The notes under the pieces are model-generated. The model worked only from the letters and a program-made list of their open reading frames with translations, did no database searches and was not told the origin of the DNA. Shown one piece after another: positions 1 to 64,000 of a stretch of DNA of 64,000 bases (positions are counted from its first letter, which is position 1; each line of letters begins with the position of its first letter). This DNA comes from Polytrichum commune (Eukaryota > Streptophyta > Polytrichopsida > Polytrichales > Polytrichaceae). The stretch spans positions 57,598,001 to 57,662,000 of the forward strand of contig OX485804.1 in NCBI GenBank assembly GCA_950295325.1, given 5' to 3'. The translations under genes were made by a program, and so were the position numbers.

Positions 1-180
1 ATAGTAACAGTACCATACAAGTACAATTATTGTATACTTTTTAAAGGCCTTCCATATATGTATGTAACTATAAATTATAACATGTATACCATATGTATAC
101 GTAATACGGCAAGGTCCAAATCAATACCCCTCCTGTGCACTCACGTATACTCGTACATGTTTAGTACAGTGCACCCCCCG

Positions 181-684
181 AGAGTGGGAATGGGTGATAA
201 TATTTGAGGACAAAATCTAGTCTCTTTCAAAAATGTAACTTTATGATGGTTGTTCTTTGATCCTCACCTAACCACACACCAATTGATCATAGGTGTCCAA
301 TTAAGAAAAATAACCAAATAATACATGCATGCCTTTAAGACACAATGAAGCCAAAGGCATATTTGTACACATACACTTAACAACCGGCATGATATGGGCA
401 ACATGGGGCGAAGGACAAGAGGCAAACATAATAGAGTGGGAATGGGTGATAATATTTGAGGACAAAATCTAGTCTCTTTCAAAAATGTAACTTTATGATG
501 GTTGTTCTTTGATCCTCACCTAACCACACACCAATTGATCATAGGTGTCCAATTAAGAAAAATAACCAAATAATACATGCATGCCTTTAAGACACAATGA
601 AGCCAAAGCCATATTTGTACACATACACTTAACAACCGGCATGATATGTGGCAACATGGGGCAAAGACCAAGACTCACAAAAGG
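181..684. repeat. Tandem duplication, 252 bp x 2
   Basis: Copy 1 (181-432) and copy 2 (433-684) are almost identical, both starting AGAGTGGGAATGGG; they drift apart near the 3' end. The unit contains a motif of repeat family F (ctttgatcctcacc... aggtgtccaattaa) seen elsewhere in the window. The near-identity suggests a recent duplication. Confidence 0.85.
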
Positions 685-1002
685 AAAACATGTTACCAAT
701 ACATGACCCCACAATGCGGCAATGTCAGATTTAGCTCACGAGCTAGACCCACCCATCTAGCATGGCCGCTATTGTACCGTTTGGTGGGGCTTGGAAAGCC
801 CTCCTCGGTTGGAATAGCTTGGATATATTGCAACCTAGTTCTTGACCCCTCTATAAGAGAATCAATTATTTATGTTAAGCCACGTGTATCATAATATATT
901 AGTTTTGATCATGGTACCTATAGTTTATGAAGCTCATATAGAGTGAACACGTGAGACATACAATGAGACTAAGGTACGTGGGTTTGTTTTTTCATGTTCT
1001 CC

Positions 1003-1232
1003 AACTTCTACTTATTAGATTTACACAACAAAACTCGTGTTGCATTAGCAAATCTACAATGAAACATATGCACAAATTGGATTGAAAATCGAACCTCCCC
1101 TAATTTAGTTATGATTGTTGGAAGTTAGTGTTTGTTGAATTCTTAATTGGATACATATACCCTCCCAATTGTGTTCATTATTGAGTGTAGGGTAATTATT
1201 AATATACAAAGACATAGTTCAATCTCGTTTAG
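1003..1232 (+). repeat. Dispersed repeat family F, copy 1
   Basis: This sequence recurs with substitutions at 30905-31115 inside intron 1 of the methyltransferase gene; shared blocks include GTGTTGCATTAG and GTGTTCA(T/C)TATTGAGTGT. Parts of the same family (guide motif CAAATATAGGTGT) appear around 1640-1700, 51700-51800, 54780-55150 and 57960-58080. No ends were defined. Confidence 0.6.
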
Positions 1233-1330
1233 ATGATAATAATAATAATAATAACAAGGAATGTCGGTGTTTTTTACACCAATGTGCTACGTATGTTCAC
1301 CTTCTCCTAAACATGTTCATGTGAACATGA

Positions 1331-1347
1331 GGGGGGGGGGGGAGGGG
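1331..1347. repeat. G homopolymer tract
   Basis: Twelve G residues, then A and five more G. It is the first of twelve G/C runs of 11 or more in the window. Confidence 0.9.
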
Positions 1348-1374
1348 GAGGAGCTTAATGCATGACTTTTATAA

Positions 1375-1592
1375 CCCTTTGGGGGGATACCATGTCTGGT
1401 ATCTTCAAGGCACTAGTAGCTAGCTAGGAACTTGTATAGTGTGTCATTATAGTGTCCATCCTCGAAAGGGGAGAGTAGTATTTGTCCCAATGTCCCCTTG
1501 TCCGGTGGGCATCGGGTCATTGGCATTACGAACGGACACTTTATCCACGCCGGCCCTTTGCTTGAAAGGGGTTGGAGTTTCTATCTATCTAT
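1375..1592 (+). mobile_element. 5'-truncated tRNA-derived SINE
   Basis: The 3' part of the SINE at 25740-26109, nearly identical from CCCTTTGGGGGGATACC to the terminal TTTCTATCTATCTAT. The tRNA-like head with A and B boxes is missing, as in typical 5' truncation during reverse transcription. Confidence 0.82.
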
Positions 1593-1763
1593 GATTTTGA
1601 TAAGTGAACTCAGTATCTTTTAAACATATGTCTTTATTGGATGTTTGTTTTCTGATCCTCACCGAACCAAATACCAATCAAATATAGGGATTTGATTAAA
1701 AAAAACAAGCCACTTAAGATCCATCTACCTTACTCTCCTCTAAAAACAACATTACCCGATTTA

Positions 1764-1776
1764 CCCCCCCCCCCCC
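1764..1776. repeat. C homopolymer tract
   Basis: Thirteen consecutive C residues in AT-rich intergenic DNA. Confidence 0.9.
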
Positions 1777-1958
1777 TTTGTGTTAGCGTTTAGTTACCAA
1801 CGTGTGATCATGCGCCAATGAATGAGTGACAGGTGGCGGGGCCTAACTTATGTTATAGTGTTATGTGCAATATTGTGCGGCTGTGTGGAGCAGAGCTGTG
1901 TGGCGTGGGCAGACTCCTACTCTTAAATTAGCCTAGTGCAGAAACTCCCAGAAAATTA

Positions 1959-2461
1959 GGGCCACTTCACACACAAGACTGAGAGCCCGTGACCATTACA
2001 CGTCAAGCACTCTTATTGGTGGGAAAGGCGGGGCCGGTCCAAGTTCGCTACTTCCCACTACGCTTGAGGGACCACCGGAGTATGTGAATGCAAGATGGAT
2101 GTAGAGTCTACATGGATTCCTACATGGCATCGAATGGATCATGTTTCACGGTCGTTTGGACTATTTTCAAAAACCACCTCTTGGAGGCAGGCCTAACACA
2201 AAACTAGGAGATCATGGCACTCCGAACACTCACAACCGTTGATTTATTCTATTTTATCACGTGTGAGGACTCGCATGAATAGACATTCATTGAAATAGCA
2301 TTTGGTTGAAGGCTCGGTCACATATGACTTCACACTACACTTGAGGGTCCATGACGACACTACATGGTTTTTGGAGGTGTCTTGGAACAACCTTTGGAAA
2401 CTTTCTTTTGGGCTCTCACAATTTCATGGTCACGGCTTTTGGCTCGTGTGTGAAGTGGCCC
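1959..2461 (+). mobile_element. Family A Tourist-like (PIF/Harbinger) MITE, copy 1
   Basis: 503 bp with imperfect TIRs starting GGGCCACTTCACACAC and ending GTGTGTGAAGTGGCCC, flanked by a perfect TTA on each side (1956-1958, 2462-2464). A 3-bp TWA target duplication and GGGCC-type termini are hallmarks of PIF/Harbinger elements. No transposase is encoded. Confidence 0.88.
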
Positions 2462-2540
2462 TTACACACCATGGCACACTTTCAAAACATTATTTATTTT
2501 AGTGACCAAGTTGGGTGAGGCTGGGTTTTTGTGTTGGATG

Positions 2541-2896
2541 ACATAAGGTTTAATTCTAGCACCAAACCTAGTTTTTTTGTTGGATGGATGAGAAGTACGT
2601 TTGTTTATGATAATTCTCTCTCACCTGACTTGATTTGAGATTGATATTTTGTAGAAATTTCACCCAAAAGATGTATAATACTTTGGTTGGGAGGTGTCTT
2701 GAATTTCCAAAATTAGAGGCGTGCCATAACTTCAAGTTAGTATGTGAGGCCCATAACATTATTCGGCTGCTATGAACCGTTCCATTCTAATAATATCAAA
2801 TGATAATGCTTCACTCGAGTAACTCAAAGTATATCAGGTTGAATTTGCTTAGACAAACATCCATAAGGTTTATTTCTAGCACCAAACCTAGTTTTT
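2541..2896 (+). repeat. Pair of 36-bp direct repeats and a family M end
   Basis: The sequence CATAAGGTTT(A/T)(A/T)TTCTAGC... occurs at 2541-2577 and again at 2861-2896. A family M terminus (TGTTGGATGGATGAGAAGTA) follows the first copy at about 2578-2616. The spacing is about 320 bp, and the repeats are too long to be an ordinary TSD. Confidence 0.6.
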
Positions 2897-3082
2897 CTTC
2901 AAATTCAAAGTTCTAAAATAGATGAAGTTGTCAAAAGTTGCAACTAAAAGGTACATATTAAGATGAATGTTGCATTCTCTAAATACAATAGGACTAGGAA
3001 TATTCATATGATGGTGATCACCACTTTCACTACATCAATAAACTGATTAAACACACAGTGCTCCTTATCTTTAAGGTGGTTT

Positions 3083-3477
3083 TAAACCAATGTTGGTATG
3101 GTGTCATTTTTTGTAGTTACCATTCACGTAGCTATAATGAGGATGTCACATTTATTGATATCACTAGGTTATGGAAATTTGACAAAAATTGTGTTTTCGA
3201 TACCATTAAAGTGTGTATGTATATACATGTCATGCAAACACCTTCACACACCATGCGGAACCCCCCCCCCCCCAATATCAATATGGTTTAGAATGGTATT
3301 GACCCACATAATAACTAGGGTATACAAAGATTCTCTCACCTTGACATGTCCACCAAATATTGAGATTAGTGTTACAATTTTGATATCCACATGTAAATTC
3401 TTTGATACCATTATTTGCTGATGTCGATTATTGATACCCATGCACTCAACCCTATATACCATACCAACATTGGTTTA
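3083..3477. mobile_element. Family E MITE, copy 1 (TA-flanked)
   Basis: 395 bp with perfect 19-bp TIRs: TAAACCAATGTTGGTATGG at 3083-3101 and its reverse complement at 3459-3477. Each TIR starts or ends with TA, compatible with a TA target duplication (Tc1/mariner-like). It carries a C13 run at 3261-3273. Overlapping open frames here (largest 107 codons) span the TIR-bounded element and are not credible genes. Confidence 0.82.
3261..3273. repeat. C homopolymer tract
   Basis: Thirteen C residues inside family E copy 1. Other E copies lack it, so the run arose after the family split. Confidence 0.9.
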
Positions 3478-3489
3478 CACATCAAGGAA

Positions 3490-3702
3490 CGGGGAGAACC
3501 GGCCGCTAGTTATAGATGAACCGGCTGGGTTTGAGAAATAACCGGTTAAAGTTCAAGACTTCATGAAAACTACCGGTCGTTAGAAAAGAAGCGATGAAAT
3601 GCACCTCACATTAATGAAAGAAAAACCGGAAGATCGCAACATGTAACCGGTTGGACTTGGAAACACTAGGACCTTACCCATTTATGCCTAAAAATCTCCC
3701 CG
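3490..3702 (+). mobile_element. Family D (ACCGGTT-rich) repeat, copy 1
   Basis: 213 bp bounded by CGGGGAGA and TCTCCCCG, with several (A)ACCGGTT motifs inside. Copies lie at 9084-9303, 15291-15500 (inverted), 19969-20155 (inverted), 62539-62708 and 63280-63490 (inverted). No coding capacity; superfamily unknown. Confidence 0.75.
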
Positions 3703-3984
3703 GGCACTATTACACATAACCACCCCCATGGTTGACTTGTGGTCAACATGAGTACTAGGTATATATTTCGGTTACCACACAAGACATAAAGACCTAATTA
3801 GGGTTGAGTAGATCGGATCTCTACATGCACCTCGTTAGTTAGATCCGGGAATTGCATGCGTGAGATATTCGAGGTGGCGGGACTAGGATCTTCTTTCATC
3901 TGCATGAGGGTGTCCCCGGAGAGTGGGGTTGCTTTTTGCACCCGTCACTAACATGTCATATGCCCGTCACAATCACTTGTCCCA

Positions 3985-4262
3985 TTCCAAATGTAAGGTC
4001 GAGGCATCCCTAGTCAACCGTGTCCATTTAATGACTGCTCAATAGGGTCATGTAATGATGACGTGGATGAGATCTGTAATTTTTAGGCGAACGGGAGTAA
4101 AGGTTTTATGTGTTGGCAGCTTGTGATTGGTTACCCTCCTAAGAGTTTGGACACTTGTTGTAGCCACGAATTAGCACTTATATGAGTGGCTATGGGTTAA
4201 CCTATAGGTTGACCATGTGTTACCCGAAACTTTACCGCTTTGAAATTTGTAGCAATTTCCAT
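3985..4262 (+). repeat. Dispersed repeat family J, copy 1
   Basis: Matches 10960-11217 in the same orientation with moderate divergence; shared blocks include AATAGGGTCATGTAATG-like, GGCTTGTGATTG and CGAAATTTGT. Ends and class unknown. Confidence 0.65.
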
Positions 4263-4493
4263 ATTTATGAAGAAGAATAAATGCATTCTCCTTAGAAGAT
4301 GTTTTTTCTTCACAAGAAAAATGAATCCCCGCTATTACTCCTCCTAAACTAATGCGAACTCTCTTATTTTATCAGTTATAAATGCCTCAACCTTTTACGT
4401 GATGCACACTTCACAGTTGCGACGGGCATTTGACGGGTTTGTGATAGGTGCAAAAAACAACATTGGTTCCATGAAAATCCTCAACTGAACTTA

Positions 4494-4957
4494 GAGCCAC
4501 TTCACACATGAGACTGAGGGCTTGTGACCTTTGCACTTCAAGCACTCTCATTGGTCCAAGTTTGCTTCACACTACTACACTCGAGGGACCGACGGAGCGT
4601 GTGAATGCACAATGGATGTAAAGTCTACATGGATTCCTACATGACATCAAACAAATTATGTTTCATGTTCACTTTGACTATTTTCAAAAACCACCTCTTG
4701 GAGGTAGGCCTAACACAAAACCGAGAGACCATGGCACTCCGAAATCACACAACCGTTGATTTATTATACAATATTTTATCATGTGTGAGGACCCTGCATG
4801 AATAGAAATTTATTGAAATAGCATTTGTTGAGGGCTTGATCACATATGACTTCACATTACATGATCTTGGAAGTGTCTTGGGATGGGCCTTTCGACAATT
4901 CTTTTGGGCTCTCACAATTTCATGGTCACGGTTCTTGGCTCGTGTGTGAAGGGGCCC
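4494..4957 (+). mobile_element. Family A Tourist-like MITE, copy 2
   Basis: 464 bp with degraded ends (GAGCCACTTCACACATGAG ... GTGTGTGAAGGGGCCC). The left flank is TTA, the right flank TCG. It lies only 8 bp before copy 3, in the same orientation. Confidence 0.82.
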
Positions 4958-4965
4958 TCGGTTAA

Positions 4966-5465
4966 GGGCCACTTCACACACGAGATTGAGAGCCCGTGAC
5001 CATTGCACTTCAAGCACTCTCACTGGTGGAAAAGGTGGAGCCGGTCCCAAGTTTACTTCACACTACGCTTGAGGGACCAAAGTATGTGAATGCAAGATGG
5101 ATGCAAAGTCTACATGGATTCCTACACGACATCGAATGGATCATGTTACATGGTCACTTGGACTATTTTCCAAAACCACCTCTTGGAGGTAGGCCTAACA
5201 CAAAACCACTAGGAGACCATGGCACTCAGGACGCTCACAACCATTGATTCATTTTATTTTATCATGCATGTGGACTCGCATGATTAGAAATTCATTGAAA
5301 TAGCATTTGGTTGAGGGCACGGTCACATATGACTTCACACTACACTTGAGGGTCCATGACCACACTACACGATTTTGGAGGTGTATTGGGATGGCCTTTG
5401 GACACTTTCTTTTGGGCTCTCACAATTCCATGGTCACGGCTCTTGGCTTGTGTGTGAAGTGGCCC
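4966..5465 (+). mobile_element. Family A Tourist-like MITE, copy 3
   Basis: 500 bp with TIRs GGGCCACTTCACACACGAG ... CTCGTGTGTGAAGTGGCCC and a perfect TAA duplication (4963-4965, 5466-5468). The interior aligns with copy 1 along its whole length. Confidence 0.9.
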
Positions 5466-5755
5466 TAAGGTATTGTTGTGTTCATTAAGAAGGGTAGCAC
5501 AGAGAGATGCCACTTGGGATTTTGATGCTGCCAGATAGTATTTTTGGGATGCCCAGGTAGGCATACCGTATCCACCTTGTTGTTCCCCTTCACGTATCAA
5601 ATCTCTAAGTGTCTTTATTGATGCTTAGTGGAATGTCCTCAAACCACATAACTTTGTCGTTGTATGTATAACCTACAATTTGGCACCAAAATCTGGTACC
5701 TATTTGTTTGTTTCGGGAAGCCGGGTTGCACAGAGAGAGAGAGAGATTAATTAAT

Positions 5756-5977
5756 TACCGCATACGAGCGTACCTCACATTCATCCAACATAAAAGTCAT
5801 GAAATAATATGCATCTCAAATGTTCCTATTCTTTAGTTGATTCGACACTAGAATTTGACTTCAAAGAGTTTGAATTAGTCTAGTCCGCATCATTTGATAT
5901 GATTTGGCAACGAACTCGTAGGAGGTCAAGGTCTTATGTTGGATGGATGAGAGGTACGCTCGTTTGCAACTCCCTCC
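5756..5977. mobile_element. Family M MITE, copy 2
   Basis: About 220 bp with inverted ends GAGCGTACCTCACATTCATC near 5766 and GATGAGAGGTACGCTC near 5948, each continuing into ATCCAACATAA. It matches the element at 54038-54236. Confidence 0.7.
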
Positions 5978-7589
5978 CTCTCTCTCTCTCTACTTTGATT
6001 ATTCCTTGCCCACAAATGAACCTGTTTGGTAACTTTATCTAACCCCAGGGTAAGAACCTTTTAGGGTTAAGTCAGTGTTACCTAACGAATATCAACCATA
6101 GATCGTGGATTTCACATCAATGGACACAAACATTTACCTAATCCTATATTAAGAGTAAGAGGCCAAGAGAGCCTCCTTTCGCAGGTTGAACCGCATATGG
6201 CAGTTTACCCTTAGTAACTTACAGGATTAGTGCAAGTTGTGCAAACTTAGTCTTGTGGAGAGGGTGTGTAATTTACCTCTCTTTTCGACTGCACAAGGTT
6301 CGAATGGCTAAGGAACATGTAGAATACTCTATGACAGTATGTGTATTCAATGATGCAAAATGTATTTTCATGTTGTACAAAATTGTGTGACATAGATAAC
6401 AATTGGGTTTCCGCTGCTATTCACCTCGTGTACGTTACTGACCCTCTCTTTGGATTTGGTTGGTGGCATGGGCACAGGTGAGGCGGACCCTTCACAAACT
6501 TGACGACATATTTAGGTTTTGCATAGTATCTTTGATCAAAAATAATATGTGCATTATGATTATACTTATGCGTATGTATTCCAGTGGTATGAGGAACGCA
6601 TAACATAATCTGATTTTTGGTAGAACTTTGAAGTATTTGTTGAGCTTGTCTCTTACCTTTCTGAACTTGATATGGATGTGTAAATAAGTTTTTCTACAAG
6701 AGTGAAATGAAAAGTTACACTATGAGTTGTATAGACTACTTTCATATCGTAATACTTTCTTAGATGCAAGCAGTGTAGAGACAATGACTATGGTAAGAGG
6801 ATAGCTTTGCATATAGTTGGGTCATGGAGCTTGCTCCCACCCACCCTCCCATATTTTCAAAAAAGGTACATTGATATGTTGAAGAATGATTTGGCCTCTG
6901 AATAAGAGGATGTTATAAGAACGGACTAAGCTTGATAGTAAGCATAGAACGGCTCAAGAAAAACCCAGCTCTCTCCATTGAGGATTAGGTAATTAGTGAG
7001 AGGAGAGTGGATGACAAGCCACAGGATGGAGTGAGTCGTCCACCTATTCCAACTGGTTATCACTCATAATCGAGCAACTCATGGATAAAATTTGGGAATA
7101 ATGGATGATGTGACAACTTCACAGATATAACTATGTGACTAATTTTGAATAATCGTTTGGTCTTGGATGAGTGATCGGTTACACAATAGATGATGACCCT
7201 TGAGAGGAGAGTGGATGATGAGATGCTTGTTAGTTGGGCGATTTTACAGTTAGACATCGTTGTATCTAAAAGCTTGGGTATACACTACCACATCTTGCAC
7301 AACTTTGCTAGGGAATATATATACACCCATATATCTATTATTCAAAACTCAACATTACATAAACTTTTTTTTGTTATCATTTGTAAGTGACACTCACAAC
7401 TTTCTTTTGGGTGAATGTTCACACAACACCTATTGAGGGGGAGGGGAAAACCATTAATTACTATTGTAGAGCCCGGGGATTATTATTTAAAGCTAAACAA
7501 ATTGGATCATAGACCCTGAGTTAGACTAGTGAATTCAAATTGGGATGAACCAACAACTAACTTAATAGGGAGACATGCTTTTACACTAG
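5978..7589. other. Intergenic stretch, nothing recognised
   Basis: A CT-rich simple repeat (about 5978-5993) is followed by about 1.6 kb with no credible gene, clear TIR element or RNA gene. Open frames are short and without family signatures. Two similar stretches (7000-7080 and 7185-7260) repeat GAGAGGAGAGTGGATGA, and the first has a further match near 40190. Confidence 0.6.
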
Positions 7590-8302
7590 TTATCCCATTT
7601 AGTGAGGGTGGGCTAGTAGAGCATGTGGGAAATTAGTGAAGGTCATACTAGGATAATTTTACGCTACAAAATTGGTGCCACAAGAAGATCTAGGGTTTTC
7701 AAGAGCTCAAAGTGTCAAAGTGCCAGAATTTCCCACTACAAGCTCTCTTTGATTTCGTAGTGTTAGGAGATGCCTTGGAAGTGAGTGGCGCTAATGAAAA
7801 AGAAGAGGAAGAAACCCTTCGACCTCACCAAAAACAAATTTTTGCACCCTACAAACGCCTTAGAGCACACACTAATTTTCTTAAAAGGTATGGTAAATGA
7901 TGTATTCAAGAATTTAGTACTCCCTCCATCCCAAAATGATTGTCCTACCTCCCGGAATTTTTTGTCCCAAAATGATTGTCCGGTTTATCTACCCGGCTAG
8001 AAATTTGAGGCTTACAGTCAAACATTTTCACGCCAAACTTTCTATATCAAAAAGTCTTTCCACACCGCAACTTCCAGGGACGTTTTGGAGTAGTTGTTGC
8101 TTTTCAATTTTAAGAGTCATACTTACAACTACTCGGTCAATGGTCAACGGGCCTTAATCTCGCCAAAGCTAAGAACACAAACAATCATTTTGGGACAGAG
8201 GGGAGTATCACTCAGTAAAAAACTCAACACTCGCTAATGCTAAGAGTTGGCAAAGTAGTGCATGCTTCCGAGAATTAGTAGCACACCTACTAAATGGGAT
8301 AA
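7590..8302. mobile_element. Family N element, copy 1, split by a Stowaway
   Basis: The ends TTATCCCATTTAGTGAGGG and CTACTAAATGGGATAA form a TIR. Total length is 713 bp. Removing the 288 bp of nested Stowaway plus one TA leaves 425 bp, matching the 423-bp copy at 11476-11898. The two copies align on both sides of the insertion. Confidence 0.82.
7920..8205. mobile_element. Stowaway MITE (Tc1/mariner), nested
   Basis: 286 bp with the classical terminus CTCCCTCCATCCCAAAATGA and the matching inverted right end TCATTTTGGGACAGAGGGGAG. It is flanked by TA on both sides (7918-7919, 8206-8207), has no transposase, and lies inside family N copy 1. Confidence 0.93.
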
Positions 8303-8712
8303 TCGGTGTGTTACCCCTTCTTTGGTAGGTGCTTAGGAGAAGAGAACCCAAAAAGAAACACTTTCACTTCATCGCAATAAATAATAAGACAAGTTTGGAG
8401 GTGCTAGCTGCCAATTTTTTGAGTCCCTTGGAACTTGGAATCCTTAGTTGGGCCCTACTCTCGACCCCATGCACAAAGAGACACAAACAAGTGACGACGA
8501 AACACGGGCCCCCTTGAAACGACCCCGGATCTCGGGGTTTGTAACTGTATCCCAATTTTTGTCTCCACGGATTTTTTGAACCATCAACCACTTTATTCTA
8601 GATCCATTGGTTTTTTTAAGGCCAAAAATCACGTATATGCGCCCTCCTTAGCTATTGGAGAAATGGGACGGAGAATTTGACCCAACTTGGTCACTTTATT
8701 TTATTCCTCGCT

Positions 8713-9052
8713 ACACTAAATAGGTAGATTAGTGTTGGAAACACTAATAGTCGACGAAAACGCTAAATGTAAATTGTCTCTATAGTGTTAGAACACTAAA
8801 TGTCAACTCTAACACTATTTGTACCAAGTAGTAACTTTAAATATTTACATGAGCACATTTAGTGTTAGATGATATTTTCTAAATCTTGGAATGAAGAATT
8901 GAAGGAAGAAGAATATGAGAACCTCGTAAAAGGTATAATTTGTTCAAACCCTATTCAAACACTAATTGTAATATCAGTTGAAAATTAGTGTTTTAGGTAA
9001 CTATTGCATCTAACACTAATCTTCATCTAACACTAATCTACCTATTTAGTGT
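8713..9052. mobile_element. Family H MITE, copy 1 (TA-flanked, CACTAAAT termini)
   Basis: 340 bp with a perfect 24-bp TIR, left at 8713-8736 (ACACTAAATAGGTAGATTAG...) and right at 9029-9052. Read with a TA duplication, the ends are CACTAAAT...ATTTAGTG. The CACTA motif recalls En/Spm, but no matching 3-bp duplication is present. The interior is itself rich in AACACTAA motifs. Confidence 0.85.
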
Positions 9053-9083
9053 ACTTCTTTAACATTGATCTCCTCAAATGAAC

Positions 9084-9303
9084 GAGGAGAATGGACCGCT
9101 AGTTACCGAAGAAAGAAACGGTTGAGTTTGAGAAGTAACCGGTTGAAGTTCAAGACTTTGGGAGATTTACCCATCATTTGAAGAAGAATCTATGGAATAT
9201 ACCCCAAACTCATAAAAGAGAAAACCAAAAGATCACAACATGCAATTGGTTGGGACCTTGAAGCACTATGATTTCTAACCAATTATGCCCAAAATCCTTC
9301 CCG
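9084..9303 (+). mobile_element. Family D repeat, copy 2
   Basis: Diverged copy of the family D unit; shares AAGTAACCGGTTGAAGTTCA and the ...AATTATGCCCAAAATCC end. Confidence 0.7.
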
Positions 9304-9371
9304 CATACTAGATCGAGTAGTCATAGAAATGCTTTGGTTTTTTTCTTGTACTCTTACTTGACTCGAAAGGA

Positions 9372-9826
9372 CTACACCATTTATAATATTTGTCAACATA
9401 AGTAGTTTTTTAAAACGTGAAAAGAATACTTTGCATTGTGACGTTTCGCATAGCGAACTGGGATACTTGAGATGATAGTGTTGCGTTTTAGTAGGTAAGG
9501 GGAAGGTATTATTGAACATACTAATGGCAAGTGTCATGTGCTAACATTTTGATATATAAGAGAAGGTATTCTTGAACATACAAATGCCAAGTGTCATTTG
9601 TGTGCACTTTAGTCAGTTTGTTGGTCATTTGTGTAACATAAACATACACCCTGTAAAACTATCGAACACACACATGCCAAGGTATTAGCAGTGCACTTGA
9701 ATGCCAAGTTTCACGAGGTGACACTAGCGATGAAGTTGTTGATCGTTAGTGGAACTTAGCATGTGCCTTACAATAATGTAATTGACACTGTTACGCATGT
9801 GACACTAAATACCATAAATGGTGTAG
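9372..9826. mobile_element. Family H-related MITE with internal repeats
   Basis: 455 bp with inverted ends CTACACCATTTATAATATTT and ACCATAAATGGTGTAG. The interior holds two or more diverged copies of a unit with GAACATACTAATG(G/C)CAAGTG. A related interior piece recurs at 25277-25350. Confidence 0.65.
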
Positions 9827-10959
9827 TCCACTAGAAGTGAGTTGCATCTAGTTTTTTTCAACTTAATCACTTGAGAAGCATCAATTTTAATTGTAAATTT
9901 GGGTTGAGTAAAGTACCATACCACCTCTATCAAAAAAACTGTAAGCAATGTTTTCCAAATTTTTTATATGATCTTTGATACATTCAAACATCTAATCTTG
10001 TCCTTTGCTACAAAACTTATCAATAAAGGAACATCACAAAATTGATTGATATTATATTTTTATTTATTCTCCACCACAAAGTGGTCTTAACAAATTAAAA
10101 CATATATTGACGGATTTTGTTTGAGGATGATTTTACTATCATTTATTGAAAGAAAGTGTTCAAGACACACCTCGTGAGATGCTATAAGGTAGATGAGGCT
10201 AATTTGATTAGCTTCCTTAGTCGTACACCTGTTTTTGGTTTCTAATTGGTAGTACATTCATTTTGACTTGGTGGGCGAGTAATACATGGTGATTTAGATG
10301 TTGCCTTGATGAAATTTGGGTTAGTCACCTTTCGCAAAAGTCGAACTACACCCAACATCCTCCATAATGAGGAGTGCTGATCCACCGAGCTATGACATGC
10401 TTGATTCTTGAGCCCAAGGTGGAAAAATTAAGAGGCCGCATGTGGTTGTGAGGTGCCGACCAATGTGTATTATGGCTATTTTATAAAGAAAAAATATATT
10501 AGCAACAATGTATCTTACATGTGACCACTTTAGAGACATGACACAACTCATATTGGCATTCAACTTGGTCTTCATGGGCACGTGACCCAAGTAGAATTGG
10601 CTAATGATGTTGTCCACTTACACAACATTAAAACAATAAAAGAGTTGCCCCCCCCCCCTCCCCCACAATAACACCACATTGAAGTAGAGAATGATTCCGG
10701 AGCCTAGATCAACACCTTTCTCAACTCCGATTCCAATGATTTCAAATTCTTCAGTCCCAACTACCAATTACTAACTTGTTCAAGCTTCTAATGCTCAAAC
10801 CCGTCAATTGGTTGATTCCACAAAGTTGGACTTGTCCACATTAGCCTCATCTACCAAAGATGGTATGGTTTGAGTTGTATGGATGTATTAAAAAAAATCA
10901 CCACTCACAACTTGGTTTTCTAAGTCAACTCCAAATAGGATTCCAAACATATGAGGTCT
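9827..10959. other. Intergenic stretch with a C tract
   Basis: No credible gene or element. A C11 run interrupted by T (10648-10665) is the only notable feature. Confidence 0.6.
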
Positions 10960-11217
10960 AAGGTCAAGGCATTCACAGTCGACTAGGTTCATTTAACTGC
11001 TCATTAGGGTCATGTAATGCCGACACAAATGAGATTCTTATTTTAAAGCAAATAAATTCAAAGTTTATGCGGTGGCGGCTTGTGATTGATTACCCTCATA
11101 AACGTTTTTTATATTTTCCGTAACTAAGGAATAGTAATGAGATGAGAAGTTATGGGTTAATCTATTATCAACTATGTGCAACCCTAAAATTTACGCTTCG
11201 AAATTTGTTGCCTAATT
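10960..11217 (+). repeat. Dispersed repeat family J, copy 2
   Basis: Pairs with 3985-4262. The copies keep the order of blocks around AGGGTCATGTAATG and the GGCTTGTGATTG motif. Confidence 0.65.
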
Positions 11218-11475
11218 TTTTTGATTTTGAATCAACAATTCAAAAAACAAACTGGCTCATGCGTGTTGACACCATTTGTGGGCTCTGCCATGGAGCTCTC
11301 AATTTAATTGGCATTCTTAACCCATAAGTCAATGCAAAAACAAGTATCTTTTTGGACATGACTATTTCCAAAAATATATTGAATGGACTCATTTATGTCA
11401 TTCTATTGTAAACATCGTGACAAGAGAGAAAAAAAAGTATTTGCAGTAGTTTCACATGTCATAATAACTATATCG

Positions 11476-11898
11476 ATTATCCCAATTAGTGAGGGAGGGC
11501 TAATAGTGTGTGGGATTGTAATGAAGATGATATTGATTTTTCTTTATGTTATGAAATTAGTGTCACCAAAAGATCTAGGAAACATTGTTTATCTAAACAC
11601 TATTCACTAAAAATACTATTCATAACAACATTATTCATTGAAACCACTAGCACTTGTCATTATTCACTAGAAGTCTCAGCACTTGCCACTATTCACTGAC
11701 AAGCACGTGTTTCAATATTTTTGTATCACTCTACAAACACCTTAGAGCACACATTACTTTTCTTGAAATATATGGTGAATGAGCATCTATTCATGAATTT
11801 ACTGTCACTCGTTGAAAATCCAACTCTCAATACTTTTGAGATTTAGCTAAATAGTGCGTGCTTTGGGAATTAGTACCACCCTTACTAATTGGGAATAT
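11476..11898. mobile_element. Family N element, copy 2 (empty-site copy)
   Basis: 423 bp with TIRs ATTATCCCAATTAGTGAGGG ... CCCTTACTAATTGGGAAT. It has no Stowaway: its AATTTACTGTCACTC corresponds to the interrupted AATTTAG-TA ... TA-TCACTC of copy 1. It contains two near-repeats of a TCACTAGAA-type motif. Confidence 0.82.
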
Positions 11899-13879
11899 CA
11901 GAGTAATGAGTGTGACATCATGAGGATTTAAACATATATATATATATAGTTTATAAGATAAAAATAAATATTTATTGGCATTTACCTAGTACCACAACAT
12001 CAACTATGACATATTCACCTCAGTGTAATGTCAATAATTTGTTGCATTTTCAAAAAGTTTTTGGAGATTTTGTGGTTAGTTTGATTGTGTATCTAGAGGA
12101 TGGTGTCTCTAGAGAGTATGCTATAATTAGAGAGTTTATCTATTTGTCCAAAGCATTGAGTTTAGATGGGTTTATGGTGTTTATTGGGTTATGTGTTGGT
12201 ACACTTGGGTTATGAATTTCTTGGATGGCTTGTTGAAGTTGTAGTGCAAATGCATGTGTTGTATGCAAGACCTCCTGGATATGTATGCACGCAATTGTTG
12301 TTAGAGAGGCTTTTACTTGATTATAGTATGTGGACTATTGTGGAGTAGCTAGGGGATTCGCAATGTTTACATAAGCTCATCCAATAACAAATTCCGGATG
12401 AGCTCATCGGGTGGGTGGGATGGAGCTTGTTTTAGAGGGCGGATTGCAAGTTGGCAGGTAAGCTATCATTTTCCCCTCTTTAACAATTTCAAAGGATAGA
12501 CGACAACAATGTGCATGTGATGAGCTCCGCTTGTTATTTTCCAAAATCATTGAGGGGACTAGAAGAGAGGGTGTGCCTCATGTGGCTTTGGATTTTGTTT
12601 CTTCAATTTGGCAAACAACTAACATTGTTTGTTGGCTTATATTTACCGAATTTCATTGACAATTCACCTCACTTGTTGGATTGCTCATATGTTTGACATT
12701 CTATTGATTTTTTAAAAATCTTCTTCTTGTTGAAAATCATGCACAATTTTTCTTCCACAAAATTATAATCTTCATTGTGGCAATCCAAACACTTAAATTG
12801 AAAATGATTAAATTATAATAAAAATAAAATTTGAATGATGCCACATGGAGTATTATTATATGAAATTGTAGAATCACATTCCACTAGGTTGATATCATGA
12901 TCATAGGTTCACGCCAAAAGCATGTGTTACAATCGATATCCTAACCATAAGCACACCGCTCCTACCCTAACCTAATCTCCACAACACAAGTATTCCCTAT
13001 TGAAAGGTAAAGTGTCATGTTGATATCCCAACCTAGTACTAACATGAGATGATATCCTAACCCGACATTGATTTTCCGTATTATTTATGCTTTTCGCATT
13101 ACCAACAAATAATAATTTATAGGTGTATTCAAGAAAAATTTGTATATTTATCATCCATCTTGGTTAATAATAATAATAATTATTATTTCTTACAACCAAC
13201 TATTAAACACATTACACGCATTTTACATATCATATCGGACAAACAAACTCGAGGTTGGAGGATTTAGAATTGCATTTTCAGGTTAAGGACATAAGTTCAT
13301 AAACATATCTCTTACATATGATCTATAATATCCTAAAGCTTAAGCCTTCTAAGTCTTATAATGTCATTTTAAAATTACAAATACACTTAGACCAACATTG
13401 GAGTCTTCTTTCATTTGTATATTCATGGTGTCTCATCATATAAACATGTTAGAATGAATTATAATCTTGTAGGGTTTGAGGATTACATATGCTTTAGGAT
13501 TTCAGGGGTAATGTTGTTAAATTATTTTTTCATTAAAATAAATTGATTGTCATATATAGATTGTTGGATTTAGGTGTTTGTGTAGTGCATTATTCAAACA
13601 TTTACTATGTGTATATTGATTGAATTCACATAATATTGTCGATATCCCGATATACTAGACATATTAGACATCATTAATTTTGGTTAATTTGACTCTAACC
13701 CTAGACATGAGATTATTAAATTTTTTCAATGATTTTATGCAAGTATAATTTGAACACATTTCATGGTATAAGATTTTTCAATTATTTGTAAACACATGTT
13801 ACATTTGCATTTGCTCTTCGTATTCATTGTGCATTCTAGCTTTTTGGAAAAATGTTTTAATTATATATATACAAAAGAA
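11899..13879. other. Intergenic stretch, nothing recognised
   Basis: About 2 kb of AT-rich DNA. A (TA)n tract lies at 11934-11948 and a TAA tract near 13167-13183. Short open frames show no recognisable family. The stretch 12900-13070 repeats a GATATCCTAACC-type motif related to the adjoining minisatellite. Confidence 0.55.
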
Positions 13880-14395
13880 TAAAATCACACTCCAATTATT
13901 GAAATTGATTTTATTTATTAACCTTTGTTGTATATTAGCCTTAACTTTTGGTTAAGGTGTTGAAGAACTTGAAGTTAGTGTATAATCAATACCCTAATAT
14001 ATGATGGACACAAGCTTAAATTTAGGTTAAGATGTTCAGAAACCTAAAATTTGGGTATCAACAAAGAATGTGTGTCATAATTGATTTCCTAACTTATGAT
14101 GGATATAGCCTCAATTCTAGGTTAAGATGTTGAAGGACCTAAGATTATGGTATCAACTGAGAATGTTTATACAATTGGTACTCTAACATATGATGGATAT
14201 TAGTCTCAATTACATGCTAAGATATTAAAGGATCTATGGTTAGGATTTCAACCAAGAGTGTTCATACAATTGATACCCTAATATGTGGTGGATAATAGCC
14301 TCAAGTATATGTTAAGGTGTTGAAGGACCTATGGTTATGATATCAACTAAGAGTGTTTACACAATTCATACTTTAACCTATGGTTATAAATTAGG
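13880..14395. repeat. Diverged minisatellite, 84-95-bp units, about 5 copies
   Basis: The landmark GGTTAAGRTGTTGAAGGA recurs at about 13950, 14034, 14120, 14215 and 14310 (spacings 84, 86, 95, 95). The shared unit also contains TATGATGGATAT and GGTATCAAC(T/A)AAGAGTGTT. Divergence is high, so the array is old. Confidence 0.8.
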
Positions 14396-15290
14396 TATTG
14401 TTGAAAAAAGTACAAAAAGTTAGGGTATCAACATTAATAATACAAGCCCAAATCAGGGTATCATATGAAAATTCAAAATTTATCACCACTACTTTGAGTA
14501 GTGTTGATGGAAAAATTAAGCCACATATGATAGAATTATCAATAGTTAGTTCATGTTTTGTTTTTATGTTGTGTGGGCGTTTTTTTGAGTTGTGTTATTT
14601 TGTGTTGTTTTGTGATTTTTTGTGATTTTTTCATTGTTTTTTCATTGTTTTTTTGTTTTTAATTCTAAATTTGAGACTAAAAGATGTTAAAGATGGAAAG
14701 AGATATTTATGAGTAAGTTATATCAAAGAGAATTTGAGAGACTAAGAGAAATTTAATTTTGGTTCAAAATTAAGAAACTAAGATAGATCCAATATTGGTT
14801 CAAAGTGAGGAAATGAAAAGAAATCCAATGATGATTCAAAATCAAGATACTGAGAGAGAGGTCCAATAGAGATCTGAAATCTAAGAGAGATTCAAGAGAG
14901 ATGAACGATCAACAAAGATCCGATAATGGTTCATAACTAGGAGACTATGAATGATTCAAGAATGGTTAAAAAATATCACCAAGGTATTAAAACATAGTAT
15001 AAAAGCTCTGAAAATGCAAATTAAGGACTACAACTACTAAGAACACAAACCAAAATTTGTGTAAAGCATAATTCAATAGCCACAAACAACTCTCCACAAA
15101 CCAAAAGTTAGAAACACATATTCTACAAGTCGAGAGCCACAACCATTAAGAGCCTCAAGAGGATAGAGAAAAGAGGAATATGAGAGTGTCACAAAGGCCT
15201 TTTATAAAGTCCCTTATGTGCGTGGGTGGGGCCGGAAGTGCTCATGGGTGCCATTATTAGTCGAGGCATGTTAGTTGTGGATTAGTGATG
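14396..15290. other. Low-complexity T/G block then purine-rich block
   Basis: The plus strand at 14575-14660 is nearly all T and G, with repeated TTTTTTGTGAT and TTTTCATTG motifs. From 14680 to 14990 a purine-rich stretch repeats GATTCAAGAGAG-like units. No gene is seen. Confidence 0.6.
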
Positions 15291-15500
15291 GGGGAGATTT
15301 TTGGGCATAATTGGTCGAGGTCCTAGTGTTTGCAAGTCCATCTGGTTACATGTTGACATCCTTCAGTTTTCCTTTATTAAATTGGGGTATATTCTATAAA
15401 TTCCTCTAAAATGATCGGTAACTTTCCTACAGTCTTGAACTTCAACCGGTGATTTCTCAAACTCAACCGGTTCATAAGCAACTAACTACCAAATCTCGCC
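15291..15500 (-). mobile_element. Family D repeat, copy 3 (inverted)
   Basis: Reverse-complement copy running from GGGGAGATTTTTGGGCATAA to CTACCAAATCTCGCC. It conserves the CAACCGG motifs. Confidence 0.75.
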
Positions 15501-16289
15501 ATTCATAGCCATGGATAGCTAAACATATCAATACAAAGTCAACAACCTATTAGTCCAAATTTTACTCAAGATAAAAATAAGAACCCTTGCACAGGGGTTG
15601 CCTTACACCAATTGATATTCTTAGAACCACATAAATAGGCAATGTTGGAAGCCCGTTGCTTTGGCTTGGAGATGAGAATACATAGACATTGCAAAACCCA
15701 AGCCTTGTGGGTAAGTACATTCCAACCTTCATATTACAACACATGATTATACTAACCTCAAATATGATGCATTTTCTCTCGACCAATTTTTTTGATGTTA
15801 ATATACCTTTGTATTACAACTACAACGCTCATAATATGTAATTTTTAGGGGTTGATTTGTCATATAATAGATGTAAATAATGTGCATCAATGGTGGGGTC
15901 CACATTTATTTCAAGGTTCATGTGTGCTTTGGAACATCTAGGGGAATCTTATGGAACATTGTAAGCATCTAGGAACATTGGGGGAGCATTATGGGTATTA
16001 GAGAACCTTGGGAACATTGTGAGCATATTTTTTCAATACACATGGTATTTCATACTTATGTATCTTCATTTTGTACACAAAATGACATTTTCGATCAAAA
16101 AGGCCAATTTCTCAAAAAACCTTGATAGTACAACATTTAAGGTCAAATTGTCATATTACCAAGAATACAACATTTGGATAATACGACACTTTCTTGGGCG
16201 ACCAAACATGTCTTTATAAAGAGGGAGAACAATATCTAAGGCATTTGGTGGGATGGTTGTTATGGTGTGTATGTCATGGAGTGTCGCTA
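15501..16289. other. Intergenic stretch, nothing recognised
   Basis: About 790 bp. A GGAACATTGTGAGCAT-type motif recurs three to four times between 15925 and 16025. No gene signature. Confidence 0.55.
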
Positions 16290-16517
16290 GATCTAGTTTG
16301 TGGGGTGTCCAATCCTTGTGGTCTAAGATCATTAAGGTGATATCATGGGGTTTTCTTTGGGCTGCCATTTTATTCCAATGTATGGATTCGGTTGTGGTTT
16401 GGTGATTTGTGGAGCATGCGCATCATGACCCATTCTATTATGACGATAGGACATACTATTGGGATTCAAAGATAGTGTTTTGATGGTGTGGTGAGTTGTA
16501 TCTCGTTTGGGGGATGG
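16290..16517 (+). repeat. Dispersed repeat family K, copy 1
   Basis: A direct, well-conserved copy lies at 48433-48669. Shared blocks include TAGTTTGTGGGGTGTCCAAT and TTGGGATTCAAA. It could be a piece of a larger coding transposon, but no family was recognised. Confidence 0.7.
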
Positions 16518-16872
16518 TGTCGCAACCCTTGCTAGCTCCCCTTGACTTATCTTGACCGTTTCTCAACTCTAGCAGGTGTCACGAGCGCTAACCCTAAGCA
16601 TCCCACACACGCGCATGGTTAGCTCCCCATACCTTGGACCTCCAAGCTCATAGCTTGATGACCAACCCTCCTACACATGCATTCGGGACTCTCCCCTTAG
16701 TAGGTGGCCAATGGTTAGATGTGGACTTCCATTCATGGAAGTCCAATCTTGAGTTCATCATCGCATTGCGGGAGCAACACTACAACAACCTGAAGCATAC
16801 TTGGCAACTATATATGCCTGCACGTTAGGCCAATGCATGTGAAGGTCGTGCCGTTCCGCCTTGGGTGGGGTC

Positions 16873-18250
16873 GGTTGGCAATGCCGCCTCACCCATATAA
16901 GCCTCTAAGACTTTGGACATGGTCCCTACCCCACCTTCAAGTAACATTTTGTCTCTCTCCTAAGAGTTGGGGCGAGGTAGACATTTTCCCTTAGATGTTG
17001 GGCTTGCAATCCCCCAACACCTTCAGACCTTCAGACCTCCATAACTTTGTTATTTGATCTTTAGCTCCGTCAAGAAACCAATCCATTGTCATCTACTCCT
17101 CACGTAGATGCTGACGGACTCCTCACTTGCCCCATTCGGGCAATTATTGCGGAAGTTATGGTTGTTCTAACCTCGGCAGTCTTGCGCGCCACTCCCATGT
17201 CACTGTTGTCCCACCACAACGCCCCCTAGAGTGTTGGGCGTTGTCCCTAGGCATCGCCCCACTCAATTGCCATATCTTCTAGCTCACATCTTCGATTGGG
17301 GAGTTCTTGAGCATTCTAGAATCCAGACGCCATAAGCTACTCAATGCTCATGGCCTTACCCTCGTCACTCCTAGTCTGCATGGGTGGGAGGTGTTCTTAA
17401 TGCATGGGGCCCTCACCCACACTAGGATCACTTGGGCCCTCTCACCTATGACGCCACAAGTCCTGGGTGTCACTCCGGGGTCCCCCTTGTCTCCATGGTG
17501 TTGGGGGCACTCCTCATGGAGAGGTGCGCAACAATTGGACATGTAAGGGACAATGAGAAGTACGAGTGACCTCACACCCCAACATGATTATATGTGTATG
17601 CTTTTTTTTTTGGACTTTATCCATCTTTCTTAAGTTTATAATTACGTTATTTTAATTTGTGATGACCTCCTTGCTATTGGTGTCCTTTACATCGTGTTAG
17701 GTTTCATGTAGCTTGAACTTGCTTCCCCTCCCCCTTCATTGTTTCCAAGAGCACTAGGAGGAATTGGTGATGTCTCCCAAGGCATTGTTTTACCAAGTTG
17801 GGTATGTGGCTCTCTCAATGACCACACAAATGCTAGTGACGCAATGGACTCTAAAAGAGTTTGTTTCTAGTACTAGAAACAAAAAGTGGTTTATTACAAT
17901 TCATTTATTCAAGTGATTCAATATTCTAATCGTTTTAGTTTCAAACTAGAGTGAAGTGTTTGAGATCTACTAATAATGTTGAAGTTTAGAAAATCACCTT
18001 TCAAAAAATACAACAATTTTTGAATTTACATAAGATTAGGTAGCCGAGGAAAAACTAGAGATAGTACCCCCTAATCATTTACCTCATGTTTGGATGTGGT
18101 GTTTTACAAAATACAATGAGTGACTCCCCACGTCCCATGTCACTGATGTGTTGTGAATGGAGGGTGTGTGGTTGCGACCAGACCACATCCAAGCTATCCA
18201 TTCATAGAGCCCCATCCTACGGTCTATGGAATTGCTTGAGCAACTCAAAA
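16873..18250 (+). mobile_element. 1.38-kb dispersed element R, copy 1
   Basis: An inverted copy lies at 23630-24975, collinear along the full length with only short indels. Internal markers include TATATAAGCCTCTAAGA-like sequence at the left, GACCTCCTTGCTATTGGTGT in the middle and GAGCAACTCAAAAAAAAA at the right. Opposite orientation rules out an LTR pair. They may be solo LTRs or non-autonomous copies of one family; no protein domain was found. Confidence 0.75.
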
Positions 18251-19968
18251 AAAAACCTCTGACGGATGAAATTTTGATGGATGAAAAATCCATGTTTGCA
18301 AGATGATCCCATCATGTGAGGGCATTTGTGTGGGATTTCAAAGGTTCCCAGTGGAATTCCATCCAAGATTCGTGAGACGGATGGAGGTGGAGATTTCATC
18401 CAACGTGAAGTTTGACAAGCTCTACCCGAGGGGAAGAGAAGCCAGAAGTTGGGGACAACATAGGAGCCTTTAGATTTGTCAGATCGCAATTGATGGCCGA
18501 GGTCTTCCTAGCCCCCGACCACACGGGAGGCGTTCACAACGCCTCAGTGATGTGGCTCCAAATCACACACAAAACAATCAAGTTCAAATGAGATGGCCAA
18601 AAATGTCCATATAGTAGTTCATTGATTGATTATGATGTCCTATTGGGAACTCTAGCTCGTTTTCCTAAATATGCTTTCACACACCGCATAAACTTAGCTT
18701 GGATTGTAATGACTTGTTGGAACCTCCCGCCCTCTCTTGTAGTGACGAATGAATGTGTGGATATTTGATTTTGGAGATTGTATGCATGGCAAATTTGTCC
18801 ATTGGGTTAGGAATATGCTATTTTGAAATACGCACTTACATTATGAGCATCTATGAGAGTATGAATCAAAGTATCTCACTAAATTGAGGTGCATATGCGG
18901 AGGTCGAGGTTTTGTTTTCCATTCTATTTCCCTTGATGCATTACAATGTAAAAAGATCCAATCAACCATAGATCATTGCATTGGACCAAGTTTGTGTATG
19001 TATTAAATCAACGTAGATTGCTATCACTTCTTTTGGGGACTATCGTGTTTATTATAAACATTTTCTTATGTCATGTGGAGTACAAATGATCTATTTAATA
19101 TTAGATCTTTGAATCAAAAAATGATTACTAGTTTACAAAATAACTGCACTAATTAAAATAAAAGGAGTAGATACCAACTCTTCTTGTTTAATGCTATTGA
19201 AAAGCCGAACATATATTTTTAAAGCAAACTGGTCAATATAAGATAGAGGGTGCCCAATACCAACATTCTAAAACCAAAACCAACACCCCAAAATGTGTTG
19301 ATTTTGGGTCATCCATTGATAAAACTTATAACTCATTTGAACACTTGTAACTTTTACATCCGAAAGTCAAATAAGACATACTTTAACGTGTTGGAATCAC
19401 TTGTCAACAATTGTTGACGAGAATTATCTCAAAATTTAGTGTAATGCATTAAACTCCATGAATACCGCTTCAAGTGATGGTTTTGGCGCTACCTACCTTT
19501 ATTTCAAAAAGGAAATTGGGCTCTAGACAATTATGACGGAACCATGGGCACCCTGCGTGTTGAGTCATAAGTTAACGTATTGGGTGCGATTGGGTGAATC
19601 GGTACCTTTGAAGCAATTTTAAGACCATGCATGAGGAGAGAGGTTTGGGACAAGTGGCTTGGGACAGCTGAGACGTCCCGACCCTTTATTGTGCATGCCA
19701 GGACACACGCTTTATTACACTCAAGAACCAAAATACAAAGCGAAGTGTCCCAAATGTAAGGAGTCCACATCCGTCCCTCGCGAAACTATGCCAAGTGGCA
19801 AGTTTTGGTTGGCCCGGCCATGTGTATACATGGTTATCATCAAAAGCAAATTCGTTTGGTTAGTTCGCGTGTTTACTTGAATACCATTCCTTATAAGCAC
19901 TTGCATGTCACAATACATTCCACTCCCACATGCAACCTATCACTTTGGCCCCGTGCTCAGGGAGTTTT
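18251..19968. other. Intergenic stretch with a family L repeat
   Basis: No gene is supported. The part at 19285-19500 is related to 28350-28530 (plus) and 48355-48425 (inverted); the shared core resembles ACATCCGAAAGTCAAATAAG. The remainder shows no recognised element. Confidence 0.5.
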
Positions 19969-20155
19969 TTGGGCATAATTGGTCGATATCCTAGTGTTTC
20001 CAAGTCCAACCGGTTATATGTTGATCTTTCGGTTTTTCTTTATCAAATTGAGGTATATTCCATAACTTATTCTAAAAAGATCAGTAATTTTTTTGAAGTT
20101 TTGAACTTCAAGTGGATATTTTTCAAACTCAACCAAATCATATGTAACTAGCAGT
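19969..20155 (-). mobile_element. Family D repeat, copy 4 (inverted)
   Basis: Runs from GGAGTTTTTTGGGCATAATT to ...TAACTAGCAGTTGGTTCATA. Similar to copy 3 but with the right end degraded. Confidence 0.7.
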
Positions 20156-22509
20156 TGGTTCATATGAGTTGGAGGTCTCAAGTTGGGGCAACTAGTGGAT
20201 GACATGATTGATGAGGAACCTCAATATACATAGAAACAACTACATGTTTTTTTGTTTTTTTTAAAATTAATTTTTAATTTTTAAACATACGTATTCAAGA
20301 ATTTGAATTTACAAATTTGAGGCTCATATGCCTATTCTAGAGGTGGTCCAAGTTCATTAAGTGGATGATGAGTGACTCTCACAATGAGCACATATGCCAA
20401 TTATTTTAAAAGGTGTTTGGTCTAGTGTGTCATAACATTAGTCAACTCTTCAATTGTGTTTCATGGGACCACGTATTGGACGAGGATAGTTCCGTGTTTT
20501 CTTGTTTATGGGGAGCACTCATGTTGTGTACTATGGAGTTTTCGACAAGCAACTATAAATTCATGTTTTTCCTTTTCTTTTTTCTTTCTTTCTTTGGAAA
20601 GAGACTATCATCTAGCTGCTTAGCAATGTTATGGTTGCTTACAACAATGAAGATGCTTAATCTTGCAATGGGCAACACTCACATGCATGAAATTTTGCTT
20701 CCTCCTTCAAGTCTTAGTGACCTTTTACAAGCTTCAAAAATATTTTAGAGAATCGTTCCACAGTGACTACTCATTTCAGGAGAAGTTGCATGAGAGCCTC
20801 TTAGACAATAAAGGGTTAAAGGTTAAAGGTCAAAGGATGCTTTTTGAACATTAAGATGACTTAAGATGAAACATATTCCATTCTTAATTGCTACTTACGC
20901 TAAAAGAAAGTTGTTACAATCTACATACCACTTCATTATTACATCCATCCAAGTGAAAGCTAATTGTAACACATTGATATGGCCCCCCAAAAACCTATGT
21001 AATGCATGTGTTCATAAAACAATTCACAAGAAGATACTTGTTAGTGAAATTATGTCCCGAGGCTCAACACGAGCTTATGTAGAACATAGTTTTGCATGGC
21101 TTCATTCATGCAATACCATGCCCTAGAAGCCTTAGGGTTGGGTACTAGATAGCGACGATTCCTCAAAAATTGAGAAGGCTCGTGACACTTGTGTCCATAT
21201 TTTCCTTGTTTCCTAGTTATTCTTCATATAATTGCCATTGTCAAACACTTGCATTATAAGGAAACACACAATCCACATTTGGGCTTTCCCAACCTTTAGG
21301 GTTTGAAGTTCTAGTTCAATTGCCAAAGGCAACTAGAGACATGGATTGAAATCATTATCTAAAATTTCTTAGAAACATCTTGAATATTCTCAACTGCATA
21401 CAAAACACACACACATACCGTTTATTGGGAGAGGTTGTGAGCATGTGATTGCTTACATGTGTAGTTGAGCAAATTCTGTTTGAGTATCATACAAATGCAA
21501 TATAATAATCAATGTCACGAGGAGTTGTCACATTGCTTGACAATAAAATGTCACAAAAATATGAGATCACGTTTTCATTCATGTCGCTTGGATGACACAA
21601 ATTCGATCATGCGACAGTTATGCATTCATAAATCATACATGCAACGTTGTTGTTGTTGTTGTTGTTGTTGTTGTATGCACAACAATCATGTTGTTAATTT
21701 AGACATAAATTGGTGCAATTTGTTGTAAGGAACATTTTCTATGTGACAAATTTCAAGTCAATGCTCTTGATACATGGAGTTTTTTAACGTTTTTAACAAA
21801 AAGGGGTAGTAGCCCATAGGCAAGGAGGCTCTTTAGTCATGTTTACTCCCTAGAAAGCTGGTGATTGTTTTATGTATACATGATGGTTATAACATTGTCC
21901 ACAAAACTTATGCAAAAACATTCCAAGACAATTTGTTTACTTTCAAGTATCCAGTCGTCGAGGAGAATACGAGTGCACTGATAATATAAAATAACGCACT
22001 TGCACCCCCCATGAGTGTATTTATTTTATTTTTTTGTACACATATTGAGTGACTAACAAAGGAGTTTTTAAGTAGTCCGACAAAATAAGAACATGTCACA
22101 TTTATTGATTCTGTAGGTCTAATAAAAAAATACAATCTTAATTATACGCAATTATTATATTAAAAAATTAATAGTTTACATATTATGTTCAAATGGTATT
22201 TATATCAAAATGATAACATATACATAAGATCTATGAAGACCGTCTTAATCTACCCCAAACTACAATATTTTGAACATCCAAGCACTACCAAATAGATGTG
22301 TATCAAAAGCTTCAATAGCATTGTCAATATCTTGTGTTTGTTGGTTTATATAAGGGGTATTTAAAATGTCACAGCTTGATTCCTAGATGGTGTCCATTAC
22401 TATACATCCCTTTGATTCTCATCATAATATTTATACTGTCATTATTTGGAGCAAGAAGCCTGAAAGAATAGTATAGTATTTACACTATGCGAAGTAAGCT
22501 ATTGACGTA
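20156..22509. other. Intergenic stretch, no supported gene
   Basis: The longest open frame is 111 codons (20413-20748, plus). It has a Phe/Leu-rich segment but no recognisable family or clear splice partners. A (TTG)n microsatellite lies at 21645-21673. Nothing else is recognised. Confidence 0.5.
21645..21673 (+). repeat. (TTG)n microsatellite
   Basis: About ten uninterrupted TTG/GTT units. Confidence 0.95.
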
Positions 22510-23006
22510 GGGCCGCTTCACACTATGGCTGTCCAAGTCGAGAGGCTGTGGGATTGAGTGGCCAAATTTTGTTGAGAGTCCAAAGAAATGGGCTGGAAAT
22601 AGCCAATAAAATATAGGAGTTGGAGCCTTCGGCCGGGCATAGTGTGAAGCTTCCAAAGGCCAAGCCCAAAGTCCAAACCTACGAAGGAGCATCCCACTTT
22701 TATTCCCTGCCCAAAACAACTCCTCCAATCTAACGGCCAAGATCTTGCCAATTTTTCAAAATTTTATGAAAAAAAATCGACAGCCTCTTGACCATAGTTT
22801 GGGTTTTCATTCATGTCTCGACTCAAACTCCCTTCAAGAGTTTGTCGCCTTGGCCAAAAAGTATTGCCATATAGGCATTTTGGAGAGCGACGGCCTTTGA
22901 ACTTTGGCCTCTAGTGTGAAAGGTCAAGAGGCCAAATTCTTCGTTTCTTGCAATATGAGTGGAAATCGACGGCCTCTTGACCTTCAGCCATAGTGGGAAA
23001 CGGCCC
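22510..23006. mobile_element. PIF/Harbinger-like MITE with AGGGCCGYTTCNCACTATGG ends
   Basis: 497 bp. Left end GGGCCGCTTCACACTATGGC, right end GCCATAGTGGGAAACGGCCC. Flanks are GTA on the left and TTA on the right, an imperfect TWA duplication. The interior repeats CGGCCTCTTGACC and family members share the GGGCC terminus with family A but not the interior. Confidence 0.75.
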
Positions 23007-23135
23007 TTAGGTAGGAGTAGCAGTACACCGTTTAAGGTATTTAGTGTCACATGTAATTTTCAAAGGGTCTAGGTTGCCTAGAGGTCTCTAAGTCTCACAT
23101 TCTCTAATTGCCAATATGACTTCATTTGTCAACAT

Positions 23136-23545
23136 GCTCCTTTGGTAATGACTTTGTAGAAGGTGCAAACTCAAGTTCATGAAGGTTCCAAGCTACATTG
23201 ATTTGTCTAATTAGTGTGAGTGGGTTAGAAGTTAGGGTGGCCCACACTAAATTTATATTACTTGCCTTGCCTTGAATTTCTATCCAAATATGCAGACTAA
23301 GAAATCCACACTATTTTTTCAAATTGGAAATTATAGTGGGCCACTTCAAATTATAATAAAAATAGTGTGGGTATTTGGGAGTTAGTGTGGCCCACACTAA
23401 TTAGACAATACAATGTAATTCATGAACCTTCCAACCAATGTACCAGAGTGTTTTACCAATTACATGAACATTCTAAATTAGTTCATGACTCTTTTAAATT
23501 GACTTGGCATGTCTAGTTTGAACCTTCATCTTACCAAAGGAGTAA
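23136..23545. mobile_element. Inverted-repeat element with nested TTGTCTAATTAGTGTG arms
   Basis: Outer inverted ends CTCCTTTGGTAA (left about 23140, right about 23532-23543). The arms contain an inner inverted repeat of about 45 bp with GTTCATGAA and TTGTCTAATTAGTGTG (23214-23229 and 23396-23411). It is followed on the right by TA. It may be a Stowaway relative. Confidence 0.65.
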
Positions 23546-23629
23546 GTAAGTTCTTTATGTAAAAACCGTCTACATTATGACATTTACGTTCCCCTAGGCT
23601 TTCGTATACTCTAAATGTCATAATCTTTT

Positions 23630-24975
23630 TTTTTGAGTTGCTCAAGCAGTTTCATAGACCGTAGGATGGGGCTCTATAAATGGATGGCTTGGATGTGGTT
23701 TGCTCACAACCACACACCCTCCATTCACAACGCCTTAGTGACATGGGAGTCACTCATTATATTTCATAAAACACCACGTGCAAAAATGAGGTAAATGATT
23801 AGGGGGTACTATCTCTAGTTTTTTCTCGCTACCTAATCTTATGTAAATTCAAAAATTGTTGTATTTTTTGAAAGGTGATCTTCTAAACTTCAACATTATT
23901 AGTAGATCTCAAACACTTCACTCTAGTTTGAAACTAAAACAATTAGAATTTTGAATCACTTGAATAAATGAATTGTAATAAACCACTTTTTGTTTCTAGT
24001 ACTAGAAACAAACTCTTTTAGAGTCCATTGCATCAATAGCTTTTGTGTGGTCATTGAGAGAGCCGCATACCCAACTTGGTAAAACATTGCCTTGGGAGAC
24101 ATCACCAATTCCTCCTAGTGCTCTTGGAAACAATGAAGGGGGAGGGGAAGCAAGTTGAAGCTACATGAAACCTAACACGATTTAAAGGACACCAATAGCG
24201 AAAGAGGTCATCACAAATTAAAGCAACGTAATTATAAACTTAAGAAAGATGGATAAAGTCCCAAAAAAAAGCATACACACATAATCATGTTGGGGTGTGA
24301 GGTCACTTGTACTTCTCATTGTCCCTTACATGTCCAATTCTTGCAGACCTCTCCATGAGGAGTGCCCCCAACACCATGGACACAAGGGGGACCCCGGAAT
24401 GACACCTGGGACTTGTGGCGTCATAGGTGAGAGGGCCCAAGTGATTCAAGTGTGGGTGAGGGCCCCAGGCATTAAGAACACCTCCCACCCATGCAGACTA
24501 GGAGTGACGAGGGTAAGCCATGAGCATTGAGTAGCTTATGGCGTCCGGATTCTAGAATGCTCAATGCCCAATCGAAGGTGTGAGCTAGAAGATATGGCAA
24601 TTGAGTGGGGCGTTGCCTAGGGACAACACCCAACACTCTAGGGTTCGCTGTGGTGGGATAGCTGTGACCTGGGAGTGGCGCGCAAGACTGCCGAGGTTAG
24701 AACAACCATAACTTCCATAATATTTACCCGAATGAGGCAAGTGAGGAGTCCATCGGCATCTATGTGAGGTGTAGATGACAATGAATTGGTTTCTTGACAG
24801 ATCTGAAGATCAAATAACAAAGTTATGAAGGTCTAAAGGTGTTGGGGGATTGCAGGCCCAACAGGTAAGGGAAAATGTCTACCTCGCCCCAACTTTTAGG
24901 AGCGAAACAAAATGTTACTTGAAGGTGGGGTAGGGACCCTGTCCAGAGTTCTAGAGGCTTATATGAGTGCGGTTG
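23630..24975 (-). mobile_element. 1.35-kb dispersed element R, copy 2 (inverted)
   Basis: Reverse-complement partner of 16873-18250, beginning TTTTTTTTGAGTTGCTCAAG. It carries the same CATGTTGGGGTGTGAGG and TTCTAGAATGCTCA blocks. The open frames at 24297-24530 and 24303-24488 are the mirror of those in copy 1 and have no domain. Confidence 0.75.
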
Positions 24976-25739
24976 CATTATAAGCCTAGGGGGACATATG
25001 TGTTCAATTTAAACATCCCTCCTTTGTTGTCACATTTACCTCCCATATATCACATGTTTTGACATTGAAATAATCCACCAAAGAATTCTAACGACACGCT
25101 TGCACGCATCACATTGTCATCATTGTCGTTATCACAATGTTGACTTTGCGTTGTTCCATAATGTCACATGCTACACTAATTCTCTATTACCAGACATCCA
25201 TATTAACACTACAATGCCTTCTCAATATCACATGCACTTTGGTTGCCACATGCATGGTATTAGGGAGGAGTGTAGCACATTGGGATACTTGAGATAATAG
25301 TATAGTGTTGTATTTTTGTATGCAAGGGGAAGATACTATTGAACATACTAGGCCTTTTTCCACATCTTCCATGAAAACCACATGTCCAATTTTGCTCTCT
25401 AGAAACTCATTTGGACGATGTACGGATGATGAGAATTGACAAGTGGACATTGCATCACCATTGGGACAAACAAGTATGGAGACACACTTTTCTATTTGGA
25501 AGGTAGTGGGACATGATTCATCCACTATAACTTTTTGGTCACCTACTTTTGGGTCTAATTTAGTAACTTTAAACCACTAAAACATCAATATTTTAAGAGA
25601 AAGGACACTAGAGAGGCATGCATGTAAAAGAGATTGAATTATGTGGTCAAAATGTGTTAAAATGTTTTTAGGTTCAGTATTCAACATAACTGTGAGCATC
25701 TGTGTGGTTTTCTTCTTATGACTCATATTATCAGTGGAC
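24976..25739. other. Intergenic stretch with fragments of known repeats
   Basis: The part at 25277-25350 matches 9459-9530 (GGGATACTTGAGAT... GAACATACTA). The part at 25600-25700 resembles family F. No gene. Confidence 0.55.
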
Positions 25740-26109
25740 TTAGGCACCACGGGCCTTGGCTTGGTGGTTAGGGCTCATGGCCCCTAATGAGGAGGTTGTG
25801 GGTTCTATTCCCCATGCCGGCGTGGTGCTCACCACCTTAGTCCACCCAACTATGGTGGGGGGTCCTTTGGACCTTGTTGTATGGGTACCTCAAAGCCCTT
25901 TGGGGGGATACCATGTCCGGTATCTTCAAGGCACTAGTGGCTAGCTAGGAACTAGTATAGTGTGTCACTATAGTGTCCATCCTCGAAAGGGGAGAGTAGT
26001 ATTGTCCCAGTGTCCCCTTGTCCAGTGGGCATCGGGTCATTGGCATTACGAACGGACACTTTATTCACGCCGGCCCCTTGCTAAAAAGGGATCGGAGTTT
26101 CTATCTATC
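25740..26109 (+). mobile_element. Full-length tRNA-derived SINE
   Basis: 370 bp. The head has a pol III A box TGGCTTGGTGG (25757-25767) and B box GGTTCTATTCC (25801-25811), 33 bp apart as in tRNA-derived promoters. The tail is TTTCTATCTATCTA. The 11-bp target duplication TATCAGTGGAC flanks it exactly (25729-25739, 26110-26120). There is no coding capacity. A 5'-truncated sibling lies at 1375-1592. Confidence 0.93.
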
Positions 26110-26676
26110 TATCAGTGGACGTGGATAGTTCATAATAATTCGAAATTAGCTTCAAAACTTTGTGGATTCAACTTTGTGATCATGACTTTGTATATACATT
26201 TGTGGCCGCACCCAAATTTAAAAGTAATGAATTTGAATTGTATAAGATAGAAAAAAAGGTAACCAAATAAGACCCATCTACCTTAGTTAATAGCTGGTTC
26301 CACAAAATCTTCAAAAGAATCGATAGAAATTGACTCCGTTTGAAATAGGTTGGCATGTGTTTGTCAAAATTTGTTTATTTTCAATGCATTTGCACATGCA
26401 ATACTCTATACATTGTCCAATGTATTATACACAAAGTGAATACCATAGGGAACAATATCATTAATGTATCTCAGGGACATTGTGAAGGGGGGGGGGGGTG
26501 GGGACTTGTATAATCATTCAATAACTTGGAGAATATTCACTTTGACAATGCAAAAGATATTCATAGAAGATCCAAATGTGTTAACAAATTGAATGGTTAA
26601 TGTATAATTGAGCATATAGTCCAATCTCATTATCACACGTGTCTTTCGTTTTTTTTTTTGGTCTATTCTTGAGTGC
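26110..26676. other. Intergenic stretch with a G tract
   Basis: Apart from the G12 run at 26487-26498 and short matches to family F near 26610-26650, nothing is recognised. Confidence 0.55.
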
Positions 26677-27455
26677 AAATAAGCGTCGGATTGGTATCAA
26701 TTTATGTTGATATCATTTAGGAGACCAATAATGAGGATTTCACATTTTTTGATTTCCGTAGGGTATGGGTATTTGAGAATGCTTTTGTTTTCAATACCAT
26801 TTGGGCCTATATACCATTCAAGAACCTTTGTATCTAGGTAAAATTGCATGAGTATCAATACAATTTAAGGTGAACTTCCATGTAGGCTGCTTGCCTACTA
26901 GATTCTAGATAATAGTGGGTTGGAGGTGTTCGCATGTAGATAAGCACAAGCCGCCAACCAACCACATTCTAGTGGCATACTACAATGTGGAGGGTCGCAG
27001 ACACGGGCCGCTAGACTTCCATGTGCCCACTAAAGCACTTTTAACCTACAAGAGACCAAATTTGGAGGAGGAGGTTTTAACTTGGAGGAGGAGGTTTCAA
27101 CTTGAAGGAGGAGGTTAGTAGGTGGGTCCGAATTCGAGAAGATGAGAGTAGCTACTGCCACATATGAACCCTACCTCACCATATTATATCTATGTTTGGG
27201 CATGTTTGTCTTCAATTCCAATAGAATTTGGTGGGCCAGCAACCTACATGGAAACTCACCCTTTAGAATAGTATTAACCCGATTGATGAATTATGTATAC
27301 AAAGATTTTGTCACCTTGAGATACCCACCAAATATCAATATTTGACGAGTATTATAATTTTGATACCAACTATGTAGGTTTTTTTATACCAAAATTGATG
27401 TTAAATAATGATACCATGCATTCACCTATATACCAATCCAAGATTAGAATAAAAC
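26677..27455. mobile_element. Family E MITE, copy 2, interrupted by a family G element
   Basis: Ends GGATTGGTAT (left) and ATACCAATCC (right). Both halves align with family E copy 1, including TATACAAAGATT and CCACCAAATAT. The join GTATCAATACAATTTAA / TTTAGAATAGTATT surrounds the G element. In copy 1 the same site is uninterrupted (ATATCAATATGGTTTAGAAT). Confidence 0.78.
26869..27261 (+). mobile_element. Family G Tourist-like MITE, copy 1 (nested)
   Basis: 393 bp with TIRs GGTGAACTTCCATGTAGG and CCTACATGGAAACTCACC. The left flank is TAA, the right flank TTT (eroded). Inside (27062-27117) a unit with GGAGGAGGAGGTT is repeated three times. Confidence 0.82.
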
Positions 27456-28548
27456 TTGCCATTTACATACCACTTAAAATATAAACATGTGCTCAACTAG
27501 AGAAGAGTGACCACATAAGCCTGACGTACCTAATATTATATGTTGAACTTATCATTACAACATATTATTATAATAGAGTTAACATATTGGGGATCAAATG
27601 GGGTTGAATTGCCTTAATAGTTCCTTGTTTGAGTGTAACTGGAAAGCCTTAGAGGGCTTCTTCGACTTCTAGGCGCCAACATGTTTTATCTTTATATAAC
27701 TAAGAATCTTCATATTTTCTTTGCCACATGTGTGCACATGCACCTCTTTGCCCCTCTCACCACTTGTCTACTCCTCAAATTGAATAAAACTTAAAAAAAA
27801 GCTCAAAATTGTCTCAATTTTTTTTGCCCCAAAATACAACAAAATGACTTCCCTCCCTTTTGGCGACTTTTCCTTTAACTCTAGTATACTAAAAAATAAC
27901 AGCTGCCATCAATGCGTCACAAGATTCTAGATCCAATAAGTTACACCAAAAGCCAATGATAGCAAAGTTCCAAACTGGTCAATCAAAGCATTTTCTATGC
28001 AAACAATAACGAAGGTAGAAGCGCATTGAGGACTAGAGTCGAAATTGAACGTGCTCAAAAAAGTTCACAAAACAAATTTCAAATTCTACGAGGAGGTTAA
28101 TACAATCGAACTCACGAGTTTCCTGTGTAGATGGGCCAAAATGAAAGGATGATAATGAAGTGGCATTCGAAGGCCTCTGACCACACAAAACTTACTTTCA
28201 ATCCCTATAGTTCCTGGGGCTTTTGGATGCGTTTGAAGGGCCTTCACAATTTCATGGTCAAAAGGTAGAGTATGCTACAATCAACAATCTAAAATCTTGT
28301 ACAAAAAAGTACATATTGATTTTGAGAATGTCCATCACCTTAACATCAAGCTCCCGTGTTGGTTTTGAGTCATCTTACCAGGAAAACTTTGAACCCTTGT
28401 AAGTTTCGCATACAGAAGTCCAATAAGGCATTTTTTGGTGATCTGTAATCCCATAAAAATTGCTTCTGAGAAACATCTGAAACTTTATCAGTGCTTAAGA
28501 GTGACCATTTTTAGCACCATCTACCTACCTCAAGTGTAAAAAATGGCC
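27456..28548. other. Region 3' of the methyltransferase gene
   Basis: No further gene. The part at 28350-28530 belongs to dispersed family L (related to 19285-19500 and, inverted, 48355-48425). It lies immediately downstream of the stop codon, so it may form part of the 3' UTR. Confidence 0.5.
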
Positions 28549-28805
28549 CTAAGCTACAGGCACCCAGTCTGACATGCCATCTTGTAAGGCCTCAGGAAGG
28601 GATTGAGCCCAGCTTTCAATGTCTGGCACTGGCCCTGTAATTGCTAAGGTGTTGAACCCCTTTCTAGCCAAATACCTTTTCGACAGCTGACCTGGAAACA
28701 CTTTTGCCATGGTCGCGATCGTTGCCTCCATGTAAAGCTGGCCATCACTCTTGATTGCCGTTTCCCTTTCTGCGCGAGCACCTCCACAGTTCACAATGAT
28801 GCGCC
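28549..28805 (-). CDS. Exon 3 of the methyltransferase-like gene
   Basis: 257 bp after acceptor GGAAG, continuing the split Gly as GRIIVNCGG, a typical beta-strand after the RPGG turn of class I methyltransferases. It ends ...DWVPVA and a TAG stop. The acceptor is the only nearby AG that keeps the frame, and a T-rich tract lies upstream. Confidence 0.82.
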
Positions 28806-31800
28806 CTTCCGTGCATGCAAAATAAAACCAAGCTTAGGTCACGGCTTAGGTTACCATAAAATAACATGAATATCTATCTACCTGCCTGTATATACTATGA
28901 CCTCAACCTCACAATCACAAGAACATGACCGAAGATTACGGGCGGGTTCACACTAGGTTCTTATGAACCAAAGAAACTCCAAAAGCGAGCGAACTTATTG
29001 GTTGGGAGCAAAGTTTTGGACCCAAGGAGTTTACACTAGGATATGGGTCCAAGGTACGGAAATACAAAGTGGCACTAATGTGATGCCACTTGCCCACCAA
29101 ATCTTAGCTTGATGTAACCTAAGGGATCAAGAAAGTTTGAATGAGTGAAACCCTACATCGAGTGAGTCCTGCATGGCATGCAATGGACAATGTTACACAG
29201 TCTACTGAGTTTTGTGTCAAGCTTGCATCTAAGGGGTGGGTCTGACACAAAAATGGAGATAATGAGACCTCAAAATCTCAAATTTCAATCATCCACGACT
29301 ATATTTCATTATATATTGTGCAGTAGCCTACATGGAACATCAATTTAATGCCACACTCAATCCGTTATTTCATGTAGTAGCTATGGGACCATTTCATCTT
29401 TCATCTTGCTAGAAATAAGATAGATGTGCCTAATTCCAACATAACAATAATTTGGGCACCCTATAATTGAGTGGTATGTAGTTAGGTGTGGATCTAAGAA
29501 TGGACACCAAAAAGACACGTGTTTAAAGGAGATTGGACTCTATGCTCAAAATATGCTAGCCATTCTAGGCTCTATAGTCAACATGACTGGGGGTAGCTAT
29601 ATGGCCACTTAATAAGCACGAGAATCTTCACTTTGGTAATGAATAAGATCTTCATATGAGCTCCAAAAATTATGAGGCAAACGACTCCGGCCACAAATTT
29701 GGATATGCTAATCATCCCACACTAATTGCATGTTTCATGTCCTACAAGAAATGGGTGCAGAGAGAAATGTATCCACATTTAACTTTGAAGCGCCCACCTT
29801 TGACCAAACGAGTGAAAGAAAGAAAGAAAGAAAGCCTTACCTCCTGGCCTCAACCGCTCTTTGAGTTGTTGCCATGTTTGGGGCTCCTGAAGGTCCGGAA
29901 GCACCCTTCCCTCCGCAAATAAATCCACAATTAGACCCGCGAATCCACCATCTACCATTACATCTTGCCCGAGTGCATCTCCGACATGAACGGTTAACTT
30001 TCCACTGTTACGAGGCTTCGAACCCCCACCTCCACCTCCAATACCTCCGTTACTGATCGACACCACTGCTTCTTCTTGGTCTACAAAGAAGGCATTCTTC
30101 GCGGGCTTTGTGATAGTTTCTCTTTCTGCTACCTCCTCCATGTCAGCTTCTAAACTGGACAGATTAAAGAAATGGCGCGCAATATTGACGATTTCGGGGT
30201 CGAGCTCCCAGCCGTGCATGTCTCGGGTGGGGTAGAAGTGATGGAGAATGTGGGCACATGACCCTGCCCCTAGGCCAAGGAGTCCGATTGGCCCGTCAAC
30301 AGGGAGGAGGGGCTCCAGCGTGGCAAAAACATCGTAATATGAATTCGTAAGCACTTTGTGATTGTAATGTATGCTGTGTATGCAGCCAGGGTTGTCTAAC
30401 AGGAGCATGCGGGCTCCGGCAAGGAGGTGGTCCGCTTCCCTTGCAATCTCCAACACTGTTATAAGATTATACCTGCAACTCAGGGAGGTTAGTCACTCTT
30501 TGTAAGATATTAATAAACCATGTGCAAAAAAGTTTAGGGTGGAGTGAATTTAAGAAAAAACTTAACATAAATATAAGGTACTAGAAATTGACTTTGAGAA
30601 ATTGTTTGGTATATTCAAAGAATACTCATCAAATATGTGAAATATCTCCTGAATATGTGCATTGCTTCATAGCTGTCCTGAAAATAACCCTTCATTGCAC
30701 ATGGCTCATATCCCTACAAGGGAGTTACACCCCCCGATTTGCAAGCAAGTGAATGACCGAATCCATGTTTTAGAAGATTGTACTTATATAAAGAATTACG
30801 TTAAGGTATGTGCCAGGCCTATTGTGGTATCACTCTTCTTAATTGAACACCAATATTTGAATGGAAAGGTATGCGGGTGTTTATTTGGTTCACTCTTCTT
30901 GTTCTCTATATTCTATTGATCAGATTTGCATCTTCAGATTTGTGTTGCATTAGTGAATCTAGTTTGATGAAACATCAATAAAACCAATATCAAACCTGGA
31001 TTTAGTTACAATTATCGGAAGAGCACGTTTGATGATTCCTTAATTGAATATATAGGTCTTTTCAAATTGTGTTCACTATTGAGTGTGGGGTAGTTGATAG
31101 AATTTGAAGACGTAGTCCAATCTCTTTTAAACATGTGTCTTTATGGTGTTCTTTGATCCTCCATAAAGAGATTGGACTACGTTCTTTGGTTAACTCTGAT
31201 GTGCTCAAAATATAGACACCATTCTAGGCTCAATGGTGAAAACTTTTGGGAGGTCCTATGTGATCGTTTGAGAAAAAATGTATGCTTTGACATCTTATAA
31301 CTTTTTCATCTCAACTTCACTTCTGAACCTTTATGATTCGTCGCAATTGCTAAGTGGATGAGACAATTTCTGATGTGATCTGCCGGCAGAAATGTATGTG
31401 GAGTTGGAAGTGCCCACATACCTTAGGTTATTTATAAAAGTGGTCAAAGTTGGTGAATCCAACACAATACCCCAAAGCCTACCCTAAACCCTAAACCATT
31501 CCAACATTCATTGTGAATAAAAAAGAATCAAGAACTTTTAGCAGTAGATATAACATCTGTTTTGCCATGATTACAGACATTCAAAGATGTCCAATCTGTC
31601 CTTCGAGACACTCTGACGATTTTCTTAATGCAATTATTCTTTAGCAAGAAATGTAGGGTTTAGGGTTAACTCGTCCATGGCCAACTTTAGACGTCCATCT
31701 TCAGGCTCATGTTAGCCTGAGGATGCTCAAAAAACTCATTCACCAGTTCACTAATCCACAACCACTGCCCATAACCTAACAAGGTAAGGAATGTGGCCCT

Positions 31801-32490
31801 GTTGTGGGTACTTTCAACTCCAGACAATTTTGACTGCTGCGAAATTGTCTCATCCCGGTTAGAAATTTAAAGAATCACAAATATTATAATTTTAAGTTTC
31901 AGAACACTTGTTGAGAGCCAAAGTTGTAAGAGATCAATCTCTTACAGTGATCACATAAGCCCAGCTCCCAACTGTATTAACGATTAAAATTAATAAGGTG
32001 TCTAAATTTTGAGCACATAGTTCAATCTCACAGCAACACATGTCTTCTTAGTGTCCGGTCTTAACTACAAGCCTTGCCACATACCACTCAAATAAATCCC
32101 ACATACCGTAGATGCAAATTTCAAAACGCTTATAAAATGGAAAACTTACCTACTTTTAACTGCTGCAAGAACAGTCGTATCTGAATCTTGCAATTGCTTG
32201 TCGTAATCCTCGTCGCTAACTTCCTTAACTGCAACTTGTTCCTCACCTCCATACCCGCTTGCAAATACTTTCACCAATTTTTCCCGCATTCTAACCTGGT
32301 ATCTGGTGCCATTGCCATGGCCATGGCTAGTAATTCCAACTCTCCTGGATGTACTTTTTAGGCTACATGAAGGATATGATAATTCTGAACTGGAAACATG
32401 GTGGGAATTTGCGAAATGGGGGGCAGTAAATAGGAGTCTAAAATTTTGGCAGCCTGGAAGTGGCAATGCAGCTGCCTTCACGAATGCCAT
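28549..32490 (-). CDS. Plastid-type SAM-dependent methyltransferase / spermidine-synthase-fold protein (3 exons)
   Basis: Three exons (32490-32150, 30472-29841, 28805-28549) join to 1230 bp, or 409 residues plus stop. Both introns are GT-AG, and both junctions split a codon that is restored in frame (R114; G325). The ATG has A at -3 and G at +4. Residues 1 to about 75 are rich in Ser, Arg and His with few acids, like a chloroplast transit peptide. The core has a Rossmann SAM-binding loop GLGAG (about 180-184), an acidic residue in GWELDPEIV (about 203), VGDAL (about 277-281), LIVDLF (about 294-299) and RPGG before the last strands. The fold resembles spermidine synthase, but the DSSDP-like aminopropyltransferase motif is absent (VDLFAEG instead), so a methyltransferase or non-polyamine role is more likely. 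A Gly-rich insert (about 257-264) lies between motifs. The substrate is unknown. A tandem array lies just upstream and a 500-bp inverted-repeat element lies in intron 1. Confidence 0.88.
28920..29380. repeat. Family A-like diverged repeat in intron 2
   Basis: In the intron between methyltransferase exons 2 and 3, the order of short blocks follows family A: TGGCATGCAATGGACAATG, then CAAGCTTGCATCTAAGGGG, then GACACAAAA. Similar diverged pieces are at 54410-54640 and 60580-60720. Confidence 0.45.
29841..30472 (-). CDS. Exon 2 of the methyltransferase-like gene
   Basis: 632 bp between acceptor TTGCAG and donor G|GTAAGG. It opens YNLITVLEIAREADHL and carries all visible SAM-binding motifs (GLGAG, GWELDPE, VGDAL, LIVDLF), ending at RPGG. 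The open frame runs on past the donor into a GAAA-repeat stretch, which supports the exon end at 29841. Confidence 0.88.
31356..31855. mobile_element. 500-bp inverted-repeat element in methyltransferase intron 1
   Basis: A perfect 15-bp TIR GGATGAGACAATTTC (31356-31370) pairs with GAAATTGTCTCATCC (31841-31855). Subterminal arms keep GGAGTTGGAAGTGCCCACA-like sequence in inverted order. Two-unit telomere-like motifs CCCTAAACCCTAAACC (31482-31497) and TAGGGTTTAGGG (31654-31665) also face each other inside. No coding capacity; superfamily unknown. Confidence 0.75.
32150..32490 (-). CDS. Exon 1 of the methyltransferase-like gene
   Basis: 341 bp from the ATG at 32490 to the donor G|GTAAGT, whose first intron base is 32149. 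It encodes the transit-like leader and the start of the mature protein, ending ...LAAVKSR with the Arg codon split across intron 1. The first in-frame Met has the best start context. Confidence 0.85.
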
Positions 32491-32609
32491 TTTTTACAAG
32501 CCCTTTTTTGCACCTCAGAATTTCATCACCAGTATCCCGCCTTAAACCTTGAATTCCATAATCCCTGAAGAATTGAATTACAACAGTTTGCCCTGGTTGA
32601 CTATTCCAA

Positions 32610-33530
32610 AAATCTTGTCACATTTTGCCTGCAAATGCCCAAAACCACATCTGTCACACTCAAAGGCATACCAGAAGCAAAAGACAACCCAGTTCCTGAT
32701 ATTAAACCTGAGAAATATCTTAAACCTGTTTTATGAATTCGAAGGTCAAAAGCTATGGTGCTCAACCAAAAATCTGGTTGCTACACTAAAACTCAGCCTC
32801 TCATGCAAACTGTCAAAAATCTTTTGCACACATTCGGATTTCGCCTCCAAACACCCCCCCCCCGCCCCCCCCCACACACACACACACGCACAACCAAAGA
32901 ACTATGAATCTCAAAAAGATTCCCAGAAGCAAATGACATCCCAGTTCTTAAAATGAAACCCAAGGAGACTCTAGAACCTGGGTCACGAATTCGGAAGCAA
33001 AAGCTATGGTGGTAACCCAAAATTTGATCACTACACTAAGACCCCGGCTTCTGATACAATGTGTCATAATCTTTTTGCACACATTTAGATTTCGCCCTCA
33101 AATGCCCCAAAACCATATCCATATCAAAATTTTATGAGAAGCAAATGACAACCCATTTCCTGAAATGAAATCTGATGGAAGAATCACCCGGTTATGAATT
33201 CGGAAGCAAAAGCTATGGTGCTCCCCCAAAATTTGGTTGCTGCACTAAGACACAGCTTCTGATAAAATGTGTCATAATCTTTTGCACACATTCAGATTGC
33301 GACTTCAAACGTCCAGTAACCAAAATCTGTCTCAAAAATTCACAAGAAGCAAATGACCACCCAGTTCCCGAAATGAAACCTGATGAGACCACCACCCGGG
33401 TTATGAAATTTGGAACCAAAATGGCACTCACCCAAAATTTGATTGCTACACTAAAAACCAGCTTCTGAGACAATGTCTGATAATCTTTAGCACACACTCA
33501 CATTCACCCTGAGGTTCGGGGACATTCATA
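32610..33530. repeat. Tandem array, 206-251-bp units, about 4 copies, upstream of the methyltransferase gene
   Basis: The landmark TTTTGCACACATTCAGATT recurs at about 32826, 33077, 33284 and 33490 (spacings 251, 207, 206). AGAAGCAAATGACAACCCAG and GAATTCGGAAGCAAAAGC also recur. The longer first unit carries a C-tract/CA expansion (32854-32890). The array begins about 120 bp upstream of the start codon, in the presumed promoter. Confidence 0.88.
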
Positions 33531-33699
33531 GATTCTCCTGAGGCACAGACTTCGGAGTATCCTGAAGAAAGCTTATCCAGTTCCTGTGAAACGCTCTCCC
33601 TGTACTTGGCTGAAGGGAAAGGCATCACCATCAACACACACCAACTACACCTCCATCACTAAAAGGAAGACTAATCTTCATCCCATGTATGAAGTTGGG

Positions 33700-34560
33700 C
33701 ATCCAACCTAAAGATAATTCTTCATGGAGGATGTTTGCCAAACAACTACCCACACTACTTAGACATCCGAATTAGTGTGGCATTGAAATTGTTGTGTTGT
33801 GTTAATTAGAGTGGTCTTTGTGGCTTGTCATGTCGCGCCAAGTGTTAATGACACCTTCTCTAGTTGTCTCTTAATGATTGCAAGACAATTAATGTGGGTC
33901 AATGCTTAATAGCATGAGCCACACTATTTCGGATTTCTAGTGCACCTACACCGTAAACCTGATTGAAATGGTGTGTTAGTGAACTCATTGTGCAATATTT
34001 AAGTATTAATGTGGCCTTTCATGACTTGTTCCGTAGATCGAAGCGTTTCATGTCACCTTCTCTGGTTGCCACCCACTACTTCATATGGATCAAATTAAGA
34101 TGGATAGTGTGGGCCACATTAAATTGAGTGGATAGTATACCTTATAAGTTGCCAGTGACTTCCACTTGAGGTGTTTTGGAAAAGTATGTCAAGACAAATG
34201 TCATCTTTGTATTAGTCCACATTTTGGACAAATTATGACCAAACGATACACTGATATGTGCAATTAGGTCAACCCACATTAAATGATTGACATTCCACAC
34301 AATTTTGAGTATTTATTATCACAATGACAAATCGCATGATTTATTTATTTTAAGATCGTGGTTGCTATCCACATGAATAAACAAAATTATAAATTTTTGT
34401 GATTTAAATTTGAACCAAGATAATTTGCATGGGTAAAAAGTCAAGTGCAGTTCAAATACCCTTAAACCCCACATTATTTGAAAGTTATGCTTGTTGTTTG
34501 GTTGAGATTGTTTGCAAACCACACTAATTACACTTGCAGTAAATTCTTTAGCACACTAAT
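33700..34560. repeat. Repeat-rich stretch with GTGTGGGCCACA-type motifs
   Basis: Two diverged halves (about 33760-33945 and 33975-34140) share GTGGCTTGTCATGTCGCGCC-like and GACACCTTCTCTAGTTG segments. An inverted fragment (GAGAGGGTGTCAAGTGACAA) lies at 57680-57700. Probably one or two old elements; ends not defined. Confidence 0.5.
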
Positions 34561-36536
34561 TATTGTCAATTTATATTATCGTAAAATTTCGCTTTTTCAT
34601 TCTCAAGGCCAAAGTTTCTAGTATATAATTTGAGGTTAAGAAATGGTAAAGTTTCATGACACCTACCCTAGGGGAGGGTGGAAACTCATAGACATTGTGT
34701 GATCTAGAAACTTTTATTTGAAGCTAAATTAACCTTCTTATTGGGGTCAAATGCTCCCATTCGGTCTAATGAAATCCAATTGAAATGAATAATAAACAAA
34801 GTTGGGAGGGGCAATGTTTACCCAGATGGTGGACTCTTCATGCCACATATGAACTAAGGTGAGTGTAAGAAGGGCTATTTCATTGAGGCATTAGCATATG
34901 TAGTATACAAAAGGGAAAAGTAGTATTTCACTCTAGTGTGTACATCTAAAAAGGTTGTTAGATTTTTTGAAGCAAAGGAAGATGTACAAAAAGGGGATGG
35001 GCGTGCAAGCGTGGTAAAGTGGACCAAAAAAGTGCTCTGGTATCTTGAAACTGTAGTTTTTTTGGGTCAAACACCTAAAAGCAGTAGTAAGATGTTGTTT
35101 ATATATAATATTTGTCATGCTGACCTCTATTGTTGTGTAGAATACCAAGATGAGATCTTCAAAACTTATCATTAAAAGCAATGCTCAAAAGCAAATGGCT
35201 AGATTTGGTTTTGTATTTCATGACCTTCACTATTTTGAACTTGATTTTCTTCTTCATATTCCTTGAATTCATTATACGCTTGAGGTCATTGTGATTTATT
35301 TATTTTTGTAGAGAATCATCAATTCAATGTAATTTTATCATATTCTAAACAAATTTCTAACGATTACTTGTTCAATATTACCACTTGCACCATGTCTAAA
35401 ATATGTAGATTTTTATTTAGATTTTTTGTGTCAACATAAATTGCTTGGCTTTGTAGATCAATATGTTTTAAAAATGTTTATGATCTTCTTCTTTTTCACA
35501 AAATTTGAAGTTAGTATATTGTAATGAATCCCTTTCACTTAAACATGTGCAAGGTTGAAGAGTTGTCCACTTTACCGTGCTTGCACATAGGGCCCTAAAA
35601 TTTAGAGAAACATTTGACAATAGATGTGTTAGTTTCATCCAATTCATGTTTTCATCCATTGTTGTCATATGGTCAAAGTCCTCAATGAATATCATGTATG
35701 TTCTTGTTAGGGTTTGTGTTTGGGTTGTAGGTTTTTACAAACTAAAGGCTCTTGAAGCACTCATGCTTCCTTGAGTTATGCTCTCTAGTTTGTCGCTTCT
35801 CAGTCCGCCCTACAAATGATCAAAATAAGGTAAAGTTTGAAGATATGTTTTATACTCAAATGATTTTTTTGTGCCTCTAGTCAGGTTGGCGCCGGTCTTT
35901 TGGCCGGAACCCCCCTAAGTACCGTACATGCAAGTCTCCATGCATATGGCTCACGCCATTTTATTACAAGTGGCCTCACAAAAAATAATCTAAGACATTT
36001 TGATGTTTTGTCATTGCTTTAGGCCACATGTCAAGCTTGACACTCGACCTAAATGATGACATAACATGCACAGTCATTTAAATTGGTTTGCAATTAGTGC
36101 GGTAAGTATAGACTACCACAATATTTGCATACACACACATAATTAAATTGTTCATATACATAATGAAGAAAATCAAGAAGACCAATGCTTACGCAATATA
36201 AACCATTACCCCACCACATCACTCTAAAACAATGTAAGCTAGACACAAGCACACACCCAAAATGGATTGGAACACACGGTTCCTAAATGTGAACTCAAAT
36301 TTTCATCATGTTGTCAAACTCCTTTGCATAGCAGACTAATTAATGGACAATATGGGCCCTATTCCATTTGGGTTCATTAGTGTGAGGAACCAAAAAAATT
36401 ACTTAGAAATTAAATTGTAGAAACCAATGAGAGCAAGGGGCAATAGATGTACGATGCACAAAGATATGCTAGAAGAATTGGGGCAATGCTTTGGACAATC
36501 AATGTCATCAATATAGTATTTCTTGCGATGTAGTAT
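34561..36536. other. Intergenic stretch, nothing recognised
   Basis: About 2 kb. Overlapping open frames on both strands at 34933-35181 have no recognisable domain. No TIR element or RNA gene was found. Confidence 0.5.
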
Positions 36537-36932
36537 TACACTAAATATCATATTTAGTGTCACCGGTTACATTTGCCTTGCTCAATACTAGTTGTGAATT
36601 GCCCGTGTAGTGTCACCGACACTAAATGTAAACCTGACATTATTTCTCATTCCTTGAAAATTTAAATTAGGCATTATAGATTTACAATGTTGCAATTACT
36701 ATCACTTGCTAAGTGATTTCACATCCAAAATTTCAAAGTTCCATGAAAATATTTCATTACACAATTGTTATGCAAAATATACCAAACTTTGGTTCAATAG
36801 TTAGCATGGATTTCATCCATATTCCAACCATACATGACAATGCTTATAAACTTATTCATCAAGAAGTGGCATTAGAAAAGTCACCACAATGACATAAAAT
36901 ACCATGTGACACTAAACACAATACATAGCGTA
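36537..36932. mobile_element. Family H MITE, copy 3
   Basis: About 395 bp. Left end TACACTAAATATCATATTTA followed by GTGTCAC; right end GTGACACTAAACACAATACA then TAGCGTA. The TIR has several mismatches. Part of the interior (36550-36655) matches 56940-57050. Confidence 0.68.
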
Positions 36933-38696
36933 GTAGGTGTGTGCCTTCTATTTTCCTTATACCTTTCATCGCTTCCTCCATTTTATACTTGGAGCTCACA
37001 ATCATACTATTCTTGAAAATTACCACAATTCTAGCGAAGACAAGAGAAGACTCAAGGAATGCATAAGATATGAAGGAAGGGAGAAAGAAGAGGAGAGAAT
37101 TGCAAGCAATAAAACGAGGATAGACAATGGATCATGGGAGGGAAGGTAGATTGATCATGTTTTTGTTAATATATAAGCAATCATTTTCCAATGATGTGGC
37201 ACCTCTCTCAAAAAAATCCTTTCTCGAAATGTTAATGGAATGTTGTTAAGAGAGAAGTAGAGTACTAGTAGAGTATAAAAGTGGGTTCCATTTGGGGTCA
37301 TAAGTAGATGTTGGACATATAGCAGGTGGTCTCCATTAGTAAGAGTCATTGTGGGTGGCCAAGGACTTACTCGATGGTTATTGAACACACTCTCAAGAAA
37401 TTATTGTGATTGCAAAAATACTACATGATCTGATTTTCTGTAAATTCATTTTCTGCAAAATCACACAGAGATTTCTGTATTACAACTGTCGTTTTCTTGA
37501 AACTATGAAGATTCAGTTGCTCGTATGCGCTTCAGTACAGTGGCCAACACTAAGAACACCGAAAAGTGCAGTCGTTTATGGTACAACAATATAGAATGTT
37601 GGAGAGAGTACTGGAGAGAAGTAGCTAGAACGAATAAATCAGACCCACTTGAATACTTAGGTGATGAAGAGTAGCTGATCGTAGAAAGATATCTTCGAAT
37701 GTCGACAATTGAGATTCACACGCAAGTTCACGAGTTCAAGTTCTCTGCCAAACAAAATATCTTGGGTGAATAGTGAGAATAAGTAGTGTTTGCATGATCA
37801 GATTGTCGAACTTTTCGAATCGGAGACAAATATCGACTTGTTTGCACGTGTTTCCACTTTTTGCACTTGCTTCAAGCGTAGAGGCCTAATGTAATACTAA
37901 GTCTTGGATACTTCCAAGATACTCAAAATTCATGGAATGATGATCACGACCTGATTTGCCCAACACCATAACTATAGGCGATGATTTTATCTTGGCACGA
38001 AACACAACATACCGAACTTGCGGGAGCATAGACCAAACACACGCTTGATCTCTCAGCTCGTAGTAGCATTAGGTGATAAGTACATAACACTCAATGTGCA
38101 TCCCAAGTCCCACAGCCAGGAGATCGTAATAATTGGGGCCACCACATAAGCAACTTGTTGGAAATCACAATGATCTATAAAGGGGCCCATTGATCCATAA
38201 AGCTAATTCCTGCAAGAGCTACTACTACTAGTTCTACTCCTACATGTGTAATAGCACCCGCAAAGTGCTAGCAAGCCTTTCTACAAGTTCCGTGTATTTC
38301 CACATCCAGTTTGTCCTCTTCAAACTGGTATTTAAAGATAATTCCCTCAACGATGTTGAGGGACTTATAGTTTGGACATGCATCATCCATCCCGTTGCAC
38401 CCATGCATACTAATTAATGTCCCATGTCATTCTCGCACCAACTATTCAACATACCCTCATCGACGGCTAGTCTTTTGAAACTCTAGAATAACGACTGTCT
38501 CCACGTTCATGCATCGTCATCGTTTCAAAACGTACAATAGACTAGTTTGGACCCGTGCCATCTCAACCCATTACAACCGTCCTTATGAATTGTTGTCTCA
38601 AGTCATCCCCATATTGTCCGCTCAACATGCCGCCGTCGACTGATAACCATTTTGAATCTTTGGAATGGCGAATGCATCTACGCCCATACACCCATT
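36933..38696. other. Region downstream of OBAP
   Basis: No further gene recognised between this element and the OBAP stop codon. A short 70-codon frame (36937-37149) is Lys/Glu/Arg-rich without family match. The 3' UTR of OBAP presumably lies within 38400-38696. Confidence 0.5.
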
Positions 38697-38944
38697 TCAA
38701 GCACGAGGAGGCATCGCCACCTCCTTAAAATCAACAGCCCAACCTTTCCCTGTTGTCCTCCAACGGTCGGCTAAGGGATTCAAAGCCAAAGGACCAGCGA
38801 TGTTGGCACGGTTCTCAACTCGACCAGAGGATGAGAGATCATACTTGGCATCCCTTTGCCTCACCATCTCCTTTGGAATCCGGCCGGGCTCCTCTTGTTG
38901 GGGGGACATCATCAATGCGGGTGCCCCAAGAGGCAGTTTATCAC
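38697..38944 (-). CDS. OBAP: Exon 5 of OBAP
   Basis: 248 bp from acceptor GCGCAG|GTGATA, giving GDKLPLGAPALMMSPQ, through NPLADRWRTTGKGWAVDF to the C-terminus MPPRA and a TGA stop. The open frame extends upstream of the acceptor but that part does not match the family. Confidence 0.92.
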
Positions 38945-41900
38945 CTGCGCTCCATCCATGATAGGTTAGATACCAAAAGAGACCACCTTCGACATCAGAC
39001 AAGAGCACGTGTCCTATAATAACCATGGTCTGTAAGCCCTCTCGGGTTTGCAAATGAGTTTGTGGCTATGATCAAGGGTGAAGCATCTCTCATTCACACC
39101 AACCGTAAGTTGGCACCATCCCTCTCCCTCTCAAGGTTAGATATATGCCACAAAAGTATGCTCCCTAGATAACTTCAGCTCAAGTTTTAGTTTGATAAAT
39201 AAAAGTGTGTCTGCATACTACTGCAGGATGTTTTTCGTTTTTTCAAAACATCCCATACTTACATAATAGGTTAGATATGTATATGACAGAAAATTATGCT
39301 CCCTAGATGACTTATTCTCAGGTTTTAGTTCGAAAAAGAGTGCATATCTGCATACTGCAAAACTTCAAAAAACAATTTGCTTGTCAATCTCTGATTTTGA
39401 TGACTAATGTAAGGACTCCCGATCCAGCAACATATTCCAGTAAAGATGGAATTTATGCAAATGTGGAATGATGGCTTGCTTCAATGTACTGAAAGCTCAT
39501 GTTCAATTCTGATCATTTGAAAACAGAAACACAACAACTAATACCTCTGGTCTTCCAATTCATACGGGCGAGAAACGTAGTGGTAAGGAGAGATTGACAT
39601 ATTGGTTGCAAGTCAGAATCCAATCCAACTATCAGATCCAATTTACAGTCCTGGAAAAATAGCTTGTGAAGGACATAGCCACTTGCAATTTTACCACCTC
39701 AATGAATGAACCTAATGATTTGTGTTCCTGAAGGTTAGCAGGAACCCTTTAAAGAGCCAGTGGAGCTCTTGTGGCCTCTATGGCTATCTACAAGTTCAAA
39801 AGCAGCATTCAGGTTTGTTGACTTGGGCTTCATGGAGGAAGTATGCGTGGATGCATGCATGTAGCCATTGACAGTGTATCTATACCTCTACCCAGTTTGT
39901 TGTGCAAAGATCATCCCAAACAAAACCAAAACCAAAACCAAAACCAAAACCAAAAAAGAAGAAGATGACTCCAATGTCGCCACTTCGAGTTGGTCTAAGT
40001 CTCTACGTAATCTCGAAACATGTATCACAAGAGTTAGGGGGCCTTGAGGACTATTGCCTCCTTTCAAAGTTGAACACCTTTGAATAAGCTCAGACAAGTC
40101 TCTCCAAAAGGCAACTCCCTAGGCCCCCAATTGGTTGGTTAAAAATATCCAGTTCACCTAGATTTACCCACTATGTACTAGATAAGCAATGAGAGGAGTG
40201 TGGATGACGAGCCCTGGGAGTGGCAAGTCATTTACCATTAGTCATACCCAATTAGCTCTTGAACATAATCTGAAAAATCATGGATGATATCGTGCCTCCA
40301 CGGATGTCAAATTGCAACGAGTTCTGATCACCTTTTTATCTTGGATGAGCAATCAGCTATGACTGGGTTAGGCCATAGGTCGGAAGATTAGTTCAGAAAC
40401 AAGAATCATGTGAAGGCTCGCTCACCTCGGTCAAATTGCCAAGTGCACCAAAATTTCCCATAAGTTTTGGCCAGCCCCTTCAGCTCCTGCTTCTGCATGA
40501 CTTCTAACAGGCCTGGATTGATCCACAGTCCCTCTTTGATCTGTTGTCCATCACCAAACCCCACTTCTCCCCTGTGAGCATAACCATATCAACGTACATA
40601 AAAATAGAAAATAACCGAAAAATAAAACTTCAAAAAACTTATCTATGTCATCGCTCCTGCAATTACACCCATCTTCCAACCTTCAGTTGACACGTTAGGC
40701 TGCAAGCTGATTGGCACATAAAACGTATTCATCATCAAGCAGCTGCAAGGTGCAGCTTAGGGTTGAATATGCTGGATGTACATTAGACCACTGATAATTC
40801 TCTGTGCAAAAGTAGTTGAGTTTTTTTCTATGGTCTTAACATTATTAAGCCTTATGAGCTTGTTCCCTTTCTATTTAGACTCCAGGAACAAATTTTCAAG
40901 AATTGGGTCCTTGTTTTGAAGAATGAATTTTGATCCTATCTTAAGACGGGAAACCTTTACACATTCTCATGTTAAGGGTTTAAATTGCAGAGAACTCTGT
41001 TATATGGCTTTTGATACTTGCATAGGTGCCTTTGACACCCAGTCCCATGGAACACTCTTATGAAGATCAATAGTGTAATGTATTTCATATCCAGCACATG
41101 AACGAGAAAGACAGCTTGGGGACACGTTCCCAGAAAGGGATGATGCCAACCGTAGGTCGGCATGAATGGGAGACACTTCACACTTGATCATAGCTGCAAA
41201 CTCATGTGTGGGGGTAACTGGCATTCCACTAGAACACGAGGTGCAATAAAAGATAGGGTCCCATTTAATGTTTCAAAATCAAATTTATAAAAGTACTATT
41301 GTTCCAGTACTTACTTCGTAACAGTGAGAATGCCACAGCTGCTTCTCCTCGTCAGGCAGTGTTTCAAAGAGTTTCTCAGAGATGACATATTCCACTCCTG
41401 CAATTTGTCAGAAACCCAATTAAGTAATCAGTGTGAGTTCTCACATATGACAGACAAACCGAAAGCAATCCGAGATTCAGCTTGTAGGAAACTAAGCTCA
41501 AATAAGCATAACAAGCAATAAAACAAGACCTAAATGACAACCAAGAAATGACTACATTGAGAAGAAAAGTACCGATCAGACGCGCATTGGATTGATCAGA
41601 GTCGTAGACCGCACATTGCAGGAAATCCTCGTTGAGACGCGCGGGGTAGTGGTGTGTCTCAATTTTGCGTCCCATGTCATCTGAAAAGATTGCCCATGTG
41701 CACACATGCTGGCATACCCATCCATTCATCCATACACCATCGTCACCCCAAAAGCTTTTGTCAGAATTCACAGGAGTATCATAGATGATAAATAACCTGT
41801 GTACATGTTGCCAACTAGTGAAAATTTTGGAAACATGCGAAATTGCCTATACCATGCTCTCTTGGGCTAAACCCGCCAGGGCATTGCCACTACAAAACTC

Positions 41901-42977
41901 ATATCACGAGCTGGAAATGGCTTCTATTTTTTTCTCACAAAACATTATTCCACGTTGAGAATTGATGAGAAGTCCACATCATGGCGATATCCACAACTCT
42001 GGAGGTCATCCATGGGAGGATTGTGAAACACAGTTTTACAGTGATTTCTAGTGATCAGGAGACTCTTCTCTTGATACTTAAGCACTCTGGACATGTCCAT
42101 GTCCTTGCATCAAAAATTCAGAGGCTAAATAATCACCAGGCATCACGTGCTGCCAATTGTTTCTCCAAAAATGTTAATTCCACATTCAGAATTGACAAAA
42201 TTACCACATCCTGATCCCGACACCCCACATACCCGTGGAGATCATCAATGAGAGGATTCTGTTACACATTTTACAGTGCTTTGTGCTGTTACACGTTGTA
42301 TGAGGCTCCCCTCTTAATTCCTTGACACTCTGGATATGTCCATGTTGTACTTACATCAAGAATTCAGAAGCTTAATACACACCAGACATCACCTGCTGCC
42401 AGTTTTTCCCACATTCAGAATTGACAAGATTATCACATCCTGGCAATCCCACATATCTGTGGAGACTATCCATGGCGTGCTTCTGGAACGCATTTTCCAG
42501 TGATTCGTATGAGGCACTCTGGAGGGACATGTCCATGTAGTATGTACATCAAGAACTCAGAGGCCAAATAAACACCAGACATCATCACCTGCTGCCAAAT
42601 TGTTCCTCACAAAATGTACCCAACATTCAGAATATAAAAAACTACCACACCCTGACCCCGGCACCCTCATATCTGTGCAGCTCATTCATGGGATAACTCT
42701 GGAACACATTTTGCAGTAACTTGTATGAGGCACTCTGGACATGTCTATGTAGTACTTACATCAAGAATTCAGAGGCTAAGCTAAATAATCCCCCCAAAAA
42801 ACCAGCAGACACCATGATCATCATCACCTGCTGAAAACTCTTGATGGGTTTGAGGGATTGCAGCAGCCCAGCCCCTGCATCCAGAACCTTCGATGTCATA
42901 GTCTTAGCCCCACCGGGTACATCTTCAGGCGTCGATGCCCTGCAACCATGTGAGGAATGGCTCTCACTTGCCGCCAT
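38697..42977 (-). CDS. OBAP: Oil body-associated protein (OBAP, DUF1264), 5 exons
   Basis: Five exons (42977-42828, 41708-41573, 41397-41315, 40540-40426, 38944-38697) sum to 732 bp, 243 residues plus stop, close to the usual OBAP size. Introns are GT-AG with phases 0, 1, 0, 1, and each junction rebuilds family sequence. Signature blocks in order are LQSLKPIKSFQQHVC, IETHHYPARLNEDFLQCAVYDSD, ARLIGVEYVISEKLFETL, LWHSHCYEIKEGLWINPG, AKTYGKFWCTWQFDRGDKLP and LGAPALMMSPQ. OBAPs are plant proteins needed for normal seed oil-body size and stability. They have no long hydrophobic hairpin like oleosins, and none is seen here. The start at 42977 has A at -3 and G at +4; the frame is open further upstream but only from a GTG. 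Intron 1 holds a four-unit tandem repeat and intron 4 an AACCAA tract. OBAP1 versus OBAP2 subclass cannot be decided. Confidence 0.93.
39918..39955. repeat. (AACCAA)n microsatellite in OBAP intron 4
   Basis: About six AAACCA units followed by an A/G tract, within the 1481-bp intron 4 (38945-40425). Confidence 0.9.
40426..40540 (-). CDS. OBAP: Exon 4 of OBAP
   Basis: 115 bp. The acceptor ACAACAG|ATCAAAG was chosen because it gives phase 0 and the family-like IKEGLWINPGLL. The other plausible acceptor, CTCACAG about 24 bp upstream, is out of phase. The exon ends in KTYGKFWCTWQFDR and donor G|GTGAGC. Confidence 0.9.
41315..41397 (-). CDS. OBAP: Exon 3 of OBAP
   Basis: 83 bp from acceptor TTGCAG|GAGTGG to donor GAA|GTAAGT. 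It encodes VEYVISEKLFETLPDEEKQ and LWHSHCYE, the usual histidine-containing OBAP block, ending in phase 0. Confidence 0.9.
41573..41708 (-). CDS. OBAP: Exon 2 of OBAP
   Basis: 136 bp from acceptor GCCAG|CAT to donor G|GTACTT. It encodes HVCTWAIF... through the invariant DFLQCAVYDSD block to ARLI, with the following Gly codon split (phase 1). Confidence 0.92.
41900..42827. repeat. Tandem array in OBAP intron 1, 190-250-bp units, about 4 copies
   Basis: CACCAGACATCACCTGCTGCC-like landmarks recur near 42134, 42380, 42573 and 42800 (spacings 246, 193, 227). Each unit also holds CACTCTGGACATGTCCATGT and ATTCAGAATTGACAA. A partial unit starts near 41900. The last unit runs into the real exon 1 donor. 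On the coding strand two units repeat GCAGCAGGTGATG exactly. Confidence 0.85.
42828..42977 (-). CDS. OBAP: Exon 1 of OBAP
   Basis: 150 bp, 50 codons, phase 0 at the donor CAGCAG|GTGATG. It encodes MAASESHSSHG... to ...LQSLKPIKSFQQ. The last exon bases and the donor match units of the intron 1 tandem array. Confidence 0.9.
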
Positions 42978-43245
42978 TTCAATTTTCTTCCACCACCCAA
43001 CAAATTTTTTTGATCGATTGTTGCACCTGGGCGTCACTTCACACGGCGATGATTCTACACCAACACAATGAATCTTCTCTTGATAAGAATGAATGGAGAT
43101 TCTGAGCAGCTCAGCTTCAAGTGAGCAAACAACAACACTTCATTATTATCCTGCACTTTCTTCTTCAACCAGCCCCTTTGAAGAATGAAGCATGAACAGC
43201 TGAAATGATGTTTGGAGTGCTCTTTCACTTCTCACATCTGGCGCA

Positions 43246-43465
43246 CATGCAACTTCACTTCTGGTGGTCGCTTCAGTGCGAATCTCCGACCTCTTGGCGA
43301 TCTGATGTTGCTGCCACTTGGCACATCTGCCATGTCATTGCTGACGTGTCACATGAAAGATGGTCTATGTGGATTCTGTTTAACTTTAATTACATCCGGT
43401 AATGGCACCACCGATGCCCAATAACCTGACGTGATTGGATTTTGCAAGTTTTTCTTTGGCACGTG
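43246..43465 (-). promoter_or_regulatory. Putative seed/ABA-type upstream region of OBAP
   Basis: About 270 to 490 bp upstream of the OBAP ATG are an RY-type CATGCA (43246-43251), an ABRE core ACGTGTC (43344-43350), another ACGTG (43429-43433) and a G-box CACGTG (43460-43465). RY plus ABRE clusters are known sites for B3 (ABI3/FUS3-type) and bZIP factors in seed-maturation genes. The motifs are read directly; function is inferred. No convincing TATA box was found between them and the ATG. Confidence 0.5.
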
Positions 43466-43551
43466 ATGGTGGAGTTTCAAGAGGGTTATTACGGGATATA
43501 TAGAAACTCATTATGAATGTGTAAAAATGAGAAAATTTCATTTACAAAGGT

Positions 43552-43757
43552 CTAAACCAGTGTTGGATTGATATTGTCTTTTTTTGGTATCATTCAGGTA
43601 TTTATAATGAGGATTTTATAGTCTTTTAATACCTGTAGGGTATGAGTATGTGATAATATTGATGGGGTCTATATATCATGCAAGAACTTTTCATATCTAG
43701 GTAAAATTATTCTAGTATCAATATGCTTTAACATGGCACTGACTAGTATTGGTTTAG
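43552..43757. mobile_element. Family E MITE, copy 3 (internally deleted)
   Basis: 206 bp with ends CTAAACCAGTGTTGGATTGA and TAGTATTGGTTTAG. The first half aligns with E copies 1 and 2 (TATAATGAGGATTT, GGTATGAGTAT). Much of the 3' half is missing. Confidence 0.7.
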
Positions 43758-44139
43758 TATGTCCTTTGATCGATACCAATAGGTTAATGATATGGGATCT
43801 TTAGAATTTCTTCCATAAGCAATGGTCTGATAAAACATTTTTTTTTTAAATGACATGACATCAATAATCGGATATTCCTAATTTTTGAAGGGTATGTATA
43901 GCACAATATGGAAAGTCCATACATTGTGCCAATACCAATATTGTTATGGTATGTCTTTTGGCTCCACAATATTCGTACTAATTGGATAAAATAAGATAAT
44001 TATATTGGACATGAAGTGCCAACAAGACAACATTCATAATTAAAAATATATATATGACAACAAATTGTTGGCTTATATTAACATGAATACACTTGGAAAA
44101 TCCCACATCCATGTCGTGCATTACATTATGCTAATCTAC
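43758..44139. other. Intergenic stretch beside the hAT pseudogene
   Basis: Contains a family E-like fragment with GTATGTATAGCACAATATGG and ends near the acidic C-terminal remnant of the hAT pseudogene. Nothing else is seen. Confidence 0.45.
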
Positions 44140-46500
44140 ATCATCTTGAAAACAACTTGCCTCCTCTAGCTCAATTTCATGTGCATCCAAGAGGTCAGCC
44201 TCGTCAACAAAATATTCTTTCACAACATCCCCTTTGAATGTAGAACCATCACATGCATCACATGGTCAATTCTTTTGTATCATGACTAGTGCATTCAAGT
44301 TCACTAAGCCAAATTTGCATCACCATAAATTACAAAGGATTGCATGAATGGAAAAAATACGCTTTGTTTCTATTTAAGAGCCTAGAATTGCAAGAAGTTG
44401 CCTAGCTAGGAAACCCACATTCGGAAACCTATGTGCATTTTCTTTCCACCATTTTAAAGGTGCTACCTCCTTCTTTCTAGGAAACGCCAACCTTTCATAC
44501 AAAGACAGCTTTGACACAAGCAAGCCCAATATACCAACCTCTTCAGTCGTGGCATGAGCATCAAACAAAAAGTCCACTACTTCATTGAACCCAATTTTTG
44601 CATCATCGGAAACTTCCATGGATCGCATATTCAAATGTCGGTTTACCTTCACGAAAGGAGGCAAAATAACATGGTCATCATATTCTTCCACAAATTCCCA
44701 TGCTTGCACCACACCTACAAGCTCAGTTACACATTTAAGTCATTTGAATCAAAGGTCCAACATAAAGGCAAGCACGTTAAGGGTTTTTGCCACTTTGAAG
44801 GCACAAAGATATGATATGAATGGATAGAGTACACGTGTCACCTCACCTGCCATGCAACCATAAAGAACCTCTAGCTCCACATCAAAATGGTCAACCTCCA
44901 TCCACGTACCTTGCCTACAATTGACCTCATGTAAATTGTAAGTGCAATGAAAAGTGCATTGCTGAGCATCCAATACCCCCTAGTTTGGTTGAGGATAAGT
45001 TCCTTGACAACATGCTTCAACATCTCTGGCACGGCACGCGCAACCACCAATGTAACTCCAAAGGGCACCTAAGCTTGCAAAGCAACAAATTCATTGTTGT
45101 CGCTTACTCTAAAGTTTCATGCACATGCACTCAACCCACATGAAGGTCAAGCCTAATAAGAAAGGCACCGTTCTTCACAACATAAAGCATCGTTGATGGG
45201 ATTATGGGGCTTGAAAATCCACCAATTTATGAGTCATCCAACATTGTTGATCATGTGGATGCTATGTGATCATGATTCATAATGAGCTCACAAATTCATA
45301 AAAATTAGAAAGACTTATAATTAGAATATAATCACCTTCGACACGACCCCTGTTTTCACTAGTGTTTTCCATTTCTTTGAAGGGAGAATGGAAACAATAC
45401 ACGCCCTAAACTAGGATTTAAGTATATTTGGATTTAAGCATGCATTTTGGACAACTGCAACTGCCAATATGACAAACACTAGATCACAAAGCTACACAAA
45501 TCTAGTGGTCCGGAAACATGTAATACAAACATTTGAAGTTGTGTTTGTTATGTTGTTGTTTTAGTAGTTGTCATTTGATGTTTTTTGCCCCCACAAGTGC
45601 ACATCCCTTTTAATTTTGGGATAAGTGGTTTGTCCAAATACACTTAAATGTCAACTCATATCCATTCTTGTCTCCCCTTCCAGCTATTCTTTGTCCAAAT
45701 TATACTTTTTTGCAATGTTACTTGAGCTTTCAATATGTTCACCTCTGACATGCCTCTGCAAACCTTCTCATCCATTATGGCATATTGGCATGCCTTGCTC
45801 ATGGCGTACCCAAAGCCAATGCCAACATATGGCACTATCCCAAGTGGTCTACAAGTCACCGCAAAGCTCAAAGTCACTGCCAATGTTGCCAAGTTGACAC
45901 CCTAATCCTTCACGTAAGCAACCACGTTGTTGGTCAACTACATTATTTGGAGCAGTTGCTTAACAATCTCCACAAATGTAGCTCATGATGTGTCCAACGC
46001 TTTGAACAATCCCATCGTCACATGTTGCACATGCCACTCATCGTCCACAAAGATCATCACCATTGTGAAAGTGTCGAACCATGTGCGGTTTGTCCACAAG
46101 TGAGAAGTAATAGAAATAGTTGCACACACACCAAGGGTAGGTAACATAACGCATTGCATAGTTCTAGCTAACATCCCATGGTATCAGCTCTTGGCTCATT
46201 TGTTTGCCAGAAGGAAAACAAACTTTGGGATCATTCTGCTTGAAAAATCTCCTTAACCAATTGCTTTCCACAATTGAGAGCACCATATAACCCTTTGCAA
46301 CAAACAAAACAAGCTCTTCCAAGAACTTCAACTCTAGTGTATTTGTTTTTCAATACGAAGTCTCATAGCCAAAGAACTATGTGATGGAGCTTGGTGCAAC
46401 ATTCTTCCATTTCTTGAACCTTTGCCTTTTGTTGTCCTCCCCCATCTCTTGCAAGGCAGCCTTGTAGCACTCCAAATCCACTTCGTACCCATTATGCGAG
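44140..46500 (-). pseudogene. Decayed hAT-type (DUF659) transposase
   Basis: Read on the minus strand, the remnants follow the order of plant hAT transposases. An ECYKAALQEMGED / NKRQRFKKWK segment lies near 46490-46400. A variable part with PKVCFPSGKQ is near 46220, and SHLWTNRTWFDTF ... HVTMGLFKALDTS at 46150-45985. Next come VAYVKD and AMSKACQYA ... VCRG at 45930-45735 and GRQEW near 45665. Then FKVAKTLNVLAFMLD at 44800-44750, EEYDDHVILPPF near 44680, and the C-terminal dimerisation segment WWKENAHRFPN ... LARQLLAILGS at 44450-44374. Frames shift and many stops interrupt it, for example at the usual MLDPRFK motif and straight after LAILGS. NLNALVM and an acidic tail (to about 44140) follow. 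No TIRs were identified. Confidence 0.8.
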
Positions 46501-47757
46501 TGTTTGGCATAATAATGCTACTGTGGCTTGGATTGTACTAAAGTATTCTTGTGACGAGGCAAACAACTTGAAACTAGCCGAGAAGCCACAAATTTCCCAA
46601 GCCACCCAAGGAACCACAAATCCAACCTTGCACTCCACATTGGGCTTTATTGCAGCAAAAATACAAATATAAATATATGATGGACAGTAGTTGCAACCAA
46701 AGTCCACCAAAGTCCAACATCCATCCACAAGCCACAACTGATAGCATTTCGAGTTATACAAGCCACATGTTGAGCCACAAATGACATCAAGCTCTATTGC
46801 GTCCAACAACATCAAAACAAAAACAAAAAAATACCTCAACTACAACTAGAATCCACTAGCAAGAAAAATCCTTATGCAATTCGAAATGAAGGAGTACATG
46901 CAACTGGGGGAGGACCAACAAGAGGTCTAGATCTAAACTTAAGGAGAAAATGTGCAAGAGAGTTACTATTTTGTGTCTAGTGTTTCTTGGTGAGCGAGAG
47001 AATGTTGAAGCAAATGAAGGCATTGGGTGACATATCATGCATTGCATCACTTGGATTTCTTGAATGAGCCAGAAAAATGCCCAAACAAGGGCGTCTCTAT
47101 GATAACAAACCCAAAACCTTGAGTTCTCTTGCAATTCCCTCACCTTGCCTCTCCAAACTACAACACCCTTAATTGCTCAGACATCCTTTTCCAATGGGTT
47201 TGCCTCCAACCCCTCCAATGCATCCACATGAGTGCTCTCAATAGTAAGCCCTCAAAAACTTACCTCATTCCCACCCATTTTCCACCACTCTCCCATGCAT
47301 GAGATTCCATATTTGTTGGCCTAATGCCAAATCATCCTAACCTAGCATCAAAATCATTTTCCTAAGGCAAAATTAGCAAGCCAACCTCATATTTGAAACT
47401 CCGAAGTGCAACACCACCACATACAACATCCCCAACCACCTCTTCATTGTTGCAATTTGTGAAACTCACCAAAATCCTCCTACCCATAATCAAAACCCAG
47501 CTCCAATCCTTGCCGCGGCGCCACAATATTGGCCTTAGGAAGAGGGTCGACGTTGGAGACCAACCCGGTCATGTTTTGATACGATTCAATGCCTCTGCCT
47601 CCATGTATCCACCACAATAGGGTTTCAGTTGGGCATGGGCCATGGACATGCTCTCGGCTTGGGTCTCCACTACCTTGTCTCATACCCGTCTACACACCCG
47701 CCTCTCACCTATTTACCAAACACACATTGGCACTGATCCAAATAATAATTCGGTTTC
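46501..47757. other. Intergenic stretch upstream of the hAT pseudogene
   Basis: Long minus-strand frames (46492-46839, 46856-47143) adjoin the pseudogene and may be its eroded N-terminal or upstream part. No BED zinc-finger pattern was recognised, so they are not called. Confidence 0.45.
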
Positions 47758-48050
47758 ACAAAGATTGTCTCATCTAGACATACCCACCTAGTATCAATAT
47801 CGAATTGATATTATAGTTTGGATACTCATGGGTAGGTTCTTTGTTTCCAATATTGATGTTGATTACCAATACCATGCATTCACGTGTATATTGGTCCAAT
47901 ACACGAATGTTGGACCGGTATATAGGTGAATTCAGGAAACCAATAATTAATATTAACAATGTATCGAAGAACCTACCCATGGGTACCAAAATTATAATAT
48001 AGTTGAATTTTGGTATTTGGTGGATATTTCTAGCTGAGATAATCTTTGTA
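47758..48050. repeat. Long foldback made of two inverted family E halves
   Basis: Two arms of about 137 bp (47758-47894 and 47913-48050) are reverse complements with substitutions and small indels, separated by about 18 bp. Shared blocks are CAAAGATT(G/A)TCTCA, CATGGGTAGGTTCTT and TATA(T/C)(T/C)GGTCC. Both arms correspond to the right half of family E. A transcript would form a long imperfect hairpin. Confidence 0.8.
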
Positions 48051-48432
48051 TACCCAAGTTAACATTTGGATCAATATCAATCTAAACCATATTGATATTA
48101 GGGTGATTTTGGACCCAAGTATGTAAGGCTTTTGGATGGCTACAGACCCGAATGATATCGAAATCAAAGGTCCTTCACCACTCATACCATAGTTGTATCA
48201 AATGTAAAATCCTCATTACAAACACTTGAATGGTATCTAAAAAAGACGATAGTAATCCCCACACCGGTATATACAATAAGGCAGATTGAGCTAACACCTT
48301 CATTTCAAGATTTGAGCATAGAATCTATTCAATGCTTTTAGTTAACAATTGAGAAGGGATTTTAATGCACCAAACTATGACTTATTGGACTTCGGTATGC
48401 AAAAGCTATAAGGTATCAAAGTTTTATTGGTA

Positions 48433-48669
48433 GATATAGTTTGTGGGGTGTCCAATGCTTGTGGTCTAAGTTCATTAAGGTGATATTATGGGGTTTTGCT
48501 TGGATGCCTTTGTACTCCAATGTCTAGATTCGGTTGTGGTTAGGTGATTCATAGAGTGTGCGTATCTTGAGCCATTCCATTGTGACGATAGGGCATGCTC
48601 TTGGGATTCAAAAGAGATGTTTCGATGGTGTGGTCAGTTCTATCTTGTATGGGGGATTGGTGTAACGTC
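48433..48669 (+). repeat. Dispersed repeat family K, copy 2
   Basis: Direct copy of 16290-16517, preceded at 48355-48425 by an inverted fragment of family L. Confidence 0.7.
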
Positions 48670-49355
48670 TCTCAAAAAGAAAGAGGAAAAATAAGAGGCA
48701 TGATCCACCCAACCTTGAGCCTTATATAATTGTAAGAACTTAAAGCTAAAGCTCCCCTCAACTAGTCCCCAAGCATATATTTGACCGGCTCTCCCTCCAT
48801 GCCTTTGGGGTGAGTTAAGTGTTCTTACCTAACAATTATTTCTTACAAGGTGAGAACCTCGTGTCGCATCATAATCCCAACTAGTGGGTAACTCCCCTTT
48901 ACCTTTTAGAATTATTAAATCTCTTAGGGTGGAGTCCTCTAGTCTTACATATAGTAGAGTTAGAGATTGCCAAGGTAACGAATAAATAAATACACATTAC
49001 ATAATTGAACTTTATTGATTTCCCTTATGATGAGGTTTTTGATTCATGATGAGTCTTCGATGATATAAAATTGAGGGTTGAGTTTCAATAGTAGGAGATT
49101 TTGATACCTACTAGCAACATCAAAGCTTGTAGCCACAATTGGACCTTTTGATGCAATTTTTTTCATGCAAAGGCCAACCTCCCTCCCTACCTATTTGTCC
49201 TTTTATGTGTGATACACATTATGAGTGGTCGTTTTAAGCAATGACGTTCATTTTGGGTGTATTCTCTTGTTTAAGTGGTTTGATCCATATATTTATGGGT
49301 GTAAAATGCAATATGTACTTCAAGTGTATGATGTTTCAATGTTGATCATCTTATA

Positions 49356-49404
<49 letters not shown>

Positions 49405-50450
49405 AAATTGGTTTAGTTTGGATGCACATTGATGTTTTAGAGGGTTGGTGGATTAAGACATCGCTAAGTGCTTGAAATGTATGATGTGTGCATGTTGATC
49501 TTCTCATTCATTTGCAAACTAGTGGAACTTGGAAGCCTCTAGAGGTTTAAGGGGCTAGTGCAATTTTATGTGTAGCCAATTTCAATAGACTTGATCAATT
49601 TCAGAACATAATTAACTTCTCCCTTAGTTTGTATTGGTGTGTGTGACTAGACCTAGACCGCAAATATAAATATGGGACTACTTATTCACTTATAATTCTA
49701 TATGTGGGGCCATTGTTTACCTTATCAAAGCATACACATTAGCCTTGGATTTCTTCCATGTACAATTAGAATTCGCTACCCAAATTGACACATAAGTTAT
49801 GTGCATTTGTCAAATATTTCCTTCAGATGTAGCCACCCTAAAATCCACAAAAATCTCAAGCTCGCCACCTTAGCTGCCTAGCTATGAACTCAACGTGTAG
49901 CCAAACCTACTACTTTTCAAAGAAACCAAAGAGTAAGGCATACTGGGCGGGAAGTAGAGTTTGGTCATTATACTTAAGTGTTTGTGGTTAGTAGATTCAT
50001 TGCACTTTCTTGATTCGTGTTGCGTTATTTTTCAAGAGTCTTGGAGTATCCCCACCCAAGGCCAACAAAGTGGCTCGTACAACTTTTTAAACATTAGATA
50101 TTTGTACTAGTTAGCACTAGAAAGGTCGGCATGCCTACCAAATGGTCTTAGTTGACACTAAGTTTACAGCATGCCACAACAACAGTCCCATCTCGGAAAT
50201 CCATGTGTCAAATACCCACACTAAATAGTGTGCATTACTACATAGTGTTGGCTTGCGGTTCCAAGTGATTGAGATGAAGTTAACCTCTAAGTTGCGGTGC
50301 TCAATCCCACCATACGGATGTGTACTTTGATCTTTCCTCCCTTTTACCTTATTTGAAAGTCCTATCCTTTGCTTAAATAACCTTCATTATTTGATTTCTC
50401 AAAATTTCGTATCTTGGAACTTTTTGATATTTAGGGGTTAATTTCACAAA
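48670..50450. other. Intergenic stretch with a (GT)n microsatellite
   Basis: Holds (TG/GT)n at 49357-49401. No gene, RNA gene or bounded element was recognised. Confidence 0.55.
49357..49401 (+). repeat. (GT)n microsatellite
   Basis: About 22 GT units, ending GTGCGC. A spurious open frame runs through it. Confidence 0.95.
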
Positions 50451-53400
50451 CTTGCACATCAACACTCCACGTAATATTCTAGTTAGTGTCACATGGTATT
50501 TTATGTCATGGTGGTAACTTTTTCGATGACAATTCTTATGAAGAAGTTCATGAGTATTGTCATGGGAAATTGCAGTTTGGATGAAATTCATCTCAATTAT
50601 CGAAACAAAGTTTGGTATATTCTACATCCTAATATTTATGTGATGAAGTATTGTAATGGAATATCACACACATATTAACTTCATATATATGCACATGTGT
50701 TCTCAACAATAATGTATTTTATAGCATTTTATAGAGTAATAGCATTTTATGAAAGGAAATCAATATTCTAACATGAGTTGGTTGAATTATCTCACACTAA
50801 TTGCGTATCTATCTATCTATCTATCTATCTATAAACTCCAAAAATGTTGCTGCATATTTGCTTGAAAAACTTGATACTCGTACATTGAAGACAACTTTCC
50901 GAGAGGAGTAGAACATCCATTAAGGATGTTGGAGCTCAAAACTTGTATCTCAACTCCCTTGCAAAACTTGGCTACCCAAAAAATGTTGGTTTTTTTCATA
51001 AAATTATTGTTCCTGTTTGTTTTTTTGCTACAAAGCTCAAACAAGTGGGTAATTTGGCCTAGGATACATGTACTAAATAAACCCATTTATTTTGATTCTA
51101 AGATGAATTTGACCCATTAAAAATTGATGAATTTTCTTATGAGGATATGTTTCTAGACTCTATTTCTATGCATGGACTATAAGAATTTCCTAAACCATAA
51201 CTATAACACTTTTGGTTGCATTAGAATGCATTATAGTGATCGAAGCATCAGCCGTATAATATGGGAGTTGCCTACCTGGGTCCACATCATGAAAGTTTTG
51301 AAATATTCCCCAACCACATGGTTCAAGTGCAAAGTTGGGATTTCACCAAGTAGTGCAACAAGGGAGAAGTCATCTTGAAGAAGGTTTCTCTCTCCCGTGT
51401 GTACACACACAACCACCGTCCACTTCTCAAGCATCTAAGGTACTAAGCATGTGTTAAATGGTCACTCTAAACTATGCACCCACTTCTCATAGAGTGTAAA
51501 ACACGCAATTAGTGTGAGATAGTTCAACCAGTTCCAAATCATATCCGTAGCCATTTCCCTTGTAAATTTCAAAGTCATATGAAAATCTTATTCAATGTCA
51601 AAGTGAAGATTCTTGTTGACACTAAATGGTCATGTATACACCCCCCCCCCCCCTCCCCAAACTACGTTGACTACTAAGACTATGTGGTCAACATGTTTTG
51701 AGCGCATGGTCTAATCTCTTTTAAACACATGTCATCTCGGTGCTCATTCTCACATTTGCACCAAACCACGCACCACTCAAATATACATGTCCAATTAGAA
51801 AAAGTAATTGTAAAAGGCCCACAAACCTTACCTATTACTACGACTATTACTATGACTATTACTATTACCATGATTGGTTTACTTGGGAGGCATTTGCACT
51901 GCTCGCTACCCATTATTACTCAGATGTTGGTCCAAGTTCAACTATAAGTGGTTTTTCTTCCTTGCCACTAAGGTCAACGTTTCTTCTCTCTCTCTGGTCT
52001 TTCCTCCCTATGGTTTACATGGTTCTCATTGGGACCCATATGGGAGGTTTTGGCAAATGATAATTACAAGCAAGTAAGTAATGGTATGTTGTTAATGTTG
52101 CTTAATTTACCAACTCTACATTGTGAAATCTTTGTTAAGATAGGTTAACGTGAACATTGAAGGTCATGACATGGAGCCTAGTGGGTCCCACGGGTCCCAT
52201 CTCCCAACCTCATTGACAAGTTCCAATAACATGGGTTGCAGCCATCCCAATGTTATGGATTAGCACATTCGTATCTTCCTTTGTCAAACCGACCAATGAG
52301 GGTGCAACTTCTCGTCTATAAATTTATAATATTTTGGTACTTTCCCCAAATCTAGTATGTCTACTACAAGTTGGTGCCTAACTAATATCTTAGTGTTGTT
52401 ATCTCTAAGTAATTGACGAGTTTACATCACAAGATTTGTAAGTCAAGAGAACAAGAACTAGGTAGATGGCCCGTACAAGTTCTACTAGAGCGAGGGTAGT
52501 CCTTACATACACTAACTTATGATTTACAACAAGTGATACAAAGATTGATTGAGTTTAATGAATTCCACATGAATGTACCAAATGAGTTTCCAAATCTATG
52601 TTCTTGTGATGTTCGTATTTTGCTTGTGTTATGCTTAATTGAAGCAAGTGAATTGTCTTTGTTGTGTTTTTTTTTTCTTCTAAAGAGTTTTCATCCCTCA
52701 ACTTTCATCGGGCTATGTGAACATGAATGTGTGCCCAAAGCTCTTGCACGTCATTGTCATGGCCTTATGACAAGTGGCTCATTGTACGACTAGCCATGAT
52801 TTTTAGGGTGCAAGATTGCCTCCACTAACATAGATAGGTGACATAGAGCCTAGTGGATCTCATGTCCCCAACTTCTTGCCAAGGTATAGATACCAAAATT
52901 TGCAGCAACCCCCAAAAATGTGGATTGGATTCTGGGAACCTTGTTATCTGAACTACTTACCAATGGGAGTGCGGCTTTTGATGTACTCCGTTTAGATATT
53001 TTTTGTACTTTTGTGGAACTAGAAAGGGATCTACGCCTCATTCTTTTAGAGAGGGTCAAGAGATGGTGCCAACCAAAGGCCGACGCTAATGAGAGACGCT
53101 CCACGCATGATCATGGGCTTAGCTCATGTGTGAGCCTAATGCCACTTTACACTTTCTTCATTGGGATCTTTTCTCAATCACATACTTTTTTGCTTGTTAA
53201 TATCTAGACATTGGTTTCAAAACATTCTTAAACGAGTACTACCGTTGTGACCCTATTCTAAGTTCGTTACGCAACACCCCCCCCCCCCATCTTACCATGA
53301 ATTGGCTTCCAGACATTAGATGAGCCCTTGAAACTAGGAGAGCTATTGAAAGGAGCAACTCATGGTCCTATACAAAGTTTACTATTTCTCCTCCGAGGAT

Positions 53401-53456
53401 TGAACTTCATTAAGGAACTCAATTTTTAGATCACCCATTGACATTGAGGGTTTTCC
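50451..53456. other. Intergenic stretch with microsatellites and a C tract
   Basis: The part at 50470-50540 is an eroded family H piece (TAGTTAGTGTCACATGGTAT). (CTAT)n lies at 50809-50832, C13 at 51641-51653 beside a family F segment (51700-51800), an ACTATT tract at 51836-51872, and C12 at 53277-53288. No gene signature. Confidence 0.55.
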
Positions 53457-53610
53457 ATAACATTGTTAAGATCCATAACAAGGTTTTGTGGGACTGACAA
53501 TATTTCACAAAACATGCCATGATATTCCTCAAATTTACATTGAATGTGGCGAATATCATGGAATAATGTCAGTCCCACGTAACATTGTTATGGATCTAAA
53601 CAATGTTATG
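53457..53610. repeat. 154-bp foldback (MITE or hairpin-RNA-like)
   Basis: The left arm (53457-53527) and right arm (53549-53610) are inverted and nearly identical over GAATATCATGG, ATGTCAGTCCCAC, TTGTTATGGATCT and AACAATGTTATG. About 12 bases are missing from the right arm. The loop is about 21 bp. Confidence 0.8.
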
Positions 53611-54037
53611 TCATCCCACTTGTTTATCATAAGTTTTTGATCGGCAATCGGTGCGTTGCAACTATCTTCGAGACACATTTACGAGGAAAACAATTTCACA
53701 AGTTTGATCAAATTCGAGAAGATTAAATGGACACAAAACATGAGTATTCATGTAGGGACTCACTTTTTACGTAAAATTGGACTGAGTTCAAGTCTTGAAT
53801 TACAACAAGTTGAATTATGCACATAGAATATGCAAAGTGTCCATTTCTAGGTACACAACAAACCACATACCAATCAAATATAAGCATCCAAATTATCATT
53901 GGTGTTGAATTAACACGTGTCCACATTACTAGATACAAAACTATTATGTTAGTTTTTGGTGTGGTAACAAAACTTGATGAGAATAATTTTGGCAAGTTGG
54001 AAGCTCATAAGAAATCATGTTGGGTTACTATCATATA

Positions 54038-54236
54038 GGGGATTATTGCATATGAGCATACATCTCATCCATCCAACATAAAATCTTGACCTCTTATAGG
54101 TTTGTTGTCAATTCATATCAAATGACTTGGACTACACTAGATTGAATCAACTATAAATAGCAACATCCATGATGCATATCATTTAGGGGCTTTTCTGTTG
54201 GATGAATGAAAGGTACGCTCATGTGCGATAATCCCC
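54038..54236. mobile_element. Family M MITE, copy 3 (best preserved)
   Basis: 199 bp with TIRs of about 41 bp (54038-54078, 54196-54236). The left starts GGGGATTATTGCATATGAGC and the right ends GCGATAATCCCC. A few mismatches occur within ATCCATCCAACA. Related ends occur at 2578-2616, 5756-5977 and 56284-56326. No target duplication is obvious. Confidence 0.8.
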
Positions 54237-55195
54237 TCTCTCCATGTTACTCTTAGTAGATCCAATACTCAATGTTAGGCCTAGTAGCTTTTAGATTTGA
54301 CATCTAAAGGATTCTCTTGCATACATATGAAAGTTATTGAGTGCCAATTTTTTGTAGTTAGCAATGGCCACTTTCTAAATTCTATCATTGGATGAAAATG
54401 AGTAGTGGTCCCACTTCGCTTCACACTACTTGTCACATGAAATAAGATTGATCATGTTGTATAATGGATTAGAAAGTGATGTGGAGTCTTACATATCATG
54501 AAAACTAGAATGGGTTTTGTATGGTGATGACCCGGATTTTGCAACAAGACCACCCAAACATGTTTTCTCAACAAAATAACGAGGTTGATCGTCCTCTTTA
54601 CATGAAGTCTTGTGACCTAGGCTTTTTAAATGTGATGTGGATTTCTCTTTGTCATGAAAATTCCTAAATCATTTTCACAACCCTTAATCACGAATTTGAA
54701 CACACCCTTATATTCTTACTAATTATAAATCATAATAATTTTGCAAGTTTGATTGCAAACCGATCAGTTTACTATAGAAGTTGCAAAATATTATAAGACA
54801 TATGTGTCTTATGTGCTCACTCTTTTTTTATTGGACATCTTTGTTTGTAGTTAAGAAAGGACATCAAAAGGACACATGATACTCTTAGAGTAGACAATGT
54901 GCTCAAAATATACTTAGACATTGTTCTAGGTTTAGTAGTTAGAGCAAGTCAGAGGGCCTCTATGATCACCTTAGGATAAATTGAATCTTCACTTTGACCT
55001 CTTATGACTTTTGCATCGAGCTTGCATCTCAACTCCAATTTTAAATATGTACGAGAATCTTCACTTTGATTATGAACAAGATATTCAAACGAGCTCCAAA
55101 ATTTATGAGGAGAGTGGCTACAGTCTTAATTTAGATTTGCTAACCATCTTGTACTTATATCATGTTTCATATCCTAGGAAAAGTGGGCTAGTTCC
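54237..55195. other. Intergenic stretch with family A-like and family F fragments
   Basis: 54410-54640 is a diverged family A relative. 54780-55150 carries family F motifs (GACACATGATACTCTTAGAG, GCTCAAAATATAC). A G11 run with neighbouring G5 lies at 55196-55212, followed by A10. Confidence 0.5.
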
Positions 55196-55240
55196 GGGGG
55201 AGGGGGGGGGGGTGGGGAGGAAAAAAAAAACACTTACTAA

Positions 55241-55638
55241 GGGTGAGTTTCCATGTAGGTTGCTCGCTCACTAATTTCTACATAAAAGTGGGTTGGGGTG
55301 TTCGCATGTAGATAACCACAAGCCACCAACCAACCACATTATGGTGGCCTACTAGAATGTGGAGGGCCATGGACATAGGCTGCTAGATTTCCATGCTCCC
55401 ATCAAAGCACATTTTAACCGACAAGTGCTGATCACTGAAGGATTGCATACTAGTTTTTAGAGGAGGAGGTTTTTAACCTAGAGGAGGAGGCTAGTAGGTG
55501 GGCCCAATGTTGAGAAGATGAGAGTTGCTAGTCGGCACATATAAACCTTACCCCACCAAATTCCATTTGTATTTGGACGAACTTGTCCTTATTCCCACCA
55601 TAACTTGGTGGGTAAGCGACCTACATGGAAACTCATCC
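55241..55638 (+). mobile_element. Family G Tourist-like MITE, copy 2
   Basis: 398 bp with TIRs GGGTGAGTTTCCATGTAGG and CCTACATGGAAACTCATCC and a perfect TAA duplication (55238-55240, 55639-55641). The interior GGAGGAGGAGG unit is present twice, against three times in copy 1. Confidence 0.9.
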
Positions 55639-55662
55639 TAATACACCTCTACCTTATATCTC

Positions 55663-55858
55663 TACTATACATGAAGGAGTGGTGATTCTAATCTACGACC
55701 AAATGACCTAACTCCCACTTGATAACGTTACTCAACATGCAACTCTTGTTACGTGTGCCCTACTATACATGAAGGAGTGGTGATTTTAATCTACGACCAA
55801 AAGACCTGACTCCCACTTGATAACGTTACTCAACATGCAACTCTTGTTACGTGTGCCC
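55663..55858 (+). repeat. Tandem duplication, 98 bp x 2
   Basis: Units 55663-55760 and 55761-55858 both start TACTATACATGAAGGAGTGG and differ at only about three positions, which points to a recent duplication. Confidence 0.92.
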
Positions 55859-57094
55859 TCATAATATAATAGTAAGATGCTTGAAAAGTTACGCAGGGAG
55901 ACTCGTATTCAAATTGAACTCCCAACATCCGATTGTTATATTACGAAAGCCCATGTCCCTAAATAATGTTATGTTGACTAGAACTGAGTAACTCTAGCTC
56001 TAAGTTTGGGAACATATTAAACTCCCAACGTAGGAGAATCACATGCCCTATTTTCTTGCCCATGAGTGTTGCTTTGCCCATCCGCTTGATTCCTTATTAA
56101 CAAGACCAAAATGGATGGGGCTGGCTCTTGGCATGTAAATTAATGTAACTTCGTTAAGTAATATCGTGGAAGCACACATGCAAATGATGTATTATGTGAT
56201 CACCATGCAGGTAACTTTGCGGATTGAAATTTAGGGGAAGATAAATTATCACATACGCGGACTTTTTATATGTGGATAGAGGGAATTGTCATATATGAGC
56301 GTAATTCTCAGTCATCCAACATAAATATCTTAAAATAGTATGCAACCCAAAGATTGTTTTTCGAGAAGAAGTCTATGGGAGGCGAACCAGGGTTCTGGCC
56401 TCTCGTGAGGCCACGTCGCCAATTCGAAACCTTGAAAATGCCGTAAATCTACGAATCCTATAATCTTTTGTAGTTCATTTGACACATCAAAATTGGTTCT
56501 AAACACCTCCCAAATAATAATAACATTCCACTATAGGTTTATTGTTAATTCATCTTGATTTGGGTTCACTTGACTCATACGAGGTCTTTGACCATGATTT
56601 AGGGATACTTTTTTTTTTAAAAAAAAAAATCCATGGGTTCTAGAATAGTGTTCTGCATTCTTGGGGGATAGATTGTGAGTGTTGTGGATTGTGTAGATAT
56701 TCATGACACCTATCGAGGAGGAGAGTGACAATGTTGATTACTATACGAAGTCCATATATTATTATGTGTAGATAGAATAACCCATAATCAAGCTCCAAGA
56801 TCCCAACTTAGTTTTGATTAGAGTTTCAAAGCATCATTGACTATCATTAATGTAAAGTGAAAAAGCCATTGTTTAGTTTTTCCAATTCTAATAAAAAAAC
56901 TCAAATGATATAGTCACCGAGCCGGTCTCCAACGAGAGCCATCACTTAGTGTCACCAATACTATTTCTCTCGCTGAGTACTAATTGTAAACCACCTGCGT
57001 AGTATCACCAAAACTAAACATAGACCTAACATTATTTGTCATTCCTTGTAACAAAACATTGGGATATTACATATTTACAATGTGTCACCAATCC
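55859..57094. other. Intergenic stretch with MITE fragments
   Basis: The part at 56284-56326 is a family M end (GAGCGTAATTCTCAGTCATC). A T10-A11 palindrome lies at 56609-56629. 56925-57060 is a truncated family H piece matching 36550-36655. No gene. Confidence 0.55.
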
Positions 57095-57354
57095 TATGCC
57101 ATGGTCTCCCGATTTTGTATCAAGCCTACCTCCAAGAGGTGGTTTTTGAAAATAATCCAAGTGACCATGAAACATGATCCATTTGATACCATGTAAGAAT
57201 CCATGCAAGCTTTTCATCCATTTTGCATCCACGTACTCCGGTGGTCCCTCAAGCGTAGTGTGAAGCGAACTTGGACCGGCTCTGCCTTTTCCACCAATAA
57301 GAGTGCTTGAAGTGCAATGGTCACGGGCCCTCAGTCTCGTGTGTGAAGTGGCCC
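57095..57354 (-). mobile_element. Family A MITE, copy 4 (inverted, truncated)
   Basis: Contains the 5' half of family A in reverse complement, ending CTCGTGTGTGAAGTGGCCC followed by TAA. The other half and its TIR are absent. Confidence 0.82.
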
Positions 57355-58296
57355 TAAGTGATCTCTAACACTTATGTGTTTTTGGAACCTTTTGCATGTC
57401 TAAGGGGGCTGGGTGCAAGTCAAGCTGCAATTGAATGTTGCCAAATATTAAGGAAAAAAAATGCTCTCTCGGGAACTTATATATGGTGGCGTGTGGACTA
57501 CTATGTACGAGTATTCTCGTTCTCGGTTGACTTGTCAAATAGAAACACTCGACTCCACAAAGCCAATAACCTTACGTATCCCAACCCTTAATGACCACCC
57601 TAAATATCTAATTTAGTGTGGCACACACTATTCATCATCAACCCACATTGATTGTTTTGCGATCAACAAAAGGCAAATAGAGAGGGTGTCAAGTGACAAC
57701 TGATTCTAAGGTAGATGTGTGTTTTCGGGATACCTTTTTTCCTTTGCTCCCATTTTCATAGGATATGAAACATGCCGTTAGTGTGAGGTACTGGCAAATC
57801 CAAATCATGTCTGCAACCATTTGCCTCATAAGTTAGTTTGTTGTGCTCATATGAATATCTTATGCAAGATCAATGTCTAGATTCTCGTGCTCATTGAGTG
57901 GTCGTATACCCCCCCCCCCTCCTCCACAATTATGTTGACTATTTAACCTACCATATTTTGAAAACACATAGTCTTTTTGTCTTTTTCTTTTCAGATACAT
58001 GTCTTTTTGGTGTACATTCTTAGATCCACACTCAACTATATACCACTCAAATATAGGTGTTCAAATTATTGTTGTGTTGGATATATGCACGTCTATTTTT
58101 TAAAAACCAATCTTAATATGGGTCCAACAATACATGCTCATATTAAGTTCTTAAGTATAGGTTCAAGCGAATAACTCAAGGTAGAAGCAACTAACAAGTT
58201 CACTATGTAATGAAACTCATTGTGTATAAGGCAGTTACTACTACTACTACTATTACTACTAATATTATTATTATTATTCCTCAAAGTACAAAAAAA
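57355..58296. other. Intergenic stretch with C tract and trinucleotide tract
   Basis: C11 at 57909-57919 and family F at 57960-58080. (ACT)n/(ATT)n lies at 58231-58278. The 77-codon frame at 57358-57591 has no recognisable family. Confidence 0.5.
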
Positions 58297-58514
58297 CTAC
58301 ACTAAATATTGTAGTTAGTGTCACTTACTCTTTGGACTTACATAATGTCTTTTTACTATTAATGTAATTCTTACCAAGTAAAGATGTTAATGTTCTATAA
58401 TGTCCAAACAACCAATTTGACATCTGTTGGCACAATTTGAAATATGCAATGTATAGTAATAGCATTGTGTAATTTTCAAATAGTAAGTGACACTCAATAC
58501 AATATTTAGTGTAG
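58297..58514. mobile_element. Family H MITE, copy 4
   Basis: 218 bp with a 31-bp TIR with about two mismatches: left CTACACTAAATATTGTAGTT, right ACAATATTTAGTGTAG. Read with TA flanks it gives CACTAAAT...ATTTAGTG, as in copy 1. Confidence 0.82.
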
Positions 58515-61500
58515 CGAGTTCACTACACAATGAAACCTACTAAGGCTATGGGCTCACTGCCAAAGTAAATATATGATTCAAACATGCTTTAAGGCATGGC
58601 CCAACAGAAGAAATGAAAAACAACGTTGGGCAATCCAACTTGAATTTGAGCCCGTTGGCCCTACCCTGTGTAAGAATCCCCTTCATGCAGGGTGGGGTTT
58701 ACTGCCTACCTTGTGGTGGGTGGGCTCTTATTTGTACATGGTGTAACAAACAAGACCTTTATGTTGTCATGAAAGTCCTTACTCTCATTGTCCATGTTAC
58801 ATGCATGGGAAAAGTTAGTGTACAAAGAAAAAGTGTTGATATTTCTAGTGCGAGTTTCCATTTAAGGTTGGATAGCAATTCTATACAGTTAAGCCTACAA
58901 TGGATTTTAAACCAAGAAGAATTTGAGAATGTTATACAATGCATACCTAATCATGAATAAATATGTCTTTATGTAAGACTATACATATTTTCAAATTTTG
59001 AACTTTCAGTTAACTCAATTATATGTCAATACACTTTCAATATACCTAAATTTCATGAGCGTCATGTGGATCATGAGTGATTAGTTGGATATTGTGTATT
59101 GATTTATAATAAAAATATATTTTAAATTTTTTATAATCAAATGATGAAGAATATAAGTATAAATAGGCATTTCTATCTTATTATAATCATCTTTGCATTC
59201 GGAAATCTTTCGGAAGATCCTACACACAAAATTCTAGTCAATGGTGTAATTAGGGACTAGGCCTTGGTGCAATTTCACTCAAATACCATTAGTTGATACC
59301 CTACACTGTCTACTTATAAATAAGTATTATGAATGTCAAATCAATCTACACCAAAATATGAATTCCCATTTGAGCCACGCAATGCTATTATATTTGATTG
59401 ATGATGATTGTTCTACAAAGAAAAAGAAAAAGAAAAAGGAATGTTGAGAAAAAAAAGTTAAATAACAAATAAATAAAATGTTCTGGATTTTGGGTGGAGG
59501 TTTGAGAACGGAGATAGTGATTGGCATGAACCTATTTGCCGTCTTCAAAACGCTTCAAACTACATGCACGAGGTTGGTCAACAATGCCATGTTTGTGCTC
59601 GTCGTAGTGTTCTTTGTTGAAGTCCCATAGCCCTTCTAAACATGTGTTGTTGTTTCAATGTTTGTAGGTCTCTTGTGATGCTTGGAACCTGGACTTTCTT
59701 ATATTAAAAAAACACATAAATCAATTGCCTCAACATTTCTCTTAAGAAAAGAAAAGAAATCTCAATAAATATCATTTGCTCACCCGCGCAAGAGGGGGGG
59801 GGGGTCCATTACTCCACATTGAATGCCCCTTTCACCTTCAACTTACATGGTCCCCAACATTTTCACCTAACTTACACGATTCCCAACATTTTTATCTTCA
59901 ATTAACACTTTGACGTTACACATCGTGACATGCGCAATGGAATAAACTACAAATCTACATTGGCGAAAGTTAAATCCATCAACATTGAAGCAAACTCAAA
60001 GGTTTTGATCGGCACCAACTTAGCTTCTCGAATGTAGACAAACATAAACAACGTAGAGAGAGAGAGAGAGAATGGAAATTAACATTGGACCAATCGCCGA
60101 TGGCCTCCTCATTTGAAGATAAATGGACAATCATCAAAATTGTAACTAGGCATGGGATTATCATGGTCTCCCGTGCCGCCCGGGGTTCTTGTGTTGACTA
60201 GAATGCTAAACTTCCAAAGGGAAAGTGGATTATTTATGATGGAGACCCCTTCATTATCCACATTCAAAGAGGGAGCCTAAAGTTGAGGATTGGGTGTGGG
60301 AGTTTACGTTGTTTGGGTCTCAATGTTGCGGTCACAACCAACTGCAGTGGATGGACCGACCTCATGGATAACCGAGCCTAGCGAATGGAATTTGTCCACG
60401 TGGCATTGCCGGATCCACATCATTGTGGATCACGTCGGTTATCCACGAAAAAATAAAAAAATAAAAATGAACTCGTGGACTTGTTTAGACTAGAGACCAA
60501 GGGCCATGACCACCGACTTCTACATTCTCTCATTGGTTGAAAATGGAGTGGAGGCCTTATTTTGCTTACTACTAATATAGGTCATCAAAAGCAAGATTGA
60601 TTATGTCAAAGAACATACGCGAAAGTGACATGGAACCATGCGTGTCATGAAATGGATAATGCTTGATCATCAACCGGATTTTGTAATGAGACTGACATCC
60701 AAACATGTTGTCGTTTGCTTTACATCATGTCATGTGATCAAATTGGCTTTTAATAAGGGATGTGGATTTCTCATTACCGTGGGCCATGACCATGAGAGTT
60801 CTTGAAAGTATTCGTTTCTCACGACCTTTCGCCTCTACACTGAGTATCCCTATGAGTGAGGTGGTACCAATTCCCGAAGCATGCGCTATTTAGCCAAATC
60901 TCAAACTTATCAAGGCCAACTCTTTATATAGAGTAACAATACGTTCGTGCAATGCATCAACCACCAACTGTATCCATGATCATTTACCATAGATTTCAAG
61001 AAAACGAGTGTGTGCCGTAAGATGTTTGTCAAGTGATCAAAACAATGAAAACACATGCTTGTCAGTGACTAGTGCCAAGCGCCAATATACTTTCAACGAA
61101 TAGTGTTGCTTTGAACAGTATTTCGAGTGACTAAGTGGCATGATGAAAACTGCTTCCTGGAACTTTTGTTGGCACTAATTTCATAGCATGTACAAAATTC
61201 AATATCACCTTCACTAATTTCCCACAATTGATATCAGCCCTCCTTCACTCATCAGGATGATCAACGAGGCATAAATATAACGTCGATGGTCACGACGTTC
61301 TTTGCTGAAAGCTTGCACGATTCCGTAGCTCTTCGTATGGCAAGATCACAGGGTTCTGGGCTTTTAGGGTTCCTGGGAACTAGCTAGGGTTAGGAAAAGC
61401 CTGGCATGTACATATGTAATATTCAGCTATATGTAGTATTCAAGAATGACAACCAACGGCTTGGAATTCGCGCCATCAAAAGGAAACTCATCCATCGTGG

Positions 61501-61817
61501 ATAAAGGAATCATCACTCCAAGGATCATGTAGACAAAGCACTGGTTCGTGGCATAAGTTAACAAGAAAACGGTAGAACCGTGAGGCTCTGTCCTTCACTA
61601 TGAAAGACTACAATTATAGTTGTCCACTTTGCTCATGCCAATCCATGGCTATTTACTATACCAAACCTTTCTTGGATTTTGTGCACCTTCTTCTCAAATG
61701 CAGGTCAAGGATTTTGATATCACCCGAAATTTTTAGAATAAATAATCAAGGACTACCGAAATAACTATAGTTAACTGGATTTCTTTCAATGCATTTTAGG
61801 GAGCAATTATAGTTCTA
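58515..61817. other. Intergenic stretch, no supported gene
   Basis: A 115-codon frame (58613-58960, plus) is the longest but has no recognisable domain. G11 at 59794-59804, (GA)n near 60056-60071, and a diverged family A relative near 60580-60720. An 8-bp stem GATCCACA/TGTGGATC lies near 60415. Confidence 0.5.
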
Positions 61818-61822
61818 TATAT

Positions 61823-61875
<53 letters not shown>

Positions 61876-61878
61876 TAT
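61818..61878. repeat. (ACATAC)n microsatellite
   Basis: About eight ACATAC units flanked by TATATA. The (GTATGT)n complement gives a spurious Val/Cys-repeat frame. Confidence 0.95.
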
Positions 61879-62024
61879 ATAATTATAGTTAACATCCACA
61901 TTAAATAAAGTGGACCAAAAATAACAAGAGCAAGTAACGTCCAAGTGTGAACGCAAATTGGTTAGGAAATTTGCGCTTGAAACGAAGAAGTTGATGCATA
62001 GCCTCTGTCCGACAGACAAAGCCC

Positions 62025-62475
62025 TTTAAGCACTCTCACTGGTGGAAAAGGCGGAGCCGGTCCAAGTTCGCTTCCCACGACGCTTGAGGGACCAACGGAG
62101 CAAGTGAACGCAAGATGGATGTAAAAGTCCACATGGATTCCTACATGGCATTGAATGGATTGTGTTTCATTCGTCACTTGGACTATTTTCAAAAACCACT
62201 TCATGGAGGTAGGCCTACCACAAAACCACTGGGAGATCATGGCACTCCGAACGATCACAACCGTTGGTTTATTTTATTTTATCATGCATGAGGGCCCCGC
62301 ATTAATAGAAACTCACTGAGATAGCATTTGGTTGAGGGCCTGGTCACATATGACTCCACACTACACTTGAGGATTCGTGACCACACTACATGATCTTGGA
62401 GGTGTCTTGGGACACTTTCTTTTGGGCTCTCACAACTTCACGGTCACGGCTCTTGGCTCGTGTGTGAAGTGGCCC
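62025..62475 (+). mobile_element. Family A MITE, copy 5 (5' truncated)
   Basis: Begins inside the family at AAGCACTCTCACTGGTGG and continues to the intact right end CTCGTGTGTGAAGTGGCCC. The left TIR is missing. Confidence 0.82.
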
Positions 62476-62538
62476 CTTACTATTCCACGTGACATGCATA
62501 AGTTAGAGGCCCCAACCCCAATGTCATTGCAATGAACC

Positions 62539-62708
62539 GGGAGAACCAACCACTAGTTGCGGATGAACCAGTTGAGCTTGAGAAATAAGCGGTTGAAGTT
62601 CCAATGCTTCAGGAATATTGCCGATCATTTCAGAGGAATCTAGGGAACATACCCCAGATTCATAGAGATAGAAACCGAAAGATGTCAACATGTAACCGGT
62701 TGGACTTG
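62539..62708 (+). mobile_element. Family D repeat, copy 5 (3' part missing)
   Basis: Runs from GGGAGAACCAACCACTAG to AACCGGTTGGACTTGG, where a G14 tract (62708-62721) and a GAAGAAGAA stretch begin. It faces copy 6. Confidence 0.75.
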
Positions 62709-62767
62709 GGGGGGGGGGGGGAGGAGAAGAAGAAGAAGAAGAAAGGATCTCGACCGATTACGTATTA

Positions 62768-62845
62768 GGTAATCGTTTTATTGGAACCGGTTAACGGTGC
62801 ACAACCGGTTCTGCACCGATAACCGGTTCCAATAAAACGATTACC
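62768..62845. repeat. Near-perfect 34-bp stem palindrome
   Basis: Arms 62768-62801 and 62812-62845 pair with a single mismatch around a 10-base loop that itself contains AACCGGTT. The left arm starts GGTAATCGTTTTATTGG. Confidence 0.92.
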
Positions 62846-62846
62846 G

Positions 62847-63032
62847 GACGTAACCGGTTGGCCGCTTTGTTGAGCTGCGCAGGTGACCTAAACAGTGGGT
62901 CACCTATCACCATAACCGATTTAGATGATCATAACCGGCTGGGATGTCGAGATTATCGTCTGCAAACCTGTGTGCTCAGGGCCAATCGTGTAGTGCCACC
63001 TTGGCGAAACAAAGCGGCCAACCGGTTACGTC
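62847..63032. mobile_element. 186-bp unit with perfect 25-bp inverted ends
   Basis: Left end 62847-62871 (GACGTAACCGGTTGGCCGCT...) and right end 63008-63032 are exact reverse complements. An inner 8-bp stem AGGTGACC/GGTCACCT lies near 62880-62905. No clear target duplication was seen. Confidence 0.82.
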
Positions 63033-63279
63033 AAAAAAATCTCCTCCTCCCCGGACATTGCGGTGTCGTTGGCCTAACTTTTTTTTTTTCTCCCACGTTT
63101 CTTTAACCTCCACCCCCACAGCAGTTCCATATTACTTGGGAACAGAAGGTGGCTGTAGACAGCATGCAGTAGCTTTGTGATTCATATTCATACTGATTCC
63201 TGGCATGCTAAGAAAGTCCACGATAATAATGCAAAACTTCCGAACAGAATGAATCGGGTAACTTATATTCAGCGTCTGG

Positions 63280-63490
63280 GAAGGTTTTTGGGCAGAATCG
63301 GTTGTGAGATCCTAGTGTTTCCAAGCCACGTATTGACATCTGCCGGGTTTTTTTTTTTAAAATAAAAAATAAAAAATAAAATCGAGGTGTATTCTCTGGA
63401 CTCCTCAAGACCGATCGATCGTTTTTTGCTGAAGTCTTGAAAACCAACCAGTTGTTCCTCACACTCAGCAGCTGGTTCACCTGTAAATCA
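63280..63490 (-). mobile_element. Family D repeat, copy 6 (inverted)
   Basis: Reverse complement of the family from GGGAAGGTTTTTGGGCAG to TCAGCAGCTGGTTCACC, with an A/T-rich insertion near 63350-63380. Confidence 0.72.
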
Positions 63491-64000
63491 CTATATTCAG
63501 TAATCGGAGACTTTTCCATGGTATTGAGACCATTTAAGGACGTGGTTTTTCAAAGAACAAACAAGAGAAACACAAAAATATTTTCAATGTGACGTAATAA
63601 AGTGATTTGCATGGGCGATACAAATACATGTCATTATAATACGAAATTGTACTAAATATTGAACCATTTGCATTTATTTTGAAACTTTTCACAGCTATGT
63701 GTGCACAGTGGCCGGTTCTCGCCGTTCATGTGCTTATGAGAGAGAGGTCGAGCTTCGAGGAGTCCGTGTTTTGTTGCAGAATCGGCATGACTTTACAATT
63801 ACAAAAGCCATGAATGCGGAACAGTGCACTGCATGTTGCTTTTTCCTCTGCTTTGTATTTTTAGGTTACAGTAGTTGCAGGCCAAGGATAGTTCGTGGTG
63901 TCCATGAAACGTTGGCCAATAATAAGGGAATGTGGAAATGGAGTGAATGATTCTATGACCTTTGAACAACTGTATTGGATGGTTTGACTCCGGAAATGGG
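63491..64000. other. Window end, nothing recognised
   Basis: A plus-strand frame of 83 codons (63699-63950) has no recognisable family. It could be an exon of a gene beyond the window, but nothing here supports that. Confidence 0.4.

Follow-up and report, generated by a model that had tools for sequence, protein, structure and literature searches.

The segment at 62530-63060 of the window (the whole 64-kb stretch of DNA analyzed here) is most likely one non-coding hAT-like MITE of 531 bases, longer than the roughly 227 bases usual for its family, which we call family D. We give a probability of roughly 0.55 to the complete reading, in which the complex consists of this non-autonomous hAT-like element (D1), with an inner block derived from template switching, and a truncated copy of the same family (D2) placed downstream in the opposite direction. 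The inverted repeats of this kilobase are real and far beyond chance, as the longest perfect one within 62500-63490 measures 26 bp, whereas 500 first-order Markov sequences gave 10.4 on average and 18 at most. The kind of element is ordinary and known, and its inner architecture is unusual. The second transposon copy downstream completes the resolution of the inverted repeats; no undescribed class is needed, and the puzzling nest can be explained by a single MITE copy and a rearrangement inside it. No description of family D or of its long form was found in the literature searched, and papers pairing the motif AACCGGTT with transposons, judged by titles and the beginnings of abstracts, contained no such element.

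Family D, a probable hAT-like MITE family

Family D is a non-autonomous element of ~227 bp with 14-bp inverted ends. Self-comparison of the window placed copies at about 3483, 9075-9077, 15333, 20000, and 62530, together with an inverted copy at ~63278-63490, making six copies in 64 kb when D1 and D2 are counted. The ends of the copies are CAATGAACGGGGAG on the left and TAGTGCCCGGGGAG or TAGTGTCCGGGGAG on the right, read inwards, and the consensus has CAATGAACGGGGAG and TAGTGCCCGGGGAG. The end pattern YARTGNNCGGGGAG, composed after inspection of the copies, has 22 matches with up to two mismatches (6.6 expected), of which 8 are D ends. It matches both ends of the 3483 copy, the 9075 copy, and D1. 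In the 15 kb and 20 kb copies it matches a single end, the left one being decayed and missed at this threshold. The four sister copies align with D1 across the entire short form, and pairwise identity of the aligned columns among family copies, with the left part of D1 included, ranges from 73 to 81%, i.e., a difference of 19 to 27%.

The copy at 3483-3709 carries a perfect 8-bp duplication, TTACACAT, abutting both ends, so that family D is best filed as a hAT-like MITE; for the family as a whole, the 8-bp duplication is established through this one copy. The flanking 8-mers of the other three solo copies match at 5/8, 5/8, and 4/8 positions, their first base having been set by eye in the alignment with a freedom of 1 to 2 bases. 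Over five elements at offset 0 (D1, with 3/8, included), the summed match is 25/40, a value reached by none of 20,000 random draws, and control pairs of left and right flanks from different copies average 2.2/8. The inverted ends of hAT elements begin with YARNG, as do those of family D, which is non-coding and multicopy. Its ends are also short, as are those of hAT elements (5 to 27 bp, according to PMC3517528). Against the hAT assignment, PMC2820524, the one paper found that uses the term YARNG, ascribes such ends to P elements. The proposal of the earlier note that the complex might be an undescribed element class is not supported, as the inverted ends, the 8-bp duplication at one sister, and the common motif point to a hAT-like MITE family.

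That motif is the self-complementary octamer AACCGGTT, and the description of the complex as motif-rich was borne out by its enrichment. It occurs 11 times in 64 kb, compared with a mean of 0.56 and a largest count of 3 in 100 shuffles, and all 11 exact occurrences in this window lie within D copies or D1. When one mismatch is allowed, 20 of 27 octamers fall within the 1,856 bases attributed to family D (with D1, D2, and the intervening stretch included), although the count in D1 is inflated because the arms are counted twice. We infer that AACCGGTT is a putative transposase-binding internal repeat, which would be bound by the hAT transposase of the family as AAACGG is for maize Ac. If so, the family would offer a natural series with 1 to 10 near-matching sites.

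A candidate partner is found in the open frame 44374-44739 (minus strand), which contains a hAT dimerization domain (PF05699; E value, 1e-6). As the neighboring open frames are short, it looks like the relic of a decayed hAT transposase, and its presence in the window counts in favor of the hAT assignment. Upstream of PF05699, short open frames that appear transposase-like by eye extend in fragments to about 46550. No match to YARTGNNCGGGGAG with up to two mismatches lies between 26126 and 49941. A coding relic within D1 or D2 was also considered and rejected, the two overlapping open reading frames (ORFs) tested, 62795-63106 (plus) and 63208-63549 (minus), having no Pfam match at E values up to 0.1.

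Outside the window, three scans of viral contigs gave no exact match to the 25-bp end of the inner unit described below, to a 25-base piece of the palindrome arm, or to a 29-base piece of family D. Of the 25-bp end, a core of 21 bases has one exact match, in a Methylotenera metagenome-assembled genome (MAG), which does not extend by a single base on either side and which we treat as chance, since we estimate that ~0.1 such matches are expected in that collection. The viral-contig and MAG collections hold no plant or animal genomes, and their silence is uninformative about the host.

Several other features were observed in the window. A long inverted duplication (17267-17900 and 23972-24600) has ~95% identity, with its parts ~6 kb apart, and may extend further. 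Two-copy tandem duplications with 97% matches are located at 181-673 (period of 252 bp) and 55662-55859 (98 bp). One ORF contains a DUF1264 domain, which, taken with the MITE load and the hAT relic, suggests a eukaryotic host, probably a plant. A 237-amino-acid ORF had no Pfam or PDB match, and a search for a thioredoxin-type motif found none.

Structure of the long copy D1 and of D2

The features of the complex are as follows.

62522-62529, plus strand: candidate left target-site duplication TGTCATTG, 7/8 identical to 63064-63071
62530-63060, plus strand: D1, the 531-bp long form of family D, hAT-like and non-autonomous, from its similarity to D and both inverted ends
62530-62543, plus strand: left terminal inverted repeat CAATGAACCGGGAG, 1 mismatch to YARTGNNCGGGGAG
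62708-62743, plus strand: G14 tract (62708-62721) and AGAAGA microsatellite, replacing a short stretch of D, read from the sequence
62751-62763, plus strand: first D-derived site CGACCGATTACGT, 3' of AGGATCTC (AGGATCT before the site), as in the D consensus
62764-63018, plus strand: extra inner block, which neither D2 nor any of the four solo D copies has, from comparison with the window and D
62768-62845, no strand: palindrome with 39-nt arms (62768-62806 and 62807-62845), 37/39 complementary
62847-63032, no strand: 186-bp inverted-repeat unit with arms 62847-62871 and 63008-63032, 25/25
62848-62860, minus strand: second D-derived site, in the left arm of the 186-bp unit, at the junction of the two inverted repeats
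63019-63031, plus strand: third D-derived site CAACCGGTTACGT, a short way 5' of AAAAATCTCC (the arrangement seen in D), agreeing with the first at 11 of 13 positions
63047-63060, minus strand: right terminal inverted repeat, reading CAATGTCCGGGGAG in this orientation, 0 mismatches to YARTGNNCGGGGAG
63064-63071, plus strand: candidate right target-site duplication TGTCGTTG, 3 bases past the mapped right end
63270-63491, minus strand: D2, second family D copy, inverted, without the CAATG end and with an A/T-rich insertion, from its score against the D consensus

The left part of D1 (62530-62710) is identical to a D consensus built without D1 at 152 of 179 positions. The D sequence breaks off at GACTTGG, where the G14 tract that had been reported is indeed present, and after this tract and the AGAAGA run it returns at 62744 (AGGATCTC, AGGATCTCGACCGATTA). 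On the 3' side of the hairpins, we found the D 3' end (AAAAATCTCC...CCCCGGACATTG) at 63035-63060, with its inverted repeat intact. As the D sequence returns after the hairpins and ends at 63060, the hairpins lie inside D1 and the element measures 531 bp, with ~255 to 270 extra bases. It is the single long-form copy known, from this window. The flanks of D1, which match at 3/8 positions at offset 0, reach 7/8 with a 3-base offset (TGTCATTG/TGTCGTTG), a level attained by 64 of 20,000 random placements with shifts of 0 to 4, and this is no more than suggestive of a target duplication of its own. The poor match at offset 0, like the 5/8, 5/8, and 4/8 of the three sister copies, counts against the hAT-like reading.

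The two family D copies facing each other that the earlier note had described were recovered, one from 62530 onward (plus) and the other at 63270-63491 (minus), but the first does not end before the hairpins, since it resumes past them and terminates at 63060. D2 (63278-63490) scores 107 against the D consensus, which has five rows, one of them D2 itself (D1 being left out for the D1 comparison); the maximum in 200 shuffles was 30. The A/T-rich insertion of D2 lies at about 63350-63383. The sequence CTGAATATA is present at both D2 borders (63264-63272 and 63492-63500) despite the missing CAATG end, and a duplication beside a lost end is odd. Just upstream of D1, at 62021-62480, there is a copy, with its left end lost, of another MITE-like family, whose elements are ~500 bp long and have inverted ends (GGGCCACTTCACACACGAG...). 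Further copies of this family were seen at 1959-2465, 4966-5465, 4485-4966, and 57097-57354.

The 34-bp stem with one mismatch that had drawn attention to this locus was confirmed (33/34, with a loop of 10) as one register of the palindrome with 39-nt arms, and so was the 186-bp unit with perfect 25-bp inverted ends. When the 64 kb were searched for 34-bp arms, allowing up to 3 mismatches and loops no longer than 20, all hits (9 registers) fell at this palindrome. Inverted repeats of at least 24 nt within 1 kb amount to 31 pairs in the window (25 of the 31 listed), so such pairs are common and not special as such; the loopless palindrome with 95% alike arms is. Folded as RNA, 62744-63032 gives -148 kcal/mol on the plus strand and -150 kcal/mol on the minus strand (z scores, -13.5 and -13.9). 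Known structured RNA was tried as a candidate and discarded, as no Rfam gathering score was reached anywhere in the window.

The D site CRACCRRTTAYG is found three times at the borders of the hairpins in alternating orientation (+, -, +). In the family consensus there is a single site, CAACCAATTATG, between AGGATCT and CCCAAAAATCTCC, and in D1 the third site, at 63019, precedes AAAAAAATCTCC. The second and third copies match the consensus at 10 of 14 letters, a level reached by 38 of the 63,987 places on the plus strand; the D site is weakly conserved, and its recognition therefore rests on its position beside D sequence. The best score of 62764-63010 against D is 24, reached by 3 of 200 shuffles, and that of the inside of the 186-bp unit was reached by 71 of 200. 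As the extra block matches D only weakly, most of it can be considered filler. Against the rest of the window, 62764-63032 had no match other than its own arms.

Origin of the inner block

We prefer the reading that the extra block is an inverted duplication produced by template switching within D1, inferred from the arrangement of the sites. Family D would owe its mobility to a hAT transposase supplied from elsewhere, and a broken or stalled D1 copy would have been repaired with two template switches. These would have copied the D site in one direction and then the other, leaving inside the element filler DNA and a pair of inverted repeats next to each other. Two such switches during repair would be expected to produce sites that alternate around a pair of neighboring inverted repeats. 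In addition, the arms match at 37/39 and 25/25 positions, a much closer agreement than the 73 to 81% of the family copies, which favors a later inner event, even if the family may in part have diverged before its copies inserted, since the 3483 copy, for all its perfect duplication, differs from the other copies to a similar degree as they do among themselves. Against this reading stand the weak match of the block to D and the single known copy of the long form. Palindrome-driven rearrangement is a possible origin of the block, with its D site three times in alternation; nothing points to a hotspot, there being one locus only. That the parts belong to one transposon, which would refute the reading of the earlier note, was shown for the outer parts by the sister copies in the window; the inner hairpins have no second copy in it.

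The block could also be made up of small inverted-repeat transposons, one or two of them, that inserted independently into an ordinary short D, with CGACCGATTACGT and CAACCGGTTACGT as their target duplication. The 11/13 direct repeat at both block borders would fit such an insertion, and the 186-bp unit, with its perfect 25-bp ends, is of MITE size. We nevertheless regard nesting as rather unlikely, because the ends of the 186-bp unit have no flanking duplication (ATTACCG versus AAAAAAA), no inverted pair is found just inside the direct repeat (by eye, and none in the inverted-repeat search), the arms themselves hold the D-like site, and the window has no second copy. Two specific versions of an insertion were rejected. 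A free-standing MITE with 25-bp ends was discarded for want of a duplication at the borders of the unit. In Mutator-like elements, a duplication of 9 to 11 bp directly flanks long inverted ends; a Mutator-like insertion was discarded because, although an 11/13 direct repeat exists, the sequence immediately within it does not begin an inverted pair.

It seems unlikely to us that D1 instead preserves the ancestral form of the element, longer and non-autonomous, with transposase-binding repeats in its interior, and that the short D arose from it by deletion between direct site copies. Such a deletion would leave exactly one site, as in the short forms (CAACCAATTATG), D1 having two direct ones, and the block is dense in the motif (7 octamers with at most one mismatch in 270 bp, the arm copies being counted twice). 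The near identity of the arms (37/39 and 25/25), set against the 19 to 27% difference within the family, speaks against this history, as does the absence of the block from all four solo copies and D2. An assembly or sequencing artifact is very improbable: although the G14 tract, T runs, and palindromes lie close together and are error-prone for assemblers, the palindrome arms are not identical (37/39), and past the block the D sequence resumes, with its terminal inverted repeat intact.

The three alternating copies of one site make D1 a clean test case for the gain of filler DNA by hAT elements. It is doubtful, though conceivable, that the inverted duplication, by multiplying the self-complementary AACCGGTT, created a palindromic array of BED-domain sites together with DNA hairpins, which might alter handling by transposase or small RNAs.

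Comparison with known hAT systems

One close parallel is maize Ac/Ds, as described in PMC3260210. There, the transposase binds the AAACGG repeat of the terminal 200 bp, and at least 3 AAACGG copies, besides filler DNA, are present in 438 of 486 Ds-l4 elements. Like D and D1, Ds elements (Ds1 and Ds-l4) are non-autonomous, with short inverted ends and an 8-bp target duplication, and contain short internal repeat copies and filler between conserved ends; their sizes, from <500 bp (Ds1) to about 1 kb (Ds-l4), can also be likened to those of D and D1. The differences are that D and D1 have another end sequence, carry AACCGGTT rather than AAACGG, and are known here without an autonomous partner, and that the filler of D1 consists of two adjacent near-perfect inverted repeats.

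Hermes has a pair of subterminal repeats arranged as a quasi-palindrome, to which two BED domains bind, and the element targets nTnnnnAn (PMC10368747). It resembles family D, with its putative subterminal repeats, in having several such repeats and in a target pattern that is fitted by TTACACAT, though not by the TGTCATTG of D1, and differs in being an animal element with the motif AAGT. Mar, a Drosophila hAT MITE, is also short and non-coding, with 8-bp duplications and short imperfect ends, but its ends are CAG(G/A)GGTAGGC, its target is nnnTAnnn (Buster type), and no inner hairpins like those of D1 are mentioned in the accessible portion of its description (PMC3517528).
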